Below are positions 1 through 64,000 of a DNA stretch of 64,000 nucleotides, piece after piece; positions within the stretch are counted from its first letter, which is position 1; each line of letters begins with the position of its first letter. Source of the DNA: Owenia fusiformis (taxonomy: Eukaryota; Annelida; Polychaeta; Sabellida; Oweniidae); NCBI GenBank assembly GCA_903813345.2, contig CAIIXF020000004.1, forward strand, positions 20,990,477-21,054,476, read 5' to 3'. The position numbers were made by a program, and so were the translations under genes. The notes beneath the pieces are model-generated. The model saw nothing but the letters and a program-made list of their open reading frames with translations. It was not told the origin of the DNA and searched no databases.

Positions 1-453
1 TCATTTTGGTGGTGTTACCATGCAATATTATTCAGGTGCTATTACCATGCAATTTTTCATTCAGGTGGTGTTACCATGCATTTTTCATTCAGGTGGTGTT
101 ACCATGCAATTTTTCATTCAGGTGGTGTTACCATGCAATATTATTCAGGTGCTATTACCATGCAATTTTTCATTCAGGTGGTGTTACCATGCATTTTTCA
201 TTCAGGTGGTGTTACCATGCAATTTTTCATTCAGGTGGTGTTACCATGCATTTTTCATTCAGGTGGTGTTACCATGCAATTTTTCATTCAGGTGGTGTTA
301 CCATGCAATATTATTCAGGTGCTATTACCATGCAATTTTTCATTCAGATGGTGTTACCATGCAATCTAATTCAGGTGCTGTTACCATACAATCTAATTAA
401 GGTGCTATTACCATGCAATTTTTCATTCAGGTTGTGTTACCATGCAATCTACA
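1..453. repeat. 27-29 bp minisatellite in a POLR2A intron
   Basis: About 15 tandem copies of a 27-29 bp unit built around GGTGTTACCATGCA, with CAATATTAT and CATTTTTCAT variants alternating. It runs from the window edge up to the splice acceptor of the exon at 455. Three frames stay open through it only because the repeat lacks stops. The array supplies the sequence just upstream of that acceptor. Confidence 0.93.
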
Positions 454-454
454 G

Positions 455-6758
<6,304 letters not shown>

Positions 6759-7745
6759 ATACACTAGAGGACTATAAATCTGTGGACTAAAATTTTTAAT
6801 TAGAACTGTATTATGGAAATGATATTCGGTGCTGAGGCTCAACATGAAGTGGACTTCCTGAGAGGGGAGTCTGAATACCAGGACGTAAAATCCTTGAAAA
6901 CTGGGTATTACCAGGGAACATTTCTGGTATTTAGATGCGCATAATTTGAAGGGTTGAAGCCTGCAAAGCAAGGAGTGCACGAGCTAAAAAACTTAAATTC
7001 CTGGTATTGATAAACCAGTGGAATAAAATATGCAGTAGAAAAGAGACAACAATTCCTGATGGTGATATACAAAGGAAGATTTGTTTTAACATTAAATGAT
7101 ATGGCTGAATAGAAGATATTTTCTCCTTTGTGAATGGAGAATTTAAACTCATTCAAGCATGTGAAGTGAAAAATGAAAATCCACTCGCATGCATTGAGCA
7201 AGTAGTTGGCTCTCCTTTTCAGAAAATGAAAGATTATGTATTAAATCCTGTTTAAGTGGAACACCTTTGGTTCCTGAAAATAGTGTTTCGCTTTGGAGGG
7301 ATTTCACTCGCAGAAGTTCATTCTATATTATTGTGATAGGATAATGGGACTTGGAAAAATGTTCCACTTATGCAGGCATTCTACTTAAAGAGGTGTTCTA
7401 CTTTTACAGGTTTTATTCCATATGCTTATGGCATTTCAGTCTGGAGATGCCATTGGTATTTGGCTTAAAATCCAAAAATTCAGCTGAACAAGAGAGTTAT
7501 TGGAAATGTAACCTTTTTATGAGATGTACAAAGTACACTGAGTCTAGTCTAGTGCACAGGCCTTAGAAAACAACCAGTCCACTGAAGTGATTGGAGCTAT
7601 TTTCTACGACTATGCATAAGACTACACTTTTAATTTTGAAAAAATCAACAAATATATATATTTTATGTATAAAGTGTAAATAAAAGATTAGTCAGAAGCA
7701 CTGTCATGACTGTGCTCCATGATGATTGTAGACATTTCAAATAAA
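6759..7745 (+). other. POLR2A 3' UTR region with polyadenylation signals
   Basis: Non-coding sequence after the POLR2A stop. Candidate AATAAA hexamers lie at 7679-7684 and 7740-7745. A TIR element (7243-7416) lies inside this stretch. The exact cleavage site cannot be seen. Confidence 0.6.
7243..7416. mobile_element. Short TIR element, copy 2 of 3
   Basis: Ends AATCCTGTTTAAGTGGAACA and, inverted, AAACCTGTAAAAGTAGAACA. These arms match each other over about 24 bp with few mismatches and match the copies at 3095 and 35325. It sits in the 3' flank of POLR2A. Confidence 0.65.
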
Positions 7746-10246
7746 ATGAAATACAGAATCATGTTTTATAAAAAATTGATTTTTATAAATGTTTGTGTTC
7801 TCAGTTAAGGTGAGATATCCAGAGGTTTCATTAAAGTAACTTCATATTTCTTCATGTACTAGAAGTACAAAAACTCGATGCTATTAATTAGATATTTGAA
7901 TAGAAATATTTTTTATCCAAATCCTGGACATGGAAACTTAGGAAACTTGTCTCATTCAATTCAGTTTTGTTTCAATCCAATAGTTGATACAAAACTCTCA
8001 CTTCTCCATTTAATCATTTGTCATGATTTACCTAACCCTCACAGAAAAAGAAGAAAGCTTATTTAATTCTCTCTGGATTGTGCTAGAGTTCCTCAACTTC
8101 TCATGTTTATTGTAATATTGTAAAACTACAAATTCATTTGAAATAACAATGTGGCCACCAAAATTATACATTTATATGGCATCATTTAAATGTGAGTTTT
8201 ACCATTTAATCATTAATGGTAAGCACAAGCTGATTTTCTCAGCTTTTAAATTAAATAATTTGTGAGATGAAAAAATATCTCTTTGAGACAATGGAACAAA
8301 CAAATCCATTTCTTCAAATCGGTGTCAAAGAGTTTGTGGAATAATTTACCATCGTACTGGATAAGAATTTCACAATTTTATTTGTGTAACTTTCTAGAAA
8401 GCATAGAACAAATGAAATAATTCAACTCTCAAATTAAAGATTTTCAAATATGTTTTTTTTGCGCCAAAACATTGTACATCCTACTTGTAAAGGATAACTG
8501 GTGTAAAACATTTAGATTTTGTACAAATCAGAAATAAAAAACTGATTGTAAAAACAGAAATATCATTATGTTGTGTTATCTTTTGTGACTCGCCCCATAT
8601 AAGTTTTTGAGGAATTCCAACATTTTCAAAAATTGCTCAAATTCAAAAATATACTTGAAAAATGACCTTGACAGCAGAATATGTAGTGTTGACAATACTA
8701 AAATGATTTTTGATGCCATTTGGATTTTAAAAGAAAATATTCCTGAAATAGTGAAATCAATGTCACACTAAATCTCAGTTAAAGCAGTTACGGAGGCTTA
8801 ACTGTCAAACCAGATTCAGTTTTGACCCGAGTGTTGGACCTATACATCTATATCAGTGTGCGAGTCAACAAAATTTAAGGCCCACTTTGCATATTTTTAA
8901 CGTTTTTGGGCAAAATAAAGAATTACATTTGAATTTCATAGTATGTCTAAAGTATTGATAAGAACCTTCTTTCATTTGACACCAACAACAGCTCAAATGG
9001 ACTACATCAAAGCTTACAATAAATCATCAAAAAATATTTTGGATTTGTCAAGCTTTATATATCAAGTTTTTATCAATGTCATTGAAAGTTGGCAAAGTTG
9101 TTTGTATTACACGATACATTCATTTTTATAGAAGTGTCGCCATCTTTTAAACCAAAAGTAATTTAAAACGTCCACTTTGCTTGACATTTGCATGAATGTC
9201 TAATGATCTCTGAACTCAAACTTTGTGTCATATTTGAGCGAGTGTGTGAGTAAACACATTTCAATGATTTTTTCTTCTAAATTAAGTATAATGCTAGTGG
9301 GCCTTTTTAACTAAGAATTTTCTGCCAGATAAATCAAAGGATTATCATGATGAATAACAGAATAAGGTAAAACATGGAATATCATATGAGCAAACGTAAA
9401 CTAAATATGTCTCCAGTCTTAGCTAAAACTTGACCAATTCTTTCTAAAGGGAGGCAGTGTTAGATTATTAGACAAAATAAACGGAATGTGTTTCTGAATG
9501 CTAGCAGCAGACGAGGAGACACCTATTGAACCAGTCAGTGACCTCAAATTAGTAACAAAACACAAGAAATAAGGTATTATTTTTCATTATTTTTCTATTG
9601 ATAAATATACTATAATGTCATGTATGTGTATGTACAATATAATAAAAACTCCATATATTATATGTCTTAGGCTACCCTTTTAAAATTACAACAAACACCA
9701 ACAACAAAAATCTTGAATGGAACCCCTCCTCTCAGCAATATTGTATTTCTAATGAATATAATCTGTTGTATCGAGTTTAATTAAGTTGTATGAAACAGTA
9801 TAACTGCAGCACAAATCAACATGGTTTTCTCAAGCAAGTTGACCCAACATACACTTACAGTTACACCCGTCAACAAATGACAATGAAAATATGGCACACT
9901 ACTTCTGAAATGCAATAAAAATTGTCTCCTTGATTTGTCCAATGACATGATCATTTGACAAAATGGACCAACAATAGGAGCCTCATATACAGGGTGACCC
10001 ATAAATACAACCCTCTCATTTTTTAATTTAATAACTTACTTTTTTGTATTTTGGTGGATTCTTGAATTTTTGTCTAGTCTACTAGAGAGTGGTGTACAAA
10101 AGATAATTCAAAAAAATTCCATGATGATTAAGAAAATTATTTAAATTTTTTTGGAACACTGTTTTTCATTTTCCCAATTATCACTTGAGCTTTTTATGAA
10201 GCTTGAGAAAACCATGAGTTCTTATAGGCTGACAATATAGAGATCC
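7746..10246. other. Intergenic region, no gene recognised
   Basis: A/T-rich sequence between the convergent 3' ends of POLR2A and MPDU1. No long open frame or spliced exon is recognisable. One lone mariner-type end (TACAGGGTGACCCATAAATA) starts near 9990, with no partner end visible. Confidence 0.6.
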
Positions 10247-13200
10247 CTAATTTGTTTTCTGTTTCTCTTTACCAGAGTTCCAATAAATCGCCATCTGGAA
10301 TGTGATAATCCCATTACAAATTGTAGAAACAACATATGTTAATATCATCATAAGGTCCCCTGTTTCTTGAATTGAAGTTAAAATTCTGGCTACAGAACCA
10401 AGGAAGAGTAGCATGACTGTGATAGCGCTGAGCTGTCCTGTTGACCCATTCCTGAAGTTTTCTAATGCCTGGATCATCTGGAAAATGAAATAAACATGTG
10501 GTGTCTCATGGATACATTTGGTGACTCATGGATTAATCACTTGAATTCTCATTATACATTGAATACAAGAGCGCATTTCAATAAAAATGTCAAAAAAATA
10601 CTCAGGGTTCATTTGAATATGGAAGCTAGTGATTTTGATAACTTGACATTTTTCTGTGTAGCTATTTCACTAGGTCTAATTGACATAACAGAGTAATAAG
10701 ACATTTGATCTCAACCAAGAAAATTATTTGGAAAAGTGAATTTGAAAAGTCGCAAAATACTAAAGTGACTGGTTTCAACAAGCTGGTATCAATGTGTTAT
10801 TTGTAAAACCGTTACCTTTGCCATGGCAACAACTGGCATATTGGCAGCTTGAAGGCCCCATAATAAGGACAATGGTGCGCTAGGTGATAGTAGGAAACCA
10901 ATAGTTGCAGTATACACTGAAAATAAAAGTGACTATCAATATGTATATAATAAATAGCATACAGTAGGGATGTCATGGATACCAGAGTTTGTTGTTTGTT
11001 CAGAATTATTCTGAAAGTTAAGTGACAATTCTAGATAACATTACTGCATTATTTAAGGAATAAAGACCGAGATTCTACATTTTATGGCACAATATATAAC
11101 CGAAAATCATCTGTTCATTGTTAAAAGACCAAAATCGTGGAGTGGCCAGGATAAAATCTGAGGTCATACATTCATGACATTTGCCAGAAAGACATCTATT
11201 TTCATTTTTGAAATTTAGCTGTCAAACATACTCAATCTTTCTCTCTTGGTTAGTCATATGAGAAGTGTTTTAGCTTACCAGTGATGAAGATTAGTGCCTG
11301 AGATAGTTTGTCACTATAGACGAGAATAAGAAATCCTATAATAGCGGTCTGAAGCACCAGGAATATGCCCTCTCCATAGGAACTGAAACAGAAATAAGCC
11401 CTGTCAATACTATTACTGAGCCTTATCATGAAAACGATCAATGAACCTCACCTCACAGACACCAAATTTTGTGTCAATGGCACCCCTGTGGCGCTTCAGT
11501 GATTGACCGGAATGAGTGTAACTTACAAAGTTGGTATAGGGGTATTAAAAAGTTTAAGTGCGCTTGAATGTGCTGTTATTGTTGAAAACATGTGAGCATG
11601 TAATTTGCGTCGCGGAGCTTTTTGTTCTTTTTCGTGATACCTGCGGACAAGGCTCATTAAGTGCTGTGCGGGTGAATTGCGCCAGCTGGCATACGAAAAT
11701 GCACCCTCGATATACAATCATACCAAGGATGAATATGATTTATTTCTCAGATGAGCTCACAATTTGCTTACCTAAATGGAAAATTCATAGCATATCCATA
11801 GCTTGTAGATGCAGAGACTGCAAGTAACTCTAATATAACACTGGCAAAACTCAGGCCCTCTGCACTTTTAGCTGAGAGCAGTTTGATGATCTGAGGCAGC
11901 TTCACTGAAAAAATAATTCAAGGATTAATTTAAGAGTCCAATGATTTTTAAATTGGTGTTAATAGACCAAAAATGAAGAGTGATTGAGGTCTTTGGCAAT
12001 GGGCATAATAAAATTGAAGGTCATATATTTGACATAAATCATAGAGTTGAGGTCTTTATTACGATTCCAATAAGATTTGGCATTTGCATGAAGTGATCTG
12101 TAATGAAATTTAGTTATTGTTATTGACCAGCAAACCAATTGTAACGTCACATATCATAAACGAATCAGAATTAAATTAAATCAAGGACATTATCTTTTTA
12201 TATGTAAAGCATACACTCACCTAAGACTGCCCCTAGGATGATGGCATACCCCAAACATTTCACTCACCTAAGACTGCCCCTAGGATGATGGCATACCCCA
12301 AACATTTCACTCACCTAAGACTGCTCCTAGGATGATGGCATACCCCAAACATTTGCTGATGACTATCTTCAAGCATTCCACTGAAAAATGTGAATGTACG
12401 GTAGATCAGTGTATTGAGAATTTTCATGATTTTAATTACAAAATTATTATTATTCCATAGTTAGCGTGATATTCTTAGGATAACATGTGAAAATAAAACT
12501 GTATTTTTGTAATCAGTGGTAAAATATGATATTTTTGACAAATTTTCACTTAACCATAGCATACGGTTTTTTAGCCATGACATACGGCGCCGTATGCGAT
12601 GGTTTATGGATCATTTGGAAAATTTGAATTAAATCACTTAATTTCCGACGATTCTGATGATGACTTTAACTATGGAATAAAAAGAACATCCTATGATTTA
12701 CTCATGATATGATTTTAATCCACTCATGGATATTGATATCTGCACTCATAAATCATAGAATATCCTCTATTTATTATAAAAAATGGGTTTGATATTTTCG
12801 CATATTTATGTGGATATTTACATATAAATTGAAACAAAACATGTACAAATGTGAAAAATTCTACCTGTTGTAAAAATTATAGGTTCTTGTTATATCTTGA
12901 AAATTCATGAAAAATTCTAGACATACGGCTCTTAAGCAGTACATTTATATACATGTAGATGCAACCTCCCCCTGGAAAACTCCTGGGTTCTTCCCTGCAG
13001 TGTATGTTGGGTAGAAATGTGAGACAAGCTACAGTACATCTAGTTTAGCCCAAGGACATTTACAAGCTCCATGCTTAGCCCAAACTCTCATAGGAGTATC
13101 TCGGAATAGACAATGCGGTGGGCAGATGGAGAAGTAGTCAACATCATTCAACTTGCTTAAAACACTAGTATGTATTATTTTACATTCCCAAATCATTACT

Positions 13201-14691
13201 TTTGTCAAAATATTTCAAATATCATGAAAATAATCTATCTGAGGAAAGATTTCGAGTTAAAGTTTTCTTGATAATAGTGCACCGTACATGTGTTGATAAA
13301 TTAGGTACACCTTAAGCAAATAATCATATTCAATGTTGGAATTTTACGCTTATGTGGCACAAGCATGGGAAAAGAACCAATCACGTCCATAGGCCTTGGA
13401 ACTAGGAACACATATAAAAAATCGTGTTATTGATGTAGATGTGTCGAACACACCAATTAAAGAGCTCCCTGGCCTATGCTCCATCAATTATTTATGTGAA
13501 GTCACCAGGCCAAGGGTAAATATTTGCCCGACAGTGGTACTGTCATAGAGTGTGTTCTACCATCAATACTCAATAACATGCAAACAATATGAATCATGAT
13601 ACCTGTACCTCTATGAAATGAAAACCATAGGCCAAGGGAAAAGTAATACTAAGCTGTATATAGAATATACGGCTTACTATTAAAGTGGGGATCATAAAGA
13701 ATTAAAAAAGCTATGAAAATTACGTGCTGTCGCACATGTAATAAATTCTTACCTCAGTGTATTCAGTGCTCATTTTCTCCGTCTTAGTAAGTCCAAATAT
13801 AGTGGAATTTGTGTCCATAATGACAAATAAGAGCTTAAAAAGTTGAAGTGGATATTCACATGTTATGCCGACTCTTCAAATGTTGAGGTGATTTTGTCGC
13901 CCGATTGCGCCGGAATGGAGGATTGGCTCCCAGAATGCAACATGACACGTGCCAGCTTTCAAAATGCTGTTCCGCCATTTTGAAACCTGTCACGAGTAAA
14001 TACGGTTAACTGATGTTGCATTCTGGGAGTCGACCGTCCTTGGATAACAAACATGGCGATTCATGAAAACATTCCTACGATTTGGTAGGGATTTATCCAT
14101 TATTTGCAGCATGGGCTTTCAACTAGAAAGCCCATGTTTGCAGGTATGAAGCTTTGGATTCATTTATTGTGCTACTTTAGTGAACGGGAATTATTTTTCT
14201 ACCGCTTGGGAGAGTTTGAGACACGAAACTTGGAATTTAGCTCCTTGTGACAACTTGTGAAAATTGAGTTTTATTTTTGTCCCCAACTGTACTTTACCAT
14301 TGGCCTATGATGAAAACAATGACACTCATCATGTTTTTGAAGATTTTTGAAAACATGAAATTACTTTTAACTGAATATCCAAACAACAGCTAATTGTAGG
14401 ACACATTTAACTGTTAAACTACTGTATACCTTGATGGATTAAGATATGAGACTATAGGAAACTGGAAAAATGTAGACGAATTCACCTATTATCGCCCACG
14501 TAAAATAAAATTTTGCAAACTTTTTAAGTTTTAAACGTTTCGTATGAGTAATCGTCAATAATTTAGATGTTAAATAAAGCCTATAAACTAAACGTACCTT
14601 CGAAGAAGTTGAAATTGACGAAAAACTCATAAAAACAGGGATCTGGCACTAAAATCTGTACCCAAGGTTTTAACGGACCGAAAAATGCCAT
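10247..14691 (-). CDS. MPDU1: Mannose-P-dolichol utilization defect 1 protein (PQ-loop membrane protein)
   Basis: Complete six-exon gene. Coding exons, 5' to 3' on the minus strand: 14691-14598, 12380-12315, 11904-11772, 11382-11279, 10916-10816 and 10477-10247. These give 242 aa in one frame with GT..AG introns; human MPDU1 is 247 aa. MPDU1 is an ER multi-pass PQ-loop protein needed to use dolichol-phosphate mannose and glucose in glycan and GPI-anchor assembly. The two PQ-loop segments are visible: [18 protein letters not shown] in exon 3, and the last-exon stretch [12 protein letters not shown] followed by [14 protein letters not shown]. Hydrophobic helices surround them. The N-terminus [16 protein letters not shown] fits the family. 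The start is the first ATG of an exon just inside the shared promoter with the coiled-coil gene. Exon 2 carries an odd tandem duplication across its splice donor (separate entry). Confidence 0.96.
12214..12354 (-). repeat. Three tandem copies of the MPDU1 exon 2 end plus splice donor
   Basis: Exactly three 47-bp units (12214-12260, 12261-12307, 12308-12354), nearly identical. Each contains 40 nt of exon 2 plus the intron start GTGAGTG. Only the unit at 12308-12354 is continuous with the exon 2 acceptor (12380), so its donor (intron begins at 12314, read leftward) keeps the protein frame. Using either distal donor would read GGT-GAG-TGA and terminate. Confidence 0.93.
13627..14308. mobile_element. 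Possible TIR element in MPDU1 intron 1
   Basis: Left motif CATAGGCCAAGGGAAAAGTA near 13627 and the inverse-like ACTTTACCATTGGCCTATG ending at about 14308. The same end is found in the 81-bp element at 44473. It is unclear whether these two ends belong to one insertion. Confidence 0.35.
13927..14029. repeat. Inverted repeat with 16-bp perfect arms
   Basis: CTCCCAGAATGCAACA at 13927-13942 and its exact reverse complement at 14014-14029, about 70 bp apart. It looks like a small foldback element or TIR pair in MPDU1 intron 1. No target duplication was identified. Confidence 0.6.
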
Positions 14692-14941
14692 TTTGAACTT
14701 TGAACCGCCACATATTACTTTGAAGGATGACGTCACTCTTTATTTTCTTGACGCGCGGGAAATTTAAAAGTTTTGAACTTTGAAAGGTTTAAAATTGCAT
14801 TGAGATAAACTATGGATTAATTAAATTTGCGTGTTTTCTACAAATGATCAAGCAAAACAGATTACACTTTACCCTGAAAATATAAATAATACAAAACGGA
14901 TGTTAGGCCTACTACATGTATTTTGAGTGAGCAAAAACATC
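14692..14941. promoter_or_regulatory. Bidirectional promoter between MPDU1 and the coiled-coil gene
   Basis: Only 250 bp separate the two divergent start codons. The interval has a perfect palindromic CRE-like site TGACGTCA (14728-14735) and an E2F-like site (TTTCCCGCGC on the minus strand, 14753-14762). No TATA box is obvious near the MPDU1 side. Function is inferred from position and motif match. Confidence 0.6.
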
Positions 14942-17900
14942 ATGAGAAAGAGAAGTTTTATGTTTTGGCAAAGAGGCAGCAAAGGAAGCCTTAACGAGGA
15001 TGAATCAGACTCAGATCAACACACACATTCGGAAATAAGCAGGACTAAAACAGAACAATTTAATTCTGGGCAAAATGAACCGACAACATCAATGGATCCA
15101 AACGATGAAGATGCTGTCCTACCTTTTGATCACCCAGCCATGTCTTATGAACAACTTAATGAACACATTGAAAATACAATTAAGATGGTGGAATTTGCTC
15201 AGAAGAATGATTTATATAAAAACAAGTAAATTATTGACTTCAAGTCGTTTAAAATGTATGGTAGGTTTCAACAATGAAGATGATAAAATAAACTTTCTTG
15301 GCATCTGCATTCTTGTTAAGTTTAGGCCTATTGATATTGTTGATGCCGGTTTGATGAAATTGTCATTAACTTTTGAAAGAATATTTGATATTATTTTAGG
15401 CCTACTTTACAATGCAAATTGTTGCTTTGAAGTGCATGTACGATGCACTCAACTTATAGATCAACCAGTCTTTGAAATATGTTAAATTCGGGGGTCAACC
15501 CAGTTGTCCGAAACCCAGTTGTCCGAAACCCAGTTGTCCGAAACCCAGTTGTCCGAAACCCAGTTCTCCGAAACCCAGTTGTCCGAAACCCAGTTCTCCG
15601 AAACCCAGTTCTCCGAAAATTAAAAAATTAAATGTCTTAGTAACGAATCTTGTCGCAACTTCGCGAATCAGGACAGCATAACATTGGTATCACGTTGACA
15701 TCGGTTAGCCCGGTCAATAATGGGTCCGAAAGTTCACGATCATGTATATATTCTTACTAGATTCTCGGCACATAGACTTATATGGACATTCTACAAATTT
15801 TGAACCGCATTGTCCAGCACGAATCGCACTCCTTCTTGGTAAAAATTCAAGACTGCCGCCAACATTTTAGACAATTATCACAGTCGAAGAGAATATTCTG
15901 GCGAAAGGAATACCTATCTCATTCGAATAACGTATGGACGTCCGTGACAATTATATATATTCATTTGATAATTTTTTCATTCCCTTTTCTCAATAAAATA
16001 TGGTTAATTATGTTTTCCAATATCAATTGATAATATTTCTACCCTGAAAAATATCTAAAAAGAAGATTTTGGTTGTTCAGTACCACCCATTGTTAAGATT
16101 TCGTCCAAATTTTCGATAAATCAATAAAATATGCTCATTTCGTATAGAGACTTATATATGTGGCATATATACATATCAGATGTCTATCCTTTTTTCATCA
16201 TAATATAAGAGGCTTGTATGTTTTAGTAGAAACGTATTCCTTTCCAAACATTTAGATTTAAGAATTTCTCCCATTGGTGATATTGTTCAAAATCAAAACT
16301 GTGTTTTTGCGATATATTGAACTGTTGAAGTAAGTGTGTAATAGTTTGTAGTAGAGCCAAGATTTGATCTGTATCATGTACGTACCCTGCATAAAAAATT
16401 CGTTTTTAGTGTGCCATAGATGTCAACCATTAACTATTGCAGAATCATTGAAAAAGTTTTGTGAAAAATTAGGATAATGTTTCAAAATTATACACCGGAC
16501 AATAAATAACTATACTCAATGCAGACAGGGAGTTTTAATTGCCCAAAAACTGAGTATCAAAATGCATTTGTATCTCTTTAGTATCTTGCATGACTCGTTC
16601 ATATGAATTCTTTATTTCTACCTCGTTCCCAATACATTCTGAGACAGTTCAACCTTTGCCCCACGTCGCCACGCGGTCCTAACTTCGACCGTTAATTTGA
16701 ATTTTTGACCTACCGGAAATTTGAAAATCAATTACGAGTCTCATACTGCACCGTTTTTCTTCAAACTTGTTCCATTCAAAGCATGACAAAAATCTCTTTC
16801 TGATGGTACGTTATTATCTTAAACAGAGTTGCTACTTCCAGCGTAATTTTGGTCCCCAGCTGTAAGAAGGCCTTCTAACAGCTGGGGAGTGGGGACCAAA
16901 ATGCTGCTAGAACGAGAGACTCTTTACAATAAAGTAATGCACTGACAGAAGTGCAATTTTGTTTTGCTTTTAATGGTATAATGGAAGAAAAACGGTGCAG
17001 TATCAGACCCGCAATCCTTGATTTTCAAGCATCTGGTAGGTCAAAAATTCCAATTAACGGTCGAAGACCGCGTGATTGCAGAAAGTGATGACCACGTGGA
17101 AATTTTGGAACTACCCTTTCGAGTAGGCAAGTAGACCCCAAACGGTTCTAAGTACTTCCAATCCGTCCACAGTTTAAGCCCGTTCTCGAGAGCGTAGTGA
17201 GAACTAGTTTGGTGTGATAATAGGGTCAGATACTGAAAGTGTAAGCATGGACGACCTCCCACCGTCCAATGAATACAGTGGGTTCAGAATCAGAAGGCGT
17301 TTCAGACGGCGTTCTGAAACAGCTCACTATAGCTTATTCCTTAAATTTTGGCCTGAATGCTTTGTACGTTGAGAGACGGGACGGGACACGACCAGTGTGA
17401 CAGCGCCATTAGCATTAGGCGCACGATGGGCACATTTTAACTTAGTATGAGTAGGGGATAATTTATGAGGATCAATAGGACTTCCCACGGCAGCCGCACG
17501 GTGAATTTTAAATTTCTGTTGATAAATAATACTTTTTTCATTTTATTTACATCAGGGCAATTTATAAATGTTATTCATAGTGCTAGGATGTAATATCAAA
17601 TGAAAAGTGATCGTGAAACATTGACAAATAATGATTCAATCTTGTTGAGCCAGTTGATTTCTACGGGACCTCAGAAATGAACAAATATTATAACTCCGAG
17701 TTACAATTTCTATACGGCGACCCTGCGGCGTGTGAAAAACTGGATACGCCGTACGGAGTCCCCAAGGCAAGCGTAGTTTTCCTACGCACAGGCACTGTAG
17801 CCCTTTTAAACATTATCCTCCGTCAATAGAAGATACACTCACCTCCATAAGTTGAATTTTTATTTACTTAACCGGCGATGAAATAACTTATAATATTGAT

Positions 17901-20900
17901 GGAAACGTAACTTGACTTTATTTCCAATACCTTCAAATTTATCAATTTTTTTCCTAAATTACAATAGGTCGAAAATTGATGATAAATTTGATGACTTTTT
18001 GAAAATCGTCATTCCCATGTCATCCAATGGGAAATGGTAGATTTACCGCACGTCATATGACAGAATATCAATCCATCCAATTCCTTGCAAAATATGAGTA
18101 AGGCAGGCAATTGAATTTGCTAACTTTATTTAACAAAGAATTGATATGTTTCTTCAGGTTCAACAAAGTTACAGGGCTTTAAAGTCCCCGATAAATCGGG
18201 CTACGTATACCGCCGTGTTTACATTAGGGGATTAGAAGAGTTTATTTTTTATTTAGGTATGCAAGCTACGTATATCAATATTAGGCCTTCATTCATGTAC
18301 TCGTGTGCATGTAATCAGCATGCCCTTCAATATTATGTAAACCAGGCTATTCAAGTACTGTATAATGTACACTATTTATGTGTGTACTACATACAATACA
18401 ATTCCCTGGGAAACAAAACACAAATACTTTTTATATGTTCAAAATGAGCCATTTGATTGATGCAAACACTAAATAGCTTCATAAATAACATTTACAAAGT
18501 AAATCTAATAGTAATTTTCAATTTCAATGGTGAAACTTCCCTGGTTACGATTATATGGGAAATCATCACGAGACGAAGATCGTTCGCCTTCCTGGCTTAC
18601 CTCTGAATCGTGTACCGTGGTAATCTCTTTATATAGTTTAGCGAGAGCGGTGCGCCTGCGCAGTTTTAAACTTTGGCGCACACTTTAAAGTCAAAATTGG
18701 TTTTCAAGAAAACTCTCCCATTGAAATAAGACAGGAGTCGAAAAATTATTTTCAAAAATGACTTTGAAGCGCTTTAAATTTAGTATTCATCAAATAAATT
18801 AAAACTTAGTGAACAAAAAAGTCAGACAATTCAATTTTTTATACCAAAAAAATTTTGCTGAATCTTTTACTGAAAAGATTCTGATTTGCCCCGAACTCTC
18901 TATTTCCCCTTGGATTATACGGGAATGACGATTTTAAAAAATTCATCAAATTTATCCTCAATTTTCGATCTCTTGTTATGGAGGAAAAAAATCTAGAAAA
19001 TTAGGAGGTATTGGAAATAAAGTAAAGTTACGTTTCCATCAATATTATACGCTATTTCATCGTAAAGAAAAATTCAAACGTAAAGAGGCTTTAACACGTA
19101 GTTCAATGGGGGAGCTAAGGTTGCCAAACTTATGGAGGGAGTGTATAAATACAACTACCGCGGAAAAAAATTTTGAGCCCCTAAAACCCAAAAGTGGGCC
19201 CAAATTTTGAAATTTTGAGGCCCATTTTCTTCAAAATTTGGCCTGAAATTAAAAAATAAGGCCTTAAAAGGCCCAGTATTGACCAAAGAGGCCCACTTTT
19301 TGGGGCCTGAAGGCCTTTTTTGGCCCAAAATTTTTTTTGGGGCCCAAGGCCCCCCCCCCCTAATCCGCCAGTGTTCGTTTCCAGTTAATCCCAAGTGATT
19401 ACGTTTAGAATGTTTTGTTCTTTTACATTTTACGATTTGATAAGAGACAGAGACTAAGAAATTAAATGCGACGAAACATTTTGACAACGTAATATGTGTA
19501 CTGTTTATTCTTAAAGTTTTATGCGTTAACTTATTTTATCGGTTTCAAAATGTTTCATTTTATTTTGCCTATATAAAATATATTGAATAAGATAAGATCA
19601 ACTGTTCCGTAATATATATTGTGTTTTGATGACCTTTTTTAGAATCACAATGTAAAATAAATCCCCCGTTCCTGTCATTCTGGTAACGCCGTGTAATGGA
19701 TGCAATTCGAAGTGAGAGAGAGAGATCTATACATCAGAATGAATCCATGCCATTAATTTTGACAAATACATGACATGAAACTGGCTTGAGGTGCGTCCCC
19801 CTTTATCTGGTAAAGTATGACTAAATTTTTCGGACAACTGGGTTTCGGAGAACTGGGTTTCGGAAAAATGGGTTTCGGAGAACTGGGTTTCGGACAACTG
19901 GGTTTCGGACAACTGGGTTTCGGACAACTGGGGTGCACCCGTTAAAATTCAACGTAAAACAGAACACAATATTCTTTCATTATTTATTTTTGTAAATTGA
20001 AGACTACGATCAGGAAAGCAAGTAAAAACTATTATAATTTATGATAACTAATTTATACACTTTGTAGAGCAATTCAACAAAACCTAAGATCAGCTGAGAA
20101 AAAACTTTTGATTCTGCACGGTGAACACAAAGAGACAAAGCGGCAGATGAGACTTGCGGCAACCAAAGTGCGGGCAATACGTGAAGAAAACGAAAACCTG
20201 AAAAAGATCATTCTTAAAGGAGAATGGATGAACTATGGTAATTGTTTTTATTACATTTATTTTCACTGTGCCCATCAATCTTCTATCTATCTTCAAATAT
20301 AAACGAGTTTCTTCATCAGAGAGAACATAGGCATGGTATTTGATAAATAGTGCACATTACATTCGTGTACCATTCAAATTCAAAACTTATTCCCACAATT
20401 TAAAAATAAGCCTTTATTGAGATGAATTTATTCCACAATATACAAAAATATAGGATCATTCATTACAGTATTTAGTTCAAAGTAATGAAGAAAGGAAAAT
20501 TCCGGGAATTTATATCGAGCATGAAAAAGAATGTTCTTTTAATAGCTGCTATATCTTAATCATTTTACATTACGTTTTGATTTCAGATTCGAACGAGTTC
20601 AAATCAACCTGCAAAGCGTTTCAACCAATTTTATATGCGGACTTTCAAAAAATACAAACCAAAAGCGATGCCATTGGTCTGCTTACAAAAATCCAAGAAC
20701 GCAAAATTCAACTTCAAAAAATGGAATGCCTCACCTACCAGAAATACATTTTGTTTAAATTTGAAGGTGAAGCAGCAGACATGATCAGCAAGAAACATTC
20801 GCATAAAAAGAAACATGAAAAATCGTCAAAAAAGAAAGACACAGAAAAACAGAAATCACCATCAAAAGATCCTAGTAATCCAACAGATGCTGCTGATAGG

Positions 20901-21299
20901 TACAAATACAAGCTTGGTAAGCTTCAGAAAATGATCCAAGACAAGCAACAAAAATTGCAGCATTTAGAAGAAAAGAAGAAAAAATTAAGTGACAGTGCTA
21001 TCATGTTAGATGTAGAAATAAACGATGCAGAATCTCCTAGTAGAGGTCCGAAGAACCGCCAAAACATTCAATTTGGAGGTTTCCAACCTGCATCACAACT
21101 GTCTACAAATGTGGAAACTGGGCCTAGAATTTCAAGGAGAAATGAGAGTAATGAACCAAGAAATGTGAGTTATGGTCCTAGAAACAATATGCCCACTAGT
21201 TCTAGGAGAGTACCACCAGCGCCACCTTTACCAAGCGCCATAAGCCGCCTGAATCCACCGCTGATAGTACCTACTCATGCTTTGAATACAGACCTGTAA
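14942..21299 (+). CDS. Coiled-coil protein of unknown function, 388 aa
   Basis: Three-exon gene: 14942-15225, 20068-20237 and 20587-21299, GT..AG introns, one frame, 389 codons including stop. The start is the ATG at 14942; the nearer upstream ATGs run quickly into stops. The N-terminus is basic (RKRSFMFWQRGSKG), then acidic and Ser-rich. From about residue 70 to 150 it is strongly helical and charged (SYEQLNEHIENTIKMVEFAQ, then KAIQQNLRSAEKKLLILHGE), typical of a coiled coil. A second helical part follows, then a Lys/His-rich stretch (SKKHSHKKKHEKSSKKK), another coiled coil (YKLGKLQKMIQDKQQKLQHL) and a disordered Pro/Arg-rich tail. I do not recognise the family. The design would suit a nuclear or cytoskeletal scaffold, but that is a guess. 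It shares a promoter with MPDU1. Confidence 0.8.
15499..15618. repeat. 15-bp minisatellite, 8 copies (CCCAGTTGTCCGAAA)
   Basis: Eight exact-length units, CCCAGTTGTCCGAAA or CCCAGTTCTCCGAAA, in the first intron of the coiled-coil gene. A reverse-complement array of the same unit lies at 19828-19932. Confidence 0.95.
16669..17075. mobile_element. Foldback element, about 200-bp imperfect arms
   Basis: The left arm (from CACGCGGTCCTAACTTCGAC) is the imperfect reverse complement of the right arm (to GTCGAAGACCGCGTGATTGC). The centre forms a tighter hairpin, GGTCCCCAGCTGT / ACAGCTGGGGAGTGGGGACC, near 16851-16900. No open frame was recognised. Confidence 0.75.
17834..19145. mobile_element. Foldback element with arms of about 200 bp
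   Basis: Ends TACACTCACCTCCATAAG and CTTATGGAGGGAGTGTA. The arms 17834-18045 and about 18895-19145 are reverse complements at roughly 80-85% by eye, and the right arm carries about 55 extra bases. The spacer has no recognised gene. Confidence 0.75.
19175..19373 (-). mobile_element. Partial copy of the GGCGGATTAG element
   Basis: Reverse-complement, shortened copy of the element at 52302-52601: alternating GGCCC/GGGCC blocks, a poly-C run, then CTAATCCGCCAGTG at the end. Only one terminal repeat is present. Confidence 0.7.
19828..19932. repeat. 15-bp minisatellite, 7 copies, inverted relative to 15499-15618
   Basis: Seven units of TTTCGGACAACTGGG with GAG and AAA variants, the reverse complement of the array at 15499. 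The outer flanks of the two arrays also resemble each other in inverse (GGGTCAACCC / GGGTGCACCCC). Confidence 0.93.
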
Positions 21300-21638
21300 T
21301 AGCCCTATAGGCCTAATTCTAAAGCTAATACTAAATTCTCATGCACAAACTGTAAATGGCACACTAGACTACTCCATCCGTATTTGGATTTTAAAGTAAA
21401 TGCGACTAAATCATAGATTGACTATTTCTTGTATTCCACGGCTTTCATTCTATTGTCATTTTCTGTGGTAAACAACGTTCTGTAGGAAATATTATGGGCA
21501 ATAATAATGATATTATATAAACCAACTTGTTCTAAACCAAAATAGTGACAGGTGTTATGTACAGTATAACGTGAACAGGTGAAATGAGAGGAGTTTATTT
21601 ATTTATCAGTCAGTTGACAATTAACTTGCATGAAAATG
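21300..21638. other. Downstream flank of the coiled-coil gene, no gene seen
   Basis: Non-coding A/T-rich sequence between the stop codon of the coiled-coil gene and the palindromic mariner element. Probably 3' UTR in part; no canonical AATAAA stands out. Confidence 0.5.
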
Positions 21639-23210
21639 TATAGGGTGTCTCAAAAAATGTACCCAAAAGTATATCAAGAGCACAGATAAACCAATTAATA
21701 TTTTCAGACATTTTTTGCATGGTCATGTAGCCAAAACATGAAAGTTTTCTCCCCAATACACCATTTTTATTTCAGTCTTGTCTTTTTGATGCTTTAACCC
21801 TTTATCTTTTACACCACATAATCGATGTAACCTCATATGTCGATGACAGCCTGTATCCTTACTGCTACATTGTTCATCACATTTGATTATAATTCCGGTG
21901 GAATGTTTTGGATTTCTCTTTGGATGTTGCCCTTAAGTTGTTCTAGGTCTTTTTGCTTGGAATGAGCATTAAAACACTCCTTCAAATAGCCACAGAGAAA
22001 GATGTTTGAGGATGACGATGGCAGAACAAACACAGATAATCAGGTCAATTATCGGCAAATGATATCCAAATGAAAACACAGTGGTCTCAACACACAGAGG
22101 TCTCACATTGATATACACAACAGAAGCTACACTAGAATCCCAACCAATACCGTTTCTTGAACCTCTGACCTCTCTAGTCTGTATAAGGGGGCTATAAGAC
22201 ATTGTGAGGGCCTCCCTATTCACCATATTTTACGGCCCATACTATCTTCTCTGAGGCTATTTGAAGGACCATTTTATGCTAAACCCAAGCTAAGAGACCT
22301 AGAACAACTTAAAGGAATATTCCTTGCCAGACCCTTTCTCTCTTGATATGGTAGCTATAATCATATATATAGTTTCCATATTTAGCAAAACATGGGAAAA
22401 TGTTTTAATATGGTCAATATTGATCATTTAAAAATCTAGTGCTTATTTCCAGTGAGCTGCCATCTTTTAAGATTTCTTGCAGGAAGTGATGTCATCAACT
22501 CTCAACTTCTATAACCTTGCCCATAACAGTATAGGAAAGTAGCACAAAATCACTTCTAGACAAGTGATCATTACTTTCTGTGCAAAAATATTTTCAGGGC
22601 TTGTCAACTTAGAATAAAAGAAGAGATTTTCAGAAGGATTAAATAAGATACAAAGTTGAAAAAGAATATTTAGCTGGTTTTGTAATTCTTAATAGCTCCT
22701 CACCTAATGCTATATGCAAAGTTGAGAGTCGATGACATCACTTCCTGTGTGAAATTTTAAAAGATGGCAGCTTACTGGAATTGAGCATCATATTTCTAAG
22801 TGATCAAATTTAACCATATCAAAACATTTTTGCGTGTTTTGCTAAACATGGCAAGCATATATATGGTTATAGCTACCATATGAGGAGAGAGATGGTTTGG
22901 CAAGGAAGGTTCCTTTAAGATCAGCATCCGAACAGAAATCAAAACATTCCACCAGCAATATCAAATGTGATGAACAATGTAGTAGTAAGGATGCAGACTG
23001 TCATTGAAATATGAGGTTACATTGAATATGTGGTGTATAAGGTAAAGGGTTAAAGAATCACAAAGGCAAAACTGAATTAAAAAACTGTGTATAGGGGCAA
23101 AACCTTTCATCTTTTATCTACAAGACCATGCAAAAAATGTCTGAAAATATTGATTGGTTTGTCTATGGTGTTGATATACTTTTGGGTACATTTTTGAGAC
23201 ACCCTATATA
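21639..23210. mobile_element. Palindromic mariner derivative (two 3' halves head to head)
   Basis: Ends TATAGGGTGTCTC and GAGACACCCTATATA. The left arm (21639 to about 22005) is the reverse complement of the right arm (about 22250-23210, once the nested element is removed). Both arms encode the same degraded mariner-family transposase C-terminus: the minus strand of the left arm reads a GYLKEC-like motif followed by KDLEQLKGN and IPPEL, and the right arm reads RDLEQLK and IPPAI on the plus strand. Stops and frameshifts make it non-coding. Confidence 0.82.
22313..22914. mobile_element. Nested palindromic TTAA-type MITE
   Basis: Inserted in the right arm of the palindromic mariner element, interrupting the transposase relic. 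Flanked by TTAA at 22309-22312 and 22915-22918. Ends AGGAATATTCCTTGCC and, inverted, AGGAACCTTCCTTGCC. Long inverted arms carry GTGATGTCATC-type cores near 22488 and 22728. A TTAA duplication points to a piggyBac- or Kolobok-like transposase. Confidence 0.88.
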
Positions 23211-24173
23211 TGCTGATATAAAAATTGTTTTACTTGAAGGGGATTGGATTATTTTAACATCTTGTAGATTTTATTGTCCTCTTTTGGATATCCATAATTT
23301 CGTTTGCGTGTTATTTCTATATTTTCCATAAAAGATTATTAGCGCAGTAGACTGGTGAACTTCTTTCTCCACACCGAGACTCATCTTTTATTGAATCGGT
23401 CTACTGCACATAAAGCCTGCTTCGGACAATTTTGATATTTTCATATATTGTAGATTCAAATGTCATCTTTTGAATATTCATAATTTAATTTGGGTGTTAT
23501 TTCTATATTTTTCATATAATTTGTTTTTGTTCTAAACTGAGACTTGTCCTTTGTCTTGTTTCCTATGTTTTCTTGATATTTCCTTTCATTTTTTGCCTCG
23601 ACATCTCACGATGAGACCAAGAACACAAACGGACTGTATCATATGGATCGGGATGGGGACCGTGATTGTAACAGACAAGTACTTTTGTTGGTGTAAATCC
23701 AATTTTATTTTATTTCACACAATTGTGCACAGATATTGTATAATAGGGATTATTGTTATTTTGAATATTTGGCGTCTATTTCAAGGCAAATCCTTATTTA
23801 TCATGACTTTTTATAAATCTTCCAACAAAATATGGCAATTTGGTGATTATTTTATATTGTCTAGTTTGTCAAATTCAAATGGGTGCCAAACAGGCAATGG
23901 TTGCATAATGCATATTGATTATAAGTTTGAGTGATTTGAAGATCAAACTTTGCTCTTTCCATTTCTTAAAGATTGGCCTCACCCTTAATTGTCTTCAATA
24001 TTGTTTTACAACAGTCACATACAATAAATCTGAGATGTTTTGCAGAATATACATATTATACATTGCTGGCAATAATGGCTGTAGGCGTTCCGAGGGCCAT
24101 TCAATAAATATTTACACAAGTATTCTTATTTTGAAGTTTATACTACATATATTCATTAAAAGACCCTCGTACA
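23211..24173. other. No gene recognised
   Basis: A/T-rich interval between two transposons. Open stretches up to 127 codons (23551-23934) show no recognisable domain or splice context. A weak direct repeat of TTTATTGTCCTC / TCAAATGTCATC type text is present around 23270-23530. Confidence 0.45.
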
Positions 24174-24740
24174 CCCGGGGGGTTCACTGTATTAAAACTC
24201 GACGGGGGTCCTAGGCTGAAGCCTCAAATATCAATATGTTCCCATACCAATCTGTCAAATTTCAATATGTTCCCATACCAACCAAAATAACGCCCAAAGG
24301 CCATACCAAATGTCCAAATATAGGACCAATGCCATACCAAATGTCCAAATATAGGACCAATGCCATACCAAATGCCCAATTATGGGACCAATGCCATACC
24401 AATTGTCAAAATGTAGGACCAATGCCATACCATATAAAATTCAAAAGTGAAGAAGGCCCTGGAAAAGAAGATACTTCGGGAAACGATCCAAAACAACATC
24501 AAATTTGCAACTACTGGACCAATGCCATACCATGAATGTTAGGTAACGTATCTACAACGACCATTCTCACACCAGAAGAGCAAAAGTCCGACCATTGCCA
24601 TACCTCAGAAGTCAGAAATTTCCGGGCATTCCCATACCAAATCCTAAAATATGGGTCCATTGCCATACCAAACGTTGAAAAAGGTACCCCACATGCGCCG
24701 AGGATCCCCGTCAAGGTTTATATATAGTGAACCCCCCGGG
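24174..24740. mobile_element. MITE with internal tandem repeats, 8-bp TSD
   Basis: Perfect termini CCCGGGGGGTTC / GAACCCCCCGGG, with TIR similarity continuing about 45 bp. Flanked by the 8-bp duplication CTCGTACA at 24166-24173 and 24741-24748. The interior has degenerate ~32-bp repeats of GGACCAATGCCATACCAAAT type. The 8-bp TSD fits hAT or a related superfamily. Confidence 0.9.
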
Positions 24741-24929
24741 CTCGTACACTTGTCTTCACATTCTAAAAAGCTATGAAGTAGAGTTCAAATAAAACAAGTT
24801 ATGAAGCGAATGAAAAATAAACAAAATAAAAACACCCAACATGGCATAAACGTCGTCGTCGGCTATGATTACGGCCAATAGCTCTATCATATACCTATAG
24901 TATAACTACAGATGTTTACATTTTTGTGC

Positions 24930-25250
24930 AGGGGGTGCCGCTGAGATTTAAAATATCTACCCACATCTAGGGATTTTTTTCTCTAAAAACGGACCCACAT
25001 CTAGAGGTTTTCTTTCAAAAATAGACCCACATCTAGGGTTTTCTTTCAAAAATAGACCCATTTCAAGGTAATTTTAAAAAAACAAGACCCACTTCCGGCG
25101 ATTTTTTTCAAAAACAGTACCCAGTTTTAGGATTTTTTAAAAAGTAGACCCAGTTCTAGGGATTTTTTCATCAAAATGGGACCCATATCTAGGTTTTTTA
25201 GCGGCACGTCCCCATATAGCAAATATATGGGAGTACCCCCCCCCCCCCCA
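24930..25250. mobile_element. Probable MITE with internal ~30-bp repeats
   Basis: Begins GGGGGTGCCGCTGAGAT and ends with the inverse-like AGCGGCACGTCCCC, plus a poly-C run. Inside are about seven degenerate copies of a unit reading ACCCACATCTAGGGTTTT. The architecture parallels the neighbouring 24174-24740 element. No clear TSD. Confidence 0.6.
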
Positions 25251-26016
25251 GGCTGACAAATGATACAAATGTAGACAAATTCAATACTTTTGCATCTTGA
25301 TTCACAAGTTGTTCATACCTCACATATTCGGGTAGAAAGCGACGATGATAATTTTGTTGTCGTCAATTTTGGGTTTACAAATAAGGTTAGTACAACTGTA
25401 AACTGTGTGTATCAAAAACAATTTGTGACCAATCCATGACATTTGACAACTTTTATATGCTTGTTGAGTCAAAATGGCAAGAAAAAAGAAGTGACTTAAA
25501 ATAGTCACAAAATCTCGGAAAACAGTTTTTCTACAGTTAAAGTTTTGTTTCTTTTTTGGCTAACAGAAACAATTTTTTTATGGCATTACATACAAAATAA
25601 ATAAATAATAAACATTAGTGAATAATTATTGAAAGCTCACACTACATGTACTATAAGTACACAAACCTCACTCTGAATGACTTTTTTGTTAAAACCTGTA
25701 AATGAATGTGGCTATTAGATATATGAGATATATATTCCTGCCAAAGGTGGAACTGGTGCGTCACCTATCCAGGATAAGTCTGTTGCTTAATTATCTTGGT
25801 AAGATAATATTTTTTGGATGAAAGACTGGGTAGCCAGGTAACACATTAATTCTATCACATATTTTAGCCACATTCTGTTCACATTCGTTCAAGTATCACA
25901 ACAACAATGATGACCTACATGTGGAATATAAATGATGAGGACATTTAACAGTAAGTTTGATGACTTTAGGTGACAATGCCAAATAATTTTAACATATTTT
26001 AAAAATGGATGGTATC

Positions 26017-26150
26017 CAGGCCCATAGCCAGCTTTTCACTACTTGAAAGGTGCTCAGAATGGTGAAAAACTGCATGATTTTGAAAGAATATTTGGCCAGT
26101 GGGGAGAGTTCAAACCCTTTCCCTGGCCAATATCCTGGCTATGGGCAGGG
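26017..26150. mobile_element. Small TIR element (CAGGCCCATAGCCAG)
   Basis: Ends CAGGCCCATAGCCAG and CTGGCTATGGGCAGGG, about 134 bp. The interior also pairs (GGCCAGTGGGGAGAG / CCCTGGCC). No TSD was confirmed. Confidence 0.55.
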
Positions 26151-27620
26151 TGTCACAAATTTACTCTGTATCCAGCATATAATTAATTTTATAAGAGACT
26201 AAAACGCTTCTTTTGAAAAGTTGCATGGCAGATACATACTTTTACATTCAATACATGCATGCATTTACAATATATTCAATATATATAATATATATACATA
26301 TCTTAGTTACATTCAAGTTGTATCACTTTAGTGAAGAGTACAGTAATACCCTCAGAGATGAAGACTATTGGAAAAAATAACAAGGCATTAACAGGCAACA
26401 GGTGTCACCACCTGCCATTTGTTACAGACACCATGTCATTTGTGGTGATGACATAAAAAAAAATTCACGATTTTGATCTAAGAGAATTGGATTTAACAAG
26501 GGAGCCAATGGGAAGAATAAAACCGGGGTTTGTCAAAGAATGTTCGTTCAGACATTCACAAAAAATATCTTTTTTAAGGGGAGTGGTGTTCAACCAGAGA
26601 GTTTTACTGCATTATTGTGCACCTAATTTATAACAACAGTTCTGATTGGTCAATACAGAGTCACATGACATAAAATACAATGCCATGGAAATTATCAACA
26701 AAACAATTAAGACAAGATATATGTTGTTATACATAGTTATTCTTCAGTAAACTACAATAGTACACAAAAGATACTATCATAATTAAATATTTAAAGATGA
26801 TTGATTATATACACAAATAGAATATTTTCATTATAGGGTTGTAGAGTATGATTTGAGATTCAGGCGTATAATAAGGTTATCAGATAAAATGGTTGAAGCT
26901 AATAACTGAAAAGTTCATATTTACTATACATAAAAATACCAGGGTCATCTGGAGTAAAATTCACCAAATTGAACTTATTATTACTATTATTAGTCACCCT
27001 GTATTTATATTTAGTTGTCATTAATTATATGACAGGTGGGATTATACAGGGTGGTCATTTATTTTGGTCCACTTTTTACAATACATGTTTATTACATTTC
27101 TATGCTTTGATATTATTCATTTTATTATTGTTTGTTTATTATATTGGAGAAAGTCCACACATTTGGTACACAAATAAAAATGATGAGTATTAAGTAATAC
27201 TTCAATGTTACATCAAATTTACAGGTCTACCCATTAACTCTTAAAGAGCAACAGTATTTAAAGGGGCAGTGCCTGCTATTCTGATCCTAAATGACCTCAG
27301 AATGTTTCAATTCATAATCATTTGTAACTTGCAACGTAAATTGACTTTCATTTTTGTAAATATCAAAACTTATAAAGTAAGTAAATGGAGTAAAGTATAA
27401 TTTTGTAATTCAACTAAGTAAATTAATTGCTTCGTATGGTGAAAGCACTTTGGGACTTTAAATGATGCTAACTTAGTTACTGCTGAGCAATACCTTATGA
27501 TCTTTGATATTTACAGAAAATCTGGTTTAATTTAAAGAATGATCATAGATGTACATTAGATCATTATTAATTGTGAATTTAAAACATTTTGGAGTTAATA
27601 AAAAGACCGACCCTTTAATA

Positions 27621-27734
27621 GAATACATCCGAGTAACTCATCGTTCAGATATTTGCATGAGTACATCATAATAACTCACCATTCAAATATTTGCATGAGT
27701 ACATCCAAGTAACTCATCGTTCAGATATTTGCAT
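27621..27734. repeat. 38-bp tandem repeat, 3 copies
   Basis: Three units beginning GAGTACATC and ending ATATTTGCAT; the middle copy is the most diverged. Confidence 0.85.
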
Positions 27735-27968
27735 GAGATGCCCATGCGAGGAGGGGCAGGGATTTGACACACAGATTGTTTCAGGGAATGGGATATTTAC
27801 TTAAGACATGTTAGATATTCTAGACAGACTTAATATCATTATGCATAAATATGTTCAAAACATTGTCATATATGATTATTCACATTCAACACTCATTCTT
27901 TGGTTTATGCACATTTACATTGAACTTTCACTGCACTAAAAATCTCTTGCTATGTGTATATTCTCTTC

Positions 27969-28257
27969 CTTTATACAGGGTGTCCCTTCTTAATACAGGG
28001 TGTACCTCCTTAAATAGAGACTCAGAGTGATATTCCCTTATACAGGGTGTCTTTCTCTAATACAGGATGTACCTCTCTAATTCAAAATGTCACTCCTTAA
28101 TAGTTAATACGAGTGTCCCTCCCTAATACAAGGTGTCCCTCTCTAATGTAGAGAGTTTCCTAATATTGGGTGTCACTCTCTAATACAGGGTGTACCTCCC
28201 TAATACAGGGTGTCCCTCCCTAATACAGGGTGTCCCTCCCTAATACAGGGTGTACCT
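27969..28257. repeat. 20-bp minisatellite made of mariner-end-like units
   Basis: About 14 units of TAATACAGGGTGTCCCTCCC. The left copies are degenerate and the right four nearly identical. The core TACAGGGTG is the same string that begins the mariner-type TIRs elsewhere in this window (3639, 9990, 35917, 45947). Confidence 0.85.
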
Positions 28258-29554
28258 AAAATAATTTTGTCTACTCTAGCCATGAGCAATATATATATAT
28301 ACAGTACATGTAGATCCTCAATGTTACGCTACAAACAATTTGCTCCCATTCTGAACATCAGTCGTGCTTTATTAGGACACCCTGTATGTATTTGTTCATA
28401 GTACACACTGCATACAGAAGAGATCTGTAGAAAGAATTACATTTATAGCCCGATAGCTACTGAGCGCTGTATATTTTATCAACGTAAAAATACTTATTTT
28501 AATACTTATACCACAAGTAAATTGTCACAATGATCATTTGATTCTTGGCCCAGTTTTCTAAGGCCACACTTGTGGGACTCAAACATATTGTCTTCTTCAG
28601 TATAAATGGTCGTCATGGGAGAAGAGTTGTCAATTAAAAGCAAAATAACATTAAAACTGACAATCACATAAAGTAAATAGGCATATAGGCAATATTATAT
28701 GAAAGAAAATCACACACTTCATTCAAATTTTAGAGAGAAAACAGAAGAAATCAAAATGGCCAATGTGAGAATTTTGCATATGGCTTGAGACAGCAGATCT
28801 ATATGGCACCACAGATATATCACATACATGTACAATATCACTGTATAATATCATATTTTCTAAATACTTGAGACACAAAATATGAGATGTAATAATTACC
28901 TGACTAACAGGTTTTTAAATCAGTAATTTTACTGATTTCATTTTTGGTTTTATCCTACATTTAGTTGATTAAAATCAATTGAAATAAATACCTAACTACA
29001 TGCTTCTGTTAAAAAGGGTCAGGCCAAAACCTGACACCTGACACTACTTAGAGGTCAAGCCAACACATCATTCATATCCATCAAAAAACAGTCAATCATA
29101 ACTAATACCCAGTACATTATTTGATGTATGGTGATCTTTGATTAAACTCCTAATTTTAAAATCAGTTATCGTACTGAGATTAAAATTTTGGTTCTAACAC
29201 TAAATTAAATAAATAGCCTACATTTCAACTCTCTCAAGAGATGGAAAAACCTTAAAATTTTGGTTTTTAGATTTTTGGTTAATTATCAAATATTGGAGAT
29301 AAATACCTTTCTACTTTCTCACGACATGAAAAAACTTAAAATTTTGGTTTTCCCATTAAAAATTAATATAAAACATTGGGAAATAAAAACATTTCTACTT
29401 TCTCAAGGGATGGAAAAAAATTTGGTTTTTATTTGGTTAATATCAAACATTGGAAATAAATCAATGTTGAAAGATGGAGAATGGAGAATCAAACATTTAG
29501 AGCACCCTTTGATTCCCACCCTTGCTTTTACAGGACCAATTCCAATTTTCAAAT

Positions 29555-30159
29555 CAGGGCCCCGTTTTTGTACCATTCGTAGTAACGAACGTTCGTAAAT
29601 CCATTGTTTAATTTGCGAATTTCGCAAAGTTGCATTTTCGTAAGATTCGTAAAGTTACGAACGATTCGTAAATTTACGAAAATAGTGACGTCATGCCTGG
29701 TTTCGTTCGTAGATTTAATACCACCTCTGACCCTTTCGTAACTTTGCGAACGGCCTCTTATTTATTCATTACTGATTTGTGACGTTTTGTCATTCTAAAT
29801 CAGAGATCACAAAGGGCAACACCGTCATCAACGTATTATTAACCTATTTCTATATCTATTTTAGTACTTTTCATGGAATCTTTATTTTTATAAAGTTCTT
29901 ATTGTATGACTTTGGTTTTATTATTTTGATCAACCCTGTTTGTTGTACTATCTGTCCTGACCACTGTGGAATATGACGTCAACCAATTCGTAAATCTTAC
30001 TCTAAACAATTGGAAAGTTACGAATGACTTACGAAATCGTACAAAAATGATCCATTCGCAACTTAACGAATTCGTAACTCATTCGTAACTTTTTAAATAT
30101 TTACGAATTTACGAATTGCGAACGTTCGTTACTACGAACGGTACAAAAACGGACTCCAG
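29555..30159. mobile_element. Foldback element rich in TTCGTAA motifs
   Basis: Termini CCCCGTTTTTGTACC and GGTACAAAAACGGACTCC, followed inward by CGAACGTTCG on both sides. The arms contain more than a dozen copies of TTCGTAA or TTACGAA, and a TGACGTCA palindrome lies on each side of the centre. No coding sequence. Confidence 0.8.
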
Positions 30160-30354
30160 GTAATTAAAGTACACCCAAATCAACACTCTGAAATCCTCTA
30201 TTCAGACACTACAGATAGAGTATGGTACCAGTAACATTTCTGACAACAGGTAAAATTAAATGAAAACAACAGCCAAAATAAAATTCCTTAAAACAGGCAA
30301 TTTATGAAAACCAGAGCAAACCACATGCATGTTACCAGCATATGGTTCTGTTTG

Positions 30355-31005
30355 AATGCTGTATATTACCATTGGAGTAAACTGTACATGTACTGTAGAG
30401 TACCATACTCTATGTGTACCATACAGTACTGTTGCCAATACTGCACATTACTGTTGGAGTATAGAGTACTACAGTATACAGTACTGCTGTTGGTACTGTA
30501 CATTATTGTTATACTTTACTGCAGGGTACCATACTCTATGTGTACCATACAGTACTGTTGTTGGTACTGTACATTACTGTTAGAGCATACTTAACTGCAA
30601 GGTTGTAGGTACTGTTCATTACTGTTGGAGTACTGCAGTATACAGTACTGCTGTACTGTTCATTACTGTTGGAGTGTACTTAACTGCAGGGTACCATAAT
30701 CTATGTGTACCGATACAGTACTGTTGAAGGTACTGTACATTACTGTTGAAGTGTACTTAACTGCAGGGTACCATACTCTATGTGTACCGTACAGTACTGT
30801 TGTTGGTACTGTACATTACCGTTGAAGTATACTTAACTGCAGGATACCATACTCTAAGTGTACCATACATACATTACTGTTGGAGTATACTTTACTGCAG
30901 GGTACCATACTTTATGTGTACCATACAGTACTGTTGTTGGTACTGTACATTACTGTTGGAGTGTACTTAACTGCATGGTACCATACTGCAGGGTACTGCA
31001 CTCTT
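30355..31005. repeat. Long-period minisatellite (TACTGTACATTACTGTT core)
   Basis: Degenerate repeats of roughly 60-110 bp built from GTACCATACTCTATGTGTAC, CAGTACTGTTGTTGGTACTG and ACTTAACTGCAGG blocks. Open frames through it are by-products of composition. Confidence 0.8.
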
Positions 31006-31376
31006 ATATTTCTGTGCATATTGGCTGTGAAATTCAATTTAATGAGCAATACCCTTTCATTGAAATATTTGGTGTCTATTAGTATTAAAAAACATGCATA
31101 TTATTGCATAAATCCAAAAACCATTTCTTGCTTTAATCTAGGGAAATCCCAGGTACCAATGATATTGGATCAAATGTACCTCACTGATATAGCTTGAAAG
31201 GTTTATTCTTATTTGAAAGTTTAACATTATTTGTATAGTGGGGTTTACCATTATTTGAAAGGTTTACCATTATTTGAAGGGTTTACCAATATTTGAAAGG
31301 TTAACTCATTATTTGAAAGGTTTGGCATCATTCTTAAGGTTTACATCTTTCTTAAGGTTTAACATTATTTCTAGGA

Positions 31377-31526
31377 TTTAATCACTTGAAGAATCTGAGT
31401 GCAGGGTTTAATCACTTGAAGAATCTGAGTGCAGGGTTTAATCACTTGAAGAATCTGAGTGCAGGGTTTAATCACTTGAAGAATCTGAGTGCAGGGTTTA
31501 ATCACTTGAAGAATCTGAGTGCAGGG
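31377..31526 (-). repeat. 30-bp repeat duplicating the BIVM C-terminus and stop codon
   Basis: Five exact 30-bp units; on the minus strand each reads LHSDSSSD then TAA in the same frame. The unit at 31497-31526 supplies the true end of BIVM. The other four lie downstream in the 3' UTR, each with an in-frame stop. Confidence 0.95.
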
Positions 31527-34500
31527 ATTCAGTTGTGTCCTCTTCAGGCTGCTCCTCTGTCATTTCCACATCAATGCTAAATTCAGAGCCTGAACCATCA
31601 GTCGCCATTTTTTCTTGATCCGTAACCATAGCAACCGCATCCTGTTTCTTCTTGGTGGAACGCATTGATCCGAAACGTTGGAAACGGTCCATGAACGTTT
31701 CAGTTTTTGCCGTTTTTACAGTTTGAATTTTGTTACGCTGGAATGCCATAATGCAGTGAAGATTACCTCCAATTTTTTTGGTATTGCGCTTAAGGGGTCC
31801 TTTCCATAATCTGCGGATATCGATATAATCAGGGTTCCCATTGTTGAGGTCAGTGCTAATATCTTCCCATCTAAAAAATCATAAAATTAAATCCTGTTAC
31901 AAATGTTTGCAATTCTATTCATACACATTATAGCTCATTCTCTGAGGAGTTTTGTTAATGTGTTCTTTCTCCCCCTCTGCAGACCCCTAATTCCAATCTC
32001 ATTGGTAAGAAAGGAGACATGATTGCACAGAACTAAATGTTCTGAAATTGCTTGTACATATATTGCTCATAATCAATAATGCCTTATGGATGAGTTCCAA
32101 TTGTCAATAGTTGTGGAAGATCAAATTGAATTTTGTAAGGGCTAAATGAAGATTTCAGTCATGAATATTGTTGATTTTCAATTGAAATTTGAATTAACAT
32201 GGGGGATTAAGCTATATTGTATTGTATTGTATCCTTTATTACCACATTATTTCTATGTGAGTACATTACAATTTTCAATATTTTTTTTTTCCAAACATAT
32301 TTACATCAACATGTTGCGTTTTTTATACATAAAATAAATTGCTTTGGCCTTTAAAATCATATTAAAATCATCATCCCCTATAACAAAATGAACTTCATTT
32401 TACAAACGGTCAATATATGGACACCATCTTTTGAATTCACATATCCTGAACTATTTGTTTATATTAATATATAATTTCAAACATCACATTCTTTCAAAGT
32501 TTTAAAATGAATTTCACAGATTGATGAATGGACTAGCGAAAGATTACAAAAATATCTAACATCCAAATTATTTCAAGCTAGGTTTCCATGAAAAGTTATG
32601 AAAGCACTTTATTTCAAAACATCCCTCTTTTTATAAATGGACTCTTCCAAATCCACTAAATGGACTAGCTTATTGATTAGAATGGGGGTGTTTACTACCT
32701 GATGGAATGGATGCATGGCTGCTTCCTACTTGGTTCACCTATCAATATCCAAGTGTCAACATCAGTTTGGTCAAGTTTAGCTCTGAAATACAACAGTAAA
32801 AACAAGATAACTAGGCTATATTTGAATGTTTAAATGGATTCTTAGAAGATCATTGATACAACTAGAGCTATTTGAAGTTTTGTACATTTATACTAGAGGT
32901 CACAACGGTACTGAAAACCAGTATTGGTAACCGTCATGCTAATAACCGTACCGTTACCGAAATACCGGTAAAAATATGTAAGATAAAATGCCAATGCGCT
33001 GCCACCCCCACTTTGTTCCTAACTCTCTCCGTAGCTTCTCAAGTCTATATGCATACGTTATAGCAACCCTCCTACATCCGACTTACAAAAAGATGATAAG
33101 GACTCTTTAGCAGAGAGCTTGTACTTTATTTTGTTCACAATTAAAAGCTCAGATACTATCACAAAATATTAAAGTTACAAATATAATACGAAATGCTATT
33201 CCTGCGTCATCCGTGTCAAGTGAACGCCAATCAGTGCAGCTGGCACCATCACTTCCAAACGGGCACGACTTCAACCTGAGGTTGTCAATGCCTTGTTGTT
33301 CGTAAATGACTATTACAAACATAATTCAGTTTCTGGATCTGACGTTGACACTGCAACTACACCGGAACTGCCAAACATAACTACAACCAAATCTGAGCCT
33401 GAGCATGAAGCTACTACACCTGAACTGCCAAACATAACTACAACCAAATCTGAGCCTGAGCATGAAGCTACTACACCGGAACTGCCAAACATAACTACAA
33501 CCACATCTGAGCCTGAGCATGAAGCTACTACACCTGAACTGCCAAACATAACTACAACCAAATCTGAGCCTGAGCATGAAGCTACTACACCGGAACTGCC
33601 AAACATAACTACAACCAAATCTGAGCCTGAGCATGAAGCTACTACACCGGAACTGCCAAACATAGCTACAACCAAATCTGAGCCTGAGCATGAAGCTACT
33701 ACACCGAACTGCCAAACATGGACATCACACCTGAACTGACAAACATGGAAGTCCCACCTGAACTGCCGAACATGGACATCTAAATGTCTTTGTAAATGTA
33801 CGCATCGTGAAAGTGGAAATTAAACAAAATAATTTAAAAAAACGACTTGTCTTTTATTTCCCCAGGGATTACCGTCGGTTAACCAGTTAATAATTTCAAT
33901 ACCGGTAAATGCTCAATTCAGTACTGAAACCGTATAACCGGAATTACCGTCAGCCTCTAATTTATACCCATTATACTGTCACCTTTCATTGAATATTTAC
34001 TATATTCTATCCTGATATATGTAATAAACAGAAGATATCCTATGGTTTATAAGTGATATGATTTTTATCCTTGTATTGATATGATATCTACACCACTGAG
34101 CACACCTTAAAAGTACTAGTCTCTGGTTTATGCCTGGGTCACATTTGCTCCGATTTTCACTACGACGCCCGACCGATTGAGTATTTTGTTCAAAATTGAA
34201 TATGATATTGAACAAAACACTCAATCGGCCGGGTGCCCGCCGATGGATCGGAGCAAATGTGACCCAGGCATTAGATAAAATATGCAAAATATGGTATTAT
34301 TTCACTGGCTACAAAAATTCCATTTTTACTTTGACATGATTCCATCCAAAATATCATAGTTATGATAGAAATATTGATGACATCACACAGGACAGGCAGT
34401 TTAATTGGCAAAATATATTTTGGACTTTGTCACTTACAAGCATCAACAGCCTTAACTGGTACATCCTCATATACCATAGGACAGGAAGTAGTAATTGACA

Positions 34501-37500
34501 AAATACATTTAGGACTCAAGTCAACTTAATACTCACTTATAAGTATAAACCCCCTTAACTGGTACATCCTCATATTCCATAGTACAGCAAGTAGTGATTG
34601 ACCAGTCACCATAATACTCACTTATAAGCATCAACTGCCTTAACCGGCACATCCTCATATCCCATAGGGCAGAAGTTGTAATTGACAAAATACATTTAGG
34701 ACTCAAGTCAACTTAATACTCACTTATAAGCATCAACAGCCTTAACCGGCACATCCTCATATCCCATAGGGCAGAAGTAATGGTTCTGGCAGTGGTAAAT
34801 AAAGGCAATGTCATCCTGCTTTAAACTCTTCTTTAACTTAAGTAAAGCCTCATCTGATGACACCCCATATGTTTTATTCCTTCCCATTGGTTTGTAGAAG
34901 AAATGGCTGCTTCCACGGACACCATAATGATCATTTAGTTTCTTAAACCATCTGAAATATCACAATATGCTTTATAATGTAAAAATTGACTCAACTTTCC
35001 TAAGGACATTTCAAAAGTGATGTCCTTACTGTTATTAGGATTGTAGAAGAAATAACTGATTTCATAATCATCATTCTCTTCTTTAAATTATCTGGAATGC
35101 CAGAATACACTTTTATAGTTCCCATTTGAAAACTCGCTCACTGCTGATCTAATACAATGAAAGGACTGAGTAAATGTATAACATACACCCAGAAGTCTAA
35201 CATTATCCCAGAGTTGCATTTCTCAACATTGCTGTTGATAACCACAGAAGTTCCGTTAACATGCGAAGGTCAACTGTTCAGTTCAGTTATATAGAAATCC
35301 TTATGAACTTATGAACAGTAAAACCTGTTCAATCTGAATGCCATTGGGAATGGCCAAAGGTGTCCAGATTGGCAATTGTTCACATCCCAAGGTTTTTTGA
35401 AATTAGACGTTTTTATGGGAGATTAAAAAATGGGTCAAAAAAGTGTTCACATTGAAGTGTTCAAATTCGAGAGGTGTACAGATTAGAGAGGTGTTCATAT
35501 ATGCTGGTTTTACATTAATGGATCTGATGAAGTAAATAAGTGAGTAAATCATGCTACAAAATCCCCTACCTCATAAGAGTAGCATTTCCAGTGAAAGGGC
35601 CAAAGCGAATTTCCTCAAATGGTGGTTTAAAATCCAGTATTGTAAGAGCTTCTTCCTGTGTGATTGGCTTCAATGTACCAGCGCCTGTTAGATGAAAAAA
35701 GTGGAATCAGCATGGAATGAAGTAAACAGAATGCTTTAGATTATATAGAAATATAGCTCAGAGGTAATTTAGTAATTTAATTGCTCCACAATCCTGGAGA
35801 GTGAAGACACATGTAAGTTGTACTATATAAATACTAAATAGTGAATTTTTTAGTTTGTGAAGTCAATGATTTGAATTACAGTTTATATAGAAATATCACT
35901 CAGATGGTATTTCATTATACAGGGTGTCTATAACATAAAGTCTCGTTCCAATTTAAAAAATTAAATACGAAGGCAATTGATAAGATATCATAATCAGACT
36001 TGTTCTATTGTACTCAGTGGTTTTCAAAATTTTTCTACAATCCTTGTGAGTAAAAATACTAGTTTCAGATAAAACACATGATGAGTTTCCCAAGGAATAA
36101 CTAGACACACAAGTACACAGCATGAAGATTATAAGACACACAAGTACACGTGACTAACCAAGGGTTGAGAAGAGGTAGTTCCAGCAAGACACTAATGAAG
36201 ATATTCCACAAGATTTCTTGTACTGCGGTCTGCTGATACAGAACCTGCAAGGAAGAACAATATTTCATGATTCAAATGTTATTATTAACATACAGAGGGC
36301 GTCATTTACACAAAAAAATAATGTCTGAGGGTACTTTGGAACACTTCTTCTGCTCAACAATAAACAATGCAATCAAAATGTCTTAAATATAATTATGGAA
36401 AGGATAGGGGAAAAACCCAAGATGTACAATCAATATCAACATTATAAGTGAGTGCCTTTTGATTTTAAAACAATTAATAACTCTTCAACTATTTTTTTCA
36501 GGTGAGATCATTGGTGCAACATTAAAACACAGAGCTTTTCTATGAGACTAAAATTATGTAACAAAGATGGTCAAGGAAAGGAAGGGGGTTAAAACTGACT
36601 CAGAAATAGGGAGAGGGTTATCACTGAAATGCATATTTGCTCTTGGGGATTAATCATTCAATTTAATTGTAACTTTACATAAGACCATCCATGTCACTTC
36701 ACACCTCTAGGAAACCAACTGTAATAAAGATAAGTACTTTGAGCTAGTGGGTTTCCTGGAGTGGTCGGAGGTCTCCCCTTGCTTTGAACCCATGTTTTTA
36801 TTGTATATTCGATTATTTATCCATTTGGCCCAGTGCCAGTTGGCTTTATGCCCAGTTGGCCTGGTGCCAGTTGGCTATTTGCCAACCTGGCTCTTTGCCA
36901 AAAACAGGCTGTATATAAATAAGAATTGTGTAGCCTCAGTGAAGTTGATTTTAGAGTTGATTAGAGACAGTGTGATTTTGCAGAGTAAGATTCAGTTGTT
37001 GAGTTTTAGAGTATAATCAGTCGGTTACAACCAGGAAATTACTTAGGACATGTAAAGTTATATTAATCAATGAACAATAAAAGAAATAGAAATCAAACTA
37101 ACATTTTATGTTACTGCCACTAGACGACACGAGCCACAACATTATATTTTATGACAATAATTTGTTACATTGGTGCCGTTGCCAGGATTTTATAGATATA
37201 TTTTCTTAAAAACGAATCTGGGAGCCTTCTGTTAGAAAGTGAACACAACTCAAGAAATGGAGGACTCGGTTATCAATACTAGGATTACCGAATTAGGAAC
37301 TAAAATAAAAGTATTAACTGAAAATGAAACCAAAGAATTGAAGGAAGCAAATGACCTATTTGAAGAATTGTACGAATTTCCTAAACAGCAGAGGATTAGG
37401 TATAACAGTATGGCCGAGGAAATCAACAGGCTGAAGATGAACAATCAGAAAATAAGAAAGTGTAATGAGCATTTCCAGAAGAGCAAACAAATTGGTATGG

Positions 37501-40500
37501 AGATAAAGGAGTATGACCAAGAAGTACGTAGACTCAGAATAGAACTGAATGCCACTTTACAAAATAACAGTGGTAATGCAGGGGGTAAAGCCGTTCCATC
37601 CTCACCTAAATTTGAATCTGCTTTTACTCGCCATGATGCCAAGATGAGCAGTGAAGATGAGACATTGAATGTGAGCCCCTCTCAAAACTTGCTGGAAACT
37701 CACAATGCAATAAATGCAGACTCCGACAACTCTACAGTAGAAAGGTCCGACACAGAGAAGGCAGGGGTGGTTCTGTTGGAAAACAGTGACACAGAGAAAT
37801 ATGATGTTATATCAGAAGAAAACCATGTAATGCAGGCACAAGTGCAAACTACCCCTGTGGACACATTATATGCAACACAGAGGGGATTAGCCATAATGGC
37901 AAAGAAAACACTGAAGTCGTTTGAAGTGAAGAATCGAGTAAGAGTTAACAAACCACGTCTACGAGTCTACAAGGAAAAACGCAACAAGCCTTCGGCCCAG
38001 CTAAGCAAGAATAAGCATGTAAAACGGCTTGTTCACAAAGCTTGGTCCACTACCAACCATGTCACAAGACTAAAACTTAAAAAGGGAGCAAACTATATGG
38101 GAGATGTTATTCCCATAACCTATGAGTGTTGGTCTTCACCAGTAGAGACCCTGGAGTCCCGTATGGCCAGAGGGTGGCATAATGCGAAAAACAAAGAACC
38201 CAACAATGGATGTGAGAAAAACGGATGTTGGATGAACGTTGAAACGATTGGACTGTAGATATTGGATTATATTTGAACTGACAATGTATGACTTTTGTAA
38301 CTTCTGAGGCTACTTCTAATTTTTAGTTATGATTCGCCATGGGCTGAACATTGGACCTTGTTGTTGTTGTTAGAGATTTTTCATTATGTGACAATGTGTG
38401 TAGAAGGATAACGTCAATATTACTATTGCAGAGATTTTGTGGTTTTTGTTATTTGGATCTACTGAGTGTATTTGGATGGTATTAAGACGAAGAGGCCATT
38501 AATTATAGTGTTTTAATATTGTTGAAATGGATAACTGTTCAATAATGTGTCATAAATTGTCATTTGTGACAGGAAACACAGAATAGAATATAGAGGATAA
38601 TTATGACTACTATCAAACTGTACATATTGGATATCAAGTATCTGCTTGACTTTGGCACAAATCGTAAAATGATACATCGTGTGGTTTCTATCAGCCATAA
38701 ACTGTTTATTATGTGATATGTTAAGTGTGGATAAAGTGATACGGAACAAAGGATAATTAGTACTAATCAAACAGTGTTTCATACATCTCAATCATCAGTT
38801 TGATTTCAGAACATTTTTATGACTTTTACCCCAGATATTTGATAAACAATTAGGTCATAAACTGGAAAGTTATGGGCTAACACAAGTGATATGATTAGCT
38901 ATTGATAGCACCTTTAAGGACTAGATTGTTTTATGGCCATACCAAAGCAAATATGGATGTTCAATCTATTGCTGTTTATGACCGTCACTTTTAATCACTC
39001 AAGTAGTCAAACATTACAATTTAAATTAATATTTATATTTATTTGTGGCTTTGCTGTAAGTGTATTATCCCCTGACTTATACTGGATGCTCAAACCCTTT
39101 CATCTATGCGGATCATACATTTCATTACATTTTCCTTGATAATTTGTTGTACCTCAGGACTTAATCATCACCTGATCTACACGTGTTCAAGTAGAAGAGA
39201 ATTTGGATTTATTTATTTAACTTACAGTGAATAGTTGGATTATCTCAAGTTTCTGTGGATGGTACCCAGTCAACATTAGGACAACAAAATATGAATATGT
39301 ATTATATAGTATGATGGTACAAAATATTGTATGATTTGATGCTGGATTTATATTTGCTGTGAGATTTGGATTAAATCAAGATCATTTGAATAGTACCCAG
39401 CCAGAATAGGGATAAATGGGTCATATTTATTTTGTTTAAATATTGTTGGAATGGATAACTGTTCAACAAATGTGTCAACAAATGTCACTTCCATCAGGAA
39501 TTATGATTAAAATATTCGAATCACGGATCATTGGATTATAATAGACAAGTTTAAGCACATTATGGAGGAATACTGCAAGGCTGTTATAAAAGGAGACATC
39601 TATGGAGTGTTATGTTTTGGCAAAAATGCTGGAGGTGATGTCATTTTTCCTACAAATTATAATCATTGATGTGTCACATGAGGATGAATTTTGGACTTGT
39701 TGGAAGAGACTGTGTCTTTTTACCTTTATCTCATATTTTAGATAAGTATAGCTTGGTTAAAGTTCTGTCAAGTGGCTTCTTGTTGCAATCTTGAATGTAG
39801 TGATATTGAAAGACAAAGATTCATTATTCTTTCCATGTAATGTAAAGGCTGTTTGTAAACTATGATGATATTATGAATATAGGCTAAGTGACCCTTGAGT
39901 ACATGTATATGAGGCCAAGAGAGCCTAGAGTATATGAGGCCAAGAGAGCCTTTGTTTTTAGTAGATAAGGCCAAGAGAGCCTGTAGTTTAAGTAGATAAG
40001 GCCAAGAGAGCCTGTTGCTTTTAAGTGTATTACTATTAGGGTCAAGGGATCCTTCGATTTATGTGTGACGGCTGGAAAAGCCAGTAGTTTTTATGAATAT
40101 GGTCAATAGAGCCTTGGTATTTATGTTTAAAAGTTTTGAGAGCCTTTAAATTGATATGGGTTAGAACAGTGTAAGCAGTCATAGGTTTGACTGATAGAAG
40201 CATTTTGACTATTTCCAAGCTATACACTATTTATGATATATTTTTATGACTATTCCTACAGCTTTTTGTTGAGTCACTCAAAATTTGTTGTTAACGCAAT
40301 ATGGATTGCATATAGTATGGGTTGACAAGGTGATCCAGTTGTGTCTGTAGGATTTATTTGCCTAAATGTCTGATTGCCAAATGCAGCTTTGGTTAAATGT
40401 AATTGGGTGCTTGGATGATAGTGTGGTTTCTATGCTTAGTATTAGACAGGCATTCTAGCAAAAGCATTTTGAGAAGTTTCAAAAGAAGAAAAAAACAAAC

Positions 40501-42504
40501 TTTTTTAATTAATTAGGATGCTCAAGGTCAGTCAATGGTATTGAATAATTATATTATAATGTTGGGAATTTAAGTTTGCATTTAGTGGTATAGTTTGGTC
40601 AATTGATCCACTGTTGTTTATTTTTAAGTACATAAGTATATTTATAACAGCAAGTATACTGCATTATATACCTTATTTTATTTGGGACAAATAATTACAA
40701 AGTAGGGGGAGAATGTAACAAAGATGGTCAAGGAAAGGAAGGGGGTTAAAACTGACTCAGAAATAGGGAGAGGGTTATCACTGAAATGCATATTTGCTCT
40801 TGGGGATTAATCATTCAATTTAATTGTAACTTTACATAAGACCATCCATGTCACTTCACACCTCTAGGAAACCAACTGTAATAAAGATAAGTACTTTGAG
40901 CTAGTGGGTTTCCTGGAGTGGTCGGAGGTCTCCCCTTGCTTTGAACCCATGTTTTTATTGTATATTCGATTATTTATCCATTTGGCCCAGTGCCAGTTGG
41001 CTTTATGCCCAGTTGGCCTGGTGCCAGTTGGCTATTTGCCAACCTGGCTCTTTGCCAAAAACAGGCTGTATATAAATAAGAATTGTGTAGCCTCAGTGAA
41101 GTTGATTTTAGAGTTGATTAGAGACAGTGTGATTTTGCAGAGTAAGATTCAGTTGTTGAGTTTTAGAGTATAATCAGTCGGTTACAACCAGGAAATTACT
41201 TAGGACATGTAAAGTTATATTAATCAATGAACAATAAAAGAAATAGAAATCAAACTAACATTTTATGTTACTGCCACTAGACGACACGAGCCACAACATT
41301 ATATTTTATGACAATAATTTGTTACAATTAATCTTACCACCGTTTCATATCCAGCACCTTGCGTTGAGACATAGTTTCTATGGTAGCCGAGCATGATGGA
41401 ATGTTTGGGTCTGTTTCCACGGCAACTGTTTCAGACTCTTCTTCAAGTTTCTTAGCAGATCTCCTTGGAGATTTCAACTTGGGCATCCCTGAAATTTTTT
41501 ATGTTAATATTCACTTTTGATCGAGAGAAATGTTGTTACTGCATTCTGTAAATTTTGTTACACACTTTCTACTAAATTCTGCCTTCTTTTTGTTACTGAG
41601 TTGTCAGTCTTTTACATTTTTTGATGTAGAATACTTCAAATGGGAATGTGTAAAATCATACATAAAATTAATAAATAGCAGTGCTTTCATTGAAATGTAG
41701 TCTATTCATAACTGTAACACTGCATACTAGTAGGCTATATATTTGCAATATGAAAGCAGTGATTTATGCAAAGCAGTGATTTATGCAAGCTCCAAGATTG
41801 ACCCCTATGGCCTCTAAAGAACCCCCCCCCCCCGCCGCAATAATGCAACTGAGACTCTGTCTCACTGGTTATTGTTATACCTAGTTTGAGTTTAGGTTTT
41901 GATCGTTTAGGTTTGTTAAAGTCTGAGGTGTCGACGTCCCAGACCAGTGGCTCCTCCTTTTCATCTTCCTGTAAACTACTGCCTGGTCGGGAATCTTCTT
42001 GGAACACACCATCATCAGCTGCAATTTAAAAATATGATAATGTCAAGTTTGTGATAAAACTCACTGAAAAAATACAAAAGCAAACCAATGTTTGCTTTCT
42101 TCTAAAATTTTGGATGTATGTACATTGCATACGAGATTTACCATTTTTCCTCGAAAATGTGACCTTCTATGATTTTATGTGATCAACAATAACACATTTA
42201 TAATGTTGACTAAATCTGCTACAGTCTTGGTGATGGAGGGGGAAGCAGGCAATTTCTGCAAGAAAATTGAACAAATCAGAATGATTTATTTTGTCAAGAG
42301 AATGTTACACATACCAGTTATTTCTACATCTTCAAGGGCTGCGTGTTGACCTACATCTCCAGCCTGACCAGGGGTGTGTTCTTCTGGTGTAACAGCCTGG
42401 TTCTTCCCTTTACTGCTGTTTTCCTCCACATTAGAGCTCTCCACTTCATCTTCTTCATCTTGCAAGATTGTAGAGGATTGCTGTCCAGACTGGAGATTAC
42501 CCAT
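31498..42504 (-). CDS. BIVM: Basic immunoglobulin-like variable motif-containing protein
   Basis: Eight coding exons, 5' to 3' on the minus strand: 42504-42315, 42018-41881, 41488-41338, 36244-36159, 35684-35570, 34951-34724, 32782-32699 and 31870-31498. They join in one frame to 454 aa; human BIVM is about 503 aa. The conserved core is unmistakable: [90 protein letters not shown] and [12 protein letters not shown]. The N-terminus is acidic and diverged, and the C-terminus is Ser/Asp-rich. The biochemical role of BIVM is poorly defined. An antisense LTR element fills most of the 5.1-kb intron after the third coding exon. Two exon boundaries carry tandem duplications (separate entries). A 5' UTR splice acceptor (TTTTCAG) lies 8 bases upstream of the ATG. 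Confidence 0.94.
32894..33959 (+). mobile_element. hAT element relic with C-terminal transposase fragment
   Basis: Ends TAGAGGTCACAACGGTA and TACCGTCAGCCTCTA, with a perfect 8-bp target duplication ATTTATAC at 32886-32893 and 33960-33967, diagnostic of hAT. The interior keeps a decayed fragment resembling the hAT C-terminal dimerisation region ([20 protein letters not shown] at about 33256-33315), directly followed by a 57-bp tandem repeat. Most of the transposase is missing. It lies in a BIVM intron, opposite in sense to BIVM. Confidence 0.88.
33359..33700 (+). repeat. 57-bp in-frame repeat, 6 copies ([19 protein letters not shown])
   Basis: Six 57-bp units in frame with the hAT C-terminal fragment, encoding a 19-aa Thr/Glu/Pro-rich repeat. 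A seventh partial copy loses bases and frameshifts. Two frames on the minus strand are open as well, so openness by itself proves little. Confidence 0.93.
34131..34270. mobile_element. Harbinger-type MITE in BIVM intron
   Basis: Perfect ends TGCCTGGGTCACATTTGCTC / GAGCAAATGTGACCCAGGCA, with a TTA duplication at 34128-34130 and 34271-34273. The inner arms (GACCGATTGAGT / ACTCAATCGG) also pair. The 3-bp TTA TSD suggests PIF/Harbinger. Confidence 0.88.
34429..34790 (-). repeat. Four tandem copies of a BIVM exon end plus splice donor
   Basis: Units start at about 34429, 34532, 34617 and 34719 (spacing 103, 85 and 102 bp). Each copies the last ~60 nt of the exon ending at 34724 together with the 5' splice site (TATAA|GTGAGTATT) and following intron. 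The unit at 34719-34790 belongs to the intact exon. The leftmost copy has diverged most (GTAAGTGAC). Reading through the true donor gives TAT-AAG-TGA, so downstream donors would add a stop. Confidence 0.9.
35325..35513. mobile_element. Short TIR element, copy 3 of 3
   Basis: Starts CAGTAAAACCTGTTCAATCT and ends GGTGTTCATATATGCTGGTTTTAC, the inverse of its start with mismatches. Related to the copies at 3095 and 7243. Lies in a BIVM intron. Confidence 0.6.
36557..37169 (+). repeat. 5' LTR
   Basis: Direct repeat partner of 40714-41326. Contains short internal repeats of the TGGCCCAGTGCCAGTTGGC type just upstream of the TATA-like box at about 36910. Confidence 0.92.
37257..38258 (+). CDS. Gag-like coiled-coil protein of the LTR element
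   Basis: 333 codons from the ATG at 37257, about 90 bp after the 5' LTR. Residues 1-110 are highly charged and helical ([20 protein letters not shown] and [20 protein letters not shown]), consistent with a coiled coil. The middle is acidic and Ser-rich, and the C-terminal third is basic ([20 protein letters not shown]). I see no CCHC zinc knuckle, protease or reverse transcriptase. Position suggests a structural gag-type product that could mark or package the RNA, but sequence similarity to known gag proteins is not evident. The frame is intact, in keeping with a recent insertion. Confidence 0.65.
   Translation: MEDSVINTRITELGTKIKVLTENETKELKEANDLFEELYEFPKQQRIRYNSMAEEINRLKMNNQKIRKCNEHFQKSKQIGMEIKEYDQEVRRLRIELNATLQNNSGNAGGKAVPSSPKFESAFTRHDAKMSSEDETLNVSPSQNLLETHNAINADSDNSTVERSDTEKAGVVLLENSDTEKYDVISEENHVMQAQVQTTPVDTLYATQRGLAIMAKKTLKSFEVKNRVRVNKPRLRVYKEKRNKPSAQLSKNKHVKRLVHKAWSTTNHVTRLKLKKGANYMGDVIPITYECWSSPVETLESRMARGWHNAKNKEPNNGCEKNGCWMNVETIGL
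40714..41326 (+). repeat. 3' LTR
   Basis: Apparently identical copy of 36557-37169. Its end lies 4 bp (the ATTA duplication) from the first intronic bases, GTAAGAT, of a BIVM splice donor at 41337-41331. Confidence 0.92.
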
Positions 42505-42585
42505 ACTTTACACTGAAAATATACATTGGCTTTCAGGACTATTATACTGCCTCTGGAATCCCATAATTATAGCGACTGCCATTAA

Positions 42586-42875
42586 CCTCTTGAATCCCAG
42601 GCTCTAAAATTGGTTGAAACCAGAGATTTTTTCATTTTTGCCACCTTTTGACATTATACTACATACCTAAACAACTTCAGATGCTCAACTTAGTAAAATT
42701 AGACGGTAGAGATCATTTCTACACATTCTAAAACAAATTTTGTGTAAATTGGATGAAAATAGTTCAAATAGAGCAATTTTAGTGAAAAATTTTGTGACAG
42801 ATTTTCTCGTCACTCTGGGTTTCAAGGTCATTTCTGAGGTGACAAGAAATCTCGTCACTCCAGGTAGTCAAGAGG
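42586..42875. mobile_element. piggyBac-type MITE upstream of BIVM
   Basis: Flanked by TTAA at 42582-42585 and 42876-42879. Ends CCTCTTGAATCCCAGG and, inverted, CCTCTTGACTACCTGG. 290 bp, no gene. It lies about 80 bp upstream of the BIVM start codon and so may sit in promoter, 5' UTR or first-intron sequence. Confidence 0.82.
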
Positions 42876-43284
42876 TTAAGGGAAATAACTCTGCAATTTC
42901 TGGAATTTTATGTTTAAGTCCCAGCAAACAGCCGAATATCTTTTAGGGCACACCTGGTTGGTTTTGGATATTTAACTAGTAAAATCATTTTGGTTTCAAT
43001 ATCATCCTTATCTCAAAACATGTAAAGGTGGATTAGTGGTTGGATAAAACAAATTATTTTGATAAAGTAAATCTTGGGAACTCCAAAATTACATAATTGT
43101 ACATGATGTACCCAAAATTTGATCATTCTCACTTTTAAATTATTACATTTTTTGACGGACATTGAAATATTGACGGAGGTCCTATCAAATTATGGTCCTA
43201 CTCTCCATTAATTTATATGGTGACCTAAATACAACTCTTTCCCTCATTATCTTATACGCAATCAGGGCCAGTAAGCGCCATTAA

Positions 43285-43687
43285 GGTACAGCTGGAAAGT
43301 AACATTTTGGTAAAAATTGCTATACCTGCACATGTTATTTTCTGGTACAAAATAAAGTATGAAGGCATGTGTCAATTTCCTTGCTTTTTTCAGGAAAGTA
43401 TCATTACATTGTCTTCTTTTAGAATATCTGGTAGGGGTTCAATGGGAACTCCAGGAAATTCTGATATTTCACATTTTCTATTTTTCCAAATTTTCTTTCA
43501 AAGTTTCCAGACAACACAGAAGCTTCCATTGACCTGTTTCCAGATATTCTAAAAGTAAACAGTGTAATGATACTTTCCTGAAAAAAGCAAGGAAATACAC
43601 ACATGACTTCATACTTAATTTTGTACCAGAAAATAACATGTGCAGGTATAGCAATTTTTTACCAAAATGTTACTTTCCAGCTGAACC
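43285..43687. mobile_element. Palindromic TTAA-type MITE
   Basis: TTAA at 43281-43284 and 43688-43691. Ends GGTACAGCTGGAAAGTAACA and, inverted, GGTTCAGCTGGAAAGTAACA. Arms of about 160 bp pair closely, so the whole 403 bp can fold back. Confidence 0.85.
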
Positions 43688-43815
43688 TTAAGAAAGGGGA
43701 CCATAATCCCTGGGGGACCATCATTTCTTTCACACCGGCCCTTATGCTTTGGTCTCATTATATATGTCCAAGGTATATATGATGTTTTATGAGCAATTAT
43801 ATAGGGACATTATTG

Positions 43816-44390
43816 GGGTTGCACTAAATACCACCTAGGTGCCCCACACCTAGGTGTCCCCATTGAAATGCCTTACTGGCATATTTTACTATTTATTTCA
43901 AGCTAACATTTTTCCAAGTGTTAATATATTACATGATAAAGTATTTTCATGAAACTTGTGTAAATGTTTCTGTTAGTTTATGATATTTTTTAATTGTCTT
44001 GAAAATGTCGAAAAGTCATTTGTTAGGATAATATTTCATTATTTGCTCACTACAAAATGCTACAAATTCACTATTTTAGCAACTAAAGCAAGAAAAAAAT
44101 ATATGTTTCAAAGATAAATGCACACTTTAGCATAAACGGTGTTTTATTACTACAAATAAGTGATCATACATATGAGCAAAATTCCAGGTGCCCATTTTTC
44201 TAACGATAAAGCTTTCTATATTTTATTTTCGAATCTTCTTTAGAATATTTTCGACTACAAATGATTATTACAAGTCTATCACATGTCAAGTTAATATGAC
44301 AAAGAAAATAATACTAAATTTACGTGGTTTAATATGGAATTATAAATCCAGGTGCCCAAGGGGACACCTAGGTGTTATTTAGTAACACCC
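43816..44390. mobile_element. hAT-type MITE, 8-bp TSD
   Basis: Perfect 8-bp duplication CATTATTG (43808-43815, 44391-44398). Ends GGGTTGCACTAAATACCACC and, inverted, GGGTGTTACTAAATAACACC. An inner CACCTAGGTG palindrome lies near both ends. The 575-bp interior is A/T-rich with no gene. Confidence 0.9.
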
Positions 44391-44472
44391 CATTATTGAT
44401 TGTCCGGAAGAGAAATCTGGACGTCTGGATCTAAGGAAAAGTATATAGTGTGATACGACTTATGTTCACGAT

Positions 44473-44553
44473 CATAGGCCAAGGGAAAAGTAATAGTAAG
44501 CTCAGTATATAGAAGAGATATACGGCTTACTATTACTTTACCCTTGGCCTATG
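44473..44553. mobile_element. 81-bp palindromic element, 8-bp TSD
   Basis: CATAGGCCAAGGG...CCCTTGGCCTATG, with nearly complete pairing inside, flanked by the duplication TTCACGAT (44465-44472, 44554-44561). The same end sequence is found at 13627 and 14308. Confidence 0.88.
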
Positions 44554-44561
44554 TTCACGAT

Positions 44562-45948
44562 GATGAAAATTCAAAATGATGAGTGAAAAAAATGAAAAAA
44601 TGTTAGAACCTTCTGGACCTAAATTTTGCCTGAACAACGTACACTTTCTGACCACCGCAACTAAATTTACTAGCACAATATACTCATATCACAAAATAGT
44701 TAATATATCGTTGAAAATCATTCAAAACGCACCTGTTATCCGTAAAATATTGCAAACATAAATTTGAATTTTTACTCTTCAAATATGGAGATTCATGACA
44801 CGCCACATATTGTAAACAAAGATTTGCACAGAAGACATCATTTTGTGTTGATGCTTTTACCTCTAAAAGCGATTATTACGTAATGATTATATATTTGAAG
44901 TGTAAGATAAGATATTTTTCTATATCAATGAATCCTTTTCAATCCCCATTTTGTCCAATGAGTATAAAATAATGCCTATATAAGATATGAATAATTGATC
45001 CGATCAGTGTCAGTGCACACTTCCAGTAATCCTTACAAGAAATACAGGCTACAGCGAAGTTGCAAATGGAGGACTTTTGTTTATTTCCATAGTTCTGAAG
45101 GTATAGTAGATTTTACATATATTCCAAGTGTTCTACATTACATTGTATAGATTCATCGAACAAGTTCCAACGTATTACCAGCACCACAGAAAAGCCCAAT
45201 GGACAAAGATAGAGAACACCCGCTCCATTTGGAACTTAACTGTACCCTGTATCCTTTTTAGTGGCCACGTGGTAAGGTAGGGTGAAAGAGAAAGAGAGCT
45301 ATTCACACGTACTTGTAGGGACATCTTTGAGGTGAGCGCGTATTTTCATGTGTATCACGCCCGGTGATCGTGAAAATGGGACGGAGGGGGGGGGGGGAGC
45401 AGGCAATTTCCGCTAGAAAATTCAACAAATCTGGTAAAAATATTTTTTTAAGACAGAGTTTACGATTGAATTGCAAATTGAATAAGCGCACGGTATGATA
45501 AAATATGTTAGGTATTCTAGGATTATTTTTCAACCGATGCTCTTTTAAGATATAAGATCTATTAAAAAAGGCGCAACGCAACCAACGTGCAAAAGTCAAA
45601 GTTTTTGCTATAAATCAAGCAACAATGGACTACACGACCTGTAATAAATACTTGTAAGTGATGTTATCATAACTAAATTAATGTCATTGCTGAATTTATA
45701 AAATAAGTTTCCATACGTAAAATAAAAAATAATCGAAAATAATTAAAATGGGACGGAGGGGGGAGGGGACGGAGGGGGGAGTAATAATTCTATAAAATGA
45801 AACAACTTCACACTAATTCTTGTATTTGAAAAATGAACTCATTAACTTAGTAAGAAACTGGATGATATACCCCCGGAGACTGAAAAATGGGGACATTTGG
45901 AGTAAAAGGACTTAAAGTCGCGAAACATCTCTAATCATGTCTTATATA
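44562..45948. other. No gene recognised
   Basis: Non-coding interval with G-runs at about 45383-45399 and 45750-45780. The flank of the first run (GGGGGAGCAGGCAATTTCCG) repeats a stretch at about 42238-42260. No coding sequence is supported. Confidence 0.45.
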
Positions 45949-46923
45949 CAGGGTGACCCAAAAAAAATGCAACCCTCCATTTTCCGAATATTTTTCTTAA
46001 ATGGAGGTTAATTGATCTGAAATTTGGCACACAAGGACTTCATTCAATGTGGGATCCTCTGGTAAAGTTTCAATAATCATAGTCTTATATTGATAGAGTT
46101 ATGGTCGTTCCAAAATATGCTCCAAATGTCGTCCATTTCCAATGTCAGGTTTTCGGATGAATCACATTCCCTTCTTTCAGAACATGTAAACTCAAGAAAT
46201 AATGTGTTTTGGGATCACAAATTCCAGATAAAGTGCTTCACAGGCCCCTACATTCTGTTAAATGCACAGCTTGGGCTGCCAATTTCCAAACATGAAATCA
46301 TCTGCCCCTTTTGGTTTGAGGTTGATAATGGCAACAATGTTACTGTTAACACACAGTGCAATATTGGCGTTCCCAGGAAGTTCTAGGCAGTTCTAGAGTG
46401 ACATAGAGGCTTCAATAGACAAGAACAGTGGTTCTAGAAGGATGGAGCTACTCTTCACACTTCTAATGATAGCATAGCCCGGCTCACTAGTCATTTCTAT
46501 GAGAAGATTATCTCTCCTAGGACGGAGGACCCATGGTCATCCCACAGTCTTGATCTCAATGCCCTTGACTTCTATACGGGGTTATTTAAAGGATAATGTG
46601 TATGAAAATAACCCTACCGCAATTGCAGAACTCCAATAAGCAATGGCTGCAAAAATTTGAGCTATACCCATGGTGAAGAATGCATATGTGTTATGAACAG
46701 TTTTCCTTGAACATTGCAAGTTTGTTTTCAGCGAAATTGACGACATCTGGAGCATATTTTGAAACAACCATAACTCTATCAATATAAGACTATGATTATT
46801 AAAACTTTGCCAAAGGATCCCACATAGAATGAAGTCCTTGTGTGCCAAATCTCAGAGCAATTTACCTCCATTTAAGAAAAATATTGACGAAATGGAGGGT
46901 TGCATTTTTTTTGGGTCACCCTG
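45949..46923 (+). mobile_element. Degraded mariner element with long TIRs
   Basis: 975 bp between TA duplications (45947-45948, 46924-46925). Ends CAGGGTGACCC...GGGTCACCCTG; inverted arms extend about 190 bp. The interior keeps recognisable pieces of a mariner-family transposase on the plus strand: FSDESHSLLSEHVNSRN, then ICPFWFEVDNGNNVTVN, then DGATPHT and PWSSHSLDLNALDF. Stops and frameshifts break it, and the N-terminal half is missing. Confidence 0.88.
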
Positions 46924-47620
46924 TACATATTGACATTGTTATAAAATACAAGTAGCATTTCGTCTCAGCTGTTGTGGCTGTTTCCGTTTGGGTTTTCACA
47001 GACTGCGATGGCTTACTGCAAATACTTGCTTATAAAAATACAAGACGAAATTCATCATTTTAATAAAGATAAATAAATACCTTTAATAGTGCATATTTCA
47101 TAACATCATATAGAACTCCATTCAGTAATTAACAAATAACTCTATTACTGTACAGTATTAATTCGGACATCACAGACACTTAATAACTCTCACAAGAGTC
47201 TAAACCTCAGTTTGGTCGTATAGCGACCGTAGCTTCACAAAATTGATATAGAAAAACTGCATCGTACTGCTTATCCCTATATTTTATGCTGCATATTCCT
47301 CTCGATTTTGGGAAGCTACGACCGCCGTACGGTTGCCGTACATCAAATGTGACTGAAGCATCACTCTTATTCAATTTTAAATGCATACTTATTCAAAGAA
47401 GTGCATTTTATTTTAATTCTAACAACTTTATTGTAGTCTTTCTCTAGTCTTTAGCATTGTACTCTAAATGCAACTTTTTGATTGTAGTTATATTCTAACA
47501 ATTTTATTGTACTCTTACATCTAACGACTTTATTGTACTTTTACTCTAATGGTCATCATTTTCTAATTTAAACAAGAACATTGCAGTCTAGTTTGAACAA
47601 TGACCATTTCAAAAAGTACA

Positions 47621-47740
47621 TTGTACTCAAACGAGGTCATTGTATCCCCATTGTACTCAAACGAGGTCATTGTATCCTCGTTGTACTCAAACGAGGTCAT
47701 TGTATCCTCATTGTACTCAAACGAGGTCATTGTATCCTCA
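47621..47740. repeat. 30-bp tandem repeat, 4 copies
   Basis: Four units of TTGTACTCAAACGAGGTCAT plus TGTATCCTCA, nearly identical. Looser TTGTACTCT-type relatives flank the array on both sides. Confidence 0.92.
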
Positions 47741-48102
47741 TTCTAATATGAGCGTTGCACTCTAATTTAAATTAGAATATTGTAATCTCAATTTTTGGCA
47801 AGGTTATCTATTGTACTCTTACTCTCAAAATTTTATTGTACTCTCTAAGTCAAATAAATTCATTTATTCAAACAAAGGCACTGTTCTCTTACTCTAACAA
47901 TATCAATGTACTCTCAGTGCAATAATTTCTCATTAATCGTTTTCGATTGAGATACACTTAATTGTTCTCGCAAATACAAATGTCTCCTTAGTCTTACTCC
48001 AAGAAGTACACTGTACCTCTTTGTACTTTTCTGAGAATAAAGAAAAATGGGCCACTAACAGACTAACTTGTACTCAACATTCCGTGTTGCTGAGAAACTT
48101 AA

Positions 48103-48475
48103 CTTGTATTTGCAAATGCAACTAATGCCTGTCGGCTACCGGATTAACCTACTATTTTACTGGAAAACTCATTTCATTTAAATATGAATAGTAGCTGTCT
48201 AGTTGCTGCCACTATTCCATTCATATTTAAATGAGTTGGTCATAAAATACTAGGTTAATCCGGTAGCCGACATGCGTAACTAGTTGCATTCGCGAATACA
48301 AGGCTAGCTTGCGAATGCAACTGACGGCTGTCAGCTACCGGATTAACCCACAATTTTATGGGCAACTCATTTAAATATGAATGGAATAGTGGCAGATATT
48401 ATTAATATTGATATTAGTCGGTCATAAAATAGTAGGTTAATCCGGTAGTCGTTATTTGCATTCGCGAATACAAGC
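48103..48475. mobile_element. Two palindromic elements in tandem
   Basis: Two adjacent foldbacks (48103-48303 and 48306-48475) share the same arms: CTTGTATTTGCAAATGCAAC (or TGCGAATGCAAC) at the start, GCTACCGGATTAACC inside, and the inverse at the other end. Both centres carry ATTCATATTTAAATGAG or its complement. Confidence 0.8.
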
Positions 48476-49163
48476 TTACAAGGAAAACGCATCAACTGTA
48501 TTAATAATTTTGCCTAATCATTAAAATAACCTATTGCTATTATTTTTGCCAGGTTCGGAAAATTAAATGTCGGAAATATCATCTTCAAAATCATAATGCC
48601 ACTCTACTATACCTAACCCCTAGAAATGCATAAGATTCTCTGTTTGTCTATTTGTATTGTTTAGTATATTTTTGAAAGTACCTTATTAACATGAACATTC
48701 ATCCGATAAACCATTAATAAGGGTCAGACAAATAAAAACAAACAACATAATCATCACTAATAAGCCAAATGGGTCGCTCATGAACACCAAATGCAAGGTA
48801 TAGTAGAGTGAATGTTATCCAATGGAATTTCCTTGTCATTAGGAAAATTCGAATTAGGAAAATGATAAAATTTGACCATTCGGGAAACTAACCACTTGGA
48901 TTAAATACAACTACAATATTAGAAAATAAAAAGATCTTAAACATACATGTGTAGATATCTCAAAAAAAAAATTCACGTGAAAATCAAAACCAATGGGATT
49001 TTTTTGTCTTTTACATTTTATCCAATGGCTTCAATCACTGGTTCCACCTGGTTATAAAGAACGTCTTTATAACAAAATGGGTGGACTTCCGTTGGAGTAA
49101 TTTTTTATTTTCATTATTTTCACCAAAAACGTATAACCAGCTGGGGACCATTGTTTAACTTGT

Positions 49164-50501
49164 TTAACTACTAGTTGAATAGTTCTGTGTTTCATCGATT
49201 TTATCCATGATTGCAATGAGAGATTTTATATTTACGACTACATTGGTATTGCCACTTGGGACCCTTGTAGAGATCCTCCAATATACCTGATCTAACATAT
49301 TAGACATTGTCCAAACCATCGTATGGGCCAAACCATTTGCTATTCGACCATTGTTGTCCAATATGGGCATTATCTCAATTATATGCGCTTTGCTTGGAGC
49401 AAAATTTATATTGTAGAACGCTCCGCCATGTACCCCTATTATCGCCCGGGTATTGCCAAACAATTTTAAAGTTTCTTTGAAGTTATAGTTGCCTTGAAAT
49501 AAAACAAAATTGCTGCCGTATCGTTCTTTTAACGTGTTTGCGACTGCATCAGAATTGAGCAATTTTCTTCCACCATTCTTTGAGAATGCTCTTGTCAGTA
49601 GTACTACTGATGAGTTGGTTACGTCATCAGGTAAAGTCTCCTTGGCACCGAGTCTCTTGCGACCTAATTTCCAAAGAATGGGGTGAATACCCGGGGTAAT
49701 ACAAGTGAAAATCAAATGGTTTGCGCCGTATGTGTTACCATCAAGTCCTATGACAATTTTGTCTGCAGTTATTCCGAGAGCTGTGAGGAAATCGTTTATG
49801 ATGTTATCGCGTGGGGTCTTTAGAAGGATCTTAACGCCGGGTATATTCAAAAAGTGAAACACTTGCATAATTTTAGGTAGCGTTCCATCGAGAAAATGTT
49901 GAAACGTCCATCCGTCGGGAACGACCAACGGTATTAAAATATTAAACCAATTCATTGGAGTGACATTACTTCTATTTTTGGCCTTAGTCTCGTTAACGTT
50001 CGACTTCCAACCACAGTCTTGTCGTTTGACAGTGAATGTTCCGCTTCGAATATGGTATATTCGACCAATCAAACTCTTTGGATCAGGCCCATTTTTTAAC
50101 AAATCATGATTAGGGTGAAACGTCAAGAATAGTCTCCTGTCTTCAGAAGTAATCGTATTTGGTTCGGGGAAACTCACATTTGGATATATGATAGTCTCCA
50201 TGTCAACGCCATCTAAATCTATATGCTTCGGAATTGTATAAAGGCATGCGGCATCATATATATTCCAGCTCTTCGGCGGACAACTTATGACGTTTGGACG
50301 TTCCATTACAAATCCATGTGGAAGATGACTCGTGATTTTGTCTGTTCCGAACGATATGTTTTTGAGCATTTTAGTTTTGTAATTTGAGTGAGGTTTTAAT
50401 AAGTACAAAGGATCTATTACATCGAGAAGAATAAGTGTAACGAAAAGGTATATGAAAATGGCGATTCCCATCAGCCTGCGCCATCTTTGTGGAATCTGCA
50501 T
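49164..50501 (-). CDS. GT61-family (DUF563) glycosyltransferase, type II membrane
   Basis: Intronless 445-aa frame. A short basic N-terminus and one hydrophobic segment (residues 11-27, MGIAIFIYLFVTLILLD) form a signal anchor, placing the rest in the ER or Golgi lumen. Several N-glycosylation sequons follow. The C-terminal half has the marks of the GT61 family: VPDGWTFQHFLDGTLPKIMQ near residues 194-213, a VVLLTRAFSKNGGRKLLN block, and IIGVHGGAFYNINFAPSKAH near the end. GT61 enzymes include EOGT and POMGNT2 and transfer sugars such as GlcNAc or xylose. The exact donor and acceptor cannot be read from the sequence, and it is not close enough to assign either symbol. The single exon could mean a retrocopy or a lineage-specific intronless family. 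Confidence 0.85.
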   Translation of the reverse strand: MQIPQRWRRLMGIAIFIYLFVTLILLDVIDPLYLLKPHSNYKTKMLKNISFGTDKITSHLPHGFVMERPNVISCPPKSWNIYDAACLYTIPKHIDLDGVDMETIIYPNVSFPEPNTITSEDRRLFLTFHPNHDLLKNGPDPKSLIGRIYHIRSGTFTVKRQDCGWKSNVNETKAKNRSNVTPMNWFNILIPLVVPDGWTFQHFLDGTLPKIMQVFHFLNIPGVKILLKTPRDNIINDFLTALGITADKIVIGLDGNTYGANHLIFTCITPGIHPILWKLGRKRLGAKETLPDDVTNSSVVLLTRAFSKNGGRKLLNSDAVANTLKERYGSNFVLFQGNYNFKETLKLFGNTRAIIGVHGGAFYNINFAPSKAHIIEIMPILDNNGRIANGLAHTMVWTMSNMLDQVYWRISTRVPSGNTNVVVNIKSLIAIMDKIDETQNYSTSS

Positions 50502-52301
50502 TTTTTCTCGTTTATTGTCAGTTTATCAACTTGGAGTTGACTTAACGCTGAGGAAGCGAGACTGCGGTTTGGGTGCCAGCATACGGTCGCTTGAATCTGA
50601 CCTGAAAATATATAAAATAGCATATAAGATACGGCCAATGGCTTGGGTCTTAAAAATTCAGATTCTTGAGGGGATTCTGACCCGATGACTTTTCATGGAT
50701 CAAGCTCAGAAGTACCTCGTCTGAACATGACGTGATGAAATAACCATTCATACAAGCGATGTTGTTTTCAGTCACACAATATACATGTAAAAAGGTATAT
50801 TACCAAGATTTCAATTAAACAATTCCATGGCTGTTCAAAGCAAGTTTCAAATTCAATTAAAAAACAAACTTTACATCATTGATTTGAGTGCATCGAATCA
50901 TTGAATTTCCAAACGGCGTGCATATTATGTTTGGCTTTCGCAACATGTAATTTATGGGGAGTGTTAAAAATGTCAGCAAAATTAAGTTTGCACTTATTGT
51001 AACTATTCTTTTATTACCTTTCCAATTAGATATGATGCCAGCAATTGTAATACTTAAAGAAACGCATTCTACATTGAAAATGGTTTGAATATATTCATAT
51101 ATTTATTTATTCAACCACGAACCTTAACTAAATCGCCACCCAGCCTTATCAGGCTTATGAGGCACTACGTATGTTTAATTACAATACATACTACTTAATG
51201 CAACAAAAATGCCATTTTTTGTTGGATTACAATGATATTAATTGGCAAATTCATCTATACTTGATTTCATGTTGTTTCAAAAAATGATTTCAAGTAACCC
51301 TAATTGGTCAGATTTATTTATAGTATTAGATTAACGCAGTCGCTTAAATGGACATACCTTGTGAGTATCTCAATGGGGACTGATGCTGTTGATCTCAAAC
51401 TATTTTTAGGTAAAATTTTATAGATCAAAATTTGGTAACAGTTTGTTGTCGTATAAAGGAGAGGAGATAATGCTGAAAATTGTATTTTAATTGATAGTTA
51501 ATCTGTAATTATACTGGTTTTTGATTTGTTGATCTTTAACTCCAATAATTCGGATCTTTAGTCATGTTAGTTTACACACATTTGTTGAGTACATTTGAGT
51601 ACATTATGATTTAGAAAGCATTTTTTCTAAACTCATTAGATAAAAGTAAAGGAGGTAATAATCGAACAATCAATTACATGAAACCAGGAATGTAGAATTG
51701 TGTACAATACATATTGTTGACCGCTAATCAACCAATCAGAATCGAGTATTTCAGTTTAGGTGCTAACAATATGATTTAGTTCATGAATTTATGATAATTA
51801 GCCAAGTTAACTTGAAATTGTAGAATTAATGGCATGTCTGATTTATATTGAGATTTCATGGATATTTGTTCTGAATAAAAGTGCGTATAAGAATATACAT
51901 GTACACATATCTGTCTGTTCACTAAGCTGAGGGGGATATGATGTACCAACTTACCTCATGTTAAATATTTTCTAGTCCATAATCCATAAATTGTAATCGA
52001 TTAACTTAAGTTTCATAACTTTACTATGGCTGTACAACATTATAGATAGTAGATACGGAACGACGAGTGTGAGTCAGCCCTAGCTTGTGCACGAATGTAT
52101 AATCCAGATGCAACGACCGTAACTGTCATAACACATGTAAACTTTGCCAATAAGAAGCTAGGACGTTATTTATTGCAAGGCTGACCAAAAATATTATGAA
52201 TACTTATAGTTGTATTGAAAATCATGGTCAGTATGTATTTGTGTTTGTATCTTTTATTTCCCAATTCATCATTGGAGTATTAAAATATAACATATATACA
52301 G
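50502..52301. other. No gene recognised
   Basis: A/T-rich sequence upstream of the glycosyltransferase; it would contain that gene's promoter. No convincing coding exon or repeat family was seen. Confidence 0.45.
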
Positions 52302-52601
52302 CACTGGCGGATTAGGGGGGGGGGGCTGGGGTCCCGGCCCCCCCCCCCTTGGGTGGGCCCAGAAAAAAATTGGGCCCAAAAAGGCCTTAAGGCCCCAAAA
52401 AGTGGGCCTTTTTGGTCATAATTGGGCCTTTTAAGGCCTTATTTTTTAATTTCAGGCCAAATTTGGAAGAAAATGGGCCTCAAAATTTCAAAATTTGGGC
52501 CCACTTTTGGGTTTTAGGGGCCCAAAATTTTTTTCCTGACTTTTTTTCTCTGACCTGAAATTTGCCCCCCCCCCCCTTGTTGCTTCCCAGATCCGCCCCT
52601 G
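52302..52601 (+). mobile_element. TIR element with G/C-homopolymer ends
   Basis: Ends CACTGGCGGATTAGGGGG and, inverted, CAGGGGCGGATCTGGG, flanked by a 5-bp duplication TACAG (52297-52301, 52602-52606). The interior alternates GGGCC/GGCCC blocks and A-runs. A partial inverted copy lies at 19175-19373. Termini resemble hAT-group elements; the 5-bp TSD fits only some hAT lineages. Confidence 0.8.
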
Positions 52602-52606
52602 TACAG

Positions 52607-54984
52607 ATATACAAGTTGAACATATTCAAGTGATTCTTATTTACATTTCATTTCAAATAAGTTATACCATGGTCAGAGGAATATCAGACAGTGCACTGTC
52701 AGGTATATAACTGTATAACAGCAAGTGATAATTTACATGATATTTGGGATTTTGATGATATCGGCGATGATATTAGATCGGAGGGATGATATGAATATCC
52801 ACCCGGGTATATATTGCACCATAGCACTAACGTCATAGGACTGAGTTATGGACATTTCTTTCGAGTATATCAGTATGAGGGAGAAAATACTTTTGAATAT
52901 AAATTCTTCCTTGGTGATATACTTTCATCCCAAGAATTTTTACGCTGCAATCACCGACGCCGGCACACTCCAATAAGTTTTAAGACACTCTACCATAATT
53001 TCCGATGTTGAGAGATGGATTATTGTTGCTGTGACTTTTCACGATGTCGTGGCGATACTTAGCGAGATACTTAGCCCATCGCGAAGGCAGACAGCAATTT
53101 TCGTTACAGTTAAATGACAGCTATCATGGGTTGATATCGAAAAAGTTGTCCACTGTGACGGAGCATGCTATTTTTCATGAAACATTAAGAAAACTTCACA
53201 ATTTATATTTTAATTCATTTGTTTCGTTACCAAACAAAATTCGCTCCTCTAAAGTGTAGTTGCAAAAGCTTTATATAAATCTTCAATTCCAATGTATTTC
53301 ACATATTTTAACGTCGCGAGATTTTCATTACAACTTAAGCTGTACACTAATCACAGTTTTAATGGCAGTATTTGACATATTTTTGACATGTTACCGTGGA
53401 GGATCGGCTTTTGTCTTCTTTTGCGATATTTTCAGTCTATAGTATAGACATTACGTTGACGTTTACTTGACAGTTTGATTAATGTCCTTTGTTTCAAAAC
53501 AATCTAAAACATCTGAACTCACCGAAGTGATAATTATTTGGTTGTTTTTAATATTTTGTTGTGTAATAAGAGTGAAACACACTTAATTAATGTTGAAGCG
53601 TAAAAAGGCGGTCTTATTTTGCATTGCATCACTGAACTAGGTAATCTTCAAATTTCTTTGATTCTCTTATTGAAAGCCCATGATATCATAAATTAGGGAC
53701 CATTTTGACCTTATATCCCAATCAGACAGTTTATACTCGATTAGTATGCTTATTTCCTAATTAAACAGTCTTCACCACAAACCACACAACATATGATATC
53801 ACATATATTATAGGATTAAATTCGAGCCAGCATCCCGCGTTTATTTGAATAGCATCAAGTACATCTGATACAAAGAATGAGTGAAAAAATGAAAAAATAT
53901 AGCCAGGTCGCGATGCATCCAGGTACCTATGACGGCCACGATGCCGATGTCATAACGGCCACGATGCCGATGTCATAGCGGCCACGATGCCGATGGCATT
54001 AATGCCAGAAACCTCTTAGGTTCAAATATACCCAACATCCGTCCTCGGCTCCCAACCTCACTGCTGATTTACGATGTTTAACTGCCTTCAAGACATCAAT
54101 AAGGCACCGTGTGCCTAATTAAAAATCTAAATCCAACAACCCATCCATATCCGGATCAACTGTCATTAAAGCCATTGTTTGTTAACACGTCAAAGATCTC
54201 AAATTAATTCACAAATTTCGGAATAATTAAACCAATTCTAAATTGTGACTATCTGTCAACTTGCACTATAAAAAAACTTGTATAAGGACCGTACACGTAT
54301 TTAGTGCCTTCTAGCACTATGCAAAATCTGTAACATACCTCACTATCTAATACAGTAAATGTTGTTAAGAGTAGTAAATCATACAGTGTGACCCGGGGTG
54401 ACCCCTGATGCATTCTGGGAGTTTTTCAGGGGTCCACGCTGATTGGGCAGTTTAAACCACGCGCCTACGCTCTGATTTGTCGAGTTTGACCACGTAACCG
54501 ACCTTATTAATCACTGTTGAACTAGGTTAATTAAAGTCGATGGTTGACCGCTAAAAAGACGTTTAACCTTGAAAGCCTGTACCGTCGGTACAGGCTCTGG
54601 TAATTTGATACGGAATATTGACAGCCGATGAAGTAAAATTAATAAAAACGCGTCAGTCGTTGACTGGTAATCGATAATAGGTAAGACCGTACCCGCCGGT
54701 ACAGGCTCGAGTAATTTCTTACATGTTGTGGCACGTGGGGCGTGACTTAAATAATAAGGTCGTCTCGTTAATTACTTTAACGGCGAAGGCGAAACGGCCG
54801 TCAATCGATAATCTAGCTTCAGTATTGTGAATAGGTTAATTAATAATCGAGAAAGTCTTTAAACGGATATATTGATAAATAAAAGTTTACTTAGGGCAAA
54901 AAGTAGATTCCCTGTTTTGTTCCCCTCGCTTTCACAATGGGATCAATTACATCTTGAAAATTTTTTTTTGGGTAGGGGGAATTT
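52607..54984. other. No gene recognised
   Basis: Short open stretches only (52814-53442), none with a recognisable domain. At about 54580-54720 a motif GTACCGTCGGTACAGGCTC recurs as GTACCCGCCGGTACAGGCTC about 110 bp apart. GC content looks higher from 54400 to 54800 than around it. Confidence 0.45.
53932..54000. repeat. 23-bp tandem repeat, 3 copies
   Basis: Three units of ACGGCCACGATGCCGATGTC plus ATA, more GC-rich than the surrounding DNA. Confidence 0.92.
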
Positions 54985-55490
54985 GAATATTTATATTTAC
55001 AAGTATAGCCTCGCAAAAAATCTTATTTTTCATTGTTCACTTATTTCAACATCCCGAGTCCATATACGACTATATAATGTCAGAACATTACATATTTATC
55101 CAACAATCTCTTTTACCCTCGCAAAAATTTTCAATTTCATTATTCATTTTTCACTTATTATCTTAAGTCCACATAAAGAATAAAAGATATAAGCCCACTT
55201 CATTTTTGTCAAAAAATGTTTACCTTACAAAAATTTTCATTTTTTTTCATTTTTACTTATTTCGACATCCCAAGACAGTATACATACTACAACATGTCAA
55301 AACACTTCATTTTTGTCAAACGTTTTACCTTTACAAAAATTTTCAATTCATTTTATTCATTTTCACTTATTTCAGCAGCCCAAGTCTGTATAAAGACTAA
55401 AATGTGTTAGCACGCTTCATTTGTATCCAAAAATGTTTACCCTTACAAAAATTTTCATTTTTTTCATTTTTACTTATTTCGACATCCTAT
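54985..55490. repeat. ~105-111 bp tandem repeat, about 5 copies
   Basis: Units recur at about 55011, 55120, 55225, 55331 and 55442, each with (A/T)CGCAAAAATTTTCA or TTACAAAAATTTTCA followed by TTTTTACTTATTTCGACATC. It ends about 150 bp before the small membrane-protein gene. Confidence 0.85.
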
Positions 55491-55638
55491 GAAGAAAAAA
55501 GTGAAGCTGATAGCTGTAGCGAATGTAGTTATTTCGACCCCGTGGATTTTGGAAGCCATAGTTAAATCTCACAGTAGAAATAAAGATATATATACGTCAA
55601 TGTAAGTAATATAGTCATTTATACCTAGGTTTTTGAAC

Positions 55639-56018
55639 ATGATAGGTCAATTATTAGTTTTGAGCGTTATTGTAACATGCTGCATTTGTCAAAACATCAA
55701 TGTTACTCGACACTTTAATGGAACTGAAAACGTAACACCTTATTACGTACTGAAACCATATATTAACAGTTACGATGTAAATCTAGAGACTCCAATGGCC
55801 TTAAGCTTTACCGGAGGTGTTTTAACTTTTGTTATCATAGGTGAGTTACGCGATTTTTGACAAACTATAATATACCATAATGTTTGGCTTATATTTAATA
55901 GTGGTAACTAATGCTATATCATTTTTTAGGTAATGTGTTATGGCTTAGAATGTTAACGAGATCCAAATTACCGATGGTTAAGGATGAAAGACAAAGGGTG
56001 CCTATGATAGCCATATAA
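55639..56018 (+). CDS. Small type I membrane protein, 96 aa
   Basis: Two exons, 55639-55840 and 55930-56018, joined across an 89-bp GT..AG intron in frame. The ATG at 55639 opens a hydrophobic signal peptide (MIGQLLVLSVIVTCCICQ). A short ectodomain follows with N-glycosylation sites (NVT, NGT, NVT). A second hydrophobic stretch, ALSFTGGVLTFVIIGNVLWL, spans the splice junction and would cross the membrane, leaving a short basic cytoplasmic tail. I do not recognise the family. Signal peptide, splice signals and frame agree, but the small size leaves some doubt. Confidence 0.55.
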
Positions 56019-56682
56019 AATTCATACAATGTGTACAAAAGATATACGACAAATAAATAAGAATGTATTAAACTACAAGATCTTGTAGATCAGAAAATCC
56101 CTTAATTTGTTTGTTTATTGTTCTTTAATTGTTTAAAACTTAGTGAAACATAATAAATCCTTAGGATTATTCGATGTAAGTTTATTAATTCCAAAGTTTC
56201 AACATTTGTACAAAATCATTAATTACAGACCTACACAAAGTTGCAATGTCATCTACTTAGAAACACGTGTATATTCGATTAGGGTGACATCTTCAAATAT
56301 TAAAATACTCTGTACGATGCTGACATCTAGTGGTAGTTGGATATCACTACATTGATACAAATATATAACATTTATCGAGTATACATATTCAATAATTGTT
56401 TAACATTAAACACCGTTGGAATGTAATCATATGATATTGTTTACACGTGTATTGCAATTTAACATTGAAATTGCGAACCTCGATTGAGTAAATTAGCATT
56501 TGAGGCTTTTTGAACACCGCATCAATGAGGATTTAAATCGACCTCTTTAAGAAAACTTTAAGACAACTATGTTGTTTTATTTGAAAATTACATGCAGAAT
56601 TTAAAAAAACCATCAAATAGAATAAATTCTGGTCTTGAATGGTAATATGCAGATCTCCTAAGATCTTTTTTAAATACCTTTC
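56019..56682. other. No gene recognised
   Basis: Between the small membrane-protein gene and the viral-type gene cluster. One boundary of the mobile cluster should lie here or just beyond, but no terminal inverted repeat or target duplication could be identified. Confidence 0.45.
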
Positions 56683-56892
56683 CTAGATTTCAATACTGTT
56701 AAGCGATTCCTTAATTAAAACATAAATACAAAGTGAACCGAGAAAGTTGGGAAGATCACATGAATTACATGAGTTTAATTGATTTATATCGGTCAAATTA
56801 AATACAATGGTAAATAAGACAGCTATAATTAAGTAGGCAAAGTCTGTATTTAGTCCAACAAACAAGTTTACGCCTACAGGGGTGATATTCAT
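56683..56892 (-). CDS. Possible small membrane protein at the 3' end of the viral-type cluster
   Basis: 69-codon frame on the same strand and 33 bp downstream of the last accessory ORF. It has one strong hydrophobic stretch (FAYLIIAVLFTIVFNLTD). Position favours membership of the cluster; there is no family match, and it may be chance. Confidence 0.3.
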   Translation of the reverse strand: MNITPVGVNLFVGLNTDFAYLIIAVLFTIVFNLTDINQLNSCNSCDLPNFLGSLCIYVLIKESLNSIEI

Positions 56893-56925
56893 ATCATTGT
56901 ATTCAAATATGTCCTAATAGAGTGT

Positions 56926-57366
56926 TTAAAATGGCAGCCATTTTGCTTTGTTTTTACGAGGTCTCTTAAGAGCTTTGGCTGAAATACCCGGTACTTTGTA
57001 CGATGTGGCGCTTCTTTTGTAAATGAACCTAGGTGTATTATCGGTATAGCTAGGCATCCCTATTGCATCATCATCATCACTGGTTGATAGTCCCGCGTCA
57101 TCATTTTGTTTACTCGAGGTACCTCCCTTAAAGTCGCTATCGGATGGGGCATCCAATTTATTTTCCGAGGAAAACGTAGATGCATCATTACCCCCGGAAT
57201 CAACGTGCTTCGTATGACTAGGTTTACGTGTACCTATTCCACCATCCATTTTATCAGTATTAGTTGGTGTCTGATCTATGGTTTTGTTATTACCCTCCTC
57301 AGTTTTACGCGTGGAATTTTCGAGTCTGATATATTTATCATAAGGTATCAAAACAGATTTGATCAT
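56926..57366 (-). CDS. Accessory protein of the viral-type cluster, 146 aa
   Basis: Begins MIKSVLIPYDKYIRLE, continues as a low-complexity Ser/Thr/Asp-rich stretch, and ends in a short basic motif (ALKRPRKNKAKWLPF) after a Pro-Gly. Its ATG overlaps the stop of the upstream 107-aa frame (ATGA), suggesting coupled translation. Small proteins with an N-terminal PYDKY-like block and a basic Trp-containing tail are, from memory, common neighbours of this capsid family in animal genomes, but no function is known to me. A disordered virion or DNA-binding protein is an inference. Confidence 0.7.
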   Translation of the reverse strand: MIKSVLIPYDKYIRLENSTRKTEEGNNKTIDQTPTNTDKMDGGIGTRKPSHTKHVDSGGNDASTFSSENKLDAPSDSDFKGGTSSKQNDDAGLSTSDDDDAIGMPSYTDNTPRFIYKRSATSYKVPGISAKALKRPRKNKAKWLPF

Positions 57367-57686
57367 AGCTTCAGTTTTTGGATAAAATTATGAACGGATT
57401 TAATCAATAGACCCAAAACTGATGTATTACGTTTAATCAAGTCCTTTCTAAACTTTTTGCTTTTGGATTTTGTCGCGATGTGTTGTAAAACTATTCTATG
57501 TCGTTTCAATTTTTGTTTATAAAAATTCGCGATAGGGAGACTACCGTGAAGTACGTTAAGAGCTATTTCACCTAGAACTCGAAGTTGCGTTTCCGTAATT
57601 GTATTCAATAAAACTTTCATTTGTTGCAAAGTACTAGTCAAAAGGAATTTTAGGAAGTTTTTATTCCGTTTAATAAGTGCTGACAT
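57363..57686 (-). CDS. Small basic helical protein of the viral-type cluster, 107 aa
   Basis: Lys/Arg-rich throughout and predicted largely helical (NFLKFLLTSTLQQMKVLLNT, then GEIALNVLHGSLPI), with a basic middle (KQKLKRHRIVLQHIATKSKS) and an amphipathic C-terminal helix (LGLLIKSVHNFIQKLKL). It lies between the ATPase gene and the 146-aa frame, overlapping the latter by four bases. A basic protein with an amphipathic tail recalls small adenoviral core or membrane-active virion proteins in style only; no homology is claimed. Confidence 0.7.
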   Translation of the reverse strand: MSALIKRNKNFLKFLLTSTLQQMKVLLNTITETQLRVLGEIALNVLHGSLPIANFYKQKLKRHRIVLQHIATKSKSKKFRKDLIKRNTSVLGLLIKSVHNFIQKLKL

Positions 57687-57745
57687 CGTGACATGTCTTT
57701 TATATGTTGTCCGATAACCGTCTGGATCTATACTGACGCGTTCAA

Positions 57746-58417
57746 TTAACTTTTGGGTTTATAAATGATAGGGTCTTCATTCGGAAATATACGCGTGCGT
57801 AATCTATATTCATCAACGCCATCTGGCGACATATCAACGACTATGTAACCGTACCTTTCCGAAGTGGCGTCCAAATAGCTGTCCATGAAATATTTCGTTT
57901 TATCCGGATATATTTGACCAGCCAAACACTTTAGTTGTCTTTTATCACGATTTGCCTTGAAAATGATGAAATACTGCGTATTTAATGAAATATTTCTAGC
58001 GCTAGGACCCTGACACAAGGCGTTTTGTGTTAGAAAAAGGACATTCATATTTCTATGATGACATAATTGCGTGAATATTTTGGCGGCCTCTCTACTTTGA
58101 CATACGCTAGCCATTAAATCATCTAGAACTAGAAATGTTGGTATCGATATATCTTTCGTAAAATTTAAGATTTCTTCCTCGTCGACTAGTCCTTCGTGAA
58201 ATATGATTTCATCTTTAAATTGTAGCTCCATATCGCGGTACAGGGATTGCCAAGTTGCGTAACAAAACAATATTTTGGAAGGTGAATTCGAACTATTTTG
58301 AAACAAGGCATCTCTATGTTTTAGAATTTTGAAACACATGTTAGTTTTCCCCGATTGAGACGCTCCTATCATGGCGATAGAGGTAGGCGAATTAAAGGGC
58401 ACCAGGCTATGTGTCAT
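57746..58417 (-). CDS. A32/FtsK-HerA-type DNA-packaging ATPase
   Basis: 223 aa. Walker A is GASQSGKT (residues 18-25) and Walker B is the hydrophobic run FLVLDDLM. A polar sensor-type segment (VLFLTQNALCQG) follows, then the ISLNTQYFIIFKANRDKRQ block, which is characteristic of the packaging ATPases of Polintons and related double-jelly-roll viruses. It would pump genomic DNA into preformed capsids. The frame is intact and of usual family length. It follows the protease gene after a 183-bp gap, the largest within the late part of the cluster, which might hold a promoter or RNA-processing site. Confidence 0.9.
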   Translation of the reverse strand: MTHSLVPFNSPTSIAMIGASQSGKTNMCFKILKHRDALFQNSSNSPSKILFCYATWQSLYRDMELQFKDEIIFHEGLVDEEEILNFTKDISIPTFLVLDDLMASVCQSREAAKIFTQLCHHRNMNVLFLTQNALCQGPSARNISLNTQYFIIFKANRDKRQLKCLAGQIYPDKTKYFMDSYLDATSERYGYIVVDMSPDGVDEYRLRTRIFPNEDPIIYKPKS

Positions 58418-58600
58418 GGCTTCGACGTTTGACCTTACAATGATAAATACTTGTTTTGCGAAGTCTTTTATTTAAACAATCGGTCTATTGATGATTTTTA
58501 ATAAGTTAGTACCAAAGAACAAATATAATTTTTTACCTAATCCATTTTATTTCGATACACAATAGTATAACATACATAGAATATAAACAATTATATCTAA

Positions 58601-59140
58601 TTAACTTTCTAAAGCCTGAATATTCGGTTTAACGCAGGTTTGGCATTCTACATAAGTCACTGCGGATTTGGTAGAAAAGTGAGTCTTGAAATAATCTATG
58701 GTGATTAAATCGTTGTAATAAGTATCCTCGATATTATAGTCATTCAATATACCCAGTAAGCTTTCATTTCTACGAATATAACGATCCATTACAACTAATG
58801 CATATTGGCCACAGATTGTACTTTCATCATCTTGAAGTCTCAAGTTATTGTATATAAATGTATCCGAATTATTTCGTATGAATTCAAATAGACCATATTT
58901 TCGGGGATGACCACCCAAACTGTCAAAATACATACAAGTTTTCTGACCCAACGTGTCAATCTTGAATACGAGTAAGACCCAATGTAATCCGGGGTGATCG
59001 TGCTTGGCCGTATTGACGATATAAACGGCTAATTTACTCGGAGAAAACCGCGGTAATTCGTCTTTGGCGCAGACCCTACGGTAGGCGGTTTTTAAATAAG
59101 ATGTAGATTCTAATATATGCCTTAATTGGAGAGAGTTCAT
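58601..59140 (-). CDS. Adenain-type (C5) maturation cysteine protease
   Basis: 179 aa. The adenovirus-protease arrangement is visible: His53 in GLHWVLLVFK, Asp73 in YFDSLGGHP, and Cys110 in STICGQYALVVMD, preceded by Gln103 in the oxyanion region. Such proteases cleave capsid precursors during virion maturation. The start codon overlaps the stop of the capsid gene as TAATG, so translation by re-initiation is plausible. The catalytic residues and length are normal for Polinton proteases, and no frameshift is seen. Confidence 0.9.
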   Translation of the reverse strand: MNSLQLRHILESTSYLKTAYRRVCAKDELPRFSPSKLAVYIVNTAKHDHPGLHWVLLVFKIDTLGQKTCMYFDSLGGHPRKYGLFEFIRNNSDTFIYNNLRLQDDESTICGQYALVVMDRYIRRNESLLGILNDYNIEDTYYNDLITIDYFKTHFSTKSAVTYVECQTCVKPNIQALES

Positions 59141-60465
59141 TATGTTATGACGTTCCTAGCCTCGTCTATCTGAATAACTTTGGGAAACTCCGCCAATATT
59201 AGGATGTTGATCGCTTCTTGCAGAGGTTTTTGAAAATGACCATTGATGGATAAATTACCCCTTCTTTCGATCGAATTAACTTGCGTACTACCGATGTTAT
59301 TGACGTCAAATCTTAAAATTGTAGTTCCGTTGGCCAATTCGTCTCTGGATATGCTCGCGTTTCGTTTTTGGTCGTTAAACTGGGGAAATAAGTTGTTGTA
59401 ACACGTTATATACTTGTTCAGCAAACCACCTGTTCTGTAATCTAATGTTACGGGATTGGTCACGCTTAGTCCATCGACTAACACGTCTAGATAATCTAAG
59501 TTGAAATGTTGAAAGTTGAAAGGATTCAAATCGTACACGCCCATTTGAGATCGAGCCGTGACCATGACTAGGTATATCGTTTGAGGCACCCTACCTAGAA
59601 ATAAATTATCGATTTGAAAATTGCGGTTTCCGGTGGCCACACTTAAACTTTTCATTTCTCTGCCGATGTACGGATATTGAGCCAGATTCGTCTTTAACGT
59701 TTGGGCGTGACCTTCCAATACACCGGGTGTCGGCTCAATTTTGGCAATTCTTAGAAATGCGTCGGTAATCTTAACCTTATAAGCTACGTCGTTATCATGA
59801 GCCGTTAGGTTAAAGGCAGCCGGGGATGGTGTTAGTTTGACTTGAATATCAATGTTATTCAACAAATATTTTTCAATCTTAAAGATGTCAGCGTGCAATG
59901 GACCCGCCATTTCAACCTCCAAACTCTCGATCGTGTGCGCCATTCTCCTCAGAAATCCATTATTTTTGGAGTCAAACCCGTTATGGTCGTTACCTAGACT
60001 GGCTTCATCCTTAAAATACATTTGGGATGATAAGTAACCTTGCATATCTGCCGCTGATGTGTTTAGTACTGTTTGAATATAACTTGTGTACGGGTAATAA
60101 GGTCCCGATGTTGACATTGATTTTTGCTGCATTTGAACATCCACTTGCGAGAATAATGAATGTAACCAAAGATTAGCGCAAGTAACTTTGGGTGCAGATG
60201 CCCCCGGGTCGTTTGGATCTATAGGCAATGGACTCCCATCGGGCATGGTTATTTTTGCCTTGACGAATAACACTGTTTTACTCAAATCTAAGTAGTGATC
60301 TCCGTTATTTGTTATATCGAAGGTTAATGGATTACCATCTGATAAATTGATCGGTCTAAAATTGACGTATTTCAACTGTTTCGTGCTGACATCTGTGTCG
60401 CGGGATTCGAAAATCATAAACTGCTCGTTCACAACCTCGCTAGAACTATCCATAATGTTATCCAT
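59140..60465 (-). CDS. Major capsid protein candidate (F54H12.2-like family)
   Basis: 441 aa, no introns. It resembles the family often labelled uncharacterized protein F54H12.2-like in invertebrate genomes: an N-terminal YVNFRPINLSDGNPLTFDI block, a LDLSKTVLFVKAKI strand, NLWLHSLFSQVDVQMQQKS, YPYTSYIQTVLNTS, and later NPFNFQHFNLDYLDVLVDG. The alternating beta pattern, length and place between a basic protein and the protease fit a double-jelly-roll major capsid protein. That assignment is inferred from context and family recall; structure prediction would settle it. The ATG lies 2 bp after the stop of the preceding basic-protein frame. Confidence 0.8.
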   Translation of the reverse strand: MDNIMDSSSEVVNEQFMIFESRDTDVSTKQLKYVNFRPINLSDGNPLTFDITNNGDHYLDLSKTVLFVKAKITMPDGSPLPIDPNDPGASAPKVTCANLWLHSLFSQVDVQMQQKSMSTSGPYYPYTSYIQTVLNTSAADMQGYLSSQMYFKDEASLGNDHNGFDSKNNGFLRRMAHTIESLEVEMAGPLHADIFKIEKYLLNNIDIQVKLTPSPAAFNLTAHDNDVAYKVKITDAFLRIAKIEPTPGVLEGHAQTLKTNLAQYPYIGREMKSLSVATGNRNFQIDNLFLGRVPQTIYLVMVTARSQMGVYDLNPFNFQHFNLDYLDVLVDGLSVTNPVTLDYRTGGLLNKYITCYNNLFPQFNDQKRNASISRDELANGTTILRFDVNNIGSTQVNSIERRGNLSINGHFQKPLQEAINILILAEFPKVIQIDEARNVIT

Positions 60466-60467
60466 TT

Positions 60468-60851
60468 TTATTTATTTGTTTTTGTTTTATCTGTTTTTCC
60501 CTTTTTATCAAATATGGTACTTATACCGAGCGTATTATTTTCACGTTTATCACGTTTTTTCTTTAATACGGTGTTACTCCCTTCGATACCTTTGGTACGT
60601 GTGGTCTTATTTTTAAATACGGAAGGTTTTATAGATTTAATCCGGGGACCTGTATCTATGATGTTATCACGACGCATGCGCAACCTGGCTCTTTGAACGC
60701 TGGCCTCAGAGGGTGATATCATCGTTACAGAGGTTCCACTTCCGGTTTGATTGGTACCGCCGCTTTTCAAAGGAACGTAATGAGCCTTGTTAACTTTAAT
60801 TTTAACCATTTTTTTCTTTGGTTTTGAGAACAGATCTGTCCAGATATCCAT
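60468..60851 (-). CDS. Basic protein upstream of the capsid gene, 127 aa
   Basis: Highly basic (SKPKKKMVKIKVNKAHYVPL near the start; KKKRDKRENN and KKGKTDKTKTNK near the end), Ser/Thr-rich and probably disordered. The frame ends 2 bp before the capsid ATG. A nucleic-acid-binding core or scaffolding role is a reasonable guess from charge and position, but I recognise no family. Confidence 0.65.
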   Translation of the reverse strand: MDIWTDLFSKPKKKMVKIKVNKAHYVPLKSGGTNQTGSGTSVTMISPSEASVQRARLRMRRDNIIDTGPRIKSIKPSVFKNKTTRTKGIEGSNTVLKKKRDKRENNTLGISTIFDKKGKTDKTKTNK

Positions 60852-60887
60852 ACCCTTTGTATAAGCTTAGATTGGCGAAAAGTTTAC

Positions 60888-61313
60888 TCAAATATGTAAT
60901 CTCTTTTTAAAATGTAAAACGCAGGTTGTGGGGCTATTATTCGTAAATTCCACGGGTGAACCGTCCTGATAAGTCAAAGCAATACTGATCTCGTTAAAAT
61001 TATTTAGTCCTAAATCCAAGTAATATATATTTTTAAATTCACAGTATGTCTTAGATGTCGATATAGTACGTAGGATCGTCCTCGACGTTGGTCCTACTAA
61101 TGATTCGCCTATTATATTACAATATACGTATATTAATCCTTTATTTACACGTTTACCTAAACAAATTTCGGTTAAACCGCAAGTCCAGTTTTCCAATTTT
61201 TTAAACGTTTGGTAATTGGGTAGTTTACTGGTGAATTTACTCTGAGTGTTATCCTCGTAATAAATTAAGGAATCCTCGCTGGTAAGATGTGCGTACGTCT
61301 GTTTCAAACTCAT
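60888..61313 (-). CDS. Beta-rich protein, candidate minor capsid (penton-type) protein
   Basis: 141 aa, predicted almost entirely as beta strands. The segments GLIYVYCNIIGESLVGPTS, LRTISTSK and NNFNEISIALTYQDGSPVEF, then CVLHFKKRLHI, follow a pattern I associate with penton-like proteins found beside this capsid family. Penton-type proteins close the capsid vertices. It is shorter than many minor capsid proteins, so it may be only the C-terminal domain or a distinct protein. It lies just downstream of the tRNA-like gene and the integrase. Confidence 0.6.
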   Translation of the reverse strand: MSLKQTYAHLTSEDSLIYYEDNTQSKFTSKLPNYQTFKKLENWTCGLTEICLGKRVNKGLIYVYCNIIGESLVGPTSRTILRTISTSKTYCEFKNIYYLDLGLNNFNEISIALTYQDGSPVEFTNNSPTTCVLHFKKRLHI

Positions 61314-61382
61314 AACTAAATTAACCCGTATAGGTATCTTCTTAAATACTAAGGTGCGAGGTGAGTCTATCGAATATCTTTC

Positions 61383-61455
61383 GGCTCATTGACCTAGAAG
61401 TATGATTCTCAATTTGGATGTGAGAGGTCTCGGGGGTCGAATCCCGACCGGGCCT
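61383..61455 (+). tRNA. tRNA-Pro(UGG)-like gene inside the viral-type cluster
   Basis: 73 nt alignable with animal tRNA-Pro along its length (start GGCTCATTGACCTAGAAGTA, anticodon arm CTCAATTTGGATGTGAG, T arm TCGGG...CCCGA). The anticodon TGG is at 61415-61417 with T at position 33. The B box GGGTCGAATCC has one mismatch to consensus. Immediately downstream, TATTTTT is a Pol III terminator. Oddities: two acceptor-stem mismatches (positions 6-67, 7-66), one mismatch each in the D and anticodon stems, and an 8-nt T loop. It may be a diverged functional gene, a pseudogene or a tRNA-derived Pol III promoter. It lies on the strand opposite all cluster genes. Confidence 0.7.
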
Positions 61456-61493
61456 ATTTTTAAAAAAATTATTTCATTTTAATTACCGTGTCT

Positions 61494-62657
61494 TTAAATT
61501 TCAGAGATATCCTTCACATTCACCCAGGAGTTGAACTTTTTGGGCCAGAATTTCCACTTGATTAACGCTAATCTATTGTTTGGTAATCGCCCCTTATATT
61601 TAAGAATATGATCTATTTGAAATAACTGATCCGGTTTAGTGGTTACCCCATTCAACTCTTCGTTATAAAACGTTCCTTTTATGTCATCGTCGTTATAATC
61701 CATCAATTTATAAACGGGAACACCACCTCTCATATATTTACTTTTAATTTTGAATATTTCACCTGTCCAGCGTGCGTGATATTCTTTCTGAAATGGATGA
61801 CGTAATGTAGATATACGTACTAAATCGCCAGCTTTAAATTTAAAAGTAACTTTTGCTTTTCGTTTCCTCGCAACATTTTCTTTCTTGATATTTACGTTTT
61901 TAATACGTTCCCGTTGGTCACGTTGCTCTTGTCTCGTCAATTGGTCGTGCATAACTTCGTATTGGGTAGCCTCATTCACGCTAGATGGCGCTCTTCCAAT
62001 AGTTCTATGAAATGTATCGTTGTAGCCATTCACTATGTCCATTAGAACATCGACGTATCGGTTAGTTTGATTAGCAATCATATACCTATGTAACCGTGTC
62101 GCTAACGTCTTAATAACTCTCTCGACGTAATTTGACTTTTTTTCATTGAGACTGAAAATCTGGGTGATACCTAAACGTTTCAAATATGGTTTCAAGATAT
62201 TGTTGTCGAATTCTCGACCCATATCTAAGCGCAAGATGGTGGGTTGTTTAGCTGCCCCTAAATCATCCAAAATGTGTTTGAGAGCTTTAAATGTCTCCTT
62301 AGCAGTTTTCGTTTTTAAAAGTTTTGCGTGGACAAATTTGCTGAAAATATCGATTGTAATTAATATGTAACTGAAGCCATTGTTATATGATTTCAATTTG
62401 CTAAAATCGATCAGATCGGCCTCCATCATATAATGAATTCCTAATGTCTCGACAGGACTTCTTTTAAATTTTCTCCTGACGGGTTTATACATGGTATACG
62501 CTTCAACACCGTTCAAGAAATCTTTCACCATTTTTAATGTTATGTCATTTCTAAACTCTTTAATACTTTTGTGGAATTTAGATGGTGATGTAAAACTTCC
62601 ATTAAATGTAGGGTCGTAATATAGGTTACTAAGATAATCACGGACGTTCTCCGCCAT
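61494..62657 (-). CDS. Polinton-type DDE integrase with C-terminal chromodomain
   Basis: 387 aa. The N-terminus has the YYDPTFNGSF motif seen in Polinton integrases, and a KPVRRKFKRSPVET block precedes the catalytic core. The core triad is Asp81 (MEADLIDF), Asp145 (LRLDMGREF) and Glu179 (NYVERVIK), 33 residues between the last two. The C-terminal 45 residues (FQIDHILKYKGRLPNNRLAL, then WPKKFNSWVNVKDI) form a chromodomain, a targeting module of Polinton and chromovirus integrases that reads histone marks. It joins element DNA to the chromosome. The frame is complete. It is the upstream-most gene of the cluster. Confidence 0.93.
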   Translation of the reverse strand: MAENVRDYLSNLYYDPTFNGSFTSPSKFHKSIKEFRNDITLKMVKDFLNGVEAYTMYKPVRRKFKRSPVETLGIHYMMEADLIDFSKLKSYNNGFSYILITIDIFSKFVHAKLLKTKTAKETFKALKHILDDLGAAKQPTILRLDMGREFDNNILKPYLKRLGITQIFSLNEKKSNYVERVIKTLATRLHRYMIANQTNRYVDVLMDIVNGYNDTFHRTIGRAPSSVNEATQYEVMHDQLTRQEQRDQRERIKNVNIKKENVARKRKAKVTFKFKAGDLVRISTLRHPFQKEYHARWTGEIFKIKSKYMRGGVPVYKLMDYNDDDIKGTFYNEELNGVTTKPDQLFQIDHILKYKGRLPNNRLALIKWKFWPKKFNSWVNVKDISEI

Positions 62658-62869
62658 GACAAAACTAGAAATGAGTCAAGACTTATGATTTGGCTTTTTA
62701 TAAGTAAATGCTAGTGGTTCTTTAAATTTTTTTCAAAATGTGGTTGTTTTGTAACTTTGCATTTTTTGGACACCTATCTACATGTTTATTACCTCGTATA
62801 ATATGTACCATATAAGCCATACAAAATATAAAGTTAATTTACATGATCCTTTATTAAGCATAGGTTCCT

Positions 62870-63904
62870 TTAAGAATACGTATACAGTGTTATAGAATAG
62901 TCACTGGCCCTTTTTTTAATGGTCACTGAACCCACATCGTCAAATCTTAATGAGGAAATGTCTGATTCTGGTGGAGAAGGTTCACCATGTAAACCATCCT
63001 CCATGGTTCCAACGACATCACATTGACTGAACGTTTCAGAATTTTCACGTCTAACACCCCAGCTACTACCCCACCAAACATTAACTGCAAGCCATCACCG
63101 TAGATACGAGACACTTTTAGTTTGAGTTTGAATACAATGACTGAAAATATACAGAAAAACAAAAATCGTTAATAAATGTAGTTAACTAGAATTAAAATTA
63201 GTTGACCTAACATTGTCACATCTGAAAACAGCGATCATTTTATGAAAATCATCATATACCAAGCTTTTAATGGATAGTACGAGTTATGTTTAACATATGA
63301 TTAACTTATGTTAGAATAGATGTCGCATTCGTACAGCTAGTCTACGGGACTCTTAGGTTATTATACTTACACAGTGTGGAGTGTGTCACGACAAAAGAAA
63401 GAACAGCTAGAATAGCAGATGTAATGTCCCCGCCGTGCCACACGAGTTTGTTGTCACTGGCATTTGGTATCAAACGTACAATTTCCACGTCCCCAATCTG
63501 TTGCTAAATAATGAAATGATAAACAATCGAACTAAATTCCACCAACGTTATACTCATTATATTATAAGTGATATACCTCTTCAAAAAACTCCGTACAACA
63601 GTAGCTTTTAAATATAATGTAGGTAGTATGTCATAATCTAATTGATATTGAAATAAATTGGTATACTAGTAACTACTTTTTATTTGATACTGTTTTAAAT
63701 TTTTTTACTAACTCAGAGTGTTAAGTAATTTAAAGCTGTGATAATAATCAATTACAATTGTCTTGACGATGATTTAAATATTAAAATTAACTTACCACTT
63801 GATGTGTCACAATCACCAATCAATATATTATTATATACGGAACAACCGGTCTTGACAGAAACTATCATGCAGAGAACAGTAAATAGCGTAGTACACAAAG
63901 ACAT
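62870..63904 (-). CDS. Signal-peptide membrane protein gene, exon structure incomplete
   Basis: Likely exons on the minus strand: 63904-63796 (ATG, signal peptide MSLCTTLFTVLCMIVSVKTG, donor GTAAGT), 63503-63371 and 63084-62870. The last two join in frame and encode a hydrophobic membrane segment (ITSAILAVLSFVVTHSTLFN) and a short tail ending at a TAA at 62872-62870. The first exon ends in a phase that does not fit the second, so an exon is missing from my model or one boundary is wrong. An alternative acceptor for the last exon lies near 63140. No family was recognised. It converges towards the viral-type cluster. Confidence 0.4.
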
Positions 63905-64000
63905 GTTACCTAACTGTTGAGTGGACTTGATATATGATTTTTATTAACCAAAAATTGAAACCAACACACCTGGTCATTAGCGTATCTAAAAATAGATTTG

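Follow-up and report, generated by a model that had tools for sequence, protein, structure and literature searches.

Introduction

It is still debated whether Polintons lead the life of a transposon or of a virus in animals. Polintons/Mavericks have terminal inverted repeats (TIRs) with (AG)3 or (AGT)2 ends, and the accessible part of a study of vertebrate Mavericks describes, next to these, 6-bp target-site duplications, purifying selection, and an rve integrase with chromodomain together with an adenain protease, an A32-type ATPase and a capsid-like gene (PMC8097293). The same part mentions vertebrate genomes in which every Maverick has its PolB gene broken by stops or frameshifts. Adintoviruses are defined by a PolB with an OTU-like domain and a hexon recognizable by BLASTp, and genomes with virion proteins of the adenovirus class but without recognizable PolB and integrase are already mentioned in the accessible sections of that work (PMC11071296). 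Polinton-like viruses, as presented in the accessible part of PMC11071308, bear capsid genes, mostly without a Polinton PolB and mostly without an rve integrase (which Tlr1 has), and encode other replication proteins.

We analyzed a stretch of 64,000 nucleotides from Owenia fusiformis (assembly GCA_903813345.2, contig CAIIXF020000004.1, positions 20,990,477 to 21,054,476; here called the window), which contains an element with integrase and virion genes. This element shares the (AGT)2//(ACT)2-type ends, TIRs, 6-bp duplication, purifying selection and the integrase and protease genes, along with a candidate ATPase gene and a capsid-like gene, with Polintons, both a PolB-encoding copy in the same genome (C8) and the vertebrate Mavericks as far as described in PMC8097293, but it has no PolB, measures 11.5 kb instead of 22 kb and carries a predicted small spliced membrane-protein gene in the place of PolB. 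In the vertebrate Mavericks mentioned above PolB is fragmented, whereas the window copy has none. An rve integrase with a C-terminal chromodomain next to virion genes is also found in adintoviruses and meldviruses (PMC11071296, accessible sections); the window copy, without PolB but with its integrase kept, falls outside the adintovirus definition. With Polinton-like viruses and Tlr1 it has in common that it bears a probable capsid gene and no Polinton PolB, and no replication gene was recognized in it. An animal Polinton that lacks PolB but bears integrase and capsid genes is not described in the titles and abstract openings of the literature searched, which is mostly non-subscription literature.

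Limits and Termini of the Element

Comparison with other copies, together with an inverted repeat and a target duplication, sets the limits of the element, counted in window positions, at 54370 and 65854 (11,485 bp, core genes on the minus strand), in place of the cluster edges 56683 and 62657 of the initial annotation. The right end lies 1,854 bp beyond the end of the window, and the part inside it spans 54370–64000. The left TIR (54370–54774, plus strand) begins with AGTAGT and its right arm is located at 65450–65854; the repeats are approximately 400 bp long, and over their first 400 aligned positions the arms agree at 383. They are flanked by a perfect 6-bp target-site duplication, GTTAAG (left copy at 54364–54369; right copy at 65855–65860, beyond the window). 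Extension of the flanks, as initially proposed, brought out both features, while a TIR search confined to the window gave nothing above chance because the right arm lies 1.4–1.9 kb beyond the window end. Subterminal tandem repeats with a unit of approximately 110 bp (55000–55490, no strand assigned) have similar counterparts in copies L029, L030, L033, and L034, close to the end on the integrase side.

The ends AGTAGT...ACTACT and a perfect 6-bp target duplication were found in all six elements of which both ends were read (the window element, C8, L021, L022, L023, and L028), which represent five independent sites, as one duplicated flank is common to L023 and L028. Some copies lack the integrase as well, and the two of these that were read (C11 and C12, each 7,980 bp) are nevertheless inserted with perfect 6-bp duplications, CATATA and TATTAT, respectively, matched by eye. 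Ends, TIRs and duplication of the window element are those of a Polinton; its length is below the approximately 15–20 kb that the initial annotation gave for these elements.

The genes within about 1 kb on both sides of the cluster, at first taken for host genes, are both element DNA present in other copies, and this assignment was rejected: the left one recurs in copies and the right one belongs to a 2.45-kb element segment. On the left, a small spliced gene is predicted on the plus strand (exons 55639–55840 and 55930–56020, splice sites read by eye), the product of which has an apparent signal peptide, N-glycosylation sites and one membrane span, all read by eye. This gene occupies the position that PolB has in the PolB-containing copies. 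It is open in 9/9 other copies that hold it whole, partial in two more, and without a match in the PolB-less copy L030. The segment on the right (62930–65377, minus strand, of which 62930–64000 is inside the window) was delimited by copy comparison. It is absent from eight shorter copies and present at 97–98% in the PolB-containing copy L032, whereas L031, also with PolB, matches it only at 63951–64086 and 64261–65377 (72–73%). The segment has a possible spliced membrane-protein gene at approximately 63.1–63.9 kb, read by eye, and a 155-aa gene beyond the window.

Virion and Integration Genes

Eight co-oriented frames on the minus strand (56926–62657) are open, including an rve integrase, an adenain-type protease, an A32-type ATPase candidate and a 441-aa protein, in agreement with the initial annotation. 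The retrovirus-like integrase (387 aa, 61494–62657) matches Pfam rve above the cut-off (E = 2.9e-8) and, weakly, a C-terminal chromodomain below the cut-off (chromo, E = 0.0075); one of its distant matches carries the name F54H12.3. The adenain-type cysteine protease expected of a Polinton (179 aa, 58601–59140) matches Peptidase_C5 (E = 1.4e-4) with 22.1 bits against a curated cut-off of 21.3. For the candidate packaging ATPase of the A32/FtsK type (223 aa, 57746–58417), the Walker A (GASQSGKT) and Walker B motifs were read by eye and the match to Pox_A32 is below the cut-off (E = 0.031); the ATPase of the relative L039 also matches Pox_A32 below the cut-off (E = 0.0058), as one among many P-loop families.

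The 441-aa protein (59140–60465) is the probable major capsid protein (MCP) and is assigned to the F54H12.2-like family by its 429 database matches, among the best 120 of which several animal proteins are named “F54H12.2-like.” The F54H12.2- and F54H12.3-like animal proteins, which were compared by database name, are annotated as uncharacterized, and no paper that uses the name F54H12.2 was found in the literature searched. The 441-aa protein has no Pfam and no PDB match, a Pfam scan of 30 of its aligned relatives gave only weak matches in single members, and searches of phage records and viral contigs yielded no confirmed relative. Two further frames of 146 aa (56926–57366) and 107 aa (57363–57686) recur in copies, the 107-aa frame also in the 38% family (L039, L040) at 30% identity; a third, of 127 aa (60468–60851), is basic. 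The 141-aa frame (60888–61313) is a candidate minor capsid protein, solely on account of its position near the capsid gene. Between this frame and the integrase lies a tRNA-Pro(UGG)-derived sequence (61383–61454, plus strand), which is degenerate in the window copy and scored as tRNA in copy L031 only; no tRNA gene or Rfam family reached the threshold in the window.

Copies of the Family and the Polymerase

With a minimum MCP identity of 85%, a genome-wide count assigned at least 20 loci to the family, 7 of which have broken or partial capsid genes, and several copies are 96–98% alike in DNA. The copies form three size tiers: 22 kb with PolB, 8.6–11.5 kb without PolB, and 8 kb without PolB and integrase. 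The PolB-less forms comprise several independent insertions, and a single origin of all of them is unproven, since L030 has no match to the gene in the place of PolB.

The lack of PolB noted initially was borne out by tblastn with PolB from the same genome, which gave no match with E ≤ 1 either in the window or in the next 3,000 bases. The window copy thus has no protein-primed PolB of the Polinton kind, and a PolB remnant was found neither in these stretches nor in the 19 fetched loci besides L031. Genome-wide, the PolB profile PF03175 gave at least 11 matches; such counts are lower bounds, and the profile may miss divergent PolBs. Long open frames are only two, of 1,485 aa (C9, where 1,314 aa score 143.9 bits against PF03175) and 1,475 aa (C8); the distance to a capsid gene of the window element's family is approximately 3.6 kb for the former and 4.3 kb for the latter. 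By this profile PolB was found at 2 of the 20 family loci and detected at none of the other 18. Of the 81 capsid-protein loci in the genome, only 3 have a PolB less than 60 kb away, one of the three being a fragment. The C8 element is a 22,093-bp Polinton with its own target duplication and terminal repeats 95% identical to those of the window element. The terminal repeats of the C9 copy are absent from the stretches read, and shared ends were therefore seen in one of the two PolB-containing copies. According to the initial annotation, PolB and TIRs in other copies would point to an ordinary or truncated Polinton. The TIRs are present here and in other copies, and PolB at two loci; these make the window element a Polinton derivative, but not a simple broken truncation.

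Selection and Module Exchange

The dN/dS comparison between copies suggested at the outset was performed pairwise for six copies of the PolB-less group. Pooled over the capsid module, dN/dS was 0.10–0.19 in 15/15 pairs (binomial p = 5e-3 to 7e-26). Eight pairs (L029 or L030 versus L021, L022, L024 or the window copy) differ by 48–58 non-synonymous versus 74–87 synonymous changes, which is far below neutrality and indicates continued use of the capsid genes after the divergence of these copies. For the ATPase, dN/dS relative to the window copy was 0.04–0.17 in seven comparisons and 0.31 for L023. Purifying selection thus acts on the capsid genes inside the PolB-less group.

The window and C8 elements differ by a dS of 0.08 in the integrase and of 1.37 in the MCP. 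Judged by such sequence divergence, PolB-containing and PolB-less forms have exchanged modules, which requires both forms to be present in one cell. The purifying selection could also belong to unseen PolB-containing relatives, whose capsid module later joined a PolB-less backbone. With MCP dS of 0.73 and 1.37 to the two PolB-containing copies of the assembly, neither of these is the source of the capsid module.

Discussion

The window element is, with a probability of roughly 0.7, a complete PolB-less Polinton/Maverick derivative that has kept its capsid and is replicated in trans by PolB-containing relatives with the same ends. Of the possibilities raised by the initial annotation, that of a compact element borrowing a polymerase is favored by the intact ends and duplication without PolB, the several PolB-less insertions and the PolB-containing relative with the same ends; the borrowing itself is what these would suggest. 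Replication in trans, packaging and life as a satellite are likewise put forward on the basis of the missing PolB, the shared ends and the module exchange. The element keeps its own integrase, the terminal repeats on which replication and integration would depend, and a putative whole virion module consisting of the probable capsid protein, the 141-aa protein, the protease, the packaging ATPase and accessory frames. In a cell with an active PolB-containing copy, the protein-primed polymerase of the latter would start at the shared ends and copy the PolB-less DNA. The replicated DNA would go into capsids and be re-inserted by an rve integrase, which copies without an integrase gene would receive in trans and the others would encode themselves. 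The PolB-less element would in this way lead the life of a satellite, dependent on the Polinton lineage to which it belongs. Like virophages and other satellites, it is a small integrating DNA element that encodes a probable capsid and seems to depend on another virus for its replication. Unlike in virophages, the presumed helper would here be a member of the element's own lineage and not a giant virus.

Non-autonomous forms are common among DNA transposons, and an ordinary deletion derivative would have lost PolB by chance, made a few moves with the help of PolB-containing relatives and carried capsid genes that are merely young, with no satellite life. The near-identity of several copies and the existence of shorter, integrase-less forms agree with this, and L030 is as repeated loss of PolB would permit. 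The excess of synonymous changes in the eight PolB-less pairs and the predicted spliced gene in the place of PolB, open in all nine other copies that have it whole, argue against it, and we regard this explanation as unlikely. Somewhat less likely still is an element copied by host polymerases or another virus, independently of PolB-containing Polintons. The scarcity of PolB near capsid-protein loci (3/81) would fit this, as many of them seem to be without it, but PF03175 may miss the PolBs of other families, and the window and C8 elements share terminal repeats and have exchanged modules. As the window copy has ends, integrase and capsid genes in common with a 22-kb Polinton that encodes PolB, the initial suggestion of a different lineage of integrating virus finds no support for this copy. 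A capsid module captured and retained by the host, the remaining suggestion, would explain open frames under purifying selection; such a domesticated cluster would be a fixed host locus without mobile ends, whereas the family has 20 loci, every copy read at both ends shows the termini of a mobile element and a target duplication, and the integrase of the window copy is intact, which makes capture highly improbable.

Beyond replication of the window element in trans, we tentatively propose, at somewhat less than even odds, a lasting helper-satellite system within one animal Polinton lineage. Its PolB-less, capsid-competent branch, mostly with the membrane-protein gene in the place of PolB, would outnumber the PolB-containing one (18 versus 2 loci, broken ones included), swap integrase and end modules with it, and have spawned a further tier without PolB and integrase that has spread all the same. 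Virion genes would be kept under selection in such a system and the replicase dropped, unlike in the usual defective elements.

One reference dataset, according to the accessible part of its description, treated Polinton-like elements shorter than 10 kb as incomplete and discarded them, and compact forms may therefore have been overlooked (PMC4028283). A polymerase that is lost while capsid genes are kept under selection suggests that particles matter for the spread of the PolB-less branch, and the branch itself suggests that a Polinton can sustain satellites derived from its own kind. The occurrence of three size tiers in one species makes the satellite idea testable there.

Boundaries and gene content of the element

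No terminal repeat stood out when the search was restricted to the window. Similarity to the fetched copies extended well beyond 56683-62657, the interval proposed in the initial annotation, and the right arm was found in the 3,000 bases past the window, where 65859-65450 matches 54365-54774 in inverted orientation (95.6% identity). The element runs from 54370 to 65854 (11,485 bp) with GTTAAG on both flanks, and the neighbours taken as host-like genes lie inside it. The left neighbour is predicted to be a gene of the element with two exons (55639-55840 and 55930-56020, plus strand, splice sites assigned by eye). Its putative product resembles a small membrane glycoprotein, and it is open in all nine other copies that have the whole gene. 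Two further copies have part of it, and the nine remaining fetched loci gave no match. Among these, the locus of the PolB-less copy L030 extends 730 bases past its last matching point (window 56171) with no match to the gene, which is thus missing or displaced there; L031 and L032 carry PolB, and the others are broken loci, loci that end too early or members of another family. The right neighbour sits in a 2.45-kb segment (62930-65377) that L032 also has (97-98% identity) and that eight shorter copies lack (L021-L026, L028, and L036); in L031 matches are confined to 63951-64086 and 64261-65377, at 72-73%. A 155-aa gene in this segment has a sole database relative, 57% identical and from Owenia fusiformis (one match among nine candidates).

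Eight co-oriented open frames occupy 56926-62657 on the minus strand. We identified an integrase (rve Pfam match, E 2.9e-8, with a weak chromodomain alongside), an adenain-type protease (E 1.4e-4), and a candidate A32-type ATPase, whose Pfam match (E 0.031) falls under its cut-off. The 441-aa protein (59140-60465) has 429 database matches, and several animal proteins among the best 120 of these are named 'F54H12.2-like'. A Pfam scan of 30 aligned family members gave weak matches to five families, in one member each (best E 0.052), and none for the window protein; PDB searches returned nothing. Its neighbours and its conservation suggest that it is probably the major capsid protein.

A tRNA-Pro(UGG)-derived sequence lies between the integrase and the 141-aa gene (61383-61454, plus strand). 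It is found, whole or partial, in the window and 14 of the 20 fetched loci, and scores as a real tRNA in L031 only; its possible roles are those of an internal Pol III promoter or a spacer. Elsewhere in the window, YSPTSPS heptad repeats at 5334-6758 (plus strand) are characteristic of the C-terminal tail of RNA polymerase II's largest subunit, a host gene, and the same short tandem array occurs at 36821-36891 and 40978-41048, about 4.16 kb apart; the two may be retroelement long terminal repeats.

Copies in the genome and their ends

We searched the genome (498 Mb, 525 contigs; the window is C4:20990477-21054476) with the capsid protein and obtained at least 94 matches, merged into 81 loci. 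At least 20 of these belong to the family of the window (capsid protein at least 85% identical), 13 of the 20 with a full-length capsid frame free of stops. The eight core genes are all open, and align over their full length, in the window and L021. They are also open in L030, L031, and L032, with the 127-aa frame aligned over 115-119 residues only and the L031 protease over 176 of 179. The integrase of L022 is broken, the protease of L023 has a stop, and several further copies carry stops, frame breaks or insertions.

The terminal repeat of the window gave 33 matches genome-wide. Pairing these by position recovered the window element (11,485 bp), L022 (8,863 bp), L023 (8,631 bp), L028 (15,911 bp, with apparent foreign DNA in the ATPase gene), and the PolB-bearing C8 copy (22,093 bp, repeats 95% identical to those of the window); the left repeat of L021 is apparently split by an insertion. 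Perfect 6-bp duplications flank all six elements with both ends read, including the C8 element; L023 and L028 have one duplicated flank in common, leaving five independent sites. Isolated pieces of the repeat (positions 191 to 360 or 392), without a nearby partner among the 33 matches, occur at C10:31098243, C12:35944026, C11:20036754, C9:17494146, and C9:15855747, and are possibly short internal-deletion derivatives.

Four copies (L024, L025, L026, and L036) lack 61507-62815, which holds the integrase, and have no detected PolB. Their outermost ends differ from those of the window (AGTAGTTA...), and each of the four has a flank of its own. L025 and L026, read at both ends, measure 7,980 bp each and have duplications, matched by eye, of CATATA and TATTAT. 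L024, L025, and L026 have open frames for capsid, protease, and ATPase; L036 has broken ones for capsid and ATPase. Copies without either enzyme were thus still able to insert as units, which calls for enzymes supplied in trans.

PolB and its carriers

Only two of the 11 genome-wide matches to PF03175 are in long open frames, of 1,485 aa (C9:25126740-25128932) and 1,475 aa (C8:11370588-11372774). Both adjoin capsid genes of the family, in L031 (90% identical) and L032 (85%), respectively. The C9 frame, of which 1,314 aa were tested, is a clear PolB (143.9 bits). When 1,448 aa of it were compared with the window, the next 3,000 bases and the 20 fetched loci, of which L032 was covered in a stretch outside its PolB, it matched only its own end in L031; the cluster in the window thus lacks PolB, as originally noted. 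The ends of the C9 element were not found in the stretches read.

The sole further PolB match near any of the 81 capsid loci (within 60 kb) is a fragment on C12; of the 61 divergent loci (30-38% identity), only one has a PF03175 match at this distance, as a fragment, and these families may be PolB-less or encode a polymerase that escaped detection. In the family of L039 and L040 (capsid protein 38% identical), a large part of the gene set recurs in L039, where the ATPase/107/146-like block stands inverted ahead of the integrase; a PolB-size frame was absent from the 10 kb read, and the C9 PolB found no match. Two distant integrase relatives, P0192 and P0207, have PF08398, a parvovirus coat-protein N-terminal domain, in the same predicted protein. 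The C8 element has an additional frame (L032 6964-7539, minus strand), between protease and ATPase and antisense to both, for a threonine-rich product of 191 aa that apparently spans the membrane, and two similar short cysteine-rich, zinc-finger-like frames upstream of PolB (L044 1-979, minus strand).

Selection and exchange of modules

Values of dN/dS against the window were at most 0.21 in each comparison of a first set. For five capsid-module genes pooled over six PolB-less copies (L021, L022, L024, L029, L030, and the window; the remaining PolB-less loci were set aside as near-duplicates or because they were broken, incomplete or not retrieved in full), dN/dS was 0.10-0.19 in 15 of 15 pairs (binomial p 5e-3 to 7e-26). 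Scatter was wider for single genes in pairs with few changes, with the ATPase at 0.31 (L023 and window) and up to 0.89 (L022 and L023), and the capsid gene at 0.53 (L021 and L022). Histories vary along the element, as judged from dS: the C8 copy differs from the window by 0.08 in the integrase and 1.37 in the capsid gene, whereas L030 differs by 0.78 and 0.11. Integrase and end modules have thus moved between PolB-bearing and PolB-less forms, which must have met in the same cell for this.

A proposed PolB-less Polinton lineage

The end motif is of the same type as the '(AGT)2//(ACT)2' motif of vertebrate Mavericks, which likewise make a 6-bp duplication, as reported in PMC8097293. Since the window copy lacks PolB, a defining Polinton gene, we file it as a PolB-less Polinton derivative and not as a full member. 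Relatives poor in PolB are already known: most polinton-like viruses lack PolB and the rve integrase (PMC11071308), there are genomes with adenovirus-class virion genes and no PolB or integrase (PMC11071296), and in some vertebrate genomes every Maverick has a broken PolB (PMC8097293).

The element combines Polinton ends, a target duplication, an integrase, and virion genes with the lack of PolB; the genome also contains PolB-bearing kin, one of which shares its ends; PolB-less forms have inserted repeatedly, and dN/dS indicates that their capsid genes are under selection. The best explanation, to which we assign a probability of about 0.70 (lowered from 0.72 because of the two-exon gene match lacking in L030), is a capsid-keeping Polinton lineage without PolB that is replicated in trans by PolB-bearing kin. 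The PolB of these relatives would copy the PolB-less element, and the replicated DNA would then be packaged and could re-integrate.
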